A stretch of 64,000 nucleotides of DNA from Desulfallas thermosapovorans DSM 6562 (GTDB taxonomy: Bacteria; Bacillota; Desulfotomaculia; Desulfotomaculales; Desulfallaceae). Location of the stretch: contig NZ_VNHM01000015.1 of NCBI RefSeq assembly GCF_008124625.1, positions 1-64,000 of the forward strand, given 5' to 3'. The position numbers were made by a program, and so were the translations under genes. Positions 1-64,000 of this stretch are shown here, piece by piece (position 1 is the stretch's first letter; the number at the start of each line of letters is the position of its first letter). The notes under the pieces were generated by a model. It was not told where the DNA came from. It saw only the letters and a program-made list of their open reading frames with translations, and searched no databases.

Positions 1-2
1 GG

Positions 3-206
3 AAGTTGCGAACCCAAAAAGGACGGGCAAAATATGCCTTGCGAAAACAAACAGTTGAGCCTGTTTTTGGCCAAATTAAGGAAGCCCGGGGTTTTCGAAG
101 ATTTCTTCTCCGCGGGCTCGACTTGGTGCGCGGAGAATGGGTCCTTCTATGCCTTACGCACAACATTTTGAAGCTATTTGGAAATAAAAAGAAGTTGGCT
201 TGGTAA
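3..206 (+). mobile_element. 3' end of a DDE transposase gene, cut by the window edge
   Basis: The reading frame is open from the window edge and ends at TAA 204-206. The peptide contains VEPVFGQIKEARGFRRF followed by a hydrophobic helix, the C-terminal block of IS1182/IS5-type transposases, in which the Glu of VEPVFG is the last acidic catalytic residue. The upstream part lies outside the window, so I cannot say whether the element is intact. The 3' inverted repeat should lie within about 100 bases after the stop, but I could not identify it without the left end. Family level is fairly sure; the subgroup is a guess. Confidence 0.75.
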
Positions 207-342
207 ATAGTTAAAGGGGCACCTCATTCTGCTTAAAATTTTTATATAAATTCATATGAATTTGTTTTAAGGCCCCTAACCACAGTTTTTTAAAGTATCA
301 ATTCTTAGACAGGCTGCTAGTTTGTGGGGAGGTATTTTTTTT

Positions 343-753
343 ATGGATTTAACAAACTTAAAAAGACAGCACAAGGAAATTTTAGCCCTGGCAGCATCTA
401 TTAAGCAACTTTCAAAGGTGCATGAACTCGAGGCCAAAGCAATGGACATTTCAATGGAGTTAGGAAAATTATCCGGTAAAGTATCTGTACACCTTAGTAG
501 TGAGGATAAATTTCTTTACCCCAGCTTGTTAAGTCACCCCAACGATAAAGTAAAAGCGATAGCCCGCCGGTTTATCAATGAGATGAGTGGTATTTCCAAA
601 GTGTTTTATGACTACAAGACAAAATATCTGGCACCCAGTAAAATCAAGGCAAATCCTGAACAATTCAGCAAGGAGACAGACGCTGTTTTTGCCGCACTAC
701 AAAAACGGATTGAACTGGAAGAGAAAGAGCTGTACCCGCTATTGGCCAAGTGA
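343..753 (+). CDS. Hemerythrin-like (HHE) domain protein
   Basis: This 136-residue, probably cytoplasmic four-helix protein starts at ATG 343 behind GGGGAGG (326-332). An upstream in-frame TTG at 322 overlaps that ribosome site and is unlikely. The family binds a di-iron centre used for O2 or NO sensing or for iron-sulfur repair. Helix 1 has LKRQHKEI, helix 2 has VHLSSEDKFLYP, and the C-terminus has the matching EEKELYP. An oddity is that the C-terminal half contains no histidine, whereas a complete HHE site needs several there, so the metal site may be partial or altered. It is a single gene with no clear operon partner. Confidence 0.75.
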   Translation: MDLTNLKRQHKEILALAASIKQLSKVHELEAKAMDISMELGKLSGKVSVHLSSEDKFLYPSLLSHPNDKVKAIARRFINEMSGISKVFYDYKTKYLAPSKIKANPEQFSKETDAVFAALQKRIELEEKELYPLLAK

Positions 754-780
754 AGCTCTCCCGGTAAAAAGATAATCACA

Positions 781-810
781 GGGAAGCAAGAGAACCGTCC
801 TCCTGCTTCC
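781..810. repeat. Short palindromic repeat, copy 1
   Basis: A 30-base imperfect palindrome with arms GGAAGCA/TGCTTCC around the core AGAACCGTCC. Related sequences occur at 8900-8928 and, on the other strand, near 34290-34325. It resembles the small dispersed extragenic repeats common in this bacterial group. Confidence 0.5.
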
Positions 811-847
811 GTTTAATGATGCCGATTATCTCCTCCGGGGTGACGGC
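785..847 (-). pseudogene. C-terminal remnant of a SLOG (TIGR00725-like) protein
   Basis: The minus strand reads AVTPEEIIGIIKRKQ, closely matching the end of the intact protein at 8893-9399 (AATPEEVINIIKGKQ). The DNA match extends past the shared short palindrome into coding sequence, which suggests a degraded second copy rather than the repeat alone. Nothing of the rest of the gene is visible. The fragment is preceded in frame by a stop codon. Confidence 0.45.
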
Positions 848-1000
848 TCAATAACCGGTCTTTTCTTGCTCAACTTTTTCCAGGGCATTGGTAAACTGTT
901 CCATACCTTCTGCCTCCATTGCTACATAAAACAACTTTTTAATCAAATCTTCATCATTAATTTTTCGCAATCTCGTCTCCAGAAAATTATCTATTTTATA
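848..1000 (-). pseudogene. Unidentified gene remnant
   Basis: The minus strand is open and protein-like from about 1000 down to TGA 848-850, with segments KINDEDLIKKLFYVAMEAEGM and FTNALEKVEQEK that look like amphipathic helices. I found no good start or ribosome site, and the frame ends directly against the SLOG remnant. I do not recognise the family. The rest of the 754-1226 gap (about 1000-1226) shows only a GC-rich patch at 1047-1070 and A/T-rich DNA before the next gene. Confidence 0.3.
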
Positions 1001-1226
1001 CCGGTATCATCTTAATATTCATATCATACCCCGCTACAAGGGTGACGTTCCCGGCCCCAGGGGCGGGATTAGAAGGATTAAGGAAAGCCATTTTCCCTAC
1101 TTGGCGGAAGAAGAGTAAACGTGGAAATTATCTACAATAAAACTGGTTCGCGTGTGGTTTTAAGAAAAGATTGGTTCTTAAAAAGGTGTATTTTATTATG
1201 GATTAAATCCGGGAGGGTTTTATTCA

Positions 1227-1562
1227 ATGTCTGACGCCAACACCAATATCCAGCAACTCAAAGACCTGGTAGCCGCTTTTGTGGAAGAACGCCGGTGGAG
1301 CCAGTTCCACAGTCCCAAGAATCTATCCATGTCCATTGCCATAGAGGCTGCCGAGTTAATGGAATTGTTCCAGTGGGACGACGGTACCGGTAATGCTGAT
1401 ATACCACGGGAGCGGGTGCGGGAGGAACTGGCCGATGTAGTTATTTATTGCCTTTCACTGGCCAATGCCACCGGAATAGACTTATCCAAAGCCATTCAAG
1501 ATAAAGTTGTGGCCAATGCCCAAAAGTATCCGGTAGACCGCTATCTGGGGCGGTATAAATGA
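1227..1562 (+). CDS. MazG-like nucleotide pyrophosphohydrolase
   Basis: A 111-residue all-alpha NTP-PPase of the short MazG/RS21-C6 (dCTP pyrophosphatase-like) type. Such proteins hydrolyse non-canonical or surplus (d)NTPs to the monophosphate and pyrophosphate. Visible motifs are the Mg2+ ligands EAAELMELFQW (the ExxE pair) and EELADVVIYCLSLA (ExxD). The C-terminus, VVANAQKYPVDRYLGRYK, is typical of this small form. ATG 1227 follows GGGAGG with good spacing. It is a stand-alone gene. The exact substrate cannot be read from the sequence. Confidence 0.85.
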   Translation: MSDANTNIQQLKDLVAAFVEERRWSQFHSPKNLSMSIAIEAAELMELFQWDDGTGNADIPRERVREELADVVIYCLSLANATGIDLSKAIQDKVVANAQKYPVDRYLGRYK

Positions 1563-1730
1563 AACCGGATTGTCTCCTGTGATGAAAAGTTCAATGCTGA
1601 TTAGTTACAATTAATTGCCTGAATAGTGTATTATGGTTACATAGAATTTATACAGTGGTCGTTTTAAAGAAATAAGAAAGGTGGTGTAAGCCTGGTTAAT
1701 TATCAGATAGTTCAAAAAACCAGGCCTATC

Positions 1731-2558
1731 GTGAATAAAAGAATTAATGCCATGTATTTTAGCCCGACGGGCACTACTGAAAAAATAGTATCGGGGATAG
1801 CCAACAGTATTTCTGAAAGCATTCATGGGGAAAAAGTTGTAACTAAAGTTGATTTTACATTGCCGGAAGCCAGGCAAAATGCGATTTCGTTTACAGCAGA
1901 GGATGTTGTTGTTTTTGGTGTTCCAGTCTACGCGGGAAGGGTTCCCAATGTATTGCTTAAATATTTGAACTCTTCCATTGCGGGCAACGGTGCGCTGGCC
2001 GTTTCCGTGGTCGTTTATGGAAACCGCAATTATGATGATGCGGCCATTGAATTAAAAGATATTCTTGAGTCAAATGGTTTCAAGGTTTTTGCCGGTGGTG
2101 CTTTTATAGGAGAGCATTCCTTTTCCAAAACTCTGGCCCAAAACAGGCCTGATGAAAAAGATATGGCTATAGTGGCTGATTTTGCCGGTAAAATATGTGA
2201 AAAAATCAAACAAAACCACACTCAACCTGTATTTGTGCCGGGAAACAAGCCCTACAGGCAATATTACATGCCCAAGGATGAAAATGGCAATCCCGTCGAT
2301 ATCAGGAAGGTAACCCCAAAAACAAACAGCAATTGTGTCGATTGCAAACTTTGTGTGCAGGTTTGCCCCATGGGCTCCATAGACTACGAGGACGTTTCCA
2401 AATTAAATGGCATTTGTATTAAATGTGGCGCCTGTATTAAAAAATGTCCCAACCAGGCCAAGTACTTTGATGATATACGCTATTTAAATCATAAACACGA
2501 AATTGAGGTTAACTTTGCCAGCAGGCGGGAACCAGAATTATTTCTGTCCAATTCCTAA
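1731..2558 (+). CDS. Flavodoxin/ferredoxin fusion (EFR1-type) electron carrier
   Basis: A 275-residue fusion. The N-terminal flavodoxin-like domain has the FMN phosphate loop SPTGTTEKIV. The C-terminal bacterial ferredoxin domain binds two [4Fe-4S] clusters (CVDCKLCVQVCP and CIKCGACIKKCP). It is presumably a cytoplasmic redox carrier, and the family is common in anaerobes. The start is uncertain. GTG 1731 has no strong ribosome site, while AAAGGTGG at 1677-1684 sits before non-standard codons, and ATG 1752 is also possible but close to the FMN loop. It appears monocistronic. Confidence 0.85.
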   Translation: MNKRINAMYFSPTGTTEKIVSGIANSISESIHGEKVVTKVDFTLPEARQNAISFTAEDVVVFGVPVYAGRVPNVLLKYLNSSIAGNGALAVSVVVYGNRNYDDAAIELKDILESNGFKVFAGGAFIGEHSFSKTLAQNRPDEKDMAIVADFAGKICEKIKQNHTQPVFVPGNKPYRQYYMPKDENGNPVDIRKVTPKTNSNCVDCKLCVQVCPMGSIDYEDVSKLNGICIKCGACIKKCPNQAKYFDDIRYLNHKHEIEVNFASRREPELFLSNS

Positions 2559-2654
2559 CATCTTATAAGTGGGAAGGTTGCTTACAATTTTAGCCTTTAT
2601 TGTTGATTCATTAAAAGCCGAATGCCTTCTTAGACATACTCAATACCATTAAAA

Positions 2655-2760
2655 AGGTTGTTCGAAAAGTCTGCGCGAGGCACTTATGATCTCAATGTTA
2701 GCTGGCTTTTGCGGTATTCACGTTGGTACCAAAGCTACTGTTGGGACAAACTCTTAAAGT
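2655..2760. repeat. Degenerate dispersed element, copy 1
   Basis: The stretch with TGTTCGAAAAGTCTGCGCG and, some 30 bases on, TTAGCTGGCTTTTGCGG resembles 57149-57265 in order and spacing. No coding sequence is seen. It may be a decayed small mobile element or only a chance likeness. Confidence 0.25.
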
Positions 2761-2811
2761 ATTTTTTGCGGTCAATATTAATTATTTAATGGACGAAGGG
2801 ATTGATGTTCA

Positions 2812-3702
2812 GTGAAAGCTCCGGGAATCAATAATGTTTGTGTGGTTGGTGCGGGTACCATGGGGCACCAGATCGCCATTTGTGCGGCGCTGGCGGGGTA
2901 CAAGGTGAAATGTAACGATATCAGTAAAGAGGCATTGGATAAGGCCAGGCGCTTTTTAGACAAGTATTTGCCCGGCCGGGTTGCCAAAGGCAAGCTTACC
3001 GAAGAGGCCGCCAAGGCCGGTAAAGAGAACCTGAGCTTTACAACCAGCCTGGATGAAGCGGCAATGGATGCCGATCTGGTCATCGAGGTGGTGCCGGAGG
3101 TGCTGGAGCTTAAGCGGCAGATATTTGCCCGCCTGGACAAAATTTGCCCGCCGCAGGCGTTGCTTGTTACCAATAGCTCCTTTATTGTCAGTTCCCGGCT
3201 GGCTGATGCCACAAGCAGGCCGGAAAAAATCTGTAATATGCACTTCTTTGTACCACCGCTGGCCATGCTTCCGGTGGAGGTGGTTAAAGGACCCCATACT
3301 GCTGAGGAAACAGCCGAGACCATTGCCGCTGTTTGCAGAAGCATGGGCAAAATCCCCATTATGCTGGATAAGGAGATCCATGGCTTCCTGGTCAATCGTA
3401 TTTTATCCGTGGTGCACAGGGAAGCATTATTCCTTTATGACACGGGCGTAGCTTCCTATGAGGATATCGACCTGGCGGTCAAGGAAGGATTGGGACATAA
3501 AATCGCACCGTTTTACCAGATGGATTTAATCGGCCTGGATTTGGTGCTTTCGATTAATATGGAACATTACCGGGAAACAGGCAACCCGGCACACAAACCA
3601 TCCCCTGCACTGGCCCAAATGGTGGCGCAAAACAGGTTGGGCCGTAAAACTGGCCAGGGTTTTTACAATTATGAAGAAATGTTGGAAGGCAGGGGTTATT
3701 GA
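2812..3702 (+). CDS. 3-hydroxyacyl-CoA dehydrogenase family protein
   Basis: A 296-residue NAD(P)-dependent dehydrogenase of the 3-hydroxybutyryl-CoA dehydrogenase size class, with a Rossmann fold (GAGTMG at residues 13-18) followed by an all-alpha dimerisation domain ending KTGQGFYNYE. Family members oxidise (S)-3-hydroxyacyl-CoA or run the reverse reduction. The region that is usually HFFNP reads HFFVPP here, so the Asn after the catalytic His is replaced, and substrate may differ from standard crotonate-pathway enzymes. The Asn in GFLVNRI is kept. GTG 2812 follows GGACGAAGGG at longer than usual spacing. No thiolase or crotonase lies nearby. Confidence 0.8.
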   Translation: MKAPGINNVCVVGAGTMGHQIAICAALAGYKVKCNDISKEALDKARRFLDKYLPGRVAKGKLTEEAAKAGKENLSFTTSLDEAAMDADLVIEVVPEVLELKRQIFARLDKICPPQALLVTNSSFIVSSRLADATSRPEKICNMHFFVPPLAMLPVEVVKGPHTAEETAETIAAVCRSMGKIPIMLDKEIHGFLVNRILSVVHREALFLYDTGVASYEDIDLAVKEGLGHKIAPFYQMDLIGLDLVLSINMEHYRETGNPAHKPSPALAQMVAQNRLGRKTGQGFYNYEEMLEGRGY

Positions 3703-3846
3703 CCCAGGGCGATAACTTAATGGGCAAAATAATCTATAGTTTAACAATGGCCTGATCCTGTTTAGAGGATTTTCTTGGGTTAGAAAATGCTTTTATTTCG
3801 ATATAATCCTCAAAGTATACAAGGCTTTTCGTTGGGGAAAGCTCAA

Positions 3847-4326
3847 TTAAAATCCTCTGGTTTTGCATTCTGCGTCTATTTGGCGCCAACTTTTTCCTTT
3901 GCTGTGGTTAGCAGCGTTCACGGGCGACATATTCTCAATTAGCAACTGATGAACGCCTAACCTTTTAATTCTTTTACCTAATTTTGTATTTTCCTTATTT
4001 TCTTCTGCAACCATCGCAGCGTAGAGTATGGAAAATAATATATCTATTTCCAAAGCGTCATTTCCGAATTTTTGAGCTCTGGCGGAAATAGCTTGTAAAA
4101 CCTTTTTATTTATATTCGAGCTAGTCAATTCGTAAATTTCAACAAAATTATCATAAACATTACTATATCCATGAGTAGAGCCTATATTTTTCAAGCGAGT
4201 AAAGTATTCAATGTCTTTAGGTGCATATCTGTTCTGATTTGGCCTGGAAAGGAAAACGCACCAGTTATCAAACCGGCCTCGACCATATTCTAACAGGCTC
4301 CCATCAACAAATTTTTTAATGATCAC
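3847..4326 (-). CDS. Conserved hypothetical protein near the adenine methylase
   Basis: A 159-residue soluble protein starting at ATG 4326 behind GGGAGG. It has a conserved-looking N-terminus (DGSLLEYGRGRFDNWCVFL), a run RYAPKDIEYFTRL, a helical middle containing IDILFSILYAAMVAEENK, and a basic patch KRIKRLGVHQLLIE. I recall similar proteins as an uncharacterised family from restriction-modification and mobile regions but cannot name a function. It points away from the methylase at 4981, with a broken XRE gene between them. No membrane segment or signal peptide is visible. Confidence 0.7.
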   Translation of the reverse strand: MIIKKFVDGSLLEYGRGRFDNWCVFLSRPNQNRYAPKDIEYFTRLKNIGSTHGYSNVYDNFVEIYELTSSNINKKVLQAISARAQKFGNDALEIDILFSILYAAMVAEENKENTKLGKRIKRLGVHQLLIENMSPVNAANHSKGKSWRQIDAECKTRGF

Positions 4327-4483
4327 TTGTTTTTAACCTCCCTTAAGTAATGTAATATTTTATTTCTGTCTAAAGTGCATCACGAAAAAATCCATATTCC
4401 TTTTACTCTATAAGTTTCTTAATGGTATTATTGAGAGCCATCTAACTTTACCATTTGGATAATTTACATTCTCTTGTTAATAA

Positions 4484-4550
4484 TCAGACATATTTAAAAA
4501 GTTGAGTTATTTGTGTATCGAGAGCATCAGCGATTTCAAACAAAATCTAC
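4484..4550 (-). pseudogene. C-terminal piece of a broken XRE-type regulator
   Basis: The minus strand reads ILFEIADALDTQITQLFKYV then TGA (4484-4486), the usual final helix and tail of an XRE/Cro helix-turn-helix regulator. It is separated from the matching N-terminal piece (4745-4858) by about 195 bases of unrelated-looking sequence. Confidence 0.6.
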
Positions 4551-4744
4551 AAAGAAAAGGAATTATAACAATTAGGTGCATCAATTTTTAAAATATAGCT
4601 TTTACTTATCCTTGAGTTTGACAGGGGGCCTGAAAGGCCTTGTTATTACTGGGCTGAGCGCGTGACACAACAAAGAGGGGTCTAAAATTTGGAAGCGGTA
4701 TTAGCCCTTGGGGCAGAAGGTTTTCTAATTTTTAGTTATCATAC

Positions 4745-4858
4745 TTAAGTTATCCCGATTTTACTGGCAAGCTGCTCTTGAGATAGCCCTTATGATTTTC
4801 ATAGTTCTTTTCTGGCTTGAGCGATTTTTGTATACTTATAAATGTGTTTACCCGTCAT
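4745..4858 (-). pseudogene. N-terminal piece of a broken XRE-type regulator
   Basis: It starts at ATG 4858 behind GAGGTGA and reads MTGKHIYKYTKIAQARKEL, then two in-frame stops flanking KS, then GLSQEQLASKIGIT and a further stop. KIAQARKEL plus GLSQEQLASKIGIT is the first half of an XRE helix-turn-helix. Its position beside the methylase fits a former controller protein of a restriction-modification locus. The segment 4551-4744 between the two pieces holds no recognisable gene. Confidence 0.65.
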
Positions 4859-4903
4859 AAAATTCACCTCAATAATATAATAAAATAAACTTTTTTACCA
4901 TAA

Positions 4904-4932
4904 TTTCACTTGTAGTGAAACTGTGCTATGAT
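4904..4932 (+). promoter_or_regulatory. Methylase promoter with an overlapping palindromic operator
   Basis: TTTCACT-TGT-AGTGAAA (4904-4920) is a perfect 7-bp palindrome. TTTCAC 4904-4909 can act as -35 and TATGAT 4927-4932 as -10 with a 17-bp spacer, so a bound repressor would cover the -35. The neighbouring XRE remnant is the obvious former ligand (inference). Confidence 0.55.
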
Positions 4933-4980
4933 TGTTATGGAAAACGATGGTTCTCTACTAACCAGGGGGAGGATTAAAAA

Positions 4981-5955
4981 ATGAAATCCGCTGACAAGAG
5001 TATTTCCGCAAAGCCCTTTGTCAAATGGGCTGGGGGCAAAACTCAGCTGTTAAATGCATTTAAAAAGTATTACCCAAAAGCTTTGGAAGAGGGGAAAATT
5101 GATCGTTATATAGAACCCTTTGTTGGTAGCGGGGCTGTGTTATTCGATGTAATGCAAAGATTCAAAATTAAGGAAGCATATATTTTTGACATAAATCCCG
5201 AACTTATAACTACTTATCGAGTGATTAAGAAAGATGTTGAAGCTTTAATCAGTTATCTAAAAGAATTGGAAAGCAAATACCTGGGGCTGGAGAAAGAACA
5301 GCGTAAAAAATTCTATTATTCTGTCCGAGAGGACTATAATCGCAATAAGTTGGACTTTACCTCCGCTGACTACAGTGAGAGAGCCATCGAAATAGCCGGG
5401 TCGTTCTTGTTTTTAAATAAGACATGCTTTAATGGCCTGTTTAGGGTTAACAGGAGAGGCCTTTTCAATGTACCAATGGGGCGGTATAAAAAACCAACTA
5501 TTTGCAATGAAACAAATTTAAGGAATGTAAGCAAAGTACTACAGAACGTTTTAGCTTTTTACGGAGACTTTTCAGCGTGTAAGAAGTACATTAACGAAAA
5601 AAGTTTTGTGTATTTTGATCCACCATACAAGCCACTTAATGTGACTTCTAATTTTACTTCTTATAGTATGGACGCTTTTAGTGATCAAGAACAGATAAGA
5701 TTGGCAAATTTTTATTCAGAAGTTGATAAAAAATCGGCATATTTGATGTTAAGTAATTCTGATCCCAAAAATGTAAATGAGAATGACAACTTTTTTGATG
5801 AATTATATCAAGACTTTAATATTTTTAATGTGCAGGCCAAGAGAGTTATTAACTCTAAAGCTAGCCAAAGAGGGGAAATATCAGAGCTGATCATAACTAA
5901 TTATAACTGTTTCTTAGAGGGTAGAGAAGAGTATGAAAGATGTGAGATACTATGA
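4981..5955 (+). CDS. D12-class DNA adenine N6-methyltransferase (Dam/DpnM type)
   Basis: A 324-residue methylase. SAM-binding KPFVKWAGGKTQL (residues 11-23) comes first and the catalytic DPPY (213-216) later, the order of the alpha/D12 class. These enzymes methylate adenine N6, most often in GATC, but the recognition site cannot be read here. ATG 4981 lies behind GGGGGAGG. No restriction endonuclease is recognisable nearby. The neighbours are the 159-residue protein and a broken XRE gene, so this may be an orphan from a decayed restriction-modification locus. Its low GC compared with the biosynthetic genes of the window suggests transfer. Confidence 0.88.
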   Translation: MKSADKSISAKPFVKWAGGKTQLLNAFKKYYPKALEEGKIDRYIEPFVGSGAVLFDVMQRFKIKEAYIFDINPELITTYRVIKKDVEALISYLKELESKYLGLEKEQRKKFYYSVREDYNRNKLDFTSADYSERAIEIAGSFLFLNKTCFNGLFRVNRRGLFNVPMGRYKKPTICNETNLRNVSKVLQNVLAFYGDFSACKKYINEKSFVYFDPPYKPLNVTSNFTSYSMDAFSDQEQIRLANFYSEVDKKSAYLMLSNSDPKNVNENDNFFDELYQDFNIFNVQAKRVINSKASQRGEISELIITNYNCFLEGREEYERCEIL

Positions 5956-6048
5956 AAAAAGATAAGGGTGTTGCATGTTTTAAACCTGGATGAGGGAGCA
6001 TTGTACTAGATCCATTTGATATATTGCCATTTATTATTTTTTGCATTA

Positions 6049-6072
6049 ATATATAAATATATTTTTATATAT
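6049..6072 (+). promoter_or_regulatory. AT-rich inverted repeat upstream of the arsenic genes
   Basis: ATATATAA (6049-6056) and TTATATAT (6065-6072) form an inverted repeat of the AT-rich kind that ArsR/SmtB proteins bind. Low-complexity DNA makes chance pairing possible. Confidence 0.35.
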
Positions 6073-6134
6073 TTAAAAGGGGGCGATTTAGGTTGGCTAA
6101 CTGTTCATGAGAGCGTTAATTTTTTTGGCCTAAA

Positions 6135-6154
6135 ATATAAAACAACTTTTATAT
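6135..6154 (+). promoter_or_regulatory. Palindrome directly before the ACR3 gene
   Basis: ATATAAAA-CAAC-TTTTATAT is a perfect 8-bp inverted repeat ending six bases before the ribosome site AAGGGAGG (6160-6167). It is a plausible operator for the ArsR encoded next door. Confidence 0.45.
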
Positions 6155-6178
6155 AATATAAGGGAGGCTAAAAACGTT

Positions 6179-7243
6179 ATGCCCGATTCAATAACCGGTA
6201 AACTAAATTTTTTAGACCGGTATCTAACCCTGTGGATTTTTCTGGCCATGGCGATGGGGGTGGCGGGCGGTTACTTATACCCGCAAATCGCCGGTTTCTG
6301 GGGACGTTTTCAGGTGGGTACAACCAATATTCCCATCGCCGTCGGCCTGATCATCATGATGTACCCGCCTCTGGCCAGGGTGAAGTATGAGGAAATCAGC
6401 AAGGTGTTTACCAATGGCCGGGTGATGGGGCTGAGCATGGTGCAAAACTGGATTATCGGCCCGCTGTTGATGTTTTTCCTGGCTATAATTTTTTTACGGG
6501 ATTATCCCGAGTATATGGTAGGATTGATCTTGATCGGCCTGGCTCGCTGCATTGCCATGGTGATTGTCTGGAACGGGCTGGCCAGGGGTGATTCCGAGTA
6601 TGCCGCAGCCCTGGTGGCGCTGAACTCGGTATTTCAGGTACTGTTTTTTTCATTTTACGCTTACTTTTTTATCACCCTTATGCCCCGGTGGTTTGGCCTG
6701 CAGTCTCTGGAGATACAAATTTCCATGGCCGAGGTGGCCAGGAGCGTGTTCATTTACCTGGGCATTCCCTTTTTGGCGGGTATCATCACCCGGTTTACCT
6801 TGATGCCGGTAAAGGGTAAGGAGTGGTATGACAAACAGTTCATGCCCAAAATCGGTCCTTTAACTTTAATAGCTTTGCTGTTTACCATACTGGTGATGTT
6901 CTCCTTAAAGGGTAATTATATAGTTGCCCTGCCCATGGACGTGGCCAGAATCGCCATACCGCTTGTTTTATACTTTTTGATCATGTTCCTGGTTTCGTTC
7001 TTGATCAGCAAAAAGGCCGGGGTTAACTACGAGCAAGCCACAACCCTTTCCTTTACCGCCGCCAGCAATAACTTTGAACTGGCCATCGCGGTGGCGGTGG
7101 CGGTGTTCGGTATCAATTCCGGCCCGGCTTTTGCTGCGGTAATCGGCCCGCTGATCGAAGTACCCGTGATGATCTGGCTGGTTAACGTGGCCCTTTCCTT
7201 TAAGCGGAAATACTTTGACCCGGGGGTACTGCCGACAAGGTGA
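6179..7243 (+). CDS. acr3: ACR3-family arsenite efflux permease
   Basis: A 354-residue polytopic membrane protein with about ten hydrophobic segments and no signal peptide. ACR3 carriers expel As(III) using the membrane potential or protons. The conserved family residues are present: the transmembrane-4 cysteine in [13 protein letters not shown] and the glutamate in [18 protein letters not shown] 6179 has AAGGGAGG 12 bases upstream. It is followed by arsR and arsM on the same strand, giving an arsenic detoxification cluster without an arsC reductase in the window. Confidence 0.92.
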
Positions 7244-7315
7244 AATCTTAAAATGCCAGGGGGAGCTGATAAAACCGATCGTGTATTGCAATTTTGTAGG
7301 GGAGGGGAAAAGAGA

Positions 7316-7687
7316 ATGGGGGATGTTTTGGATTTTTTAAAAATATTGGCTGATGATACACGGCTGAAAATTATCATGATGTTGTCGCGGCGGGATATGT
7401 GTGTTTGCGAAATTATAGATGAGCTGGCCATGTCCCAGCCGGCTGTTTCCCATCACTTGCGGATTTTGAGGAAAAGCGGCATAGTAAATGATGACAAGGA
7501 TGGCCGGTGGGTGTTTTATTCCCTGAATGAAAAGGTTTTTAACCAGCGGCTGGCGGCTATAAATAATGATTTGTTTAGCCAAATAGAAGAGAATCTGAAA
7601 AACCGGCAGTCTAACCGTGATTACGACGCCTGTCTGCGCATGGAAAATGAAATGTGTTCTTGCCTTGAGGTAAACAAAAGTAAGTAA
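7316..7687 (+). CDS. arsR: ArsR/SmtB-family metalloregulator
   Basis: A 123-residue winged-helix repressor. ATG 7316 behind GGGGAGGGG is preferred over an in-frame ATG at 7253 that lies only nine bases after the ACR3 stop and lacks a ribosome site. The family derepresses ars genes on binding As(III). The metal motif is C29-V-C31-E32 in the alpha-3 helix, followed by the DNA-reading helix SQPAVSHHLRILRKSGIV. A second CSC pair near the C-terminus may add ligands. AT-rich palindromes before acr3 are its likely operators. Confidence 0.9.
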   Translation: MGDVLDFLKILADDTRLKIIMMLSRRDMCVCEIIDELAMSQPAVSHHLRILRKSGIVNDDKDGRWVFYSLNEKVFNQRLAAINNDLFSQIEENLKNRQSNRDYDACLRMENEMCSCLEVNKSK

Positions 7688-7771
7688 GCCAGGACGTTTA
7701 TTTGTGTTCTTTTATTAATTGTGTACTTGAAATAAAAGGCCTGTGGACTTATAAACTGGAGGATGATTTTA

Positions 7772-8560
7772 ATGCATGATAAAGAAAAAATCAGGGAGTA
7801 TATCCGTAAAAATTATGCCGGGGTTGCCACAAAGGGGTCCCAGGGGGGATGCTGCGGGGGAGGCTGCAGCTGCAGCGGTACCCCGGCGGATATCATTGAT
7901 AAATCCATTAAAATTGGGTACACGCGGGATGACCTGGCCAGTGTACCGCTGGAAGCCAACATGGGATTGGGCTGCGGCAATCCCATCGCCGTAGCCGCCC
8001 TCAAAGAGGGAGAAACAGTGCTGGACCTTGGCTGCGGTGGAGGCTTCGATTGCTTCCTGGCCAGAAAGCGGGTGGGGGAAACCGGGTATGTAATAGGGGT
8101 GGATATGACCCCGGACATGATTAAACTGGCCCGGAAGAATGCCGCGGAGAGCGGGTATGCCAACGTGGATTTCAGATTGGGGGAAATTGAACATTTACCG
8201 GTGGCTGATGCGTCAGTGGATGTGGTCATATCAAATTGTGTTATCAATCTTTCCGTGGATAAGGAGCAGGTGTATAAGGAAATTTATCGCGTGCTTAAAC
8301 CAGGGGGCAGGGTATCCATATCTGACGTTGTGGCCACCGCACCATTGCCTCAAGATATTAAACAGGACCTGGCACTGATTGCCGGCTGTATTGGTGGCGC
8401 CGAATATGTTGAAGATATTAGAGCTATGCTGCGGAATGCAGGATTCAAGGATATCAAAATGACGCCCAAGGATAATAGTAAAGAGATTGTGCGCTCATGG
8501 GCACCGGGTAAACAGGTTGAAGAGTTTGTGGCTTCTTTTATCATTGAGGCGATAAAGTAA
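7772..8560 (+). CDS. arsM: Arsenite S-adenosylmethionine methyltransferase
   Basis: A 262-residue class I methyltransferase that adds methyl groups from SAM to As(III). The SAM loop is VLDLGCGGGFDC. The As(III)-binding cysteines expected from studied ArsM proteins appear in GLGCGNP, SNCVINL and AGCIGGA. An extra N-terminal GGCCGGGCSCSG patch is cysteine-rich and glycine-rich. ATG 7772 (MHDKEK) is well spaced from GGAGG 7758-7762; the earlier ATG 7763 abuts the ribosome site. It is last in the acr3-arsR-arsM set. Confidence 0.92.
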   Translation: MHDKEKIREYIRKNYAGVATKGSQGGCCGGGCSCSGTPADIIDKSIKIGYTRDDLASVPLEANMGLGCGNPIAVAALKEGETVLDLGCGGGFDCFLARKRVGETGYVIGVDMTPDMIKLARKNAAESGYANVDFRLGEIEHLPVADASVDVVISNCVINLSVDKEQVYKEIYRVLKPGGRVSISDVVATAPLPQDIKQDLALIAGCIGGAEYVEDIRAMLRNAGFKDIKMTPKDNSKEIVRSWAPGKQVEEFVASFIIEAIK

Positions 8561-8691
8561 CAAAAATAAACAACAGTTGTTTTGAAGGTAAACCTTTACA
8601 AAACAGTAGACGTGAGTTATCGCTTACGGTACAATTTGCGGAGATTTACTCTCTACCGTTCTTGATAGGACGGTAGTAAAGATTTAAACAT

Positions 8692-8735
8692 AAGGGGTTG
8701 GGTTTATAACTCAGCCCCTTTAAGCTGTTTTTAGA
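8692..8735 (+). terminator. Probable terminator after arsM
   Basis: AAGGGGTTGGGTT/ACTCAGCCCCTT forms a hairpin at 8692-8721 followed by a T-rich tail (TTAAGCTGTTTTT). A smaller hairpin CTACCGT/ACGGTAG lies at 8653-8676. The rest of the 8561-8892 gap shows nothing else. Confidence 0.6.
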
Positions 8736-8892
8736 GGTGCAAGATATTGCCTGATAGAATTGCGATTTATGTTGACGGTGGATGATAAAATCCTTCAGTT
8801 GGATGAACGTTTAATAATATATAGGTCAGTTATTGAATCACAATATTAAGATAAAATAGATGATTCGTATTAGATGAGAGTTGTAAAGTTAC

Positions 8893-9399
8893 CTAAAAGA
8901 AAGCTGGAGAACCGTCCCCCTGCTTCCCTTTAATGATGTTAATTACCTCCTCCGGGGTGGCGGCCCGGTACAGCAGGCCGCTTTGCTGGTAATGGCTGAA
9001 CAGGTTGCCGGTATCGAATCCCAGCAGGATAACCCGCTTGTGGTTTTTTAAGGCCAGGGCGATCTCGGAAATTGTACCGGCCCGGCCCGGTAATGCCACT
9101 ATTACGTGGCTGGAAAGGACATTGATATAATTACGCCCGTCCCCCATGCCGGTGGCTATGGCGATGTCTATGTATTGGGATGCGGAACTGTGGACCCGGC
9201 CGGGCAAAATGCCTATGGTCAGCCCCCCGTTTTCCCTGGCTCCCCTGGCGGATGCTTCCATCACCCCTGCCGGTCGTCCCCCGTTTAGCAGTACCCAGCC
9301 CTCCCGGGCAATCAATTCCCCCAGGCGGTAGGCCCACCGGCAGTGTTTCTCCGTGGCGTTTTCCCCGCCGCCCATGACACCGACTATAAATTTGGCCAT
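8893..9399 (-). CDS. SLOG-domain protein, TIGR00725/LOG-like
   Basis: A 168-residue Rossmann-like nucleotide-binding protein of the SLOG superfamily (LOG, DprA, TIGR00725). It has the N-terminal GVMGGG loop, LLNGGRPAGVMEASARGA, and the PGRAGTISEIALAL motif in place of the usual PGGxGTxxE. LOG proteins cleave nucleoside monophosphates, and the role of this subgroup is unknown. The Gly-to-Arg change in the PGG motif also occurs in some relatives, so it need not be inactive. The C-terminal 11 residues are encoded within the short palindromic repeat at 8900-8928. Confidence 0.8.
   Translation of the reverse strand: MAKFIVGVMGGGENATEKHCRWAYRLGELIAREGWVLLNGGRPAGVMEASARGARENGGLTIGILPGRVHSSASQYIDIAIATGMGDGRNYINVLSSHVIVALPGRAGTISEIALALKNHKRVILLGFDTGNLFSHYQQSGLLYRAATPEEVINIIKGKQGDGSPAFF
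8900..8928. repeat. Short palindromic repeat, copy 2 (inside the 3' end of the SLOG gene)
   Basis: The core AGAACCGTCCCCCTGCTTCC matches copy 1 at 781-810. It supplies the last codons of the SLOG gene, so the repeat probably landed at or extended the 3' end of that gene. Confidence 0.5.
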
Positions 9400-9532
9400 T
9401 AAACGTCATCCTCCTTTAAATGAACCAGTCCACTTGACATTTCACTACAATCATAGCAGAAAATTAACGGCGGCTTTATGCCGTTTTATTATTTTGCGAA
9501 TATAAAAATAATGCCTAAAATTCTGTTTTCCA

Positions 9533-9590
9533 TTGACGTATGCTATTATTGCCAATATAATATTTGTATACGAATAATTGCTATACAAAT
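9533..9590 (+). promoter_or_regulatory. Promoter and MarR operator
   Basis: TTGACG (9533-9538) and TATAAT (9556-9561) are separated by 17 bp. Just downstream, ATTTGTATA (9562-9570) and TATACAAAT (9582-9590) form a perfect 9-bp inverted repeat. This is well placed for autoregulation by the MarR protein encoded at 9608. Confidence 0.75.
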
Positions 9591-9607
9591 TAAAGGGGTG
9601 AATAAGT

Positions 9608-10057
9608 ATGCACAATCAAACAAACCAGCAAGCCCCGGAAAAGTATATTTGTTTTAAACTCAGTAAAGTAATGCGCAAGGTGCAGCGTTATTACGAAAGC
9701 AACCTGGCCACCTTTGAGATCACCCCTGTACAATTTTACGTGCTGAGTGTGCTCTGGGGTAAAGACGGCATGAAATTTAAAGCACTGGCCAGGAGCCTGG
9801 AAATCGACGGGTCCACCCTCACCGGTATTTTGGACCGCATGGAACGCAGTGGTCATGTGGTTAGAAGGGATGATCCCGAAGATCGCCGTTCTTTGCTGGT
9901 ATTTTTAACCGAAAAGGCCAGGAAGCGCGGCGCTGAAATGATTGAATTGGCTGAAAAGTTGGATGAGGAAATAAGGGAACAGTTTTCCCCGGCGGATTTC
10001 AAGGTTTTTCTGCAGGTGCTGGACCAGCTTGCCAGAAAGGATAATAAGTTTAGCTGA
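9608..10057 (+). CDS. MarR-family transcriptional regulator
   Basis: A 149-residue winged-helix regulator with N- and C-terminal dimerisation helices. It has the recognition helix KALARSLEIDGSTLTGILDRMERSGHV and the wing RRDDPEDRRSLLVFLTEK, the family signature DxR. The ligand is unknown. Start ATG 9608 follows AAAGGGGTG. A perfect palindrome sits between promoter and gene, pointing to autorepression. The next gene (10106) follows by 48 bp and encodes an Fe-S protein, so that gene is the likely co-regulated target. Confidence 0.9.
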   Translation: MHNQTNQQAPEKYICFKLSKVMRKVQRYYESNLATFEITPVQFYVLSVLWGKDGMKFKALARSLEIDGSTLTGILDRMERSGHVVRRDDPEDRRSLLVFLTEKARKRGAEMIELAEKLDEEIREQFSPADFKVFLQVLDQLARKDNKFS

Positions 10058-10105
10058 TATGAAAAGTAATCGTCATTATTATAAATAACAAGGAGGCGTA
10101 CAAAT

Positions 10106-11218
10106 ATGGGGCATTTGATAAATGCAAAGGAGGAAGTCTACCGGGCACTGGCTGAGCGTTTGAATAAAAACCCGGTGGGGGTACCGGTTAATGAGCTGTT
10201 GATGGAGATTTTGTACCGGCTTTTTACGGAAAGCGAGGCTCAGTTGGGTGGCAAGTTTCCCCTGTTGCCCATGCCGGCGGATAAAATTGCCGGTATCACT
10301 GGTATGAATGAAACTGAGCTGGTACAAATGTTAAATGGTATGGCGGATAAAGGGCTTGTACTGGACTTGCCGCGCAGGGACACCACTTATTATATGCTGG
10401 CTCCCATGGTGGTGGGGTTCTTTGAATATACCTTCATGCGGGTGCGGGAAGATATTGATATGAAGGAACTGGCGGATCTTTTTGAAAGATACTTCCAAAG
10501 CCCCGGGGTGCGGGAAGAGTTTTTCGGCGGGGATACCAAAATGTTTAAAACACTGGTTTATGAAAACCTTATACCCGCCGCCGTGGAAACCGAAGTTTTG
10601 GATTACGAAAAAGCTTCTGAGATTATCCGTGCTGCTGGTGGTGGCGCGCTGGGTATGTGTTCCTGCCGGCATAAGGCCTCTCATTTGGGCAAAGCCTGTG
10701 ATGCGCCTGTGGAGGATGTGTGCACCTCCCTGGGGGGTGCGGCCCGCTGGCTGGTGAGCCGGGGGCTGGCCAGAGCGGCCACGGTGGACGAGTTGCTGCG
10801 GGTGCTGGATAAGACAGAAAAGCTGGGTCTGGTGCACCTGGGGGATAATGTGCTCAATAAACCCGCTTATATATGCCACTGCTGCGGCTGCTGTTGCGGA
10901 GTGCTGCGGACCATCAACGAGTCCGGCCTGCAGGCCGTGCATCCCAGTAATTTTATCCCCGCTGTGGATACTGGTTCCTGCACGGGCTGCGGCATGTGCG
11001 TGGAAAACTGTCATATTAAGGCGATTGAACTGGTTATTGACGGTGATGGCTCGGAGGTATCATCCATCAAACAGGACCGGTGTATCGGCTGCGGCGCCTG
11101 TGTTTCGGCATGCCCCACCGGGGCGCTGTCCATGACCCGGCGCTCAGTGCTCCATGTGCCCCCGGCCAGCAAAGGGGAGCAGTTCGCCCGTATAGCCAGA
11201 GAAAGGGGACGGGTTTAA
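10106..11218 (+). CDS. Cysteine-rich 4Fe-4S protein with an N-terminal helical domain
   Basis: A 370-residue cytoplasmic protein starting at ATG 10106 behind AAGGAGG. Residues 1-180 are helical and look like a winged-helix or substrate domain. They are followed by a Cys motif CSCRHK...C...C (about 190-211), a dense ICHCCGCCCGVLR cluster (about 253-265), and a bacterial ferredoxin module with CTGCGMCVENCH and CIGCGACVSACP. Similar proteins are annotated only as 4Fe-4S dicluster proteins. Electron transfer or redox sensing under MarR control is an inference. No transmembrane helix is visible. Confidence 0.8.
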   Translation: MGHLINAKEEVYRALAERLNKNPVGVPVNELLMEILYRLFTESEAQLGGKFPLLPMPADKIAGITGMNETELVQMLNGMADKGLVLDLPRRDTTYYMLAPMVVGFFEYTFMRVREDIDMKELADLFERYFQSPGVREEFFGGDTKMFKTLVYENLIPAAVETEVLDYEKASEIIRAAGGGALGMCSCRHKASHLGKACDAPVEDVCTSLGGAARWLVSRGLARAATVDELLRVLDKTEKLGLVHLGDNVLNKPAYICHCCGCCCGVLRTINESGLQAVHPSNFIPAVDTGSCTGCGMCVENCHIKAIELVIDGDGSEVSSIKQDRCIGCGACVSACPTGALSMTRRSVLHVPPASKGEQFARIARERGRV

Positions 11219-11251
11219 GCACCATTGGGTTGCTGGTTGTTAAATGCGGGT

Positions 11252-11279
11252 GGGAGGCCATGTTTTTTAAAGGCCTCCC
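11252..11279. terminator. Hairpin between convergent genes
   Basis: GGGAGGCC (11252-11259) pairs with GGCCTCCC (11272-11279) around a T-rich loop. It lacks a clear U-tract on either side but sits between two convergent 3' ends. Confidence 0.4.
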
Positions 11280-11297
11280 CATTCATTTCAATAACTA

Positions 11298-11606
11298 CTA
11301 TGTGTTGGCGTTCAGCACCCATTCAGACTGTTTGAAGGTTTCGGTTATCTGCTCTTCGGGGGCGAGGTATGGTTTATACCAACCTTTTTTCATAGCCAGT
11401 GCGGTCATCCCTTCATGGGCCATGACGCACTGGGTCAGATATTCATTATACATCCTTCTGACTTCCGGTGTGGCGGATTCCAGCGTGGCGCCGAGATAGG
11501 CCACGGAAGCCCCCTTTAAAGCCATTAAGGCGTCGTTGGCCAGTACCTGGTCGTTGATTTTAAAATCGTTTTCATTGCCCAGTAAGTTTTGCAAAAGCGA
11601 CGCCAT
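11298..11606 (-). CDS. Spore coat protein, CotF family
   Basis: A 102-residue protein with a coat F/ferritin-like helical domain: NDQVLANDALMALKGASVAYLGATLESATPEVRRMYNEYL, typical of CotF-like proteins in spore formers, followed by the aromatic WYKPYLAPEEQI tail. These proteins are layered on the spore coat. It starts at ATG 11606, directly at the end of the companion gene 11607-11822, and the two are surely cotranscribed and translationally coupled. Confidence 0.8.
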   Translation of the reverse strand: MASLLQNLLGNENDFKINDQVLANDALMALKGASVAYLGATLESATPEVRRMYNEYLTQCVMAHEGMTALAMKKGWYKPYLAPEEQITETFKQSEWVLNANT

Positions 11607-11822
11607 TTAATGCACCTCCGCTTTAACCATATCGTTATCGCTGATAAATTTTTGCAAGCCCTTGATTCTGGCTTCCGAAGCCTGCACGCCGGATTTGGCA
11701 AGGGTTAACAGTTCCTCATCCTGGATCAGATTTAGTGTTGCCTTTGCTTTGGCCACCGAATTGGTTTCCATTTGCAATAACTCACGTAGTTGAAGCATTT
11801 CCCCGGTTGTGATACGGCTCAA
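11607..11822 (-). CDS. Small CotF-type companion protein
   Basis: A 71-residue helical protein (TTGEMLQLRELLQMETNSVAKA, then KSGVQASEARIKGLQKFI) of the short spore-coat-associated type usually found directly before a CotF gene. The start is TTG 11822 behind GGGGGGAT. Its stop lies immediately before the ATG of the CotF gene. The function in coat assembly is inferred from the pairing. No sigma-E or sigma-K promoter was identified with confidence upstream. Confidence 0.65.
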   Translation of the reverse strand: MSRITTGEMLQLRELLQMETNSVAKAKATLNLIQDEELLTLAKSGVQASEARIKGLQKFISDNDMVKAEVH

Positions 11823-11906
11823 TACAAATCCCCCCTACAATTTTTTATATTTTGCTGCAAAAAATAAAAAATTATTACGCGTTTTATAGAGGTGTAATTA
11901 CTTATA

Positions 11907-12725
11907 TTATTCCAGGGGGCTGTCCTCCCGCCATGCCAGGCACTCCAGTAATTCCCGGTGAATCAGCCCGTTGGTGGCTGCTATGTCCACGTTTTCCGTG
12001 AGCAGCAGTGGTTGGCCGGTTAGATTGCTCACCTCTCCGCCCGCCTCTTTCACCAGCACCATCCCCGCAGCCACATCCCAGGGCTTTAGTGAAACTTCCC
12101 AAAAGCCCGTTAACCTGCCGCTGGCTATGTAGGCCAGTTCCAGGGCGGCCGAGCCCAGGGCGCGCAGGTTGTTGCAACGGTCGATAACCTCTTTGTAATT
12201 GACCCGGTGCATGCGGGGGCGGTTATTGATATTGCCCGGGTAACCCGTTACCAGCAGGCTTTGGTCCAGGGTGGCAATGGATTTGTCCGTATTGATGGGG
12301 GAGCCGTTGAGCCGGGCACCGTCGCCCCGTACAGCGGTAAAGGTTTCCTCCCGTAGAGGATCGTGTATCACCCCCAGTACCGGAATACCGTGCTCGGCCA
12401 TGGCAATGGAAACCGCGCAAAAGGGCAGGCCGAACACAAAATTGGTGGTGCCGTCCAGCGGGTCGATATACCAGGTAATGTTGCCGCCGGGTTCACCGGT
12501 GTAGTTACCCTGCTGCTCTTCACCCACCACGGCGTGACCCGGGAAGTGCCGGCGGATCAGCCCGGTGATACCGGCCTCCGCTTGCCGGTCCACTTCGGTG
12601 ACCAGGTCGGACAGGCAGGATTTTGTTTCGGTGATTGAATGCCTGTAAATTTTATCTTTAATAAGTTGACCGGCCTCCCGGGCCGCCCGGACGGCCACTT
12701 CAAGTTCTGCTTGTAATCGATTCAT
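11907..12725 (-). CDS. suhB: Inositol monophosphatase family phosphatase
   Basis: A 272-residue Mg2+-dependent phosphatase of the IMPase/SuhB fold. Metal and phosphate ligands are visible: GEE (68-70), DPLDGTTNF (88-96) and the late WDVAAG motif. Family members dephosphorylate inositol-1-phosphate, and some act on fructose-1,6-bisphosphate or 3'-phosphoadenosine phosphate, so the substrate is open. It starts at ATG 12725 near AGGTGATA. It stands alone, divergent from the large beta-CASP gene. The symbol reflects the family rather than a proven function. Confidence 0.85.
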   Translation of the reverse strand: MNRLQAELEVAVRAAREAGQLIKDKIYRHSITETKSCLSDLVTEVDRQAEAGITGLIRRHFPGHAVVGEEQQGNYTGEPGGNITWYIDPLDGTTNFVFGLPFCAVSIAMAEHGIPVLGVIHDPLREETFTAVRGDGARLNGSPINTDKSIATLDQSLLVTGYPGNINNRPRMHRVNYKEVIDRCNNLRALGSAALELAYIASGRLTGFWEVSLKPWDVAAGMVLVKEAGGEVSNLTGQPLLLTENVDIAATNGLIHRELLECLAWREDSPLE

Positions 12726-12878
12726 TATTATATCACCTGCTTTATTTTTCTTTTACTATCATAACCAGGCCCCTGCACCGATACAAGGTTATGTGCCACC
12801 GGTGAGCAGGAATCGGCATGTAAATAAAAGAAATCTGTATTTAATCAAAAAGATATGTACAGATTGTGAGGGAAAAAA

Positions 12879-15800
12879 ATGCGTTTTCTAGCCCTGGGTG
12901 GTGGCAGTGAGGTGGGGGCCAGCTGTAATCTACTACAAATGGATAATATAAATATTTTAATGGACGCCGGGATTCGCATGGGTGGTGATGTGGCCGGTGC
13001 TTCAACCGACGCGTTGCCGGATTTGGCCCTGCTGCAGGAAGCCGGTGGGGTGGATGCCGTGCTGGTTTCCCACGCCCACCTGGATCATATCGGTGCTTTG
13101 CCGCTGGTACACCGGGCTTACCCGGCGGCTCCCATATATGCCACCGCGCCAACGGTGCATTTAATGCGGGTGCTGCTGGCTGATGCCCTGAAGATAATGT
13201 CCATCAAGGCCGAGCAGGAACTGGAGTGCCCTCTTTATGATGCCGATTTGGTGGCCAGGATGTTCACCCGGGTGGTGCCCGTGCCCATGGGGGGCAACAT
13301 AATGCTGCCCGGGGGGGTGAAGGTGTTCTTTTTCCCGGCCGGTCATATACTGGGGGCCGCCATGCTGGGCTTGGAAGGGGCCGCCGGGCGGGTATTGTAC
13401 ACCGGTGATATATCCGCGGGCAACCAGCGCACCATAGCGGGCCTTGTGGCACCTGATTTTGCGCCCCATTTGCTGGTGATGGAATCCACCTACGGTAACC
13501 GCCTGCACGCTAACCGCCAGCGGGAGGAAAAAACCCTGGCCGGTACCGTGGCCGAGGTCATCGCTTCGGGCGGGCACGCGCTGGTTCCGGCCTTTGCCCT
13601 GGGACGGGCCCAGGAGATCATACTGCTCATTGCGGCCCACCAGCAGGCCGGGCTGATACCGCAGTTTCCCATCTGGGTGGACGGTATGGTGCGCAGTATT
13701 TGCCAGGCCTATCTCAATTTTCCGGAGTTGCTGCGCGGCCCGTTAAAGCGGTTTATCAACAACGGGGGCAACCCCTTTTTTCATGATAAAGGGCTGGTGC
13801 GCCCGGTTACGGCGGCCCCGTTGCGGGAAAAGGTGCTGGCCGGTGCCCCGGCCTGTATCATTGCCAGTTCCGGCATGTTAACCGGTGGCCCCTCGCAGTT
13901 TTATGCTTCTCGCCTGGTTAACGATCCCCGGAACGCCATTATATTTTGCGGTTACCAGGACGAGGAAAGCCCGGGGAAACGGCTGCTGGCGCTGGCTGAT
14001 GATCCCGGGGCCACCATTACTCTGGGTGGTGTGGAAACCCGGGTGCAGTGCCGGGTGGCCCAGTACGGTCTTTCCGCCCACGCCGACGCGGGTGAGCTGG
14101 CGTCGCTGGCCGCCCGGCTGCGCCCCCGCCGGGTGGTGCTGGTGCACGGTGACGACGAAGCCCGGCAGGCGCTGGCCCAAACCCTGGCGGATAACCGCCG
14201 GGCGGTACTGGCCCCCGAGAACGGCCAGTGGCTTGATTTTTCCTTCCGGCGCGGCCGGCGCGAAGGTGCTGCCGCCGCTCCCGCAGCCCGCAGTTCCAGG
14301 CCCGGTTCCGGGCACTGGCGCAGCGGCCCGCCGGACCCGGCGGTGCTGTGGGATGAGCTGGTGCGCAAACCCTCCACCCGCAACAAGTTATATACCGCAG
14401 AGGAACTGGCCGCTTTATGGTACGGCGGGGCTTTGACCCCCGAGGGGCAAGCCCGGGTGGCGGAGATGCTGGAATCCGACCGGCGTTATTTTGCCGCCGA
14501 CTGGAAGCACCCTTACTTTTATCGCCCCCGTCGCCCGGATCAGGTGGCGGCGGACAGGTTACGGGAGTCCATTATGCAGGGCCTGCCCCACCTGCCGGGC
14601 AAGCTGGTTCTGTTGCGGGACGCCGGCGGGGCGGTGCGGGCCGGTATATGTTACGGAGTGGATGAGCTGGGGTTTTACGCCTGGAAGGTGGGCCGGGACG
14701 GCACCTGGCACCCGGCGGAGAGTTTGCTGGAGGTTATCGGCCCCTGGTATAAGCCCGGGGAGGTAAATGCGCCGGGGAAAGAAAAAAAAGCTCGGGTGTT
14801 GGGGGAACCGCCGGAGGAAAGCGTGGTGCGGGCTGAGCAAAAACAAAGGCTGCACCGGTTTTTGTTGCAGGTAAAACATGTTTACCGGCAGCTTAAACCC
14901 CGGGTTCTCTGGGAGAAAATACGCAACCAGGCCCATGGACCGGCCAGCGTGGCACAGTGGCTTAACCTGTTGGGGCTGGAAGCGGGTATGGAAACACAAA
15001 CCGCCCTGGCCTGGCGGCTGAATAACCATCCCGATTATTTCACCCGGCAGTTTACCCCCGGAGAGTTACCCCTTTACCAGTGCCGGGCGGAGGTGCCCGG
15101 CGAAGAGGCCGGGCCGGATGAAGATATGGTGGACCGCATGGAGCAAAACGCCGCCCTGGCTGTGGCGGATAAATTGTTTGGACCGGCCAGCGGGCTGTAC
15201 CGCAAGGGGCTTGACTTTTCCAGCGGAGAGATGACTTTGTATTTCCACTTCCCGGGCCCGGCGGCAAAGCGGTACGGGCAGCAAATTGAAGAGTTGGGTG
15301 CTGTGACGGGTTGGTCGGTAAAGGTGCACCCCGAGGCCCATCACGGTGCCCTGGCTGATGCTGTCCGGCGCTTGCTGCCCCCGGGCTGGCAGTTGCTGCG
15401 CAACCCGTCCATCCACCGGGAGGATGAACGGGTAAGCGTGCGGTGTGAAATTCCTCCGGGGGAGGAGGAACTGGCCCTTGAGCTGGTCAAGGGTTACAAG
15501 GAATTGACGGGACAGCAGCTGGTTATTGAAAACCCCGGCGGTGAGCCCGTTGCAGGGGGCGGTGTGCTTTCGGCTGCCGGTGCCGGTGATGCCGGTGGAG
15601 CCGGCGGGGTGACGGGAATCGACGGCAAAACCGCTATCTCCGGGATGGCCGGCCCCGGTGATGAGGCCATGGAAATCAACGCCGCTTATGCTACTATTCG
15701 CGCCGGGTTGCAGCAGGCGGGGGCGGTGGTGTACAAGGTGGGGAAAAAAAGGGACAGCGGTGGTGAATATATAGAAGTAAGTTTTATAAGTCCCGAGGTA

Positions 15801-16079
15801 GGGGAGCGGTACCGGAAACAGCTGGCTGGTTTACAAGCCCAAACCGGGTGGCCTGTCCGCATTAACCCCCGCCCTAACCAGAATGAGATTAAGTCACTGG
15901 TGCGGTCGGCTATGGAACCCGCCTGGGGGCTGGTTAAAGAACCGGGGTTTTTTGAAAAGGAACGGATGGTGCGGGTCAAGCTAAGAAATGCTCCGCCCGG
16001 GGATGATCCCAAATGGAAAGCCGTGGTGGAGAAAATCGGTCTGTTAACAGGATATACCTTGGAGTGTATAAATATTTAG
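12879..16079 (+). CDS. Very long MBL/beta-CASP nuclease-like protein with a repeated C-terminal module
   Basis: A 1066-residue protein. Residues 1-450 form a metallo-beta-lactamase plus beta-CASP unit: HAHLDH (65-70), ESTYGNR, SSGMLTGGPS and GLSAHAD, as in CPSF73-like RNA endonucleases and RNase J relatives. After a Pro/Arg/Ala-rich linker (about 455-475) comes a long C-terminal part that I do not recognise. It ends in four copies of a strand-helix-strand unit at about 787-818, 852-885, 965-997 and 1031-1066. Copy-to-copy spacing is 65 and 66 residues within each pair. A Gly/Ala linker (about 890-935) separates the pairs. RNA processing is inferred from the N-terminal domain; the tail may bind RNA or a partner. 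Confidence 0.8.
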   Translation: MRFLALGGGSEVGASCNLLQMDNINILMDAGIRMGGDVAGASTDALPDLALLQEAGGVDAVLVSHAHLDHIGALPLVHRAYPAAPIYATAPTVHLMRVLLADALKIMSIKAEQELECPLYDADLVARMFTRVVPVPMGGNIMLPGGVKVFFFPAGHILGAAMLGLEGAAGRVLYTGDISAGNQRTIAGLVAPDFAPHLLVMESTYGNRLHANRQREEKTLAGTVAEVIASGGHALVPAFALGRAQEIILLIAAHQQAGLIPQFPIWVDGMVRSICQAYLNFPELLRGPLKRFINNGGNPFFHDKGLVRPVTAAPLREKVLAGAPACIIASSGMLTGGPSQFYASRLVNDPRNAIIFCGYQDEESPGKRLLALADDPGATITLGGVETRVQCRVAQYGLSAHADAGELASLAARLRPRRVVLVHGDDEARQALAQTLADNRRAVLAPENGQWLDFSFRRGRREGAAAAPAARSSRPGSGHWRSGPPDPAVLWDELVRKPSTRNKLYTAEELAALWYGGALTPEGQARVAEMLESDRRYFAADWKHPYFYRPRRPDQVAADRLRESIMQGLPHLPGKLVLLRDAGGAVRAGICYGVDELGFYAWKVGRDGTWHPAESLLEVIGPWYKPGEVNAPGKEKKARVLGEPPEESVVRAEQKQRLHRFLLQVKHVYRQLKPRVLWEKIRNQAHGPASVAQWLNLLGLEAGMETQTALAWRLNNHPDYFTRQFTPGELPLYQCRAEVPGEEAGPDEDMVDRMEQNAALAVADKLFGPASGLYRKGLDFSSGEMTLYFHFPGPAAKRYGQQIEELGAVTGWSVKVHPEAHHGALADAVRRLLPPGWQLLRNPSIHREDERVSVRCEIPPGEEELALELVKGYKELTGQQLVIENPGGEPVAGGGVLSAAGAGDAGGAGGVTGIDGKTAISGMAGPGDEAMEINAAYATIRAGLQQAGAVVYKVGKKRDSGGEYIEVSFISPEVGERYRKQLAGLQAQTGWPVRINPRPNQNEIKSLVRSAMEPAWGLVKEPGFFEKERMVRVKLRNAPPGDDPKWKAVVEKIGLLTGYTLECINI

Positions 16080-16172
16080 CTGAATAATATATGGCGTATC
16101 TTCTTTTTAGGATGCGGGTTACCGGCCCGCTATGACCTGTACGTGTATCTGCGGTTTACCGGGGGGTATTGT

Positions 16173-16206
16173 TGCCTGAACACGGTACCTGTAATGTATT
16201 CAGGCA
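16173..16206. other. Hairpin between convergent genes
   Basis: TGCCTGAA (16173-16180) pairs with TTCAGGCA (16199-16206). No U-tract follows, so a terminator role is doubtful. Confidence 0.3.
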
Positions 16207-16240
16207 GCACTAGCCCCTTGTATTATATGGTTTTTCATAA

Positions 16241-16468
16241 CTACTTGCTTTCCTTGTTTTCATCCTCCGGCGGGCGCATGAATAGCGGCACCACCTGGCT
16301 GTGAAATGATTCCACCCCAGCATTAATACTGGTCAGTGCTTCGCGCATGGAATTAATGGCCTGACCCAGGTTGTTCAGCTTTCCGGCGGGATCAGGGGTG
16401 TTGGCGGCCATTAGCAACAGCAGGGTGACCAGGGGATGGGTGAAAGGACTTTGCTCGTTACCGGGCAT
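16241..16468 (-). CDS. Small hypothetical protein
   Basis: A 75-residue protein from ATG 16468 behind AAGGAGGTG, which supports real translation. It has a short hydrophobic stretch HPLVTLLLLMAAN (about 11-23) and then an amphipathic helix KLNNLGQAINSMREALTSINAG. I do not recognise it. It is convergent with the beta-CASP gene and divergent from argC. The hydrophobic stretch is too short to call a membrane anchor. Confidence 0.6.
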   Translation of the reverse strand: MPGNEQSPFTHPLVTLLLLMAANTPDPAGKLNNLGQAINSMREALTSINAGVESFHSQVVPLFMRPPEDENKESK

Positions 16469-16557
16469 GGTAACCGGTACACCTCCTTGTTATAAAAAAA
16501 TTCATTCGTTACAGGTAATTTATGAAAAAAGGTCTTTATGTGTGCGGGAAAAACTGT

Positions 16558-16591
16558 TGTATTATTATTCATCTGTATGTATAATTATTTT
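16558..16591 (+). promoter_or_regulatory. Two tandem ARG boxes
   Basis: TGTATTATTATTCA (16558-16571) matches the ArgR half-site consensus TGAATAATTATTCA at 12 of 14 positions. TGTATAATTATTTT (16578-16591) matches at 11 of 14. The centres are 20 bp apart, the spacing expected for one ArgR hexamer on paired boxes, 26 bp before argC. ArgR itself is not in the window. Confidence 0.75.
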
Positions 16592-16616
16592 ATGCCATTT
16601 TGGAGGTTTGTTGGAA

Positions 16617-17660
16617 ATGAAAATTAAAGTGGGTATTATTGGTGCTACGGGCTACGCCGGTGCGGAACTGGTGCGGTTATTGTCGGCGCATCCCGAAGCC
16701 GAACTGGTGGCCCTTACCACCCAGAGCTACGGCGGAAAGTCATTTTGTGAGGTCTACCCGCATTTATACAAATATGTGGATCAGAAGTGCTGCGAGCTTG
16801 ATATACCGGACCTGGTGGGTAAAGCCGATGTGATATTTGCTGCTTTGCCCCACGGGCATGCCATACCCGTGGCCCGGGAGGTGCTTAAACAGGGCAAAAA
16901 ATTTATTGACCTGGGCGCTGATTTTCGTTTTGACCGCCGGGAAGTATATGAACAATGGTATAAAGTGGAGCATACCGCACCGGATTTGCTGGAGCAAAAG
17001 GTTTACGGGCTGCCCGAGGTGTACCGGGAGAAGATTAAATCGGCTTCTTTGGTGGGCAATCCGGGTTGCTACCCCACCAGTGTGATACTGGGGCTGGCAC
17101 CCCTTTTGAAGCACGGTTTGGTGGATACCGGTACGGTGGTGGCGGACAGTAAATCAGGGGTATCGGGGGCCGGGCGGGGCCTCTCCCTGGGCAATCACTT
17201 TTGCGAAGTGAATGAAAATTTCCGCGCTTATAATGTAGGTATGCACCGGCATACGCCTGAAATTGAACAGGAACTGGGCAAGCTGGCGGGGGAGGAAATG
17301 GTCATATCCTTCACGCCGCACCTGACTCCCATGAACAGGGGTATTTTAAGTACGGTTTATGCCAAATTGAAGCAGGAAATGACCCTGGGCCAGGTGCGTT
17401 CCATTTATGAAGAATATTATCGCAGTGAATTTTTCGTGCGCCTGCTGCCCCCGGGAATACTGCCCCAGACCAAGGCAGTGGCCGGCTCCAACCACTGCGA
17501 TGTGGTGCCCGTGGTGGACCCGCGCACCGGGCGGGTGGTGGTTATTTCCGCCATCGATAATTTGATTAAAGGGGCCGCAGGACAGGCCGTGCAAAATATG
17601 AACCTGATGTTTGGCTTGCCGGAAATTACGGGCCTGAACAGGCCGGGGTTGTACCCCTGA
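16617..17660 (+). CDS. argC: N-acetyl-gamma-glutamyl-phosphate reductase
   Basis: A 347-residue enzyme that reduces N-acetylglutamyl-5-phosphate to the semialdehyde with NADPH, the third step of arginine synthesis. It has GATGYAGAE for NADP, the catalytic cysteine in GNPGCYPTS, and the C-terminal KGAAGQAVQNMN block. ATG 16617 has TGGAGG 11 bases upstream; a longer in-frame extension from 16371 runs through the ARG boxes and is rejected. It is first gene of the arginine operon and directly behind two ARG boxes, so it is probably repressed by ArgR with arginine. Confidence 0.95.
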   Translation: MKIKVGIIGATGYAGAELVRLLSAHPEAELVALTTQSYGGKSFCEVYPHLYKYVDQKCCELDIPDLVGKADVIFAALPHGHAIPVAREVLKQGKKFIDLGADFRFDRREVYEQWYKVEHTAPDLLEQKVYGLPEVYREKIKSASLVGNPGCYPTSVILGLAPLLKHGLVDTGTVVADSKSGVSGAGRGLSLGNHFCEVNENFRAYNVGMHRHTPEIEQELGKLAGEEMVISFTPHLTPMNRGILSTVYAKLKQEMTLGQVRSIYEEYYRSEFFVRLLPPGILPQTKAVAGSNHCDVVPVVDPRTGRVVVISAIDNLIKGAAGQAVQNMNLMFGLPEITGLNRPGLYP

Positions 17661-17806
17661 TTGTGAACTATATTTAGAATCACTGCCGGTACTGTATCGC
17701 CGGATATCCCTTTTACGGCGCTTCCCTTTTTCACTCGGGCAAAGGTACTGAGGCCCGCGAGCGTACCGGTGTTGGGGTTAATACAGCATTTTGGAGGAAA
17801 GTAATT

Positions 17807-19021
17807 ATGGCGCAAACAGCCTTTGATGAAATCACCGGCGGGGTCACCGCCCCGCAGGGTTTTACCGCCGCCGGAGTGGTGGCGGGGATCAAGTATGATA
17901 GAAAAGATGTGGCGCTGGTTTACTCGGAGCGGGAGGCTTCGGCCGCCGGGGTCTTTACCACAAACATAGTGAAGGCCGCCCCCGTTCTTTTAACCATGCA
18001 GCATATCAAGGGCGGCAAAGCCCGGGCCGTGGTGGCCAACAGCGGCAATGCCAACGCTTGTGTGGGCCCCCGGGGAATGGAGGATGCCCGGACCATGGCG
18101 GCCGAGACGGCGGGGCTTTTGGGCCTGCCGCCCGGGCAGGTGCTGGTGGCCTCCACCGGGGTAATCGGCCAGCCTCTGCCCATGGACAGGGTGCTGCCCG
18201 GTATCCGGCGCGCGGCGGCGGAGTTGAGCCGGGAGGGCGGCGGGGATGCCGCCCTGGCCATCATGACCACCGATACCGTGGCCAAGGAGGCGGCGGTGAC
18301 GGTGTCACTGGGCGGTGTCAATGTTACCATTGGCGGCATGGCCAAGGGCTCGGGGATGATCCACCCCAACATGGCCACCATGCTGTGCTTTATCACCACC
18401 GACGCCGCCATTGAGCCCGCCTGGCTGCAAAAAGCACTGGCTGCGGCGGTGGAGCGGACCTTTAACATGATCACCGTGGATGGTGATACCAGCACCAACG
18501 ACATGGTGCTGGTCCTGGCCAACGGCGCGGCGGGCAATCCGGTCATTGACAGTGAGAACGCTGATTACGCGGCCTTTGCCGGGGCACTGGAAGCATTGTG
18601 CCGCAAGCTGGCCGTGGCCATAGCTGCGGACGGCGAGGGGGCCACCCGGTTACTGGAGGTGCGGGTGCTGGGTGCTTCCACGGAGCGGGATGCCCGGCTG
18701 GTGGCCCGGGCGGTGGCCGCCTCCAGCCTGGTCAAGGCGGCGGTGTTCGGCAAGGATGCCAACTGGGGCCGGGTAATTTGTGCCGCCGGGTATTCCGGCG
18801 CCAGTTTCAACCCGGATAAAGTGGATATTTATGTGGGAGATGTACAGGTGGCCGAAAAGGGCGGGGGACTGCCCTTCAGCGAGGAGGAGGCCACCAGGGT
18901 GCTGTCCGGCGACCGGGTGGTGTTCACCATTGACTTGCATGATGGTGATGGCGACGCCACCGCCTGGGGCTGTGACCTTACCTACGATTACGTGCGCATT
19001 AACGGTAGTTACCGTACTTAA
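17807..19021 (+). CDS. argJ: Bifunctional ornithine acetyltransferase / N-acetylglutamate synthase
   Basis: A 404-residue precursor that self-cleaves at the threonine of HPNMATML (T191) to make alpha and beta chains. It recycles the acetyl group from N-acetylornithine to glutamate and may also use acetyl-CoA. [17 protein letters not shown] and the C-terminal [14 protein letters not shown] are diagnostic. ATG 17807 sits behind TTGGAGG. The 146-base gap after argC holds no clear terminator. The presence of argJ indicates the cyclic arginine route, so no argE or argA is required. Confidence 0.95.
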
Positions 19022-19078
19022 TACCGGCGGTTAATTTATTAAACTTTAAACCTGACCCTGAAGAAAGGTGGTGTTGGG

Positions 19079-19966
19079 TTGATCAGCCCAATGGAAAAGG
19101 CGGGCATTTTGGTGGAAGCCCTGCCTTACATAAAGAAGTTTTATGGTAAAACAGTGGTTATCAAATATGGCGGCCATGCCATGGTTAATTGTGAGTTAAA
19201 AAAAGCGGTTTTGACAGATGCAGTGCTGATGAAATACGTGGGTATGCATCCCGTTATTGTCCACGGTGGCGGGCCGGAAATTACCGGTATGCTGAAAAGG
19301 CTGGGCATAGAAAGTAATTTTGTGGGGGGGCTTCGGGTTACCGATGCCGAAACCATGGAAATTGCCCAGATGGTGCTGGTGGGTAAAATCAACAAAGACA
19401 TCGTGGGTATGATCAATGATATCGGCGGGCATGCGGTGGGCCTGTCCGGCAAGGATGGCAACCTGCTGGTGGCCGGTAAAAAAATGGGCCGGGTGCGCAA
19501 TGCCGACGGCACCGAGGAAACCGTGGATATCGGTTTGGTGGGCGAGGTGCGCCAGGTCAACCCCGGTATTGTGAACACGGTGATAAGGGAAGGCTATATT
19601 CCCGTGGTAGCCCCGGTGGCTGTGGGCGAAGGCGGCCACAGCTATAATGTCAACGCGGACAGTGCGGCCGGAGCGCTGGCGGTGGCCCTTAAAGCGGATA
19701 AGCTGGTTATTCTTACCGATGTGGAAGGGATACTGGCCGACCGCAACGACAAATCCTCCCTCATATCCACCATAACCAGGCAGCAGGTACCCGGGCTGGT
19801 GGAGCGGGGCATTATAGACGGCGGAATGATTCCCAAAGTGGAATGCTGTATATCGGCACTCCAGGGAGGGGTGGGCACCACCCACATTTTGGACGGCCGG
19901 GTGCCGCACTCCGTGCTGCTGGAGATATTCACCGACCGGGGTGTGGGCACCATGGTGACCAATTGA
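19079..19966 (+). CDS. argB: Acetylglutamate kinase
   Basis: A 295-residue amino acid kinase that phosphorylates N-acetylglutamate, the second step of the pathway. KYGGHAM, HGGGPEI, the NVNAD motif and [10 protein letters not shown] are all present. The N-terminal helix [19 protein letters not shown] marks the long, arginine-inhibited hexameric form, so feedback control is likely. The start TTG 19079 follows AAAGGTGG; ATG 19091 is the alternative and would lose four residues. It is third in the arginine operon. Confidence 0.95.
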
Positions 19967-20115
19967 CCACTCCGGCTGCTGCTTAGGCTGGTGCCGGGTA
20001 ATGAAAGTATCGCTCAGCCGGGTAATAACAAGGCTTTTCAGGCCCCCTGTCAAGCTAAAACATAAAGTTTATTCACTTATTATGGGTGTTGAAAGGTTGA
20101 AAGAAGGCGAGAATA

Positions 20116-21306
20116 TTGAATACCAGTGAAATTATGCAATTAAGTGATAAATATGTTATGCATACCTACGGGCGCATAGGCTTAGCTCCGGTGCGGGGCC
20201 GGGGAGCGCTGCTGTGGGATGCCGAGGGCCGGGAGTATCTCGATTTTGTGGCCGGTATTGCGGTTAATTCCCTGGGGCACTGCCACCCGGCGGTGGTTCA
20301 GGCGGTGCAGGAACAGGTCGCCCGGCTGTTGCATGTCAGTAACCTGTATTACATCGAGAACCAGGCCCGACTGGCTGAGATCCTGGTGCAAAACAGCTGT
20401 GCCGACCGGGTCTTCTTCTGTAATAGCGGGGCCGAGGCCAATGAAGGAGCCATCAAGCTGGCCCGCAAATGGGCCAAAAAACAGCACGGCCCCCAGCGAT
20501 ATGAAATAATCACCGCCGAAAATTCTTTCCACGGTCGTACCCTGGCGGCCATTACGGCTACCGGCCAGCCCAAGTATCAAAAAGGCTATGAGCCCTTACC
20601 CGAAGGATTCAAGTATGTTCCATTCAATGATCTGGAAGCGCTGTCCCGGGCCATTGGCCCCCATACTTGTGCCATTATGCTGGAACCGGTGCAGGGTGAG
20701 AGCGGGGTCCGGCCGGCCACCCGGGAATACCTGTCCGGTGTGCGGGAATTGTGCGATAAACACGGGCTGCTGTTGATTTTTGATGAAGTACAGTGCGGCC
20801 TGGGGCGTACCGGCAAGTTCCTGGCCTACCAGCATTATGATGTGGAACCCGATATATTCACCCTGGCCAAGGCGCTGGGGGGCGGTTTCCCCACCGGTGC
20901 CATGCTGGCCAGGGAAGAAGTGGCCAACGCCTTTGGGCCGGGGGATCACGCCGCCACCTTCGGAGGCAACCCGCTGGCCTGCGCCGCCGGCCTGGCCGCC
21001 ATGTGGACCACGCTGAACGATGGTGTATTGGAAAACTGCAACCGGGTTGGGGCATACTTTAAAGAAAAACTGCATGATCTGGCCGGTCAATATGACTTGA
21101 TCAAAGAAGTGCGTGGTTTGGGGCTAATGCTGGGCATGGAACTCACCGTGCCGGGCGGGGATATTGTCAACCGCTGCCGGGAGCGGGGATTGCTGATTAA
21201 TTGCGCCAACAACACCGTGCTGCGGTTTGTGCCGCCACTAATAATCACCCCTGAGGATGTGGACAGGGCCGTGGAAATTCTGGACGGAGTATTACAGGAA
21301 CAGTAA
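20116..21306 (+). CDS. argD: Acetylornithine aminotransferase
   Basis: A 396-residue PLP-dependent class III aminotransferase that converts N-acetylglutamate semialdehyde to N-acetylornithine. Visible features are NSGAEANEGAIKLARKW, the DEVQ sequence and the Schiff-base lysine K252 in LAKALGGGFP. The start TTG 20116 follows AAGAAGGCGA. It is fourth in the operon, 149 bases after argB. The gap contains no terminator that I can see. Confidence 0.95.
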   Translation: MNTSEIMQLSDKYVMHTYGRIGLAPVRGRGALLWDAEGREYLDFVAGIAVNSLGHCHPAVVQAVQEQVARLLHVSNLYYIENQARLAEILVQNSCADRVFFCNSGAEANEGAIKLARKWAKKQHGPQRYEIITAENSFHGRTLAAITATGQPKYQKGYEPLPEGFKYVPFNDLEALSRAIGPHTCAIMLEPVQGESGVRPATREYLSGVRELCDKHGLLLIFDEVQCGLGRTGKFLAYQHYDVEPDIFTLAKALGGGFPTGAMLAREEVANAFGPGDHAATFGGNPLACAAGLAAMWTTLNDGVLENCNRVGAYFKEKLHDLAGQYDLIKEVRGLGLMLGMELTVPGGDIVNRCRERGLLINCANNTVLRFVPPLIITPEDVDRAVEILDGVLQEQ

Positions 21307-21479
21307 GACAGGGGGATGTTTATTTATCCTTGTGGTGGGGGACCGGGGACAGATTTTTAACAAATACGGTTATTTAATAAAAAATCTTTAACTTTTAAAT
21401 TGTACCGTGTTAATATGGATAAAGATGTTATATTTCGGAAGCATTAATGGGGTTATCTTATTGAAAAGCGGTGATATAA

Positions 21480-22427
21480 ATGAATTCCATTAGGGAGACA
21501 TTTAAAGGGAGGGACTTGCTCTCCCTGCATGATTTTACCCCGCAGCAAATCGCCTTTATGCTTGATTATGCCGCCGAGCTCAAACAAATGCAAAAACAAG
21601 GCGAGCCCCACGCGCTGCTGCAGGGACAAACCCTGGGTATGATATTCCAAAAGTCCTCCACCCGCACCCGGGTTAGTTTCGAGGTGGGCATGTACCAGCT
21701 GGGCGGGCATGCCCTGTTCTTAAGCTCAAACGATATTCAGTTGGGGCGGGGGGAAAGCATTGCCGATACCGGGCGGGTGCTGGGCCGCTATGTGGACGGT
21801 ATCATGATCCGTACCTTTGCCCAGAGCGATGTGGAGGAACTGGCCGAGTACGCGCCGGTACCGGTGATTAACGGTCTTACGGATTTGTTGCACCCCTGCC
21901 AGATACTGGCCGATTTGCTCACCATTAAAGAACACAAGGGACGGTTGGCGGGTCTTAAACTGGCCTACGTGGGCGATGGTAATAACATCTGCCATTCCCT
22001 TTTATATGGTTGTGCCAAAACAGGCCTTAATATCAGCGTGGCCTCGCCCGAGGGTTACCTGCCCCGGGAAGAAATCGTGGCGGCGGCCCGGCAGGACGCC
22101 CGGGAAACAGGCGCCTCCATAACCATAACCACCAACCCCGAGGAGGCTGTGACGGGAGCCGATGTGCTGGTGACCGACGTTTGGGCCAGCATGGGCCAGG
22201 AAAGCGAGCAGCAGGCCCGGGTGAAGGTGTTTGCCCCTTACCAGATCAATGCCCGCCTGGCAGCCCTGGCGGCACCGGACTACATATTCCTGCACTGCCT
22301 GCCTGCCCACCGGGGTGAGGAAGTGGCCGCTGAAATAATCGACGGTCCCCATGCGGTGGTGTTTGATGAGGCCGAAAACAGGCTCCACGCCCAAAAGGCT
22401 GTTATGGCCCTGCTTATGGTAAAGTAA
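21480..22427 (+). CDS. argF: Ornithine carbamoyltransferase
   Basis: A 315-residue enzyme that makes citrulline from ornithine and carbamoyl phosphate. SSTRTRVSFEVG binds carbamoyl phosphate, HPCQILADL is the standard second motif and HCLPAHRGEEV supplies the catalytic cysteine. The ATG at 21480 has only a weak ribosome site (AAAGCGGTGATA). The 173-base gap after argD carries the short G-rich run GGGGACCGGGGACAG near 21338, a sequence type that recurs between genes in this group, and AT-rich DNA that could hold a secondary promoter. Confidence 0.95.
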   Translation: MNSIRETFKGRDLLSLHDFTPQQIAFMLDYAAELKQMQKQGEPHALLQGQTLGMIFQKSSTRTRVSFEVGMYQLGGHALFLSSNDIQLGRGESIADTGRVLGRYVDGIMIRTFAQSDVEELAEYAPVPVINGLTDLLHPCQILADLLTIKEHKGRLAGLKLAYVGDGNNICHSLLYGCAKTGLNISVASPEGYLPREEIVAAARQDARETGASITITTNPEEAVTGADVLVTDVWASMGQESEQQARVKVFAPYQINARLAALAAPDYIFLHCLPAHRGEEVAAEIIDGPHAVVFDEAENRLHAQKAVMALLMVK

Positions 22428-22488
22428 GTGAGAACTGTCGAATTGTGAAAAGGTAATTTCAAATATAGCATTAAAGGGAGTTGGCGAC

Positions 22489-23697
22489 ATGAAAAAAGTA
22501 GTTTTGGCGTATTCGGGAGGTTTGGATACCTCCATTATCATACCCTGGCTCAAGGAAAACTATGGTTATGAAGTCATTGCCATGGCTGCGGATGTGGGCC
22601 AGGGAGAGGAACTGGACCCGCTGCATGAAAAGGCGCTGAAAAGCGGGGCCAGCAAGCTGTATATCGAAGACCTCAAGCGGGAGTTCGTCACCGATTATAT
22701 CTACCCCACTTTAAAGGCCGGGGCGGTTTACGAAGGCAAGTACCTGCTGGGCACTTCCATGGCCCGGCCGCTGATCGGTAAAAAACTGGTGGAGATTGCC
22801 GAGCGGGAGGGGGCCGAAGCGGTAGCCCACGGCGCCACCGGCAAGGGCAATGATCAGGTGCGGTTTGAGCTGGCCGTGAAGGCCCTGAAGCCTGAATTAA
22901 AGATTATTGCTCCCTGGCGGGAGTGGGACATTCGCTCCCGGGACGATGCCATTGATTACGCCGAGGCCCGGGGTATTCCCGTACCCGTGACCAAATCACG
23001 GCCCTACAGTATGGACCGCAACCTGTGGCACCTTTCCCACGAGGGCGGGGCATTGGAGGATCCGGGCCAGGAACCGCCGGATGATGTGCTGCTGCTCACC
23101 GTACCGCCCGAAAAGGCACCGGACGAGCCCACCTACGTGGAAATATATTTTGAACAGGGTGTGCCCAAAAAGGTTAACGGCCGGGAACTGCCCCCCGAGG
23201 AATTGATCATGGAGCTGAACAAACTGGGCGGTGTCAACGGCATCGGTATTGTGGACATGGTGGAAAACCGTTTGGTGGGCATGAAATCCCGGGGTGTCTA
23301 TGAAACGCCGGGTGGCACCATACTCTTCCTGGCCCACCGGGAGCTGGAGTTGCTCACCATTGACCGCAACACATTGCACTATAAGGAAATGGTGGCCTCC
23401 CGTTATGCCGAGCTGGTTTACGACGGAGTGTGGTTCTCACCGCTGCGGGAAGCACTGGACGCCTTTGTGGACGTTACCCAGCGTACCGTCACCGGTACCG
23501 TGCGTATGAAGCTGTACAAGGGTAACTGCACCCCCGCCGGGACCACTTCGCCTTATTCCCTGTACAACGAAGAACTGGCCACCTTTGGCCGGGATGAAGT
23601 ATACACCCAGGCCGATGCCGCCGGTTTTATAAACCTGTTCGGGTTACCGCTGCAGGTGCGGGCGCTTATGGAAAGAAAAGCGGGATTGCGTAAATAA
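22489..23697 (+). CDS. argG: Argininosuccinate synthase
   Basis: A 402-residue ATP-dependent ligase that joins citrulline and aspartate. The PP-loop is AYSGGLDTS at residues 6-14, followed by [14 protein letters not shown] and the C-terminal [15 protein letters not shown] 22489 lies behind AAAGGGAG. It is the last gene of the main arginine operon and is followed at 23832 by a strong terminator. argH, normally adjacent, is at 29564. Confidence 0.96.
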
Positions 23698-23831
23698 CCA
23701 ATTAAAATAACCAGGAGCGGAGCATTAAACACGCCTCGTTAATGCATTTATCCGTAACACCCAAATTGCCGAAATATGAAAAAATAAAAGTCCAAAGGCG
23801 TTGCCTCAGGTAGTTGCAGGTGTGCTATAAA

Positions 23832-23866
23832 AAACCCGCCGTGTAAATTAATACCACGGCGGGTTT
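23832..23866. terminator. Strong bidirectional terminator
   Basis: AAACCCGCCGTG and CACGGCGGGTTT form a perfect 12-bp stem between the convergent argG and stalk-domain genes, flanked by A and T runs. Confidence 0.85.
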
Positions 23867-23880
23867 ACGATTACTTATGG

Positions 23881-25503
23881 CTATTTCGTTATCATTAAAG
23901 TAGTTTCATTAACCAAATCAATACTTGTTGCCAAATTTTCATCAGCGATAAGGCTCACCGGAATCATAGTATAACCCGCCTCAAGGTAGGCCGGTATACT
24001 TAATGTTTTATCAACCCCGTTGACCTTGTAGCTGTTTTCATTGATAAACACGGAAATTGTTTTATCCCCGGTGGTTACTTGCATTTCGTTGGGTTTGATC
24101 CATTTAACCCCATAACCCAGTACCTCCAGAACGGCCCTGGCCGGTACCATGGTATCCCCGTTATCTTTAACGCTAAAGGGTACACCGGTGGTCAGAATAT
24201 TTCCGTCCACTACTATTTGCAGTCCGGTTTCCTCGCCCACCGGTGGTGCCGGCATGTCCTGGGCGGGGTCCGGGATTAGTGAAGATATATCGGTGCTGTT
24301 GCCGTCATTTAACACCGGGGCATTTACAACCAGGCTTTGATCCACTTTGGTGACGGATTTGGCTGTGGCCCCAAGGTCTAGTAATAATTCCCCCGTGGCA
24401 TTATCTCTGGCTGCCACTTGAAAAGTGGTGTCGGCATAGGCGGCCTCGCCTTTATAATTGAACAGACAATCTAATGCAAAATTAAACTGGGGCCCGTTTT
24501 GGGCATTGAAGTCCACCAGGAAATTATAGGTTCCCTGCAGGTTATCTGCAATACCGGTGCCCTGGTAAGCTATAACAAATTGCCCGTTCATTGAGCCGTC
24601 GGGGGCTTTAAAGCCCAGGTTGACATTAAAATTCCTGGGACCGCCGGGGGACAGGGAAGCCTCGTAAGTAAAATCTTTTACATCCACAAAGTTTTTAAAC
24701 AGTTTTATTTGTTCCAGGGGTATAACCGGGATACTATCAAAGCCGGAGATGATTTCCTGCTTCATTTGCTCCGGGGTGGTACCTAACTGCTCAAAACTGT
24801 ACTTGTTTAAATCCACGATAATGCCGGCGGCCCTTTCCTTTTCGGCTTTCACCTTGGCCAGCAGGTTGTAGATGAACTCTGCCACGCCGTCCTGATCCAA
24901 CTGCAAAGTAACCTTATCGCCGGACTGGCTAAAATACTGGTCCGGTATGGCTTCCACCAGGAAAAGCAGTAATTCTTTGTATTCTTCAGGCAGTTGCTGG
25001 TTTTGGTAGCTGGCCATTTGCTCCCAGACGCTTTTGAGCTGTTCATTGGATAAGTACAGGTATTCGTGGCTTTGTTCCAGTAAAGCCGGGTTCTCCTTAA
25101 ATGCATCAAATCCCAATTCCCTTAACAGGGCAAAGAAATCCCTGGTCAAGATAACCTTGTCATCCTTTAGATAAATATCGCCGTTGTGATCATTACCCTT
25201 GATGTCCGTGGTGTAGCTAATTTTAATTACATTATTGGTTGCGTCCATTTGTGTCAACAGGTCAATGGAAGCACCTTTCAGGGAAGCCAGATCCTTTACC
25301 AGGCTGCCGTCAAACCGGGTAATATTGATAGTGGTTTCGTCCCGGGACTTTTCATAATAATCTTTGCTAACACCCAGGTTAAAGTTTCCGATGTTTTCGA
25401 TCAGCACATCCTTTGCGGTTGGCTGGGCGGCCTCTGCGGCAAAAGCCAAGGTAAAACATAAAACCAGTGCCAGCATTACAATAAATATGTTTTTTCTGAC
25501 CAA
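23881..25503 (-). CDS. Secreted protein with a C-terminal copper amine oxidase N-like (stalk) domain
   Basis: A 540-residue exported protein. TTG 25503 follows GGAGGTGC. A signal peptide runs through KNIFIVMLALVLCFTLAFA with likely cleavage near AEAA. The middle 400 residues are a beta-rich domain that I do not recognise. The last 110 residues match the Cu_amine_oxidN1 stalk fold (FSVKDNGDTMVPARAVLEVLG, then YTMIPVSLIA). That fold is frequent on the surface of Firmicutes and has no amine oxidase activity by itself. It probably sits in the cell envelope. It is separate from the arginine operon and convergent with it. Confidence 0.75.
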   Translation of the reverse strand: MVRKNIFIVMLALVLCFTLAFAAEAAQPTAKDVLIENIGNFNLGVSKDYYEKSRDETTINITRFDGSLVKDLASLKGASIDLLTQMDATNNVIKISYTTDIKGNDHNGDIYLKDDKVILTRDFFALLRELGFDAFKENPALLEQSHEYLYLSNEQLKSVWEQMASYQNQQLPEEYKELLLFLVEAIPDQYFSQSGDKVTLQLDQDGVAEFIYNLLAKVKAEKERAAGIIVDLNKYSFEQLGTTPEQMKQEIISGFDSIPVIPLEQIKLFKNFVDVKDFTYEASLSPGGPRNFNVNLGFKAPDGSMNGQFVIAYQGTGIADNLQGTYNFLVDFNAQNGPQFNFALDCLFNYKGEAAYADTTFQVAARDNATGELLLDLGATAKSVTKVDQSLVVNAPVLNDGNSTDISSLIPDPAQDMPAPPVGEETGLQIVVDGNILTTGVPFSVKDNGDTMVPARAVLEVLGYGVKWIKPNEMQVTTGDKTISVFINENSYKVNGVDKTLSIPAYLEAGYTMIPVSLIADENLATSIDLVNETTLMITK

Positions 25504-25714
25504 GATAGCACCTCCAAAATTAAAATTATTTATTATGGCTGATTATATCATAACTAAATAGTTAATTTGTATAACAATTAAAGTCAATTTTTTTTATAGG
25601 AGAGAAAAATATGTATGGTTTTGTTTGGACAAATTGCGGGGAGAACAGCCCCAGGGAGGTTTTTAGGATAACCACTCTCCCCGGGGTAAGTGCAGAATCG
25701 CCTTTTGGGTGATT

Positions 25715-26905
25715 TTAGAAAAAAGTGTGGAAAAATCTCCGGAGTATCTCCGCCCCTCCGATATAAGTGCCAAGGCTGCTGCCAATATTGGCCAGTACCA
25801 CCACCAGCAGTATGCGGGTGACCTTGTTGCGCCAGAAACCCTTGAAAGAGAATATATCTTCGGAAATATTTTCAAAGTCCCGAACATTTGGTTTTCTTAT
25901 GAAGGCTTCGGTAATACCGGCAAACCAGCCCGCTGCCAGCATGGGATTCAGGGAAGTTACCGGCGCGGCAATGAATGCTGTCAGTACGGTTAGGGGATGT
26001 CCCAGGGCAATTAAGGCGCCCAGCGCGGACAAACTACCGTTCCAGAGAACCCAACTTACCAGTTGGTCAAGCCCCGCGGATTTATCAACAGAGAATGTGG
26101 AAGCAATGATGGCTATTATCAGCAGCGGGATGCCCCAGCCGATAATTTTAGTAATTATGGGTGTTGGTGCGACCTGGGACAATTGAGCCAGATCGTGCTC
26201 GCGGTACAGTTCTTTTTTAATACCGTGTACATGGCCTGCCCCCAGTACGGCCACCACTTTGTTGCCCGGGGCGGTTTTAATTTTTTCTGCCAGGTACTGG
26301 TCCCTTTCATCAATTAAAACCGATTTGAACTTGGGGGAAACCCTGGATAACTCGCTTAGCGCTGCTGTCAACATATCCTGGCCTTTCATCTTCTCCATTT
26401 CTTCTTCACTGATTTCTTCCGTATCAAACATGGACAAGATAATCTCGAATAACAGTTTTACTTTGCCCCAAAAACTTACACCCCGCCATAACCGGAGCAT
26501 GGTGGTATGGATTTCCCGGTCGGCCAAACATAGAGTTGCACCCACTTCGTTGGCCGAGTTAATACCCTGAATCATTTCCTGGCCCGGTTGAACCCCGAAC
26601 TGCTGGGCCAATCTTTTTTGGTAAGAAGAGAGTATCAGGTTGATCAGCAGCAACATGGCCTTGCCTTCTTTGATAATTTTGAAAATGTCCGTATTTTTCC
26701 ATCTGTCCGTGTCGGTGATGGACTGGTACCGGGGTTGGCATAATTCCACGCAAACGGTGTCGGGTCTTTCAGATTGGATAACTTCTTTGACCTCATCGAC
26801 ACTCTTTGGGGAAACATGAGCTGTGCCGATGAGGATTATTTCTTTGCCGTCTATTTCCAGGCGGTGTACATTGTTGCCGTCAGTGGCCAAATTATCACTT
26901 CCCAA
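25715..26905 (-). CDS. TraB/PrgY family membrane protein
   Basis: A 396-residue protein. An N-terminal TraB domain carries GTAHVSPKSVDEV (about 27-39), CVELCQPRY and GAGHVHGIKKEL. It is followed by four or so hydrophobic helices in the C-terminal 170 residues. The TraB/Tiki fold is metalloprotease-like; the enterococcal relative is implicated in pheromone shutdown. The role in anaerobes is unknown. It is downstream of glpX on the same strand but separated from it by two hairpins. Confidence 0.8.
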   Translation of the reverse strand: MGSDNLATDGNNVHRLEIDGKEIILIGTAHVSPKSVDEVKEVIQSERPDTVCVELCQPRYQSITDTDRWKNTDIFKIIKEGKAMLLLINLILSSYQKRLAQQFGVQPGQEMIQGINSANEVGATLCLADREIHTTMLRLWRGVSFWGKVKLLFEIILSMFDTEEISEEEMEKMKGQDMLTAALSELSRVSPKFKSVLIDERDQYLAEKIKTAPGNKVVAVLGAGHVHGIKKELYREHDLAQLSQVAPTPIITKIIGWGIPLLIIAIIASTFSVDKSAGLDQLVSWVLWNGSLSALGALIALGHPLTVLTAFIAAPVTSLNPMLAAGWFAGITEAFIRKPNVRDFENISEDIFSFKGFWRNKVTRILLVVVLANIGSSLGTYIGGAEILRRFFHTFF

Positions 26906-26975
26906 AAGCGGATTTTAGCAAAACAATTATAATAATATCATATTTACAGTCCATTGCCATGCCCGGCAAACAAAA

Positions 26976-27014
26976 ACCGCCGCCCATTTCACGCCAGTGA
27001 AAATGAGCGGCGGT
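26976..27014 (-). terminator. Hairpin terminator upstream of the traB-like gene
   Basis: A long stem built on ACCGCCGC/GCGGCGGT and CATTTTCACT/AGTGAAAATG-type pairing. On the minus strand it is followed by TTTTTG. It lies between the glpX terminator and the next gene start. Confidence 0.65.
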
Positions 27015-27119
27015 GCTTTTGATAGCCGATACCTGCGTTATCAGGATTAGTTTTCAACCTTATTCTGGTTAACAACCACCGGGTTTTTTATTTAGCGGGA
27101 AAACAAGATTTGCAAAAAA

Positions 27120-27145
27120 TGCCAGGCGGCTTGTTCCGCCCGGCA
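27120..27145 (-). terminator. glpX terminator
   Basis: TGCCGGGCGG and CCGCCTGGCA pair, followed on the minus strand by six T. It lies 14 bases after the glpX stop. Confidence 0.8.
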
Positions 27146-27158
27146 CTTTTTTATAACA

Positions 27159-28136
27159 TTACTTTTCTTTAATCAGCGAGTAGTGCGGCTTGTATTTTAA
27201 GTTATGTACCGTGTTGATAAAGCGCACCGTGCGGCTTTTGGCCCGCATCACCAGCGAGTAGGTTTCAGCCAGCTCACCGCCTCTGAAACGTACCCCTTTG
27301 AGCAACTCTCCGTCGGTTACGCCGGTGGCTGCGAAAATAGCATCATCCCCCTTGACCAGGTCGTCCATGGTTAAAATACGGTTGGGATCTTCGATGCCCA
27401 TACTCAGACAACGCTGGTATTCACTGTCGTCTTCGGGAACCAGGCGGGCTTGCATGTCGCCGCCCAGGGCTTTAAGGGCCGCTGCTGCAATCACTCCCTC
27501 GGGGGCGCCGCCGATGCCGGCGCAGATGTCAATACCCGTATCTTCAAAGGCGGTGGCCAGCGCTGCGGCTACGTCGCCGTCGCCGATGAGGCGTACCCGG
27601 GCACCGGCTCCCCTGACCGCTTCAATGAGCTTTTCGTGCCGGGGGCGATCCAGTATCATCACTGTGCAGTCCACAATGCGTTTATTGTGGGCCTTGGCTA
27701 CAATTTCCAGGGTCTTTTCAATGGGATCATCCAGGCTGATTTGGCCGGCGGCCCGGGGGCCCACAGCCAGTTTATCCATATACATGTCCGGGGCGTGCAG
27801 CAGGTTGCCCTTTTCGGCAATGGCAATCACTGACATGGCGTTGGGCAGGCCTTTGGCCAGAATGCTGGTACCCTCCAGCGGGTCCACTGCTACATCCACC
27901 TCCGGGGTGAGGGCGCAGCCCACCTTTTCGCCTATATATAACATGGGGGCCTCATCCATTTCACCTTCCCCGATAACCACGGTACCATTCAAGGACACTG
28001 AATCGAACATAGTGCGCATAGCATTGGTGGCTGCCTCATCGGCCTCGTTTTTGCGCCCGCGTCCCATCCACTGGGCGGCGGCCAGGGCAGCCATTTCGGT
28101 AACCCGCACCAATTCCAGCGTCAGTTCTCTTTCCAT
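27159..28136 (-). CDS. glpX: Class II fructose-1,6-bisphosphatase
   Basis: A 325-residue Li+-sensitive phosphatase of gluconeogenesis. Hallmarks are [18 protein letters not shown] near the N-terminus, [17 protein letters not shown] and [12 protein letters not shown], which contain the metal ligands, and later [18 protein letters not shown] 28136 follows AAAGGAGACG. It has a clear terminator and appears monocistronic. It belongs to central carbon metabolism rather than to the flanking arginine genes. Confidence 0.95.
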
Positions 28137-28370
28137 AAATGCACGTCTCCTTTATTAAAAAACTGTTTAATTAACTTTATTTTAACATATTTGCACACTA
28201 ATAAGTTATATAGTATAACATTTTCTTAAAAAAAACTTAATGTGTTATCACTTTTATGCTTGGCCATGTTGCATAGCCGCTGAATTATATAAGCTTCAGT
28301 CTGTAATTTATTATATTACCCGTTGCTTTCTTTAATGAGCAAAACACTAAACCTGGCTTTCAATAAAAAA

Positions 28371-28406
28371 CACCGCCCGATTTTTACGTGCATCAAATGG
28401 GCGGTG
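28371..28406 (-). terminator. Terminator of the 284-residue gene
   Basis: CACCGCCC and GGGCGGTG pair around an imperfect stem. The minus strand continues with TTTTTTATTG. The remaining AT-rich 28137-28370 DNA holds no gene. Confidence 0.75.
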
Positions 28407-28426
28407 GCGTGGTACAATTTACCCGC

Positions 28427-29281
28427 TTAGTAAGCAACAGGATGGTTATATTGCAATTCTTCCAACTCCAACCGGTACCAGGTGAAATCCCCGGTTTTTA
28501 GTTTCCAGGTCACCTCTCCTTTACCGGGAACCCGTATGCCTTGAAATTCTTTATAATCATTAACATTAACCAACCATGTTTCTAGGGTATATTGACCGCC
28601 AAATTCTCCATATCTGGGCGCGGTAAAACTGGTAACCTCGCCTTGCTCGTTGAAGTTAAAAACCCCCGTTGCCGTTACCCCTGCGTAACTTATAGCGGCT
28701 TCGGCCGTGTAGTCGTTTACTGGGGTCCAGGTAATATAATCGCTCAAAGCCGCTGTGGGGATCCATACTGTTTCCGCCAGAAATCGTACCAGTGAACCCT
28801 GGTCAACCTCCGGCCCCCTGGCGTCTACAACCTTAAATAAAGATAAAATTTTAATTAGTACATTGCCTTTGCCCCCGTGGTATTTATCCCTGGCTGCAAA
28901 ATGCACAAGCGGGGCGGCTTTGACCCTGGCTTTCCATAAATAGCCCGGCCGGTCTATGGTGAAGTATTGTTCCGCTTCAAGTTGCAGCCATGGATTTTCC
29001 GGTTTCATTTTCATCACGGCTTTTTGTTTTGACCGGGCGGAGGAAAACCTTGGCTTGCCCATCACCTGGGAGTAATGAAGCCACCTTTGCACTGCGGGTG
29101 GCAGTTTTTCCAAATCGTCCGGTTTTATTATTTCTTCTTTGTGAACCAGGCCCGCAAAAAATTCATTGACTTCTTGTTTTACCTTTTGACTAAACAAAAT
29201 GTTGGCAATTCGGGCTATAAACGAAACCAGTGCCAAAATAATAGTTACAACTCCGGCTATTGCAAGCGCAATACTCCCCAT
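28427..29281 (-). CDS. Conserved protein with one N-terminal membrane helix (DUF6544-like)
   Basis: A 284-residue protein. One N-terminal transmembrane helix (SIALAIAGVVTIILALVSFI) is followed by PPAVQRWLHYS and a beta-rich soluble domain. That domain contains DQGSLVRFLAETVWIPTAAL and GKGEVTWKLKTGDFTWYRLEL. I recall this pattern from an uncharacterised family (DUF6544/6920); the number is from memory. The start ATG 29281 follows AAAGGAGA. Location is probably membrane-anchored, domain side not determined. No function is known. Confidence 0.7.
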   Translation of the reverse strand: MGSIALAIAGVVTIILALVSFIARIANILFSQKVKQEVNEFFAGLVHKEEIIKPDDLEKLPPAVQRWLHYSQVMGKPRFSSARSKQKAVMKMKPENPWLQLEAEQYFTIDRPGYLWKARVKAAPLVHFAARDKYHGGKGNVLIKILSLFKVVDARGPEVDQGSLVRFLAETVWIPTAALSDYITWTPVNDYTAEAAISYAGVTATGVFNFNEQGEVTSFTAPRYGEFGGQYTLETWLVNVNDYKEFQGIRVPGKGEVTWKLKTGDFTWYRLELEELQYNHPVAY

Positions 29282-29563
29282 AGGTTTTCGTCTCCTTTAT
29301 AATTTATTACCGCGGCGAACCCGTCTTTCCTTTGATTTGCAATATGCAGCCATAATCAATAATTGTATTATAACAAATGGGTGCTTTGATGGAAAATAAA
29401 AAGCCCGGGGGTTCAACCGGGGTTGTAATTATTTTTTCGACCTTTTTCCAACTTTGGTACAGCCATGTTATAATATTTTAGCATGATTACCGGTAAAATG
29501 ATGCAATAGCAAGTGTTTAACAGGACCTTCATTGCCAACAGTTAATAAGAAGAGGTGGTTTTA

Positions 29564-30940
29564 ATGGCCAAGCTGTGGAGCGGGCGCTTTCAAAAGGATA
29601 CGGACCGGCTGATGGATGATTTTCATTCCTCCATTTCCTTTGACAGCCGCCTTTATAAATATGACATCACCGGCAGTATTGCCCACGCCAAAATGCTGGC
29701 GCGGGTGGGCATTATCAGCGACCGGGAGGCCGGTGCCATTATTGACGGGCTTTCAGGTATACTGGAGGATATCGAAGCCGGCCGGGTGGAATTTTCCGTG
29801 GCCGCCGAAGATATTCATATGAACATGGAACAGTTGTTAATAGATAGAATCGGAGATGTGGGCAAAAAACTGCACACCGCCCGCAGCCGTAACGACCAGG
29901 TGGCGCTGGATGTGCGCATGTACCTGCGGGATGAAATAGACGAAACCGGGCAATTGCTGGCCAAACTTACGGGGGTGCTGCTGGATGTGGCCGAGCAGCA
30001 CCTGGATACCGTAATGCCCGGTTATACCCACCTCCAGCGGGCCCAACCCATCACCCTGGCCCACCATTTACTGGCTTACTGCCAGATGTTCGAGCGGGAT
30101 AGACAGCGCCTGGCGGACTGCCGCCGGCGGGTTAACGTGCTGCCCCTGGGGGCCGGGGCGCTGGCCGGCACCACCTTCCCCCTGGACCGGGAATATGTGG
30201 CCCGGGAGTTGGGTTTTGACGCCGTGACGGAAAACAGTTTGGATGCGGTTAGCGACCGGGATTTTGCCGTGGAGTTCGCCGCTGCCGCTTCCCTGATTAT
30301 GGTGCACCTGAGCCGTTTTTGTGAAGAAATTATTCTTTGGTCCTCGGCGGAGTTTGGTTTTATCGAACTGGATGATGCCTACAGCACGGGCAGCAGTATG
30401 ATGCCCCAGAAAAAAAATCCCGATGTGGCCGAGTTGATTCGGGGCAAAAGCGGCCGGGTATTCGGGGATCTCACCGCTCTTTTAACCATGCTTAAAGGCC
30501 TTCCCCTGGCTTACAACAAAGACATGCAGGAGGATAAGGAGGCCCTGTTTGATGCGGTGGATACCGTGAAAAAGTGCCTGCTGATTTTTCAGCCCCTGGT
30601 GGCCACGATGCGGGTTAGAAAGGAAAACATGGCCCGGGCGGCCCGGGGCGGGTTTACCAATGCCACCGACCTGGCCGATTACCTGGTCCAGCAGGGCGTG
30701 CCCTTTCGGGAAGCCCATGCTATAGTGGGCCGGGCGGTGGCTTACTGCCTGGAACACAATAAAGCACTGGATGAATTGAGTTTGGAGGTTTTACGCGATT
30801 TTTCCCCGGTCATCAACGAAGATGTTTACGAAGCCATCGGGGTATCCCGCTGCGTAGCGGCCCGAAATGTTATTGGCGGCCCTGCTCCCGAGGCGGTGCA
30901 AAAGGCCATTCGGGCCGCCCGGGAGAAGCTTGACGGGTAG
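29564..30940 (+). CDS. argH: Argininosuccinate lyase
   Basis: A 458-residue fumarase-superfamily enzyme that splits argininosuccinate into arginine and fumarate. The signature GSSMMPQKKNPD is present, as are TARSRNDQVALD and the catalytic His region PGYTHLQRAQP. ATG 29564 is preferred over GTG 29555, which lies inside the ribosome site AGAGGTGG. It is displaced 5.9 kb from argG. A TATAAT at 29469-29474 could be its own -10. I saw no convincing ARG box. Confidence 0.96.
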   Translation: MAKLWSGRFQKDTDRLMDDFHSSISFDSRLYKYDITGSIAHAKMLARVGIISDREAGAIIDGLSGILEDIEAGRVEFSVAAEDIHMNMEQLLIDRIGDVGKKLHTARSRNDQVALDVRMYLRDEIDETGQLLAKLTGVLLDVAEQHLDTVMPGYTHLQRAQPITLAHHLLAYCQMFERDRQRLADCRRRVNVLPLGAGALAGTTFPLDREYVARELGFDAVTENSLDAVSDRDFAVEFAAAASLIMVHLSRFCEEIILWSSAEFGFIELDDAYSTGSSMMPQKKNPDVAELIRGKSGRVFGDLTALLTMLKGLPLAYNKDMQEDKEALFDAVDTVKKCLLIFQPLVATMRVRKENMARAARGGFTNATDLADYLVQQGVPFREAHAIVGRAVAYCLEHNKALDELSLEVLRDFSPVINEDVYEAIGVSRCVAARNVIGGPAPEAVQKAIRAAREKLDG

Positions 30941-30998
30941 TGTTGCAAATTTACCTTCCTTGATGGTGCCGGGTGGTGAAAGTCTGAAATAAATTCAT

Positions 30999-31073
30999 TC
31001 ATGGCGTTTTGTGCTCTGGAAAGGCATGCATATACTGTTGAAAGTCGAAGGCTTTAAAACGGCAGGCACCCGG
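30999..31073 (+). repeat. Paired conserved element, copy 1
   Basis: About 70 bases similar to 39558-39630, centred on TTTTGTGC...AAAGGCATGCATATA. Both copies begin ATG and read as a short peptide with FCA and RHAY in common. There is no good ribosome site. It precedes the DUF445 gene, whose in-frame upstream extension covers it. Confidence 0.5.
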
Positions 31074-31118
31074 CACCGGAGGATTATAGCAAATCTTATA
31101 TATAAGGATGATTTGTTT

Positions 31119-32669
31119 ATGAATTGGCTGCAAGTAGCTTTAACGGTGTTGTCGGGGGCAGTTATCGGATACACCACCAACTGGATTGCCATTCGCATGT
31201 TATTCCGGCCCCTGAAAGAAAAAAGATTTTTCGGCCTGCGGGTGCCCTTTACCCCGGGGGTTATCCCCCGGGGTAAAGGACGCCTGGCCGGTGCCGTGGG
31301 CAATGCGGTGGGTGGCATGCTGCTCACTGAAGAAAAGGTGGTGCAGCACCTGTTGCGGCCTGAAGTGGAAGAACAAATGCGGCGCTTTCTGGCCGAGGGG
31401 ATGGTTAAAATACGCGAGGGTGGTGTCAGCGTTGGCGAGGCACTGGGCGGCCCCGAAGGTGATACGCAGCTCCAGCGCGAGTTAACGGAACTGGTTTCCG
31501 GTGTGGCAGTGAAACTGGTCAGGGGTGAGGCAGCCCGGCGGGCGGCGGGGCGCCTGGCCCGGGAAGCCGCCGGTTACCTGCTGGAGCAAACTGTGGCAGA
31601 TACACTTGATCATGCCAAAGCCGAAAACATGGTGGCCGCTTTGGAGCAACTGCCCGCTACGGTACTGCAGCAGCCGGCAGTAAAGCGGGAGTTGGAGCGT
31701 ATACTGGCCGGGCAAATGGAAAAATTTTTGGCCAGCAACCGGCCGTTGGAATACTATCTACCCGGGGCCGTGCGGGAAGGCATCCATCAATTTATCAATG
31801 ACCAGGCTCCCCGCATTATTGCGGTCATAGAGCAATATATCAATTCCCCGGCAGCCCGGCGGGCCATGAAAGACAAGATTGAAGGATTTTTTGAAAGCTC
31901 AGCCATTAAGAGGTTCGTCAACGGCCTGTTTCAACTTATGGGTAACGGCTCGGACATGCTGGTGCAGCGGCTGGCCGGTGAAATAGCCCGGTTTTTTGCC
32001 GATGAAAAAAACCGGGCGGAGATTGTGGAGCGCTTGCACTTGCTGGTGGATGAAGTGCTTGGAAAAAGGGTCAGCGATATTACCGCGGGATTGGATGAGG
32101 CCGGTAAGCGGGAAAAGGCCGCCGAAATAGCCGCGTGGGCCGTGGACAAGCTGGGTGACCCTGCTGTGACGGACGCTTTGGCCGGTGCCGCCGGGGAAAT
32201 ATTAGAAAAATGCCGCAGCCGGACCTGGCGGGAACTGGCGGGCCGGGCTGATCCCGGGTGGCCGGCCAAACTGACTGCATATTTCGAGCGCCTGGTGGAG
32301 AACCTTTGGGAGCAAAACCAGCCGGCACAGCATGTGGAAGCGCTGGTGCGGCATGAAATGGCAGCCCTCTGGCAACTGCCCCTGGGCCGCATACTGGATT
32401 TTCTGCCGGGTGATTTTGTCACCGGCTCCGGTGGCACGGTCACCAGGCTATACCGCCTGGTGGTGCAAAAACAGGTGCCGGGGTTGCTGCGTTTCATTGA
32501 TATTAAGAGCATGGTGCGGCAGCGGGTGGAAGAGTTGGATGAACTGCAGGTGGAAGAGATGTTGCTGGGTATTATGCGCCGGGAACTGGTGGCCATCACC
32601 TGGCTGGGTGCGCTGTTGGGGGCGGTGCTGGGCGTGGTTACAGTTACCATGCAATATTTGATGAATTAA
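31119..32669 (+). CDS. DUF445 family membrane protein
   Basis: A 516-residue protein with an N-terminal membrane helix and the DUF445 (YheB/YtxA-like) signature GYTTNWIAIRMLFRPL, then PFTPGVIPRGKGRLAGAVG. A long amphipathic helical middle follows, and a second hydrophobic helix lies near the C-terminus (WLGALLGAVLGVVTVTMQYL). ATG 31119 behind AAGGATG is the natural start; the frame is open upstream to 31011 but that stretch includes the paired element. The function of the family is not established. Confidence 0.85.
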   Translation: MNWLQVALTVLSGAVIGYTTNWIAIRMLFRPLKEKRFFGLRVPFTPGVIPRGKGRLAGAVGNAVGGMLLTEEKVVQHLLRPEVEEQMRRFLAEGMVKIREGGVSVGEALGGPEGDTQLQRELTELVSGVAVKLVRGEAARRAAGRLAREAAGYLLEQTVADTLDHAKAENMVAALEQLPATVLQQPAVKRELERILAGQMEKFLASNRPLEYYLPGAVREGIHQFINDQAPRIIAVIEQYINSPAARRAMKDKIEGFFESSAIKRFVNGLFQLMGNGSDMLVQRLAGEIARFFADEKNRAEIVERLHLLVDEVLGKRVSDITAGLDEAGKREKAAEIAAWAVDKLGDPAVTDALAGAAGEILEKCRSRTWRELAGRADPGWPAKLTAYFERLVENLWEQNQPAQHVEALVRHEMAALWQLPLGRILDFLPGDFVTGSGGTVTRLYRLVVQKQVPGLLRFIDIKSMVRQRVEELDELQVEEMLLGIMRRELVAITWLGALLGAVLGVVTVTMQYLMN

Positions 32670-32740
32670 AACATAAAACTGTTGACCTTTATAATGGTTT
32701 TACTGTATACTGAATTGTAAGTTTTTACGTTAAAGGTTAT

Positions 32741-33016
32741 GAAGGGGAGCAATACCTGCAAGCCGCGCCACAGAGAGCTGGGGGTGCTGAAAACCAGTGC
32801 CGGAACAGGTTAGGCATCGCCCCGGAACTGCTTTGTCGAAAGGCTGTCCGCCCGGTAGGCAAAGCCGGGAACAGGTGGCCCGTTATTGCTACCGTGTCGC
32901 TGACACACTCAAGAGGTTTTCGCCAAGGGCGCGAAAACAAGCAGGGTGGTACCGCGGGAGGAATTTAACACCTCTCGTCCCTGGTGGTTATTTCACCAGG
33001 GACGAGAGGTTTCATT
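32741..33016 (+). promoter_or_regulatory. T-box leader of the branched-chain amino acid operon
   Basis: Stem I starts around GGGGAGCAATACC (32744-32756) and contains AGAGAGCTGGGGGTGCTG. The conserved T-box AGGGTGGTACCGCG is at 32943-32956. A terminator stem (CCTCTCGTCCCTGG paired with CCAGGGACGAGAGG, 32971-33009) follows. Uncharged tRNA should favour the antiterminator. The specifier is not settled: ATC (32816-32818, Ile) fits the alignment to known stem I sequences, and CTC (32908-32910, Leu) is a weaker alternative. Confidence 0.9.
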
Positions 33017-33094
33017 ATTTATACGGTAAAACACGCTTCTTCCTATACAGGTGAAATGATGATTTCATTTGTTAATGATGAACACTAACACTAC

Positions 33095-33251
33095 TATGGA
33101 GGGAAGTGTACCTAGGGTTCCGCCTCCCATGGGAGGGACTGGACCGAGCGGTACAGGCCGCCGGGGAATAACCACCGGGGGTTACACCGTGGGGATAAAA
33201 GACCCAAGCGGATAGGTTCCACCCTTGGAAAATATCAGCGGGGTCTTATTT
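33095..33251 (+). promoter_or_regulatory. ykkC-class riboswitch, probably ppGpp-sensing (subtype 2a)
   Basis: Conserved ykkC blocks occur in order: ACCTAGGGTTCCG (33110-33122), ACTGGACCGAGCGG, ACACCG and GGGGATAAAAGACCC. P1 can form from ACCTA (33110-33114) and TAGGT (33213-33217). The 3' P1 strand overlaps the left arm of a terminator (33199-33214 with 33233-33247, then TTATTTATTTT), so ligand binding should turn expression on. Guanidine, ppGpp and PRPP subtypes share this core. The ilv context is the reason for choosing ppGpp. Confidence 0.8.
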
Positions 33252-33356
33252 ATTTTAATAGCATTATGAAGGCTATATACGGGGGTGAAAAGACGGTAGT
33301 TTGTCCGGGCGTTGGATGCGGTTTTTAATAAACTAATGTTAACTTATTTTTAACAG

Positions 33357-33379
33357 TTCAGTAATTAAAATTAACTGAA
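33357..33379 (+). promoter_or_regulatory. Near-palindrome before ilvE
   Basis: TTCAGTAATT-AA-AATTAACTGAA is an inverted repeat with one bulged base, 21 bases before the ilvE start and after the riboswitch terminator. It could be an operator or an mRNA hairpin. Confidence 0.35.
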
Positions 33380-33400
33380 TCATAACAGGAGTGTGAAAAC

Positions 33401-34279
33401 ATGAGCCTTATAATTTATTTGGATGGTAAATATGTACCCGAGGAAGAGGCCGTCGTATCAGTATTTGACCACGGTTTGCTGTATGGTGACGGTGTGTTTG
33501 AAGGCATCCGGGCCTATAACAACCGGGTTTTTAAACTGTCCGAGCACCTGGAGCGGCTGTATGAATCGGCCCATACCCTGGCCCTGGTGATTCCCATCAG
33601 TATTGAAGAAATGCAGGAAGTGGTGCTGGAAACGCTGCGCCGTAATAATTTGCGGGATGCCTATATCCGCCTGGTGGTGACCAGGGGTAAAGGGGATCTG
33701 GGCCTGGACCCCCGTAAGTGTCCCAGAGCCACTGTTTTCTGTATTGCGGCCTCCATCCAACTTTATCCCGAGGAATTGTATGAGCAAGGCCTGGAGATGA
33801 TTACCGTGGCCACCCGGCGCAATCTAAGCGAGGCCTGCAACCCCAGGGTCAAATCCCTCAATTACTTAAATAATATCTATGCTAAAATAGAGGCCAATTT
33901 AGCCGGTGTGCCCGAGGCCATCATGCTCAATCAAGAGGGTTACGTGGCCGAGGCCACCGGGGATAATCTTTTCCTGGTCAAAAAGGGTAAATTGATTACT
34001 CCGCCCATACATGCCGGGTTATTGGAAGGTGTTACCCGCAATGCTGTAATAGAATTGGCCCGAAATAAAGGCATTGTGGTGGAGGAAAAGATGTTCACCC
34101 GGCATGATGTGTATAATGCCGACGAGTGCTTCCTCACCGGTACGGCAGCCGAATTAATCCCCTGCGTGCGGGTGGACGGGCGCGCCATAGGCAGCGGCAA
34201 GCCCGGCGAAGTATTCTGGGGTTTGCTGAAAGATTTCCGGGAATTGACCAAAGTGGACGGACCGGTTATTTTCGAATAA
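33401..34279 (+). CDS. ilvE: Branched-chain amino acid aminotransferase
   Basis: A 292-residue class IV PLP aminotransferase that interconverts leucine, isoleucine and valine with their keto acids. FDHGLLYGDGVFEGIRAYN, the PLP lysine in NPRVKSLNYLNNIYAK and EATGDNLFLVKKG are present. ATG 33401 follows CAGGAGTG. It is first in the ilv-leu operon and directly behind the T-box and ykkC leader, so transcription through it should depend on tRNA charging and on the aptamer ligand. Confidence 0.94.
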   Translation: MSLIIYLDGKYVPEEEAVVSVFDHGLLYGDGVFEGIRAYNNRVFKLSEHLERLYESAHTLALVIPISIEEMQEVVLETLRRNNLRDAYIRLVVTRGKGDLGLDPRKCPRATVFCIAASIQLYPEELYEQGLEMITVATRRNLSEACNPRVKSLNYLNNIYAKIEANLAGVPEAIMLNQEGYVAEATGDNLFLVKKGKLITPPIHAGLLEGVTRNAVIELARNKGIVVEEKMFTRHDVYNADECFLTGTAAELIPCVRVDGRAIGSGKPGEVFWGLLKDFRELTKVDGPVIFE

Positions 34280-34289
34280 ACAGGGAACG

Positions 34290-34325
34290 AAGGGACGGTT
34301 ATCCTGCTTCCGTGCCCTTGCTTCC
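34290..34325. repeat. Short palindromic repeat, copy 3
   Basis: AGGGACGGTTATCCTGCTTCC matches the reverse complement of copies at 781-810 and 8900-8928. It lies between ilvE and ilvD and is followed by a second CTTGCTTCC. Confidence 0.45.
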
Positions 34326-34431
34326 ATAACGGGAAGATGGCCATAAAGCAGGCTTTTAAACCGTATTTCCCCTGGATAAAGCATAAAAGGGACAGTGTAA
34401 GTAGATTAGCCATTTAGATAGGAGGATTAAA

Positions 34432-36096
34432 ATGCGCAGTGATGCCATGAAAAAGGGGCTCAGCAAAGCCCCCCACCGCTCTTTGTTCAAAGCGCTGGGT
34501 ATGACCGAGCAGGAGCTGGAGCGGCCCATCATTGGAGTAGTCAACTCATATAACGAAATAGTGCCCGGACACATGCACCTGCGCGAAATCACCGAGGCGG
34601 TCAAGGCCGGTGTCCGCATGAACGGCGGCACCCCCGTAGAGTTTCCCTCCATTGCGGTGTGCGACGGCATTGCCATGAATCATGAGGGTATGAAATACTC
34701 CCTGGCCAGCCGTGAAATAATCGCCGACTCCATCGAAGTGATGAGCATGGCCCATCCCTTCGACGGGCTGGTGCTGGTTACATCCTGTGACAAGGTGGTG
34801 CCCGGTATGTTGATGGCCGCGGCCCGGCTGGATATCCCTGCCATCGTGGTCAGCGGCGGGCCCATGCTGCCAGGTCGTTACCAGGGACGGGATATGTCCC
34901 TCAGTAATATATTCGAGGCTGTGGGGGCGGTGCGGGCCGGTAACATGACCGAGGCCGAGCTGGCCGAGGTTGAAGAATCGGTATGCCCGGGCTGTGGTTC
35001 CTGTGCCGGAATGTTCACCGCCAACTCCATGAACTGCCTCACTGAAGCCCTGGGTATGGCCCTGCCCGGCAACGGCTCGCTGCCCGCGGTTTCCGCGGCC
35101 CGCCGGCGCCTGGCTAAATTAACCGGCATGCGGGTGGTGGATTTGGTACGGGAAAACCTGCGCCCCTCGGATATTCTTACGGCCAGGGCATTTGCCAACG
35201 GCCTGGCCCTGGATATGGCTTTGGGCTGCTCCACCAACACGGTGCTGCATTTGCCCGCCATTGCCCACGAGGCCGGGGTGGAAATAAACCTGGATATTAT
35301 CAACCAGGTCAGTGAAAAAAACCCCAACCTGTGCAAGCTGAGTCCCATGGGCCAGCATTTTATGCGGGATTTGGATGAAGCCGGGGGTGTACCGGCGGTA
35401 CTCCGGGAACTGGTGGACCACGGGCTGGCTGACGGCAGTACCATGACCGTTACCGGTAAAACACTGGGGGAAAATGTGGCGGGTGCTGCTATAAAACGCA
35501 GTGATGTCATTCGCAGCGTAACTGACCCGTACAGTGCCAGCGGCGGTATTGCCGTGCTGTACGGTAACCTGGCCCCCGGAGGAGCGGTGGTGAAAAAGGC
35601 CGGGGTGGATCCGGAAATGCTTAAGCACCGCGGCCCGGCCCGGGTATTCAATTCCGAAGAAGAGGCCTGCCAGGCCCTGATTGACAAGCAAATTCAAAAG
35701 GGCGATGTTATTGTCATCAGGTACGAAGGCCCCAAAGGCGGCCCGGGCATGCGGGAAATGCTCACCCCCACTGCCACGGTAGCCGGGCTAGGTTTGGATA
35801 AAGACGTGGCCCTGATTACCGACGGGCGGTTTTCCGGTGCCACCCGGGGTGCTTCCATCGGGCACGTTGCCCCGGAGGCTGCCGAGGGCGGCCCCATTGC
35901 CGCGCTGCAGGACGGGGATATGATTGAAATAGATATACCCGGGTGCAAGCTGAATGTGCTTTTAAGTGAAGATGAGCTGGCGGCCCGGCTGGCCCGGTGG
36001 GTGAAGCCCGCGCCCAGGGTAACCAGAGGTTACCTGGCCCGGTATGCCCAGCTGGTAACGTCGGCGGGCACCGGAGCTGTTCTGAAAAAACTGTAG
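34432..36096 (+). CDS. ilvD: Dihydroxy-acid dehydratase
   Basis: A 554-residue Fe-S dehydratase that makes 2-ketoisovalerate and 2-keto-3-methylvalerate. Cluster cysteines appear in [10 protein letters not shown] and [18 protein letters not shown], and PGHMHL and [10 protein letters not shown] are typical. ATG 34432 lies behind AGGAGG. It is second in the operon. The 152-base gap after ilvE contains only the short repeat copy. Confidence 0.96.
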
Positions 36097-36201
36097 AAAA
36101 TAAAGCGCCAAACTGTCGTCCATTATACTCTACAATGCCATCTAATATATTTAAACTCCGCCGGGGCTGCCGGTTCCGGCGGGGTGGAATTTGCCAATGT
36201 G

Positions 36202-36239
36202 AATACGTGCTGCCGTGATTCGCCGGCAGCAGTCGTATT
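36202..36239. other. Long hairpin between ilvD and ilvB
   Basis: AATACG-TGCTGCCG pairs with CGGCAGCA-GT-CGTATT with only a GT bulge. A second GC stem, CCGCCGG/CCGGCGG, lies at about 36159-36183. Neither has a U-tract, so an mRNA processing or stability element is more likely than a terminator. Confidence 0.45.
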
Positions 36240-36346
36240 ACCCAAAAACTACATACCACACCAATTGTGGTAACAAATTCGGTCTGAAAATAACAGATAT
36301 GCGACAGGCCGGCTATTAAAATAAATTTACCGGAGGTGGAAGGGGT

Positions 36347-38005
36347 ATGCAAAAAACCGGGGCACAAATCCTGGTAGATAGTCTCCTGGCCGAGGGGGTG
36401 GATACTATTTTCGGCTACCCGGGCGGGGTGGTACTACCAATTTACGATGTGCTTTATGATTCTGAAATTAGACATATACTGACCCGGCACGAGCAGGGCG
36501 CTGCCCATGCCGCCGACGGCTATGCCCGGGCCTCCGGTAAACCCGGAGTATGTCTGGCCACGTCGGGGCCCGGTGCTACCAACCTGGTTACCGGTATTGC
36601 CAATGCCTATATGGATTCCGTTCCCATGGTGGCAATTACCGGCCAGGTGGCTACGTCGCTTTTGGGCCGGGACTCTTTTCAGGAAGCCGATATTACAGGT
36701 ATAACTTTACCCATCACCAAGCACAATTTTTTGGTTAAAGATCCCAAAGATATAGCCAGGACGGTGCGAGAGGCTTTTTATATCGCCACCAGCGGCCGCC
36801 CGGGTCCGGTACTTATCGACATGCCCAAGGACGTATCCTCGGGTGTGGCGGAGCATATCGAGCCCGGACCGGTGCAGCTGCCGGGGTACGTAGCCAAAAA
36901 AGAGCCAGATCCCGAACAAGTGGCCAGGGCCGTCCGGGCGATTGAAGAAGCCGAGCGGCCCGTTATTTATGCCGGTGGTGGAGTGGTAAGCGGCGGTGCC
37001 CATGGCGAATTGCTGGAGCTATCTGAAATGCTGCTCATACCGGTGGCCACCACCCTGATGGGCCTGGGTGGTTTCCCCGGCAACCACCCGCTGTCGGTGG
37101 GTATGCTGGGCATGCACGGCAGCAAGTACGCCAATTACGCTGTAAACGAGTGCGATTTGTTAATTGGCGTGGGGGTGCGCTTTGATGACCGGGTGACCAG
37201 TAAACTGGAGGAATTCGCCCCCGGCGCTACCATTATGCATATTGACATAGACCCGGCGGAAATAGGTAAAAATGTTGATGTGGATATTCCCGTGGTGGGT
37301 GATGTCAGGCTCGCCCTGCGTCAAATAATTAAGCGCCTCAAGCCCAGACTGGCCAGCCGGTGGCGGGATAAAATAGCGATCTGGAAAAAGGAACACCCTT
37401 TCGGGTTTGAGGAAAACGGGCGGATTAAGCCCCAGCAGGTTATCCAGGAAATATGCAATGTCACCAAGGGTAATGCCCGGATTACCACCGAAGTGGGGCA
37501 GCACCAGATGTGGGCCGCCCAGTATTATACCTTTACCCGGCCCCGGACCTTCATTTCATCGGGCGGGCTGGGCACCATGGGCTTCGGCTTCCCGGCCGCC
37601 ATCGGTGTGCAGGTGGCCTGTCCGGATGAAACAGTAATTGATATTGCCGGTGACGGCAGCATTCAAATGAATATTCAGGAACTGGCCACGGCGGTGCATT
37701 ATAAATTGCCGGTAAAAATAGCTATTATGAACAACGGTTTTTTAGGTATGGTCAGGCAGTGGCAGGAACTCTTTTATAACCGCCGCTATTCCTACACCGA
37801 GCTGGAAAACCCCGATTTTGTCAAGCTGGCCGAGGCATATGGCGCCGTGGGCATTCGGGTGAGCAAAAAATCGGAAGTGCGGCCCGCCCTGGAGGAAGCC
37901 ATGGCAGTGGAAAAACCGGTGGTTATTGATTTCCCCATTGAGCGGGAGGAAAATGTGTATCCCATGGTTCCCCCCGGCGAACCCATCCATAAAATGCTGG
38001 GATAG
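36347..38005 (+). CDS. ilvB: Acetolactate synthase large subunit (first copy)
   Basis: A 552-residue ThDP-dependent catalytic subunit that forms acetolactate or acetohydroxybutyrate. FGYPGGVVLPIYD, the catalytic Glu in RHEQGAAHAADGYAR, the FAD/ThDP region SSGGLGTMGFGFPAA and the GDGSIQMNIQEL Mg2+-ThDP motif are all visible. ATG 36347 follows GGAGGTGG. It is followed by its small subunit after only 11 bases, so it is the natural partner of ilvN. A second, divergent copy lies at 39738. Confidence 0.96.
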   Translation: MQKTGAQILVDSLLAEGVDTIFGYPGGVVLPIYDVLYDSEIRHILTRHEQGAAHAADGYARASGKPGVCLATSGPGATNLVTGIANAYMDSVPMVAITGQVATSLLGRDSFQEADITGITLPITKHNFLVKDPKDIARTVREAFYIATSGRPGPVLIDMPKDVSSGVAEHIEPGPVQLPGYVAKKEPDPEQVARAVRAIEEAERPVIYAGGGVVSGGAHGELLELSEMLLIPVATTLMGLGGFPGNHPLSVGMLGMHGSKYANYAVNECDLLIGVGVRFDDRVTSKLEEFAPGATIMHIDIDPAEIGKNVDVDIPVVGDVRLALRQIIKRLKPRLASRWRDKIAIWKKEHPFGFEENGRIKPQQVIQEICNVTKGNARITTEVGQHQMWAAQYYTFTRPRTFISSGGLGTMGFGFPAAIGVQVACPDETVIDIAGDGSIQMNIQELATAVHYKLPVKIAIMNNGFLGMVRQWQELFYNRRYSYTELENPDFVKLAEAYGAVGIRVSKKSEVRPALEEAMAVEKPVVIDFPIEREENVYPMVPPGEPIHKMLG

Positions 38006-38016
38006 GAGGGCTATAG

Positions 38017-38538
38017 ATGCTGAGGCATACTTTAGCGGTGCTGGTGGAGAATAACCCGGGCGTACTGGCCCGGGTGGCCGGCCTGTTCAGCCGGCGCGGT
38101 TTTAATATTGACAGCCTGGCGGTGGGGCGAACCGAAAACCCCGACGTGTCCCGGATGACCATCGTGGTTGACGGCGATGACAGGGTCTTGGAGCAGGTCA
38201 CCAAACAGCTGCACAAGCTGGTGGATGTAATAAAAATAAATGATATCACCGTGGATGAATATGTTGACCGGGAACTGGTGTTAATAAAGGTAAATGCCGA
38301 CCCCGCCCAGCGGGGCGAGGTAATGCAGATTGCCGATGTGTTCCGGGCCCGCATTGTGGACCTGGGCCGCAGGACATTAACCCTTGAATGTACGGGCAAC
38401 GAAGGCAAAATAAATGCCTTTGAAGAATCCCTGCGCCCGTACGGTATCAAGGAGCTGGTGCGTACAGGCAAAATTGCCATGGTAAGGGGTTCCAAATATA
38501 CGGGATATCATGATAACGGTACCAAGGAGGAGAATTAA
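38017..38538 (+). CDS. ilvN: Acetolactate synthase small subunit
   Basis: A 173-residue regulatory subunit with an N-terminal ACT domain ([33 protein letters not shown]) that binds valine, and the C-terminal ALS_ss_C domain ([32 protein letters not shown]). ATG 38017 lies behind TAGGAGG. It confers feedback inhibition on the large subunit. It sits between ilvB and ilvC with tight spacing. Confidence 0.95.
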
Positions 38539-38543
38539 TAATT

Positions 38544-39539
38544 ATGGTTAAGGTTTTTCACGATCATGACGCGGATTTGGCGGTACTCAAGGGTAAGAAG
38601 ATTGCCATTATGGGTTACGGCAGCCAGGGGCATGCCCAGGCCCAAAACCTGAAGGACAGCGGATTGGATGTGGTGGTGGGTTTGCGCAAGGGCAGTGCCA
38701 GCTGGTCCAAAGTTGAAGCGGATGGTCTGGTGGTGACCACCGTGGCCGAGGCGGCCAGCCAGGCTGATGTGATTCAAATACTGCTGCCGGATGAAACCCA
38801 GGGCCGGGTTTACACCGAGGAAATTGCCCCTTACCTCACCGAAGGAAAGGCACTCATGTTCAGCCACGGTTTTAATATTCACTTTGGACAAATTCAGCCG
38901 CCCGAAAACGTGGATGTAATCATGGTGGCGCCCAAGAGCCCCGGTCACATGGTACGCCGGATGTACGTGGATGGCCTGGGTGTGCCGGGACTGGTGGCGG
39001 TGCACCAGGATTACACCGGCCGGGCCCGGGATATCGCCATGGCCTACGCCAAGGGTATCGGCTGCACCCGGGCGGGGGTGTTCGAAACAACCTTTGCCGA
39101 AGAAACCGAAACCGATTTGTTTGGCGAACAGTGCGTGCTGTGCGGCGGGGTCAGTGAACTGATCAAAGCCGGCTTTGAAACCCTGGTGGAAGCGGGCTAC
39201 GCCCCTGAGATGGCTTACTTCGAGTGCCTGCACGAAATGAAATTGATCGTGGACCTGATTAACGAGGGCGGCCTCAGCTGGATGCGCCACTCCATCAGCA
39301 ATACCGCCGAGTATGGCGACTACATGGTGGGTCCCCGGATCATTAATGAGGATACCCGGGAAGAAATGCGGGCTGTGCTGGCCGAAATTCAAAACGGCAC
39401 CTTTGCCAAGGAATGGATGCTGGAGAACCAGGTAAATCGCCCCGTATTCAATGCCATTCGCAAGCAGGAAAAGGAACATCTCATTGAAGAGGTGGGGGCT
39501 GAAATAAGGGAAATGATGCCCTGGTTGAAAAAGAAATAA
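38544..39539 (+). CDS. ilvC: Ketol-acid reductoisomerase (class I)
   Basis: A 331-residue enzyme that isomerises and reduces acetolactate. It has the Rossmann loop [17 protein letters not shown] near the N-terminus and the all-alpha knotted domain with [16 protein letters not shown] and the Mg2+ ligands. The short, single-domain length identifies class I. ATG 38544 is five bases after the ilvN stop, with AAGGAGGAG overlapping the end of ilvN. Confidence 0.96.
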
Positions 39540-39557
39540 ATTGACAAAGAAATTATA

Positions 39558-39630
39558 TCATGACTTTTTGTGCCCCCAAAAGGCACGCATATAAGTTTTG
39601 AAAATTGAAAAACCGAAACGGGCAGAAGGA
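39558..39630 (+). repeat. Paired conserved element, copy 2
   Basis: About 70 bases similar to 30999-31073 (TTTTTGTGCCCCCAAAAGGCACGCATATAAG). Here GTGCC/GGCAC can form a small hairpin. It lies between ilvC and the second ilvB. Confidence 0.5.
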
Positions 39631-39737
39631 TGCCCAACAAGTAATATTTGATGTGGCTAAAGAGTTTTATGATCATAATGTACTACGATATAACGCGTTA
39701 TGGTATTTTAGAGAATATGTTTTGAGGGGGACTCGCC

Positions 39738-41405
39738 ATGGAAATAACGGCTGCCCAAGCCCTGGTGCAGTGCCTGGAAAAAGAACAAGTGGAAATAATT
39801 TTCGGCTACCCCGGTGGAGCAATTCTACCGGTGTACGATGCCCTCTATCATTCGTCCATCCGGCATGTGCTGGTGCGGCATGAGCAAGGGGCGGTGCACG
39901 CGGCGGACGGCTATGCCCGGGCCACCGGGCGGGTGGGGGTGGTAATGGCCACCTCAGGCCCCGGGGCCACCAACCTGGTCACCGGTATAGCCAACGCCTA
40001 CATGGACTCGATACCCCTGGTTCTTATTAGCGGCCAGGTACCCACCAGCCAGGTGGGTACCGATGCCTTTCAAGAGGTAGATATTACCGGCATTACCATG
40101 CCCATAACCAAACATAATTACCTGGTCAAGGATGCCGCCCAGTTGCCCCGGATCATTAAAAATGCGTTTCACATTGCTTCCACCGGGCGCCCCGGTCCGG
40201 TGCTCATCGACCTGCCCAAGGACGTGGCCCAGACCACGATTAAATTTCAATATCCTGAAACGATCCAATTGCGCGGCTATAAACCTACTTTCCGTGGCCA
40301 CCCCAATAAAATTGCCGAAGCCGCCCGGCTTATCGCCCGGTCCCAAAAGCCGGTGATTTACGCCGGGGGAGGAATACTGGCCAGCCGGTCCAGCGCGGAG
40401 TTGCTGGCCCTGGCCGAAACCATCAATGCACCGGTTACCAACACCTTCATGGGGCTGAGCAGCTTTCCCGGTGACCACCCGCTGTTTTTGGGCATGCTGG
40501 GGCTGCACGGTACCCGTTCCGCCAACCTGGCGGTAACCAACTGCGATTTGCTGATTGCCCTGGGAGCCCGGTTTGATGACCGGGTAACGGGCAAAATTGC
40601 CGAATTCGCGCCCAACGCCGGGGTTATTCACGTAGATATCGACCCGGCGGAAATAGGCAAGAATGTACCGGTGCACGTGCCCATTGTGGGTGATGTGAAG
40701 CAGGTGCTGCAGGAGCTGTTGTCACGCCTGGAAAAAAGAACGGACACCCGGTGGTTGGAGCAGATAAAGGCCTGGAAGAAGGAATACCCGCTGTACTACG
40801 ATGCCGGTGGCGATAAGTTAAAGCCCCAATACGTGATCGAAAAACTGGATGAGATAACGGGCGGGAACGCCATAGTGGCCACCGATGTGGGACAGCACCA
40901 GATGTGGGTGGCCCAGTACTACCAGTTTAGAAGGACCGGCGGCTTAATATCGTCGGGGGGACTGGGGACCATGGGCTTCGGCCTGCCGGCCGCCATGGGG
41001 GCCCAGATAGGCCTGCCCGGTGAACAGGTAATCCTGGTGGTGGGTGACGGGGGCTTTCAGATGACCATGCAGGAACTGGCCACCATTGTGGAACAGGAAC
41101 TGCCCGTGAAGATAATTATTTTGAACAATCACGTGCTGGGCATGGTACGCCAGCTGCAAAAGGTATACTGCCAGGGCAGGTATATGGCGGTGGACTTTAA
41201 ATTCCACCCGGACTTTGAAACCCTGGCCCAGGCGTACGGAATCAAGGGTTATACTTTACGCACCAATGAAGAAGTGGATAGTTTGCTGCCCCGGGCCCTA
41301 GACGAGCCTGGAGCGGTTTTGATTAATTGTCTGGTTAGCGCCGAGGAAAACGTCAACCCCATGGTGCTGGCCGGTAAATCCATCAGTGAAGCTATTGATT
41401 GCTAA
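39738..41405 (+). CDS. ilvB: Acetolactate synthase large subunit (second copy)
   Basis: A 555-residue paralogue of the 36347 gene with the same landmarks: FGYPGGAILPVYD, RHEQGAVHAADGYAR, SSGGLGTMGFGLPAA and GDGGFQMTMQEL. It is clearly diverged and is not a recent tandem copy. It follows a 198-base gap, which contains the paired element, and precedes leuA. No second small subunit is present, so it either shares IlvN or works alone. A catabolic or otherwise specialised role is possible, but the position favours biosynthesis. Confidence 0.93.
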   Translation: MEITAAQALVQCLEKEQVEIIFGYPGGAILPVYDALYHSSIRHVLVRHEQGAVHAADGYARATGRVGVVMATSGPGATNLVTGIANAYMDSIPLVLISGQVPTSQVGTDAFQEVDITGITMPITKHNYLVKDAAQLPRIIKNAFHIASTGRPGPVLIDLPKDVAQTTIKFQYPETIQLRGYKPTFRGHPNKIAEAARLIARSQKPVIYAGGGILASRSSAELLALAETINAPVTNTFMGLSSFPGDHPLFLGMLGLHGTRSANLAVTNCDLLIALGARFDDRVTGKIAEFAPNAGVIHVDIDPAEIGKNVPVHVPIVGDVKQVLQELLSRLEKRTDTRWLEQIKAWKKEYPLYYDAGGDKLKPQYVIEKLDEITGGNAIVATDVGQHQMWVAQYYQFRRTGGLISSGGLGTMGFGLPAAMGAQIGLPGEQVILVVGDGGFQMTMQELATIVEQELPVKIIILNNHVLGMVRQLQKVYCQGRYMAVDFKFHPDFETLAQAYGIKGYTLRTNEEVDSLLPRALDEPGAVLINCLVSAEENVNPMVLAGKSISEAIDC

Positions 41406-41422
41406 TATGAAGGGGGATCCAC

Positions 41423-42958
41423 ATGAACAACCGGGTGTATATTTTTGACACCACCTTGCGGGACGGGGAACAATCCCCGGGGGTGAGTTTGAATGTCAGC
41501 GAAAAGCTGGAGATAGCCAAACAACTGGCCCGGCTGGGTGTGGACATTATTGAGGCAGGTTTCCCCATCACTTCCCCGGGCGATTTTGAGGCTGTAAAGG
41601 CCATCGCCCGGGAGGTGCGAGGCGTAACCGTGGCCGGGCTGGCCCGTACCAATTTTGCCGATATCGACCGGGCCTGGGAGGCCGTTAAGCAGGCCGACCA
41701 GCCGCGTATCCACACTTTTATCGCTACCTCGGATATTCACTTAAAGCACAAGCTGCGCATGACCAGGGAGCAGGTACTCCAGGCCGCCGTGGCGGGTGTC
41801 AAACGTGCCAAAAGCTACACCGCCGATGTGGAGTTTTCCGCCGAGGATGCTTCCCGCAGCGATCCCGACTTTTTGTGCCGGGTGTTCGAGGCGGTTATTG
41901 AGGCCGGGGCCACCACCATTAATATACCCGACACGGTGGGTTATACCACCCCGGATGAATATACCGAGTTTATTCGCAATATTATGACCCGCACCAAAGG
42001 TATTGAAAAGGCCATTGTCAGCGTGCATTGCCATGACGATTTGGGCATGGCCGTGGCCAATTCCCTGGCTGCGGTGCTGGCCGGGGCCCGGCAGGTGGAA
42101 GGGGCCATCAACGGCATCGGGGAAAGGGCGGGCAATGCCTCCATCGAGGAATTCGTGATGGCTCTGTATACCAGGCGGGACCGGTACGGCCTGGAAACGG
42201 GTATCAACACCGAGGAAATATATCGCACCAGCAAGCTGGTCAGCAAACTCACGGGCATGGATATTCAGCCCAACAAAGCCGTGGTGGGCAAGAACGCCTT
42301 TGCCCACGAATCAGGTATTCACCAGGATGGGGTGCTTAAAGAACGTACCACCTATGAGATCATGAATCCAGCCATGGTGGGCCTTTCCCACAGCAACCTG
42401 GTGCTGGGCAAGCACAGCGGGCGCCACGCCTTTCGCTCCCGTTTGGTGGAACTGGGCTTTGTTTTACATGAAGATGAGCTGAATAAAGCCTTTGGCCGCT
42501 TCAAGAGCCTGGCCGACCGCAAAAAGGAGATCACCGACCAGGATATTGAAGCCATTGTGGAAAATGAAATTCGCAAGGTACCTGCCACCTATGAACTGGC
42601 TTACCTGCACATCAGCAGCGGCACCACGGTGGTACCCACTGCCACAGTGGGCCTCACCAGGGGCGAGGAACTGCTGGAAGAGGCGGCCTGCGGCAACGGC
42701 CCGGTGGATGCCATCTGCAAGGCGGTGGATAAAATCACGGGTTACAGCTGCCGGCTGGCCAGTTGGGGTATTAATGCCATTACCGCCGGTAAAGACGCCC
42801 TGGGTGAAGTTACCTTGCGCATAGCTGAAAACAACCGGGATAAACTGTACATGGGCCGGGGCATCAGCACCGACGTGCTGGAAGCCAGTGCCAGGGCTTA
42901 TGTTAACGCGGTAAATAAAATGATCTATGAAAAAAATAATCAACCTGATGAAAAATAG
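41423..42958 (+). CDS. leuA: 2-isopropylmalate synthase
   Basis: A 511-residue enzyme that condenses acetyl-CoA with 2-ketoisovalerate. The DRE-TIM barrel motif [15 protein letters not shown] opens the protein, [16 protein letters not shown] carries metal ligands, and residues from about 390 onward form the LeuA allosteric dimer domain that senses leucine. ATG 41423 follows AAGGGGGAT. It is 17 bases after the second ilvB, so the two are in one transcript. Confidence 0.95.
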
Positions 42959-42967
42959 GGGTGACAA

Positions 42968-44233
42968 ATGATGGCCATGACCATCACCGAAAAGATACTG
43001 GCCGCCCATGCCGGGGTGGACCGGGTGGAACCCGGGCAATTGATCAATGTTAAAGTTGACCTGGCCCTGGGTAACGATATCACCGCCCCCGTGGCCGTCC
43101 GCGAATTTGAAAGAATAGGCGTGGAGACCGTTTGGGACCGGGAGCGGGTGGTAATTGTGCCCGACCATTTCGTGCCCAACAAGGACATTAAATCAGCGGA
43201 CCAGGTTAAGGCCCTGCGGGAATTTGCCCGCAAGCACGGGCTTACTCACTTTTATGAAGTGGGCCGCATGGGTGTTGAACACTGCCTGCTGCCCGAACAG
43301 GGCCTGGTGGGGCCCGGGGACCTGGTCATCGGTGCCGACAGCCACACCTGCACCTACGGCGGCCTGGGGGCATTTTCCACCGGGGTGGGCAGCACCGATT
43401 TGGCGGCGGCCATGGCCCTGGGGGAAACCTGGCTTAAGGTACCCGAAAGTATTAAATTTGTTTATCATGGCGAGCTGCCCCGCTGGGTGGGCGGTAAAGA
43501 CCTGATACTTTATACCATTGGTCAAATCGGTGTCGACGGGGCACTGTACATGGCCATGGAATTTACCGGCCCGGCGGTGGAAAGCCTGGATATAGAGGGG
43601 CGGTTGACCATGGCCAACATGGCCGTGGAGGCCGGGGCCAAAAACGGCATCGTCCCTCCGGATGAGATAACCCGCCGGTACGTGGAAGGCCGGGCCAAAC
43701 GACCCTATACCTTCTACCAGAGCGATCCGGATGCCCGCTACGCTAAAGTTGTTGAAATTGACGTGAGCAAGCTGGAGCCCCAGGTGGCCTTCCCCCACCT
43801 ACCCGAGAACACGCGCCCGGTGAGTGAGGCCACAGGCGTAACCATAGACCAGGTGGTCATCGGTTCCTGCACCAACGGGCGGCTGTCGGATTTACAACTG
43901 GCCGCCCGGGTACTTAAAGGGCACCGGGTAAACGACAACTTGCGGCTGCTGGTGATTCCCGGCACCCAGGAAATATACATGCAGGCGCTGCGGGAGGGAC
44001 TGGTGGAACAATTCATCGAGGCCGGTGCGGCGGTGAGCACCCCCACCTGCGGACCCTGCCTGGGCGGGCACATGGGCATTCTGGCCAGGGGCGAGCGGGC
44101 CCTGGCCACCACCAACCGTAATTTTGTGGGCCGGATGGGGCATCCCGAAAGTGAAGTATACCTGTGCAACCCGGCGGTGGCCGCCGCCTCGGCGGTGCTG
44201 GGCCGTATAGCCGCCCCCTGGGAGGTGGAATAA
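42968..44233 (+). CDS. leuC: 3-isopropylmalate dehydratase large subunit
   Basis: A 421-residue aconitase-family subunit of the short bacterial/archaeal type. It has [20 protein letters not shown] and [10 protein letters not shown], which supply the three [4Fe-4S] cysteines. With LeuD it isomerises 2- to 3-isopropylmalate. ATG 42968 is close to the leuA stop behind GGGGTG; ATG 42971 is also possible. It is followed by leuD after one base. Confidence 0.95.
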
Positions 44234-44234
44234 T

Positions 44235-44738
44235 ATGACGCTGCAAGGTAAGGCCTGGAAATTCGGCGCTGATGTGGATACCGACGCCATTATACCGGCC
44301 CGTTACTTGAATACTTCCGACCCGGCGGAGCTGGCCAAACACTGCATGGAGGATGCCGACCCCCAGTTTCCCGGTAAAGTGCGGCCCGGTGACATTATCG
44401 TGGCCGGCAAAAACTTCGGCTGCGGCAGTTCCCGGGAACACGCCCCCATCGCCATCAAGGCGGCCGGGGTAAGCTGTGTAATCGCCAAATCCTTTGCCCG
44501 GATATTCTACCGCAATGCCTTTAATATCGGGCTGCCCATTTTCGAAAGCGAAGAAGCGGCCCGGGCCATCCAGGAAGGTGACCAGGTGGCCGTGGACCCG
44601 GCCCGGGGCGAAATTAAAAACTTGACCAAAAACGAGACTTATAAAGCCACCCCCGTGCCCCAATTCATGCAGCAAATCATCGCCGCCGGGGGATTAATCG
44701 GCTACGTATCCCAGCGGCTGCGGGAGGCAAAGGTTTAG
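44235..44738 (+). CDS. leuD: 3-isopropylmalate dehydratase small subunit
   Basis: A 167-residue swivel-domain subunit with [27 protein letters not shown] and [16 protein letters not shown]. It completes the LeuCD enzyme. ATG 44235 lies one base after the leuC stop with GGAGGTGG inside the leuC end, showing translational coupling. Confidence 0.95.
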
Positions 44739-44806
44739 TAAAAAGTAATGGTGTTGTCCGGTGCGGCCTTTATACGCGCCGCGTAAAACAAGGAGTGAAA
44801 ATTAAT

Positions 44807-45886
44807 TTGTATACAATCACGTTATTGCCCGGCGATGGTATCGGCCCCGAGGTAATCGCCGGTGCCGTGCATGTGCTGCAAGCGGTGCAGGAGCAGCACA
44901 CCGGGGTCCGGTTTGTGCTGCGGGAAGCCCCCTTTGGAGGCAGTGCCTGCGATCAAACGGGCACTCCGCTGCCTGAAGAAACACTACAGCTCTGCCTGTC
45001 CGGGGATGCCGTACTATTGGGAGCGGTGGGCGGTCCCAAATGGGATTCCCTGCCCGTGCACCTGCGCCCCGAGGTGGGGGCGCTGCTGCCCTTGCGCAAG
45101 CACCTGGAGGTATTTGCCAACCTGCGGCCATCGGTGATTTTCCCGGCCCTGGCCGATGCCAGTACCCTGAAGCGGGAAGTGGTGGAAGGCCTGGATGTTA
45201 TGGTGGTGCGGGAACTCACCGGCGGTATCTATTTCGGCACCAAGCACCGGGAAACCCTGCCGGACGGCGGTGTCAAGGTGGTGGAAACCTTGGAGTACAC
45301 CACCGCCGAGATCGTGCGGGTGGCCCGGGTGGCTTTTGACCTGGCCCGCCAGAGGCGCGGTAAACTCACGTCGGTGGATAAAGCCAATGTACTGGAAAGC
45401 TCCCGCCTGTGGCGGGAAGTGGTGTCGGAAATGGCCGGTGAATACCCCGACGTGGAACTAAACCACATGCTGGTGGACAACTGCGCCATGCAGCTGGTAC
45501 GCTACCCCAAACAATTTGACGTGCTGCTCACCGAGAATATGTTTGGCGATATACTGAGCGACCAGGCCTCCCAGTTGACGGGTTCCATCGGTATGCTGCC
45601 CTCGGCCAGCCTGGGCGGCAAGGTGGGACTGTACGAACCCATTCACGGTTCCGCCCCCGACATAGCGGGGCAAGACGTGGCCAACCCCATCGCCACCATT
45701 CTTTCGGTGGCCATGATGCTGCGCTTTTCTTTCAACCTGCCCGAAGCAGCGAATTCGGTAGAGCGGGCCGTATCCCGCGTGCTGGAGGAAGGCTACCGCA
45801 CCGCCGACATCATGCAGCCCGGAATGCGGCAGGTGGGCACCAAAGAGATGGCCGAGCTGATAGGGGTCAGGCTTAAAGTTTGTTAA
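44807..45886 (+). CDS. leuB: 3-isopropylmalate dehydrogenase
   Basis: A 359-residue NAD-dependent beta-decarboxylating dehydrogenase. The N-terminus reads [11 protein letters not shown]. Substrate and metal residues are in [11 protein letters not shown] and the [21 protein letters not shown] motif, with GSAPDIAG for NAD. I choose TTG 44807, 11 bases after AAGGAG; the in-frame GTG 44795 overlaps that ribosome site. It ends the leucine branch; cimA follows after 131 bases. Confidence 0.93.
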
Positions 45887-45945
45887 AGTAACCATAATAG
45901 CCATATATAAAAATAAAAGGGTGTATATCCTTTAACTTCGGATGT

Positions 45946-45978
45946 CCCGGGGTGAAGAATTAACCATATCACCCCGGG
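45946..45978 (+). other. Perfect hairpin before cimA
   Basis: CCCGGGGTGA and TCACCCCGGG form a perfect 10-bp stem with a 13-base loop. No U-tract follows, so it may be an mRNA stability or processing element. The ribosome site of cimA lies 25 bases on. Confidence 0.5.
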
Positions 45979-46017
45979 GTAACCAGTATATATTCATTAT
46001 TGAAGAAAGGAACGGAG

Positions 46018-47640
46018 ATGGACTTGCCAAGAGTTGAGATATACGACACTACCTTGCGGGACGGAACTCAGGGGGAGGGTATTTCATTATCCGCCAAGGA
46101 TAAAGTTAAAATAGCCCTCAGGCTTGATGAACTGGGTTTTCATTACATAGAGGGGGGCTGGCCGGGTTCCAATCCCAAAGACCTGCGTTTTTTTGAACTG
46201 ATTAAGGAACACCAACTGAAAAATGCCCGCATCTGTGCTTTTGGCAGCACCAGAAAATCCGGCGTGGCCGCCGACCGGGATGAAAATTTGCAGCAAATTG
46301 TCCGTTCCAATGTACAGGTAGCCACCATATTCGGCAAAACATGGGATTTCCATGTACGGCATGCTTTGTTGACCACTCTGGAGGACAATCTGAATATGAT
46401 TGAAGAATCAGTAGCTTATTTAAAACAGCAGGGCATGGAAGTTTTTTATGATGCCGAGCATTTTTTTGACGGTTTTGCGGCCAACCCGGAATATGCCCTG
46501 GCCACACTGCAGGCGGCCAAAAAGGGAGGTGCCTCCCGCATTATCCTTTGTGATACCAATGGTGGCCGGCTGCCCAATGAGATTTATGAGTCGGTGGTGG
46601 CGGTAAAGAAGGTTTTGGATGTGCCCCTGGGGATACACTGTCATAATGACGGGGAACTGGCCGTGGCCAATTCACTGGCGGCGGTGCAGGCCGGGGTAAT
46701 CCAGGTGCAGGGCACCATTAACGGTTACGGTGAACGCTGCGGCAATGCCAATCTTTGCTCCATCATACCCAACCTGGCCTTTAAATGCCACAGGCCCAGC
46801 ATTCCTGAACAAAGCCTGGCGGAGCTCACCGAATTGTCCCGGTTCGTCAGCGAGCTGGCCAATATGCACCATATGAACAACCAGCCCTATGTGGGGGGCA
46901 GCGCCTTTGCCCACAAAGCCGGGGTGCACGTCAACGCGCTGTTGAAAAACCCCCGCACCTATGAGCATATTGAGCCCGAAAAGGTGGGTAACCGGCGCCG
47001 GGTGCTGGTATCGGAACTGAGCGGTCTAAGCAACCTGATTTATAAATACCAGGAACTGGATTTGGGGCTGGGTGTTGACAAAGAGGCCAACCGCCAGCTG
47101 TTGGAGGAATTAAAAGAGCTGGAGAACCAGGGTTATCAATTCGAGGGTGCCGAAGGTTCCTTTGAACTGCGCCTGCGCAAGGCCTTTTATGGTTACCGGG
47201 AACCCTTTTCTCTGGAAAACCTGAAGGTGCTTATAGAGGTGCGCGACGGCACTGTTTATTCCGAAGCCATTATCAAAATTAATGTTAACGGCCAGGTGGT
47301 GCATACCGCCGCCGAGGGCAACGGGCCGGTAAATGCCCTGGACAACGCCTTACGCAAGGCGCTGGAAGGATTTTACCCGGAAATCTCGGGCATGCAGCTA
47401 AATGACTACAAGGTGCGGGTGCTGGATGAAAAGGACGGCACCGGGGCCGTGGTGCGGGTGCTGGTGGAAACCGGAGACGGTCACTGCTCCTGGGGCACGG
47501 TGGGGGTAAGCCCCAATATCATTGAAGCCAGCTGGGAGGCATTGGTGGACAGCATTGCCTATGGCCTGCTGCGTAAAGAAAACAAGGACGAAGTGGATAG
47601 CCAAAAAATAATTACCGGCGTATTTCGCGGTAAATGCTGA
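46018..47640 (+). CDS. cimA: (R)-citramalate synthase
   Basis: A 540-residue DRE-TIM enzyme of the CimA type (DTTLRDGTQGEGISLSAKDK). It makes citramalate from pyruvate and acetyl-CoA, the first step of threonine-independent isoleucine synthesis; LeuCDB then serve as shared enzymes. [17 protein letters not shown] carries metal ligands, and the C-terminal third is the LeuA-like regulatory dimer domain. ATG 46018 behind AAAGGAACGGAG is preferred to TTG 46000. Homocitrate and isopropylmalate synthases are related, but length and signature favour CimA. Confidence 0.9.
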   Translation: MDLPRVEIYDTTLRDGTQGEGISLSAKDKVKIALRLDELGFHYIEGGWPGSNPKDLRFFELIKEHQLKNARICAFGSTRKSGVAADRDENLQQIVRSNVQVATIFGKTWDFHVRHALLTTLEDNLNMIEESVAYLKQQGMEVFYDAEHFFDGFAANPEYALATLQAAKKGGASRIILCDTNGGRLPNEIYESVVAVKKVLDVPLGIHCHNDGELAVANSLAAVQAGVIQVQGTINGYGERCGNANLCSIIPNLAFKCHRPSIPEQSLAELTELSRFVSELANMHHMNNQPYVGGSAFAHKAGVHVNALLKNPRTYEHIEPEKVGNRRRVLVSELSGLSNLIYKYQELDLGLGVDKEANRQLLEELKELENQGYQFEGAEGSFELRLRKAFYGYREPFSLENLKVLIEVRDGTVYSEAIIKINVNGQVVHTAAEGNGPVNALDNALRKALEGFYPEISGMQLNDYKVRVLDEKDGTGAVVRVLVETGDGHCSWGTVGVSPNIIEASWEALVDSIAYGLLRKENKDEVDSQKIITGVFRGKC

Positions 47641-47682
47641 TGATAAGCCCGGTAATTTTCCTTGGGTTGGGGGATATGTAAC

Positions 47683-48498
47683 ATGGCACAGCATAAATAC
47701 CGGCAGTTAACGAAAAATATACAGACCTGTCATAGCATGCTGGTGGCCTTTTCCGGTGGAGTGGACAGCGCTCTGCTCCTCAAGGCGGCCAGGGACACCC
47801 TTGGCCGGGACAACGTGCTGGCGGTCACCTTTCATGCCCCTTTCCACGGAAAAGAAGAGCTATTGGAAGTACAGTCACTGGCCGCCCGGTTGGACTGCCG
47901 GTTACAAGTCATTAAGGACAGCGGGCTAATGGACGATGCGGATTTTTGCGCCAACCCGCCCAACCGCTGTTATATTTGTAAACGTACCATACTTACCCGG
48001 TTACTGGACCTGGCCCGGGAAAAAGGTTTAAGCACTGTCGCCGAAGGCTCCAACGCCGATGATGTTCGGGATTATCGTCCCGGTATGCAAGCAGTGCGGG
48101 AATTGCATGTTATAAGTCCTCTGCAAATGGCCGGGTTAACCAAGCGGGAAATCAGAAAAATCTCCAGGGATTTGGGACTGCCCACCTGGAACAAGCCATC
48201 CTCACCCTGCCTGTGCTCCCGTATACCATATGGCAGTCCCATTACATATATCAAATTGCGGCAGATAGAAGAAGGAGAAAAGTTTTTAAAGGAGGCCGGC
48301 TTCTCCGAAATCCGGCTGCGCCACCATGGTCCTTTGGCCAGGATTGAAATTCCCGCCGGGAAAATGGGGGACCTGATTAACGAACCAATGCTGTCTATGG
48401 TACAAAGCCACCTGCGGGGTCTGGGTTTCCAATATGTTACCCTGGACCTGCATGGCTTAAGAAGCGGCAGTCTAAACGAGGTACTGGATTTTAAATAA
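47683..48498 (+). CDS. larE: LarE-type ATP-dependent sulfur transferase
   Basis: A 271-residue PP-loop protein (AFSGGVDSALLL) of the LarE family, which adds sulfur to the nickel-pincer nucleotide cofactor of lactate racemase and relatives. PPNRCYICKRTIL and PSSPCLCSRIPYG hold its cysteines. The extra cysteine in CLCSR, compared with the single sacrificial cysteine of the Lactobacillus enzyme, may point to the cluster-using type (inference). ATG 47683 is preferred over upstream in-frame codons. It is followed by a LarC-like gene. Confidence 0.85.
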   Translation: MAQHKYRQLTKNIQTCHSMLVAFSGGVDSALLLKAARDTLGRDNVLAVTFHAPFHGKEELLEVQSLAARLDCRLQVIKDSGLMDDADFCANPPNRCYICKRTILTRLLDLAREKGLSTVAEGSNADDVRDYRPGMQAVRELHVISPLQMAGLTKREIRKISRDLGLPTWNKPSSPCLCSRIPYGSPITYIKLRQIEEGEKFLKEAGFSEIRLRHHGPLARIEIPAGKMGDLINEPMLSMVQSHLRGLGFQYVTLDLHGLRSGSLNEVLDFK

Positions 48499-48570
48499 CT
48501 CCGGCAATCATACTTCACCTGTTACAGGTTGTGGTGTGCATTGCCTTTTTTAACATCCGGGAGGGGTAAT

Positions 48571-49038
48571 ATGTTTTACACTGAAGATGTACTGGTTATG
48601 GAAACCGCCATTGATGATATGAACCCGGAGTTCTTTCCCCACCTGCTGGACCGGCTGCTGGAGGCCGGGGCGCTGGACGCTTATCTGCAGCCTGTCGTTA
48701 TGAAAAAGGGGCGGCCCGGAACTATGCTGACGGTGCTGGCCAGGGAGAATATACAGGACATTTTGCTGCAGATAATCTTTTCCGAAACCTCCACCCTGGG
48801 GGTGCGCCTGCGCACCGAACGGCGGGCATGTTTATACCGGGATTTTATCACGGTACAGACCCGCTATGGCACGTTGCGGGTTAAGCTGGCCCTGGAGGGA
48901 GCGGGGGGACGGCCCTTAAGGTACGCTCCGGAGTATGAAGATTGCCGGGCCAGGGCCAGGGAGCACGGCGTGCCGGTGCAAAGTGTATACCGGGCGGCTT
49001 TGCTGGCGGCAGAGAATATGTTAAAGGATGAAAAATAA
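48571..49038 (+). CDS. Stand-alone LarC C-terminal (LarC2-like) protein
   Basis: A 155-residue protein whose METAIDDMNPEFFPHLLDRLLEAGALDAYLQPVVMKKGRPG is the LarC2 signature. LarC inserts nickel into the pincer cofactor using CTP, and LarC2 carries the nucleotide-binding fold. The LarC1 half is absent here, and no larB is in the window. ATG 48571 behind GGGAGGGG is preferred to an upstream in-frame start at 48529. The pairing with larE supports a cofactor role, but it may act alone on another substrate. Confidence 0.75.
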   Translation: MFYTEDVLVMETAIDDMNPEFFPHLLDRLLEAGALDAYLQPVVMKKGRPGTMLTVLARENIQDILLQIIFSETSTLGVRLRTERRACLYRDFITVQTRYGTLRVKLALEGAGGRPLRYAPEYEDCRARAREHGVPVQSVYRAALLAAENMLKDEK

Positions 49039-49160
49039 AAGCCAGGTCGTTTTACAGGTAAAGCTGATTTTTTGCAGTTAGTGATTATTGACGGTTTTTT
49101 CACAGGCCATGTGTTAAAATATAAAACAGGTAAAGCCGGTTGTTTTACGGAGGTACAAAT

Positions 49161-49997
49161 ATGGACTACCTCAGGGCACTTAAGGACAATCTTAATTTCA
49201 ATCTGGATGTATTTAATATAGTCAGTGTTATCGATATTTTAATCGTGGCCTTTGTGCTGTACCGCTTGATGCTGCTGATCCGGGATACCCGGGCTGTGCA
49301 GTTGATTAAAGGTTTGGCGGTGCTGCTGGTGGCCACTGCGGTGAGCAGTTTGCTTAATTTGCATACAGTACACTGGTTGCTCAGGTATACCTTAACCGGC
49401 TTGGTGGTGGCGCTGCCCATTGTTTTCCAGCCGGAATTACGCCGGGCTTTGGAAAAACTGGGCGGAGGTGATTTCTTTTCCCGCCCGCTGACCCAGATGG
49501 CCGAGGGTGACCGTAGTGCCCTGATTAATGAGGTGGTCCGGGCTGTGCAGAATATGTCCGGCACCCGGACCGGAGCACTGATTATTTTAGAACGGGCCAC
49601 CGGTCTGCAGGAATTGGCAGACACCGGCATCAAGGTGGACGGTATAGTATCCGCCGAGCTACTGATGAATATTTTTATCAACAAGTCACCGCTGCATGAT
49701 GGTGCCGCCATTATCCGGGGGGATAGGCTGGTGGCCGCGGCTTGTGTTCTGCCGCTATCCGAAAGCAGGGAGTTAAGCAGGGAACTGGGTACCAGGCACC
49801 GGGCCGCCGTGGGGGTGACGGAACAGTCGGATGCCCTGGCGGTGGTGGTTTCAGAAGAAACGGGAATTGTGTCCATGGCTCTGGAAGGGACCCTTTACCG
49901 GCGTTTAAATGAGGCGGGTTTACACGAACTGCTGGTTAAGTTTTTGCAGCCCACCACCACCCGTAGTGCCCTGTCCTCAATCTGGCAGTGGAGGTGA
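49161..49997 (+). CDS. cdaA: Diadenylate cyclase (c-di-AMP synthase)
   Basis: A 278-residue membrane protein. Three N-terminal transmembrane helices are followed by a DAC domain with LHDGAAII (D180-G-A) and the RHR motif in GTRHRAAVG. It makes c-di-AMP, which controls potassium, osmotic balance and wall homeostasis. ATG 49161 follows GGAGGT. CdaR is encoded eight bases downstream; glmM, the usual third partner, is 6.4 kb away. Confidence 0.95.
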   Translation: MDYLRALKDNLNFNLDVFNIVSVIDILIVAFVLYRLMLLIRDTRAVQLIKGLAVLLVATAVSSLLNLHTVHWLLRYTLTGLVVALPIVFQPELRRALEKLGGGDFFSRPLTQMAEGDRSALINEVVRAVQNMSGTRTGALIILERATGLQELADTGIKVDGIVSAELLMNIFINKSPLHDGAAIIRGDRLVAAACVLPLSESRELSRELGTRHRAAVGVTEQSDALAVVVSEETGIVSMALEGTLYRRLNEAGLHELLVKFLQPTTTRSALSSIWQWR

Positions 49998-50004
49998 TAC
50001 CTTG

Positions 50005-50958
50005 ATGGCTTTTCGCTGGCGGGATAATTCCATAAAAATACTGGCCCTTTTTATGGCTCTGTTGCTGTGGGTGTATGTAACCAACGAGCAAAACCCGCTA
50101 ATGAGCCGAAATTACCACATTCCACTGGCAGTACAGGGGAAACCCGAAGGTTATGTAATTAGCGGGCTGCCGGAAAAGGTGCATATAAGGGTGCAAGGAC
50201 CCAGGACCATCGGTTCCGCTCTGGGGGCGGGTGATTTTACCGCCCAGGTCAATTTGATGGGGGTTGCCGAAGGGGAATGGGAACTGCCCGTACAGGTTAC
50301 CACACCGCCGGGAGTTGAGCTGCTGCAGGTGACGCCCCGGACAGTAAAGGTCCTGACCGACCGGATAACCCAAAAAAACGTACCGGTGACACTTAATTTT
50401 AAGGGTAGGGTTGCCCAGGGCTTGCAAAGGGGAGACCCTGTATTGGAACCGCCGGTGGTAACTCTGCACGGACCAAGCAAACTACTGGCTGAAATCAACC
50501 GTGTGGGGGTGACGGTGGATGTATCCGGAGCGGAGGATACCCTGGTACGGGATGTGGCCCTGCAAACAGGTGTTAAGGGTGTAACCGTCAGCCCCGGCCG
50601 GGTATCGGTAACTGTGCCGGTGACGGCACTGCCCGCCAGGGAACTGCCGGTGCGGATCAATCTTACCGGTGCGCCGGGTGAAGGCTATGAGGTGGGCGAG
50701 ATTCTGGTGCAGCCTGCTTTAGTGTGGGTGACCGGGCCCCGGCAGGTAATTGAAAACCTCGCAGAGGTGCAATCATTAAAGGTAGATATTTCTGGTGCCA
50801 CCGAGGACGTGGCCAGGGAAGTGGTGCTGGTACTGCCCGACGGGGCTACATCAGTAAAGCCTGACCGGGTGCATATTACATTGCCCATTGTACCGCAGGA
50901 AACAGAACCGCCACAGCCACCGGAAGAGGAAGAAAATACTGAAGATGCAGGTGAGTAG
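50005..50958 (+). CDS. cdaR: YbbR-domain protein, CdaA regulator
   Basis: A 317-residue protein with one N-terminal membrane helix (IKILALFMALLLWVYV) and then four YbbR beta repeats on the outside of the membrane. It adjusts CdaA activity in Firmicutes. The C-terminus is an acidic, proline-rich tail (PPQPPEEEENTEDAGE). ATG 50005 follows GGAGGTGA; the overlapping TTG 50002 is a less likely start. It is followed by a terminator. Confidence 0.92.
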   Translation: MAFRWRDNSIKILALFMALLLWVYVTNEQNPLMSRNYHIPLAVQGKPEGYVISGLPEKVHIRVQGPRTIGSALGAGDFTAQVNLMGVAEGEWELPVQVTTPPGVELLQVTPRTVKVLTDRITQKNVPVTLNFKGRVAQGLQRGDPVLEPPVVTLHGPSKLLAEINRVGVTVDVSGAEDTLVRDVALQTGVKGVTVSPGRVSVTVPVTALPARELPVRINLTGAPGEGYEVGEILVQPALVWVTGPRQVIENLAEVQSLKVDISGATEDVAREVVLVLPDGATSVKPDRVHITLPIVPQETEPPQPPEEEENTEDAGE

Positions 50959-50967
50959 CATATATGC

Positions 50968-51004
50968 GTCCCGGACTTCTTAGTTAATGAGCCCGGGATT
51001 TTTT
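50968..51004 (+). terminator. cdaAR terminator
   Basis: TCCCGG (50969-50974) and CCGGGA pair, followed by TTTTTT. Confidence 0.7.
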
Positions 51005-51024
51005 GCGCACAGATAGTTCTAAAA

Positions 51025-51066
51025 AACACTAAGAGCATTGGGCCGGGACTCAATGCTCTTAGTGTT
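51025..51066 (-). terminator. Terminator of the MinD-like gene
   Basis: AACACTAAGAGCATTG and CAATGCTCTTAGTGTT form a perfect 16-bp stem with a 10-base loop. On the minus strand the stem runs into TTTTAG, 45 bases after the stop codon. Confidence 0.8.
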
Positions 51067-51110
51067 TGGACCGCCGGTTCGGACAGCTCCTTTCCAATGG
51101 CATACAATGT

Positions 51111-51845
51111 TTACGAAGGTAATCCCATGAATTTGTCAAATAGTTCCGATAGCCTTTTGTTAAATTCATCCGCGTCACAGAATTCCCGTTCCGGTTGTAC
51201 CTCGGGTAGCACGCCCAAAACAGGTAGTTTAAAATCCTGGGCTACAGTTTCCGGCAGGTCCTCAACCGGGGAGGCTTCCCGGTTAAAAAGTAGCTTCAGT
51301 TTGTTTACCGGAAAATGCACATCTTCAAGATCCCAGATAAAATGCTTCAGCAGCTTTAAATTATATCTGAATGTGTCCACCACCAGTATGGGTAAATCCA
51401 CGTCTTCCAAAACCATATAGCTGAAACTGGTGGGAATATTACTCATATCGAATACGATGACATCATAATCGCTGTCTATCAGGGAGTTATAAATGATTTT
51501 GATTTCATAATAAATGTTGCCGTAACCAGGCAGTTTTTTATTCGAACTGCTGGTCAAGACGTCCAGGCCTGAGGAATGCCTTTGTAGAAACTGTAACCAC
51601 TGGTCCTGGGTATATTTTATATTGATGATGGATGTTTCCTTGCAGGCCAGGTAAATATCTTCGCACCAGTCACTGATATTGGGGTGCCGGTTAAGCTTAA
51701 GTCGTTTTGTAACATTACCGGTATGAATATCCAGGTCCACCAGTAGTGTTTTGAGACCCTTTTTTTGGCTGATTAAAGCCAATTCTACGGCTATTGTGGT
51801 GTTGCCGCTGTTTTTATTTACTCCATACACCGAGATGGTTTTCAT
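51111..51845 (-). CDS. MinD/CpaE-like protein with an abnormal P-loop
   Basis: A 244-residue SIMIBI-type fold. The expected deviant Walker A (KGGxGKTT) reads N10-K-N-S-G-N15-T-T, so both lysine positions are asparagine, with a Lys one place further in. LLVDLDIHTGNV and VIVFDMSNIP match the A' and B motifs. TadZ and CpaE localisation proteins have similarly relaxed P-loops, so a polarity or pilus role is possible, but no tad genes are near. Start ATG 51845 follows AAAAGGAG. It is monocistronic and convergent with cdaR. Confidence 0.7.
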   Translation of the reverse strand: MKTISVYGVNKNSGNTTIAVELALISQKKGLKTLLVDLDIHTGNVTKRLKLNRHPNISDWCEDIYLACKETSIINIKYTQDQWLQFLQRHSSGLDVLTSSSNKKLPGYGNIYYEIKIIYNSLIDSDYDVIVFDMSNIPTSFSYMVLEDVDLPILVVDTFRYNLKLLKHFIWDLEDVHFPVNKLKLLFNREASPVEDLPETVAQDFKLPVLGVLPEVQPEREFCDADEFNKRLSELFDKFMGLPS

Positions 51846-52069
51846 AAGTCAACTCCTTTTCGTTAGTTTTGGTCTAGCCCGTTAGCCCTTAATAAGGGCT
51901 ATATTTTATTATAACAATAGTATTAAGTGGGAAAAGATGTATATACTTTGTTAATTATTTAACATATTATAATATACTTAACATTTTGGATAAAGTTTTT
52001 TTTCGACTTTACGTATTATTGGGAGCGAAAAGCAATGAAAAAAAGTCCAATATGGAGATGTAGATATAT

Positions 52070-52246
52070 CGTGGCTTCCGGCTGGTATCCTGGTTAAAAG
52101 AGGAACTTGCCAGGCATGAACAAAACCTGGCCCGGCAGGCGGGGGTGAGCGCGGTGGAACTGCTGGAAAAAATGCCGGCCAAATTGCCCCCGGGTTCCAT
52201 GGGCTTAATACTACATCCCTTCTGTTCTCCAGGATGCAGAATGTAA
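52070..52246 (+). pseudogene. C-terminal fragment of an FGGY-type sugar kinase
   Basis: The + strand reads RGFRLVSWLKEELARHEQN, then QAGVSAVELLEKMPAKL and PPGSMGLILHPFCSPGCRM before a stop at 52244-52246. This matches the conserved segment of FGGY carbohydrate kinases (typically PPGSxGL...PYxxG). There is no start codon and no upstream kinase domain. The rest of 51846-52520 is AT-rich, apart from the small gene at 52317. Confidence 0.6.
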
Positions 52247-52316
52247 ATGAAGGGTGTATAATGAACAGGTCAAATAAACCGTTTATTAGTTGTTAAAAAC
52301 GGCTTACCGGCAGTGT

Positions 52317-52400
52317 TTAATGGGGTACTTTGGTAATATAAATGTAGGCGGCAATGGCCAGCATGATAAATGCAATGGTAAAACGTACTCTATCGGACAT
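52317..52400 (-). CDS. 27-residue membrane peptide
   Basis: ATG 52400 lies behind AAAGGAG with good spacing and encodes a 27-residue peptide: a charged MSDRVR start, one hydrophobic helix (FTIAFIMLAIAAYIYI) and a short KVPH tail. It is too short for routine gene calling. It is divergent from the SbcD-like gene. The strong ribosome site and clean single-helix layout support a real product; the function is unknown. Confidence 0.55.
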   Translation of the reverse strand: MSDRVRFTIAFIMLAIAAYIYITKVPH

Positions 52401-52520
52401 AATCTATGCTCCTTTCTGCTAAACATTTTAACTGGTTTTCCCAAAAGTTTCAACCGGGATTGGTTGGGGGGAAAACAACAAAATGTTGGCATATCCTTGA
52501 GGTAATAACGGGGTGTTTTT

Positions 52521-53837
52521 GTGAACGCTGGTTTTTCCTTTATTCACGCGGCGGATTTACACCTGGACAGCCCTTTCCGGGGTTACGACCAAATAGATTT
52601 TGCAGACCCGGATACCCGGGAAAACGTGCTCCGGCAGCTACGGGACTGTACCTTTACAGCCCTTGATAACATAGTGCGGGCCTGCCTTTTATACCGGGTG
52701 GATTTTCTTGTACTGGCAGGGGATATCTATGACCTTACGGACCGCAGTCTAAGGGCACAGTTGCGTTTCCAGAGTGCCATGGAGCGGCTGGCCGAAGCGG
52801 GAATCCCCGTTTTTGTCGCCCACGGTAACCACGACCATGATGATGGGCGACGGGCTGCTCTGACCTGGCCCGGCAATGTCTATTTTTTCCCTGCGGGTGA
52901 GGTGGCGGCCTGGCCCGTGATACGGAGCGAGCGGGAAATAGCCCGGGTATACGGAATCAGTTATCCCCGGCGGGATGTTTGCGAAAATTATGCCGCTCTC
53001 TTTAAGCGCGAGCCGGATGCACCCTTTGCTGTGGCCGTGCTGCACTGCAACGTGGGGGGAGATACCGAACACGCCAATTATGCCCCCTGCCATCTACAAG
53101 AATTGGTGCAAGCGGGTTTTGATTACTGGGCGCTGGGACATGTGCACCGCCGTAATTTGCTATATAAGCAAAATCCCTGGATTGTTTATCCCGGCAACAC
53201 CCAGGGGCGCCATCCCCGGGAAACCGGAGCCCGGGGCTGTTACCTGGTACGGGTACAGGATAGCGGCGCTACTGCGCTTGAGTTTTTGCCGGTGGATTGT
53301 GTGCGCTGGGAGCATGTGCAGGTGCCTATAGATGGCCTGGCCACGGAACAGGAACTGTTGGATAAAATAGATGAGCGGCTGGCCCTGTTGCGTCACCAGC
53401 ATGGCGGGCGATCAGTGGTGGCCCGGCTGGAACTAAACGGGCGCGGTGCATTGCACCGGTCATTAAAGCATGCCGGGGTACTGGAAGGTATACTGGAAGA
53501 AATGCGCGGCCGGTTTGCCGGGCCCGGGGGCAGCTTTGTGTGGCCGGAATCTATCCGGTGCAGCACTAAACTGCTGGTGGACAAGGAACAACTGCGGGAT
53601 AGCGAAACACTGCTGGGAGATTTGCTGGTCATCAGCCGGCAGGCCCGGGAATCTTCCGGTACCGGCGGGACGGGTAATAATGTGCGGGAACTGCTTCGAC
53701 AGGCTCTGGCACCGCTGCACCACCGGATGGCCCGGTACATACCGCTGCCGGGTGACGAGGAGTTTGATGCGCTGCTGGAGGCAGCGGAAGATTTGGCGCT
53801 GGATTTGCTCTGGGAGCACGAGGAAGGGAATGATTGA
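52521..53837 (+). CDS. SbcD/YhaO-like DNA repair metallophosphoesterase
   Basis: A 438-residue calcineurin-like nuclease. HAADLHLDSPF, LAGDIYD, the catalytic AHGNHDHDD, VLHCN and ALGHVH provide the dinuclear metal site. The C-terminal 200 residues are the capping and partner-binding region seen in YhaO/SbcD. With the next gene it forms an Mre11/Rad50-like complex for processing DNA ends. The start is GTG 52521. Its stop is six bases before the partner. Confidence 0.88.
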   Translation: MNAGFSFIHAADLHLDSPFRGYDQIDFADPDTRENVLRQLRDCTFTALDNIVRACLLYRVDFLVLAGDIYDLTDRSLRAQLRFQSAMERLAEAGIPVFVAHGNHDHDDGRRAALTWPGNVYFFPAGEVAAWPVIRSEREIARVYGISYPRRDVCENYAALFKREPDAPFAVAVLHCNVGGDTEHANYAPCHLQELVQAGFDYWALGHVHRRNLLYKQNPWIVYPGNTQGRHPRETGARGCYLVRVQDSGATALEFLPVDCVRWEHVQVPIDGLATEQELLDKIDERLALLRHQHGGRSVVARLELNGRGALHRSLKHAGVLEGILEEMRGRFAGPGGSFVWPESIRCSTKLLVDKEQLRDSETLLGDLLVISRQARESSGTGGTGNNVRELLRQALAPLHHRMARYIPLPGDEEFDALLEAAEDLALDLLWEHEEGND

Positions 53838-53843
53838 TTAACT

Positions 53844-56800
53844 GTGCGACTGGTGGGAGTACATATAGAGAATTACGGGCCGCTGCATGATTTTTCGCTC
53901 ACTGAAGAGGAACTGAGCCCCGGTCCATGCCTGATATACGGTTTGAATGAAGCGGGTAAGTCCACATTGCTTTCTTTTATCCGGGCCGTGCTTTTTGGTT
54001 ACAAGTCCGAGGGCGTCCATGGCGAGCCGGTGGGAGACAGGCCCAATAGCGGGTGGCTGCTTTTAGAGGAAGGCGGTGAAATCTACCGGGTAAAACGCAG
54101 CGGGCGGGGCAACGGCCGGGTGGTGGTGGAGTTGCCCGACGGCAGCCGCGCCGGGGAAGAGCTTTTAAAGACCGGTATTCTCCGGGGGGTGAGCCCGGCG
54201 TTGTTTAAAAATATTTTTGCCTTCGGCATGGATGAACTGCGCAAACTGGAAGATTTGGCCCGGGACGAGGTCAGTGCTCATATTTACGGTGCGGGCACGG
54301 GCACAGGACCGCAGCGCTTGGCCGGTGCCGCCGCCTGGTTGGACAAGACCGCCGGTACATTGTTTAAACCCCGGGGAAGGGCACCGGTATTAAATAAGCT
54401 GTTGGGTGAATTGGATGCCCTGGACCGGCAAATAAAAGAATTGGAACAGCAGCCTGAACAATACAATACTTTGCAGCAGCAATTAAAGGAGCTGGAAGGC
54501 CAAAAAGACCGCCTCCGGGCCGAAAGGGATGAGGGGCAAAGGCGCCTGCGCCGACTGGATAACCTGCTTAAAGCCCGGGCTCCCTGGAATGAATTGCAGC
54601 AATGCCTGGTAGCCAAAGGACGGGTGGCGGCCGGCTTTACACCGGCTACACAATTTCCTGACGACGGTATGGAACGGCTGAGCAGCCTTGAGGCCAGGCG
54701 TGATGAAAAACAGGCCGAGATAAGGGCCTGGGATAAAAAGGTGCAGGCCATAGCTGCCAGGCTGGCCGACATAAAAGTGGATGAGAAAATACTGGCCTGT
54801 GCCGCCGAAATTGAAGAATTAACCGGGGAGCGCTCCCTGTACCTGGAAAAAAAGCAAATGCTGGCGGAGCTAAAGGCAAGGGTTACGGAGGGAGAGCGGG
54901 CGGTACAGGAAAAACTATCCTCCCTGGGGCCGGGCTGGAATGAAAACAAGCTCATGCAGTTGGACACCTCCCTGGCCGTAAGGAGGCAGGTGGATGATTT
55001 CAGCCGCCGTTTCATGTCCCTGGAGCAAAAAACTGCGGACTGCTCCGCCCGGCTGTCCGGTGTCCGCAGGGAATTGACCGGGCTAAAGGCAACTAAGGAG
55101 GCCTTTGCTTCCCAATTGGCCGCACTGCCCGCGCCCCTTGATGATAACGGTATAACAGCGGAGCAAAGACTGGAGATGCTGGACCAGGCGGCTGTTGAAC
55201 TGGAACAACAGCAACGGCACCGGTTTATGGTGGATATACAGCAAAATAAACTGGCAGAAATTAATGAGCGCAGGCAGAGGCTGGAAACATCACTGGGACA
55301 GGCTGCAGGCGCTAAAAAGCCGCTCTGGCCGGTGTTGGCCCCGGTGCTGTTGGGCTGCCTGGGTGCCGGAGTTGCATTGCACCACACGGCATTGGGTTTA
55401 TTAATTATGGGCGGTGGTATTGGCCTGGCTGTATTGCTTTATGGCATACTGGCGGGACAGGCCAGGGAACGCCACAGCCGGGCGGAAGAATTGCGCGGTG
55501 AAATCGCCGCGCTGGAAAAGGCCCGGGCCGCAGCGGAGCAGGAACTGGCACGCTTGAATAATGAAATAACCGCCGGGGTGGACAGGCTGCGCCGGTTGGC
55601 ATTAGCTTTAAACGGGCGTGAAACCCTGGCCCGGGAGGATATCCCCGGGCTCAGGCAGCGCCTGTTGGGAGAGTTGGAAACCCGGCGCGTAAGACGTGAA
55701 TTACTTGCCCGTCTGGAACAGGCCGCCGGGGCGTTATCCCGGGCTACCGGGGAAATGCTACAGGTGGAGAAGGAACAGGCTGATCTCCAAAAAGCACGGG
55801 AAAAACTGGAAGACGAGTGGCGACAGTGGTTGAGTCACGGGGGACTGCCGTTACTGGACACCGGGGCGGCCGCAGATTTCTTGACCCTGGTGGAAAGGAT
55901 TGCCGACGGGCTCCGGGGCCTGCAGGCGGAAAGAAAGACACTGGAACAGGCGGCCGTAATGGTGCGGGAATATGAAGACCGGGTTATTGCACTGGCGGAG
56001 AAGTTAGGCCAGACAAGGCCTTCCCGAAACCATGTGGCGGGCTATATTACGCATGTGGCTAATTTGTTGAATGAGCAGTTGGAGGGTAAAGCCCGGTGCA
56101 TGAGATATGAGGAAGAGTTGCAGGAGGCGCGGGAAGGGCAAAAACTGGCGCTGGACAATCTGGCCGCTATAGAGCAGGATATTCAGGAACTTCTGGACCT
56201 TGTTGATGCCGGTGACACCGAGGATTTTCGACGCCGTATGGCCTTTTACCGGGAGTTGCGGCAACTGGAACACCGGATTGAAACCCTTGGAGGGCAGCTT
56301 TTGAATATTGCCGGATCGGCCGGGGACCTGCAGGAATTGCACGAAGAACTGGTCAACACTACCAGGGGGGAACATGAAGCCCAGCTCCGGGCTTTAGAAG
56401 AATTTTTGGCGCGGGCTGAAAATGAATTGGCCCGGTTGGGTGATCAGTCTGCGGCCATAAAACAACAGTTGCAGGTGCTGGAAAACGGTGAGGAATTAGC
56501 CCGGGCCAGGCAGCAACGGGCTATGCTGCGGGAAAGGCTGGCGGCCCGGGCCAGGCACTGGCAGGTGACGGTCTTGTGTGCCGCTCTGCTGGAGATGGCC
56601 AGGGAAAAACACGAGCGGGAGCGCCAGCCCGCCGTACTGGCCCGGGCTTCCCGGCTAATCGGTCCCATGACCCGGGGGCGATATACCCGGGTGGTGGCCC
56701 CGGTGGGGGAAACAACCGGTTTGGTGGTGGAAGAGCCGGGGGGGAGCCGGGTGCCCGCCCGGTTCCTCAGCAGGGGGGCGGCGGGTCAACTTTACCTGGC

Positions 56801-57056
56801 GGTGCGCATGGCACTGGCCGAACACTTTAGCTCGGTGGTTGCCCCCATGCCTATCATACTGGATGATATTTTGGTTGATTTTGATGCCGGTCGCATGCGG
56901 GGCGCCTGGCAGGTAATTAAAAAAATGGCCCAAAAACAGCAGATAATATTTTTTACCTGCCATGATTATATTGTGGCCGCCGCCCGGGAGCAGTTGACGG
57001 ATTTTAGCCTGGTCAGGCTGGAAAACGGCGTTAAGGTGAGCCAGGCCGGTTTGTAA
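53844..57056 (+). CDS. SbcC/YhaN-like SMC ATPase
   Basis: A 1070-residue Rad50-type ATPase. Walker A is GLNEAGKSTLL (about 33-43) and the C-terminal Walker B is ILDDILVDFD. Long coiled coils occupy the middle, broken by a hydrophobic Gly/Leu stretch near residues 493-534 that could be a membrane or packing segment, as in YhaN. The GTG start at 53844 overlaps the end region of the nuclease gene. The two proteins are clearly a unit. An unrelated phage defence role is possible for some SbcCD relatives, but nothing here shows it. Confidence 0.88.
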   Translation: MRLVGVHIENYGPLHDFSLTEEELSPGPCLIYGLNEAGKSTLLSFIRAVLFGYKSEGVHGEPVGDRPNSGWLLLEEGGEIYRVKRSGRGNGRVVVELPDGSRAGEELLKTGILRGVSPALFKNIFAFGMDELRKLEDLARDEVSAHIYGAGTGTGPQRLAGAAAWLDKTAGTLFKPRGRAPVLNKLLGELDALDRQIKELEQQPEQYNTLQQQLKELEGQKDRLRAERDEGQRRLRRLDNLLKARAPWNELQQCLVAKGRVAAGFTPATQFPDDGMERLSSLEARRDEKQAEIRAWDKKVQAIAARLADIKVDEKILACAAEIEELTGERSLYLEKKQMLAELKARVTEGERAVQEKLSSLGPGWNENKLMQLDTSLAVRRQVDDFSRRFMSLEQKTADCSARLSGVRRELTGLKATKEAFASQLAALPAPLDDNGITAEQRLEMLDQAAVELEQQQRHRFMVDIQQNKLAEINERRQRLETSLGQAAGAKKPLWPVLAPVLLGCLGAGVALHHTALGLLIMGGGIGLAVLLYGILAGQARERHSRAEELRGEIAALEKARAAAEQELARLNNEITAGVDRLRRLALALNGRETLAREDIPGLRQRLLGELETRRVRRELLARLEQAAGALSRATGEMLQVEKEQADLQKAREKLEDEWRQWLSHGGLPLLDTGAAADFLTLVERIADGLRGLQAERKTLEQAAVMVREYEDRVIALAEKLGQTRPSRNHVAGYITHVANLLNEQLEGKARCMRYEEELQEAREGQKLALDNLAAIEQDIQELLDLVDAGDTEDFRRRMAFYRELRQLEHRIETLGGQLLNIAGSAGDLQELHEELVNTTRGEHEAQLRALEEFLARAENELARLGDQSAAIKQQLQVLENGEELARARQQRAMLRERLAARARHWQVTVLCAALLEMAREKHERERQPAVLARASRLIGPMTRGRYTRVVAPVGETTGLVVEEPGGSRVPARFLSRGAAGQLYLAVRMALAEHFSSVVAPMPIILDDILVDFDAGRMRGAWQVIKKMAQKQQIIFFTCHDYIVAAAREQLTDFSLVRLENGVKVSQAGL

Positions 57057-57148
57057 CGAATATGATTGATAAAAGATGCATTTGAACGACAGCGAGGCGT
57101 GGGGCATATTATATAAAGCGCTGGTTTAACCAATTGACCGTCAATTAA

Positions 57149-57265
57149 AGTGACTGTTCGACAAGTCCGTGCCAGGTGCTGTACTGGTTTCACCAATAAT
57201 CTCTATATCAATCTCTAAGTTGGCTGGAGTCTTCTATGTTGGCCGGCTTGTGCGTGAACATACTT
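57149..57265. repeat. Degenerate dispersed element, copy 2
   Basis: TGTTCGACAAGTCCGTGCC and, further on, TATGTTGGCCGGCTTGTGCG resemble 2655-2760. Inside, TTGGCTGG and TTGGCCGG are repeated at 17-base spacing. It lies in the otherwise empty 57057-57297 gap. Confidence 0.25.
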
Positions 57266-57297
57266 TAAAGGCTAATTCTTGTTTATTTTTCGGTAAA

Positions 57298-57326
57298 TTG
57301 ACACATAGATAACGAAAGTATATACT
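57298..57326 (+). promoter_or_regulatory. Strong sigma-A-type promoter for glmM
   Basis: TTGACA (57298-57303) and TATACT (57321-57326) with a 17-bp spacer, about 95 bases before the glmM start. This gives glmM a promoter separate from cdaAR. Confidence 0.8.
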
Positions 57327-57419
57327 TTATGTATCTGCACGTAAAAATTTCCATTTTCATTGCAAAAATGTCAAGGGCTTCAATTAACTGTTTATCGCAT
57401 TTCAGGAGGTAATGTATTA

Positions 57420-58754
57420 ATGACACGGTTATTCGGCACCGATGGTGTGCGTGGCGTTGCCAATAAGGATCTCACCCCCGAGCTGGCTTATAAATTGGGC
57501 CGGGCCGGGGCACACGTGCTGGCGGGAGACAATCTGCCCAAGCGGTTGGTGGTGGGTCGTGACACCCGTGTTTCCGGGGATATGCTGGAGGCAGCCCTGG
57601 CCGCCGGTATTTGTTCCACCGGCGTAGATGTATTAACGGTGGGGGTTATTCCCACACCCGCCATAGCACTGCTGACCAGGGAACTGAATGCCGCCGGGGG
57701 TGTGGTAATATCAGCCTCGCACAACCCCGTGGAAGATAACGGCATTAAATTCTTCGGCCCCAGCGGCTATAAACTACCCGATGACAGGGAGCAGCAAATT
57801 GAACAGTTACTGACGGATGGCAGCACCCAATTACCATCACCGGTGGGAGCAGGTGTGGGCCGGATACAAAGGGTGACGGATGCCGATGATCGTTATATTG
57901 ATTTTCTTAAAGGGACCGTTACCGGTGATTTAAGCGGGCTTACAATAGTGGTGGACTGCGCCAACGGCGCGGCTTACCGGGTGGCCCCCCGGGTGCTGGA
58001 GGAACTTGGGGCCAGGGTTATCCCCATTTTTAACACTCCGGACGGAGTGAATATTAATGCCGGGTGCGGTTCCACCCACCCGGAAAAGCTCCAGGATGCG
58101 GTGGTGTATCACGGTGCAGATTTGGGCCTGGCCCACGACGGAGATGCCGACCGGCTGATTGCTGTGGACCACCGGGGTAACCTGGTGGACGGTGACCAGA
58201 TTATGGTTATTTGCGCCAGGCACTTAAAAGCTCAAAACCGGCTGCCCCAAAATACCGTGGTGGTAACTGTGATGAGCAATCTGGGCTTGCACCTGGCCAT
58301 GCGGGAAGCTGGTATTGAGGTGCTGCAGACCAAGGTGGGGGACCGTTACGTGCTGGAGGAACTGCTGCACAGCGGGGCGATTTTGGGCGGCGAACAATCC
58401 GGCCATATACTGTTTTTGGATCACAGCCCCACAGGTGACGGTGTGCTCACCGCACTCCAACTGCTGATGGTGATAAAATCCACCGGGCGTAATCTGGCCG
58501 AGCTAGCGTCACAAATGGAACGCTTGCCGCAACTTTTGGAAAACGTCCGTGTGGCAGATAAACACCAGGTGATGACCAGCCCGGCGCTTAAAGAGAGCAT
58601 TGCTCAAATGGAAAAACGCCTGGCCGGCCAGGGCCGCGTGCTGGTGCGTCCTTCGGGCACTGAGTCGCTGGTGCGGGTAATGGCGGAGGGCCGGGATATG
58701 GAGCAGCTAAAGGTCGTGGTGGGTGAACTGGTTAATTTGATTAAGGAATTATAA
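57420..58754 (+). CDS. glmM: Phosphoglucosamine mutase
   Basis: A 444-residue phosphohexomutase that interconverts glucosamine-6- and -1-phosphate for peptidoglycan synthesis. [11 protein letters not shown], the phosphoserine loop [14 protein letters not shown], the metal loop DGDADR and the C-terminal [12 protein letters not shown] are all present. ATG 57420 follows AGGAGGT; an extension to 57360 is rejected. It has its own promoter and precedes glmS. In many Firmicutes it follows cdaAR directly and can affect c-di-AMP synthesis. Confidence 0.96.
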
Positions 58755-58871
58755 GGAATCTTTAGTATTTCAGCTTTTTAATAGTTAAACATGTTTTATA
58801 TCAGCTGTGATGGAAAAACTTTTACAGTGCAGAGGAAACAGGGATAAGGTATGATGTTAATTATAATTCTG

Positions 58872-58963
58872 CCGGGAGGTTGCTCTTTTGGGCAGCACTG
58901 CCCGGTAGACCAAAAAGGTGGTGATAAACAAATTACCTGCTGCCATTGTAATATATCTCCCGG
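58872..58963 (+). ncRNA. Folded leader segment upstream of the glmS ribozyme
   Basis: Three nested helices can form: CCGGGAG (58872-58878) with CTCCCGG (58957-58963), GGCAGCA (58891-58897) with TGCTGCC (58938-58944), and GGTA (58904-58907) with TACC (58934-58937). The same stretch also reads as a 53-codon frame with Cys pairs from ATG 58851 but has no good ribosome site. I do not recognise a known RNA class. Confidence 0.35.
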
Positions 58964-58982
58964 GCGGACGACAATTAAATGG

Positions 58983-59123
58983 AAAGCGCCAGAACCCGTT
59001 TTGCCGGGTTGACGAGGGGGGAGTTTATCGAAATTTCGGCGGGTGCTCCCCGGTTCGGTCATGACCGTTAAAGGTATTACAAAACCCGCGGGTAACTGCG
59101 GGGACAAAGGATGCCGGATGACC
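58983..59123 (+). ncRNA. glmS ribozyme: glmS ribozyme
   Basis: The conserved core is clear: AAGCGCCAGAAC with the cleavage site expected between A58985 and G58986, GTTGACGAGG, TTTATCGAAATTTCGGCGGG and CTCCCCGG, then the 3' GACAAAGG stem. It self-cleaves when glucosamine-6-phosphate binds, lowering glmS expression. It lies about 160 bases before the glmS start, and its identity is very sure. Confidence 0.95.
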
Positions 59124-59150
59124 AGTCAAAGGCAGGAATACCGGTTTAAT

Positions 59151-59190
59151 GCCGTCGGGAGTGGTATGCCCTTTTGACGGTTATTTTTAT
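59151..59190 (+). terminator. Possible terminator or attenuator after the ribozyme
   Basis: GCCGTC (59151-59156) and GACGG (59176-59180) pair, followed by TTATTTTTAT. It sits between the ribozyme and glmS, so readthrough is needed unless a further promoter lies at 59190-59265. Confidence 0.4.
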
Positions 59191-59282
59191 GCCTGTTTAC
59201 CACACTATATATAACGCCCACAACATATGTAAAATAGGTCAATCTTTATAGTATTTAAGCGTGGGAACGGAGGTTTTAATGC

Positions 59283-61112
59283 ATGTGTGGCATTGTAGGA
59301 TATATTGGGGGCCGCCAGGCGGCGCCCATATTGCTGGACGGATTACAAAAATTGGAGTACCGTGGTTATGATTCCGCTGGTATCGCGGTGCTTGGGGATA
59401 ACGTTATCAAGCTGCAAAAGAAAACAGGTAAACTTATTGGACTGCGGGCGCAAATGAACGAAAGCATGCCCACATCCACTGTGGGTATCGGGCATACCCG
59501 CTGGGCCACCCATGGCCGGCCCAGTGACGCCAATGCCCACCCCCACCTGGACTGTTCCGGGCGATTTGCGGTGGTGCACAACGGTATCATAGAAAATTAC
59601 CTTAACCTGCGGGAACAGCTGATTTCTCAGGGGCATGTGTTTCGCTCCGAAACCGATACCGAAGTGCTGCCCCACTTAATTGAAGAGCTATACACGGGGG
59701 ACCTGGTGGAAACCATGCAGCGGGTACTTGAAAAAGTGGATGGCTCATACGCTGCTGTGGTTTTGTCCCTGGACGAACCCGATCAACTGCTGGCCGCCCG
59801 CCACGATAGCCCGCTGGTGGTGGGGCTGGGGGAAGGGGAAAACTTCCTGGCCTCTGATATCCCGGCGCTATTGGCCCATACCCGCCGGACCTATATACTG
59901 GAGGACGGTGAAATAGCCGTGCTCACCCGGGACCGGGTGCAGGTGCTGGGTCGAAACGGCCAACCGGTGGAAAAGCAAATATATACCGTTAAATGGGAGG
60001 CCAAACAGGCTGAAAAGGATGGTTACGCCCACTTTATGCTCAAGGAAATTCACGAGCAGCCCCGGGCGATCAAGGATACTTTAAGCGGGCGCATTGCCGC
60101 GGGTGACAGTGGCGTGACGCTAAAGGAGATCAACATTCCGGAAGAACAGCTACGGGAAATGAATAAAATCTTTATTACCGCCTGCGGCACAGCCTATCAT
60201 GCCGGCCTGGTTGGTAAACATATCATAGAATCCCTGGCCCGTATCCCGGTGGAAGTGGATATCGCTTCGGAGTTTCGCTACCGAAACCCCCTTTTGGACC
60301 GCAATTCCCTGGTGATTGTGGTCAGCCAGAGCGGTGAAACCGCCGACACCCTGGCAGCCCTACGGGAAGCCAAGCGCAAAGGGGCCCGGGTGCTGGCCGT
60401 AACCAATGTAGTGGACAGCTCCGTGGCCCGGGAGGCCGACGACGTTCTCTACACCTGGGCCGGGCCGGAAATTGCCGTTGCCTCCACCAAAGCTTATACC
60501 ACCCAGCTGGTTTGCATGTACCTCATTGGTTTATATCTGGCCCAGCAGCGCGGTGCCCTGGGGCCTGGGGAAACGGCTGAAATTGTTGCCGAGCTGCGCA
60601 AATTACCCGGTAAAGTGAGCGCTGTTTTAGAAAACGGTAGTGATATTGAAAACTTTGTCCGGCAGTACAGCAACTGCGGCAGCGTGTTTTACATCGGGCG
60701 GGGCCTGGATCATGCCGTGGCCATGGAGGGTTCATTAAAACTCAAGGAAATCTCTTATATCCACGCCGAAGCCTATGCCGCCGGTGAACTTAAACACGGT
60801 ACTCTGGCTTTGATTGAAAAGGATGTGCCGGTTATAGCCCTGGCCACCCAGGCCGACTTGTTTGAAAAGATGCTCAGCAACATTAAAGAAGTCAAGGCCC
60901 GGGATGCCGTTGTGGTGGCTGTGGCCATGCGGGGCCTGGAAGAGGTGGCCAAAGAAGCCGACCAGGTCATGTATATTCCCCGCACCCACCAGGTTCTCGC
61001 CCCGGTGCTGGCGGTAATACCGCTGCAGCTTCTGGCCTATCATATGGCCGTAGCCCGGAATTGCGATGTTGACCAGCCCAGAAACTTGGCCAAAAGCGTA
61101 ACGGTGGAGTAA
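59283..61112 (+). CDS. glmS: Glutamine-fructose-6-phosphate aminotransferase
   Basis: A 609-residue enzyme that makes glucosamine-6-phosphate, the first step of amino-sugar synthesis. The N-terminal glutaminase has Cys as residue 2 (MCGIVGYIG), which requires start ATG 59283 and not the out-of-frame ATG 59279. The two SIS domains follow with VSQSGETADTLAALREAK and the C-terminal NLAKSVTVE. The ribosome site is GGAGG. It is controlled by the upstream ribozyme. Confidence 0.97.
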   Translation: MCGIVGYIGGRQAAPILLDGLQKLEYRGYDSAGIAVLGDNVIKLQKKTGKLIGLRAQMNESMPTSTVGIGHTRWATHGRPSDANAHPHLDCSGRFAVVHNGIIENYLNLREQLISQGHVFRSETDTEVLPHLIEELYTGDLVETMQRVLEKVDGSYAAVVLSLDEPDQLLAARHDSPLVVGLGEGENFLASDIPALLAHTRRTYILEDGEIAVLTRDRVQVLGRNGQPVEKQIYTVKWEAKQAEKDGYAHFMLKEIHEQPRAIKDTLSGRIAAGDSGVTLKEINIPEEQLREMNKIFITACGTAYHAGLVGKHIIESLARIPVEVDIASEFRYRNPLLDRNSLVIVVSQSGETADTLAALREAKRKGARVLAVTNVVDSSVAREADDVLYTWAGPEIAVASTKAYTTQLVCMYLIGLYLAQQRGALGPGETAEIVAELRKLPGKVSAVLENGSDIENFVRQYSNCGSVFYIGRGLDHAVAMEGSLKLKEISYIHAEAYAAGELKHGTLALIEKDVPVIALATQADLFEKMLSNIKEVKARDAVVVAVAMRGLEEVAKEADQVMYIPRTHQVLAPVLAVIPLQLLAYHMAVARNCDVDQPRNLAKSVTVE

Positions 61113-61269
61113 TTTACCTGCACACCCTATTCAGTGTGCTGGTTTGAATAAAAGTTGAGAGAATATATGATTAGAAGTTGAGATTAATTTGAATGAAAGA
61201 TGAGAATGGTTAAAGGAAACAAAATTTTGCTATGTAATCATAATCGTAAATCCATAAGATGTACAGATG

Positions 61270-61310
61270 AAAACCCCGCAACTCTTAGCAAAAAGATTTG
61301 CGGGGTTTTT
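61270..61310 (+). terminator. glmS terminator
   Basis: AAAACCCCGCAA and TTTGCGGGGTTTTT form a strong stem with a T tract. A smaller GCACAC/GTGTGC hairpin lies at about 61120-61140. Confidence 0.85.
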
Positions 61311-61322
61311 ATTATGGCTTAA

Positions 61323-61433
61323 GGGTTACGGAAAGTACGTTATCCAAAGTCAACGCTGGAGGAGATGGACGAGCTGTTCCGGGGTAAGTTGGATAAGTAT
61401 TTTCCGGAGGCCAAGGTGGAGTATTTGGTGTGA
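61323..61433 (+). pseudogene. 3' end of an unidentified gene
   Basis: An open frame without a start reads GLRKVRYPKSTLEEMDELFR then GKLDKYFPEAKVEYLV and stops at 61431-61433. The amino-acid composition is protein-like, but I do not recognise the family. It begins right after the glmS terminator, so an insertion or deletion has probably removed its front. Confidence 0.35.
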
Positions 61434-61439
61434 GCAAAA

Positions 61440-61680
61440 TGTGAAAACCTTTTTTGGCCTGCTCCGGCGGATGTTGCAACTAGTGTTGTGCCATTGAAGC
61501 TGCCATAGCTGTTATCCGGCGCTACCGTTACGCCGGTTATGGTGATGTTAATATTATCTCCGTCAAAATCGGTGTCGGTATTCCCCAGTGCGTCTTTTAC
61601 GGTCAGGGTTATCCGGGGCGGTATACTGAACGCTCCAACTGTTATAATATGTAGAGGATTATTGGAAAATGATCTGATTA
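61440..61680 (-). pseudogene. Remnant of a surface-protein repeat
   Basis: The minus strand reads FSIPPRITLTVKDALGNTDTDF, then NITITGVTVAPDNSYGSF and NGTTLVATSAGAG. This is typical of tandem Ig-like or bacterial surface repeats. There is no signal peptide or start, and only one repeat unit is left. The neighbours are also fragments, so the region has been rearranged. Confidence 0.5.
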
Positions 61681-61683
61681 TAA

Positions 61684-61986
61684 TTAGCTTGCTTCTTTTC
61701 TATTCTGGTATCTATTATCGTTCCAGTAGCGGTACCTGCAATACCTATCATTAAGATCCTCTCTATGTAAAATATAATGAGCCAGTTCATGCGCCAGTGT
61801 AAATGTTTGCTCTTCCTGAGAAACATTTGAGGAAATAATTATCACATCTACGCCTTTGTAGCGGGTATAAAGTCCATAAATTCCTGCGTCATAATAATTT
61901 AGAAACGGTGTCTCCAATACTTGTATGCCAAGGTTTCTTGCCGTTTCCATAAGAATTGATTTAACTCTGTTAGTTAATTGATTCAT
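61684..61986 (-). CDS. Short ImmA/IrrE-type metalloprotease
   Basis: A 100-residue protein from ATG 61986 behind AAGGAGAT. It carries the zinc motif in FTLAHELAHYILHRE (HExxH), the core of ImmA/IrrE proteins that cleave XRE repressors of mobile elements or regulate stress genes. It is shorter than usual and ends in a Tyr/Arg-rich tail (CRYRYWNDNRYQNRKEA). An in-frame extension to 62397 lacks family sequence and is rejected. No intact XRE partner is adjacent. Confidence 0.7.
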   Translation of the reverse strand: MNQLTNRVKSILMETARNLGIQVLETPFLNYYDAGIYGLYTRYKGVDVIIISSNVSQEEQTFTLAHELAHYILHREDLNDRYCRYRYWNDNRYQNRKEAS

Positions 61987-62145
61987 TGATACATATCTCC
62001 TTTTGCCATCTATTACTTGTCTAACTCTTTGCATCTGTTGCAGCATCGTATCCGCCGCCAATATCCGCCACACGCAGGCGAAGCACTCACAGAGCCCGTC
62101 CCAAGCCGCGCTTGCTGTGGCGGTAAGTGTCGGCAGGGAGCTTAG

Positions 62146-62400
62146 CACCAGGCAAAACACTGTTTTATTCTTACGCAACAGCAAAAGGAAAAAAGCGCCG
62201 GCCGGCTGCAGGGGCGCGCACCGCGGCCGGACGAGCGTTACCGGCCGGGAGATCCACAGCCGGCCGGCAACCAGGCGATGGTCCAGTCCCACCTGGCCGG
62301 TGAATTGCAGCGCGACATCAAACGCATCAAGGACGAGCTCGACAGTTTTTTTTATACTGAAGGCGTCGAGGAGCGGGTTATCGCAATCCTTTGGCATTAG
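62146..62400 (+). pseudogene. Phage-like gene fragment without its 5' end
   Basis: An open frame without an early start reads LTQQQKEKSAGRLQG, then RYRPGDPQPAGNQAM and a helical tail GELQRDIKRIKDELDSF, stopping at 62398-62400. ATG 62278 could start a 40-residue product but has no ribosome site. It lies 15 bases before the next gene. The function is unknown. The DNA at 61987-62145 between it and the protease gene shows no gene. Confidence 0.4.
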
Positions 62401-62415
62401 GCCGGGCGGGGATCA

Positions 62416-62961
62416 ATGGCCAGCGGCTATCTGGACTGGATTTTTGATAGCCTGCAGCAGACCAAGAAAGGAGTATTTAGCGATACCACGTATTACGACG
62501 CGATGTTCGATAAATTTGACCGGGCTGACGAAATCCGGATGATCCGTGATGGCACCATGCGCTACCGCGGGCGGGATTCCGCCCGGGAGACCAGGCGACA
62601 GGTTAAGGAGGCTCAGCGGCAGGCTGAAGAGAAAGCCAGGCGCAAGGAGATTGACCTGGAGGCGGATTTAACCGGGAAATGGATCAAGAACAAGGCCGAA
62701 CCATACGAGATCCCCGCTACGCCAAGGAATATTTTTCTTGCTAAACTCGAGATCAGACGCCTGGAGGAAAAACAGGCAGGCCAGCTTCTGCCCGTCGAGA
62801 AGATCCAGGGTGTTACGATAACGCAGCTGGAGGGCGTGCTTTCCGTCGAGATCCGGTACATCGCCGGCCGGACACGGCAGCCGCAGAGTTTATCGGTGCC
62901 CATCGGGTTAGAATGTACGGGCAAATTATTGCGTTTCATCCCAATGGCAGCCTTTTATTAG
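62416..62961 (+). CDS. Hypothetical protein, probably phage-derived
   Basis: A 181-residue protein from ATG 62416 behind CGGGGAT. The N-terminus is YLDWIFDSLQQTKKGVFSD. A highly charged middle (ARETRRQVKEAQRQAEEKARRKE) looks like a coiled coil, and a beta-rich C-terminus follows. I do not recognise it. The next frame (62913) overlaps by 49 bases and continues similar beta-like sequence, so a frameshift in one longer gene is possible. Confidence 0.5.
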   Translation: MASGYLDWIFDSLQQTKKGVFSDTTYYDAMFDKFDRADEIRMIRDGTMRYRGRDSARETRRQVKEAQRQAEEKARRKEIDLEADLTGKWIKNKAEPYEIPATPRNIFLAKLEIRRLEEKQAGQLLPVEKIQGVTITQLEGVLSVEIRYIAGRTRQPQSLSVPIGLECTGKLLRFIPMAAFY

Positions 62962-63149
62962 GTGCGAAATCCGTGGTTTTTCAGTTTGAAAGACAGACCT
63001 CTGATCTAAGTGTTATGCCCAATGGTTCCTTTATCCTGGGAGGGATACACTCTTCTTCACCACCGAATAACACTCCAAACCTGCATTTTTTCTGGAAAGA
63101 TTATAATGGCGATTTATACTCTTTCAGGATACCCGGTGTAAAATGGTAG
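62913..63149 (+). CDS. Small hypothetical protein with repeated PNGS motifs
   Basis: A 78-residue protein with two similar turns, HPNGSLLLGA and MPNGSFILGG, suggesting a small beta structure. No ribosome site is visible before ATG 62913, which lies inside the 62416 gene. It may be the displaced C-terminal part of that gene after a frameshift. Confidence 0.4.
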   Translation: MYGQIIAFHPNGSLLLGAKSVVFQFERQTSDLSVMPNGSFILGGIHSSSPPNNTPNLHFFWKDYNGDLYSFRIPGVKW

Positions 63150-63183
63150 CAAGTTAAGCACTAAGAAGCTTGAACAGGAGGAC

Positions 63184-63378
63184 ATGATGAAAGAGCAATT
63201 GGAAAAAAGACTGGGTGAGCTCAAAGCCGAATTCGAATCCGGACAAAAAACGCTGGCCGAACTGGAGGCCCGGGCGGAAAATATCAGGACCGTGCTGCAC
63301 CGCATCAGCGGGGCAATCCAGGTTCTGGAGGAAGAATTGGCCAAAGCGGGACACGGTCAAAATGAAGATGGCAACTAA
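63184..63378 (+). CDS. Small coiled-coil protein
   Basis: A 64-residue protein behind GGAGG (63177-63181), nearly all helical: EQLEKRLGELKAEFESGQKT then ISGAIQVLEEELAKAG with heptad spacing. Short coiled-coil proteins like this are often seen beside phage-like genes in Firmicutes. The exact start is ATG 63184 or 63187. The function is unknown. Confidence 0.6.
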   Translation: MMKEQLEKRLGELKAEFESGQKTLAELEARAENIRTVLHRISGAIQVLEEELAKAGHGQNEDGN

Positions 63379-63613
63379 CACCATCTTAAATGACAGCGAA
63401 ATTGTGTTAGAATGTTAATGACATGGATAAATTAAGAAGATTTTTGTTTTTGGAAAAAAACCAAGGGATTTATTAAATGATGATAACTTTTATTTTTAGG
63501 CAAGTTACGCCTTTCACAAAATAACCTGGTATTTGCTATACTTTTTAGAGAATTTTTTAGCGCCAAATAACGGCGCTTAGAAAGATATCAATAGTTAGCA
63601 GGAGGTGGATGTT

Positions 63614-64000
63614 ATGCCCGGCAGAGTTTTGCTGGTGGTGGACATGCTAAACGACTTTATCAGGGAGGACGGTGCCCTGTACAGCGGCCCGGAGGCGGTC
63701 AAGATAGTGGACAAGGTGGCCGCACTGGTGAAAGAATTTGTTTCCCGGCAGGAGGCGGTAATTTTTATAATGGATGCCCACGCACCGGATGATCTGGAGT
63801 TCAAACGTTTCCCCGCCCACTGTATCAAGGACACCCCGGGTGCTGAAGTTATAGCCGAGCTGGTTGATTGTGCAGCGCCCGGGGAAACGGTTTATAAAGT
63901 GTACAAAAACCGGTATAGCGGTTTTTTCAATACCGGCCTGGAACAGATATTGAACGAGATTGAACCCGACGAAGTGCATGTTACCGGGGTTTGCACCAAT
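63614..64000 (+). CDS. Isochorismatase/nicotinamidase-family hydrolase, cut by the window edge
   Basis: ATG 63614 behind GGAGGTGG opens a cysteine hydrolase that is still open at the window end (129 codons seen). The catalytic Asp is in VLLVVDMLNDF, metal-site residues in IMDAHAPDD and the Lys region in YKNRYSGFF, and the nucleophile Cys is in TGVCTN at the very end. Nicotinamidase is one candidate. The gap 63379-63613 before it contains an AGCGCC/GGCGCT hairpin at 63559-63577 and a possible -10 TATACT near 63537. Confidence 0.85.
   Translation, partial: MPGRVLLVVDMLNDFIREDGALYSGPEAVKIVDKVAALVKEFVSRQEAVIFIMDAHAPDDLEFKRFPAHCIKDTPGAEVIAELVDCAAPGETVYKVYKNRYSGFFNTGLEQILNEIEPDEVHVTGVCTN

Follow-up and report, generated by a model that had tools for sequence, protein, structure and literature searches.

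The BCAA operon of Desulfallas thermosapovorans DSM 6562 is very probably read through two RNA checkpoints placed in series, a T-box for tRNA-Ile and a ykkC-fold aptamer for ppGpp, each working as an ON switch, which together would form an approximate AND gate. The DNA analysed, referred to below as the window, is a stretch of 64,000 nucleotides (contig NZ_VNHM01000015.1, positions 1 to 64,000). On its forward strand the leader runs from a promoter-like site through the T-box, terminator 1, the ykkC-fold aptamer and terminator 2 to an 11-gene BCAA operon, with the following features:

32682..32711, + strand: promoter-like, sigma-70-like site TTGACC-18-TATACT, upstream of both switches (consensus scan)
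32730..32985, + strand: T-box leader (RF00230, 100.3 bits against a gathering score of 93)
32816..32818, + strand: AUC, the Ile specifier codon; a G and then the CCCC strand of stem I come next (alignment to RF00230)
32943..32956, + strand: T-box sequence AGGGTGGTACCGCG = AGGGUGGUACCGCG (sequence, RF00230)
32947-32950, + strand: UGGU bulge for the tRNA 3' end, within the T-box sequence (sequence, RF00230)
32970..33010, + strand: terminator 1, of the T-box (18 pairs)
33096..33222, + strand: ykkC aptamer assigned to subtype 2a (ppGpp-type), with P0, P1, P2, P3 and extended 5' and 3' ends (RF00442, R1, covariation)
33149, + strand: C, a pyrimidine, at the site of the A conserved in guanidine-I (GAGC at 33146-33149; rule of PMC6031431)
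33206..33208, + strand: AAG between the CCC and CGG of P3, its A (33207) being the equivalent of G96 of the PRPP aptamer (sequence comparison)
33199..33258, + strand: terminator 2, which cannot form together with aptamer helices P0 and P3 (hairpin 33199-33247 plus T-rich tail)
33401..47640, + strand: operon ilvE, ilvD, ilvB, ilvN, ilvC, ilvB2 (a second ilvB), leuA, leuC, leuD, leuB, cimA (NCBIfam)

The match to RF00230 spans the whole model (positions 1-219 of 219; E 6.2e-21 over 64 kb) and is the only T-box that Rfam finds in the window; with its 18-pair terminator it bears out the complete T-box plus terminator claimed in an initial annotation of this DNA. The Rfam covariance check proposed there places the T-box over its gathering score (100.3 against 93) and recovers the ykkC core, which the annotation had set about 85 bases past the T-box terminator, as a full-length match to RF00442 (Guanidine-I) at 33101-33212 (59.5 bits against a gathering score of 63, E 5.8e-10, lax filters) after a gap of about 85-90 bases from terminator 1. 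All 11 genes of the ilv-leu-cimA operon that it had described were likewise recognised by NCBIfam, and every coordinate it gave is borne out. Terminator 1 (32970-33010) includes the 3' strand of the antiterminator helix and so competes with the antiterminator; for 32940-33020 the folding energy is -40.6 kcal/mol (z -6.3).

Both switches appear to lie on one transcription unit. An upstream promoter-type site, TTGACC or TTGACA with TATACT, accompanies 24 of 25 forward tandems (a TACAAT variant in L146), L079 being the one that lacks it. A separate promoter in the linker was rejected, as the consensus scan of the window found none on the + strand between T-box and aptamer, and linker sites matching 9 of 12 consensus positions occur in only 2 of the 25. 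Among 28 forward loci besides the window, the first gene of the operon to be found is ilvE in 27; the 28th, L054, is cut off by a contig edge. The genome encodes a RelA/SpoT gene and also CodY, so that other control of the operon may exist. A CodY box at the operon promoter was rejected: none was found there within 3 mismatches, and the sole match in the operon, at 46285 with 2 mismatches, sits inside cimA. CodY-box matches in the whole window number 6 against 2.5 expected, a count reached by 5 of 100 shuffles.

The input of the T-box, for which the initial annotation had named no tRNA, is most likely tRNA-Ile, judging by its AUC codon, unlike the tRNA-Leu of published tandems. In the alignment to RF00230 the CCCC that follows the specifier pairs with GGGG on the 5' side, and a purine (G) stands between the codon and this stem I strand, as expected of a T-box; the internal loop of stem I deviates from the AGUA/GAA consensus of the model. 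This reading is calibrated within the genome itself, since the same register gives the expected codons at the T-boxes of ileS (AUC), pheS (UUC), thrS (ACC) and, by eye, valS (GUC), and NCBIfam agrees with all four gene identities. Across T-box-first tandems the specifier is AUC (Ile) in 29 of 30 and GUC (Val) in one, with no Leu codon. Applied automatically to 26 tandems, a rule that looks for a codon, a purine and then a strand complementary to the 5' side gave AUC in 25, with second, off-register calls beside AUC in L064, L068, L074 and L111; L140 was read as AUC by eye, which gives 26 of 26. Three loci of another family (L169, L170 and L173) carry AUC followed by C, read by eye, and the GUC belongs to Clostridiales bacterium PH28_bin88 (L161), also read by eye. 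The L161 tandem has long, repeat-like insertions in variable loops of both its T-box leader and its aptamer.

Table 2 of PMC9481103 lists 16 'T box Leu, ppGpp' tandems, together with 15 in which ppGpp precedes a T box-Leu, and leuABCD lie within the operon studied here; a T-box reading tRNA-Leu, as the published tandems are described, would suit both. Against this, AUC is what the base-paired register yields in the window, and it does so in 29 of 30 forward tandems, with no Leu among the 30, whereas the same method reads CUC in 7 of 9 ppGpp-first tandems and is thus able to see Leu. We therefore rejected Leu specificity on the codon register of the 30 forward tandems and allow it a very slim chance.

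The nine tandems of reverse order, all read by eye, comprise the seven with CUC (Leu), one with GUC (L279, at the same place as L212) and one, L216, with no clear codon. Genes of ilv or leu type occur in the fetched stretch of eight, the ninth (L193) having a transporter permease ORF, and several of these T-boxes score below the Rfam gathering score. Module order thus goes with input, Ile in T-box-first tandems (29 of 30) and mostly Leu in ppGpp-first ones (7 of 9).

Turning to the second module, RF00442 is the only ykkC family that the aptamer matches. A covariance model built from related aptamers (R1), of whose 24 members the window is itself one, gives it 152.9 bits. Over an alignment of 24 of 25 aptamers (L111 was omitted for a long insert), 95.4% of cells are paired and 8 pairs have changed on both sides, neither value being reached in 500 shuffles. 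The two-sided changes fall in two variable helices, and the binding-site columns are invariant across the 24 aptamers, which come from several families. P0 is formed by GGAA and UUCC, with its pairs kept in all 24 (one of them as G-U in three), and the AGGUUCC end is present in the window. ACACC at 33184-33188 has a C at the position of C75, the pairing partner of the ppGpp guanine, and it too is invariant in 24 of 24.

The residues that separate the ykkC subtypes point to ppGpp. According to PMC6031431, guanidine-I aptamers have a conserved A where subtypes 2a and 2b have a pyrimidine, 2a and 2b carry extra conserved ends (P0) that guanidine-I is said to lack, and G96 of the PRPP aptamer, more than 97% conserved, is the key difference between the two, a G96A change switching the aptamer about 40,000-fold to ppGpp. 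Position 96 was placed at 33207 through its spacing to G104-G105, the GG of AGGU, with residue numbers from the same paper. The window aptamer combines the ykkC fold, a pyrimidine in place of the guanidine-I A, the P0 ends, a position 96 other than G, and C75, as would be expected of subtype 2a, and we regard ppGpp as its best-supported ligand on the strength of these residues and of the biochemistry of relatives. A guanidine ligand would follow from the Rfam name of RF00442 (Guanidine-I) and from PMC12452182, which speculates on guanidine; yet the match of 59.5 bits stays below the gathering score of 63, a C replaces the conserved A46 where the guanidine-type aptamers compared have A, and both the AGGUUCC end and P0, described in PMC6031431 as absent from guanidine-I, are present. 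No T-box neighbours any of 12 guanidine-type aptamers, and we give the guanidine reading a minute chance.

A PRPP ligand (subtype 2b), which would link isoleucine starvation to nucleotide precursor supply, shares the same fold, and the 2a and 2b consensus resemble each other (PMC6031431); R1 also matches 2b aptamers, up to 96.7 bits. The window nevertheless has A at 33207, where G96 would be expected. To place this residue in context we compared 204 aptamer loci from relatives, which regular expressions divided into 116 2b-like, 46 2a-like, 13 guanidine-like and 29 other; on recheck 111 of the 2b-like and 45 of the 2a-like loci were distinct, and L097, classed as guanidine-like, is 2b-like by its letters, which leaves 12 in that class. 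Position 96 is G in 115 of 116 2b-like aptamers, the exception, L250, having ilvD downstream and looking 2a, and in the 46 2a-like aptamers it is A in 38, falls in a shorter joint in seven and is G in one (L200), which means that the position-96 rule is not absolute.

Gene context separates the classes further. Within 700 nt upstream and 900 nt downstream of the aptamer (flanks were shorter for up to 2 of 116 2b-like and up to 3 of 46 2a-like loci), a T-box neighbours 33 of 46 2a-like aptamers (28 with the T-box first and five with it after, one of the five a repeat), none of 116 2b-like, none of 13 guanidine-like (0 of 12 after recheck) and three of 29 others, these three being the ppGpp-first tandems L207, L212 and L216. 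Downstream genes were scanned for 60 of the 116 2b-like loci and found as an ORF for 44 of 45 2a-like loci (L195 repeats L193), with tallies given per family rather than per member, the scanned gene being the longest ORF starting at most 1.4 kb away and hence not always the first gene. After 2b-like aptamers, the 60 ORFs include 27 xanthine/uracil-type permeases, 21 lyases (19 adenylosuccinate lyase C-terminus and 2 ASL_C), four Bmp-type binding proteins, four ABC ATPases and one each of AIR carboxylase, PurK, PurL-type and formate-THF ligase domains, and no ilv or leu family was found among them. The 44 ORFs after 2a-like aptamers comprise 21 IlvD, nine of the IlvE family, four acetolactate synthase-type and one LeuA, others being binding proteins and transporters. 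R1 scores divide the loci similarly, 24 scoring at least 105 bits, every one with a T-box, and the next 96.7 bits, although 23 of the 24, together with the window, went into building the model, and the split is thus partly by construction.

The genome also has a separate 2b-type aptamer, on its contig C5 about 0.6 kb before a purB-type ORF. With purine enzymes, permeases, transporters and formate-THF ligase following 2b-like aptamers, and this aptamer of its own in the same genome, PRPP retains a slim chance as the ligand in the window. Guanidine and PRPP were both set aside as candidate ligands on residues and gene context, and the claim of the initial annotation that a subtype 2a ykkC aptamer probably follows the T-box in series, each with its own terminator, agrees with the letters of the window and with the roughly 200 aptamers compared.

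The genome's second ykkC aptamer (L051, G000:C5:160345-160462, - strand) is of PRPP type (CCCAGGCGG) and lies just above the Guanidine-I gathering score, so that Rfam alone would mislabel it. Thirteen 2a-like loci have no nearby T-box, some of them standing before ilvE or leuA; seven 2a-type aptamers without a nearby T-box (L174, L187, L197, L208, L225, L227 and L241) precede a sodium symporter family ORF, ABC ATPases or periplasmic binding proteins.

The second terminator that had been proposed to compete with the aptamer was found, and the strands shared between the two forms are the 3' strands of P0 and P3. When the aptamer is folded, P3 takes up 33203-33205 and 33208-33211, and P0 takes up 33217-33220; in the terminator form most of these bases pair instead with 33227-33243, and folding of 33189-33260 gives a terminator hairpin (-25.5 kcal/mol, z -3.4) with a T-rich tail behind it. 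All 24 loci folded, the window among them, form a hairpin that uses the same arm. The terminator alignment comprised 23 loci (L054, where the contig ends, and L146 were omitted). The hairpin pairs hold in 91% of cells with covariation not above that of shuffles, which may be expected of an arm shared with the aptamer and is no independent proof of terminator 2.

Relatives of both modules are described as ON switches (PMC6031431, PMC10687018, PMC9481103), and probing of another ppGpp riboswitch supports an outer stem stabilised by ppGpp against a terminator (PMC10687018). On this model a single transcript, with a predicted start at about 32720, would meet two intrinsic terminators before ilvE. 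At the first checkpoint, uncharged tRNA-Ile would stabilise the antiterminator through the AUC codon and the UGGU bulge. At the second, ppGpp bound to the 2a aptamer would keep P0 and P3 closed and should thereby block terminator 2, because the 3' strands of these helices are shared and would be unavailable to it. Full expression would then need both isoleucine-specific starvation and the general stringent alarm: were ppGpp raised by starvation for another amino acid, terminator 1 would stay closed, and were Ile-tRNA charging to dip locally without the alarm, terminator 2 would. A two-input AND gate, as the initial annotation proposed, is the best-supported logic for such an arrangement, and would be an approximate one. 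Uncharged tRNA itself raises ppGpp through RelA, and the two inputs are therefore not independent.

The tandem is a recurrent feature of the order. An R1 search of 113 of its genomes found 24 that carry the aptamer at E 1e-22 or better, and all 24 have a T-box core 102-205 nt upstream of it, so that the tandem is not a product of chance. Named carriers belong to Desulfofundulus, Desulfoscipio, Desulfallas, Desulfotomaculum and Desulfovirgula. Beyond the order, T-box-first tandems were seen in G116, G162, G150, G191 and G226. The T-box-first form also occurs in L161. A wider census, through orders and a class of other genomes, added only 3, 4, 7 and 1 genomes. L060 showed neither the motif nor an R1 match, and a pattern match in Saccharothrix (L151) was excluded, there being no T-box or aptamer around it by eye.

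To see what relatives without the aptamer carry, we examined the ilvD regions of 30 genomes with no strong R1 match, 29 of the order and one (G114) of the phylum. The specifier was readable in 26, and the first T-box seen is Ile in 23 of these; no automatic codon call was obtained in L309 and L320, which have a T-box core, or in L331 and L333, which have none. In counts that are not adjusted for shared ancestry, the 26 divide into 14 with a single Ile T-box, six with Ile-Leu (the second codon of L323 read by eye), two with Ile-Val, one with Ile-Val-Leu, two with Val only and one with Leu only, which places two or three T-boxes in nine of them. As the stretches reach 1.5 kb above ilvD, a T-box above the first one could escape where ilvE leads, while a downstream one is in view. 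No second T-box core was found in any fetched aptamer-bearing locus. The longest series (L313, from G033) has three serial T-boxes upstream of ilvD with the codons AUC, GUC and CUC (Ile, Val, Leu), so that each BCAA has its own.

In a single genus, g14, the aptamer occurs in four species, and two more, G037 and G071, show an Ile T-box alone. In the interval between T-box and ilvE of the latter two (L307 and L308), 11-17 bases resemble the 3' arm of terminator 2, the aptamer being absent; the best match, for which L308 alone was compared, has an E value of 0.014. This terminator-like remnant is a hint, suggestive only, that some members of the genus have lost the ppGpp module. We consider it reasonably probable, short of firm confidence, that such leaders are rows of exchangeable checkpoints, in which the first slot would nearly always read tRNA-Ile and the second would be empty or occupied by a T-box for Leu or Val or by a ppGpp aptamer, a global alarm sensor thus replacing a second amino-acid sensor, with the order of modules tracking the input across the phylum.

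That many relatives have an Ile T-box without the aptamer would also suit a reading in which the aptamer is a decayed passenger, terminator 2 is constitutive or leaky, and only the T-box matters. A decayed aptamer is nevertheless hard to reconcile with binding-site columns that are invariant in 24 aptamers while two-sided changes are taken up by two variable helices, or with a terminator 2 retained in 24 of 24 loci, and we hold this passenger reading to be highly improbable beside that of two working checkpoints.

Other RNA elements were noted along the way. The window holds a glmS ribozyme/riboswitch at 58974-59126 (+ strand, 108.6 bits). Elsewhere in the genome, a strong T-box (L002:1501-1792, - strand, equal to G000:C12:28454-28745; 140.6 bits) with a Leu-type CUC-G specifier precedes an acyl-CoA ligase-type ORF, and its stem III loop contains, in the same orientation, an entire tRNA-Ala(GGC) gene (Rfam 67.5 bits, with which ARAGORN agrees), an odd case of a tRNA gene nested in a tRNA-sensing leader.

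The combination of a T-box with a ppGpp riboswitch is already known from print, which the initial annotation did not mention. Tandem AND gates of this kind have been reported by the Breaker group (PMC5912903, legend to Fig. 6C; PMC9481103), the AND logic being worded as a prediction in PMC9481103. The window resembles them in having both modules, arranged in one of the two orders in print and each with an expression platform of its own, in its BCAA context and in its predicted ON/ON logic, but its specifier is AUC (Ile), whereas the review gives tRNA-Leu for both orders; either Ile cases have been named Leu in print, or the samples differ. In the literature searched, no paper was found to pair a ppGpp riboswitch with an Ile T-box; the primary paper (PNAS 2018, 10.1073/pnas.1720406115), beyond this scope, may name other tRNAs. 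Relative to that literature, three points would be new: that the T-box reads Ile, that module order goes with input, and that the second checkpoint is exchanged.

A 2025 survey (PMC12452182) describes 'T-box Guanidine-' tandems at ilv/leu genes in Bacillota, in a main text from which the word ppGpp is absent. These are very likely the same class of locus, named by the Rfam label, but the subtype residues of the window contradict guanidine as the ligand of the second aptamer. The same survey lists serial T-boxes before ilv operons (T-box T-box and T-box T-box T-box), which like the window set several terminator checkpoints in series, and in this order the first T-box seen is usually also Ile; the second checkpoint of the window differs in being a ppGpp-type aptamer rather than a Leu or Val T-box. 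The guanine/PRPP tandem (PMC5912903) similarly sets a ykkC subtype 2 aptamer beside another sensor, but differs in partner, ligand, genes and logic (IMPLY).

Together these findings suggest how expression of a costly operon could be confined to conditions in which a particular amino acid runs short while the cell as a whole is under alarm. For the published description, which gives Leu for either order, the Ile reading is a correction or an extension. Judging by the 2a residues, the guanidine label of PMC12452182 on BCAA tandems is probably a mislabel, these loci being T-box plus ppGpp. Related species of one genus, some with the ppGpp module and some lacking it, offer a natural comparison for what the second checkpoint adds.
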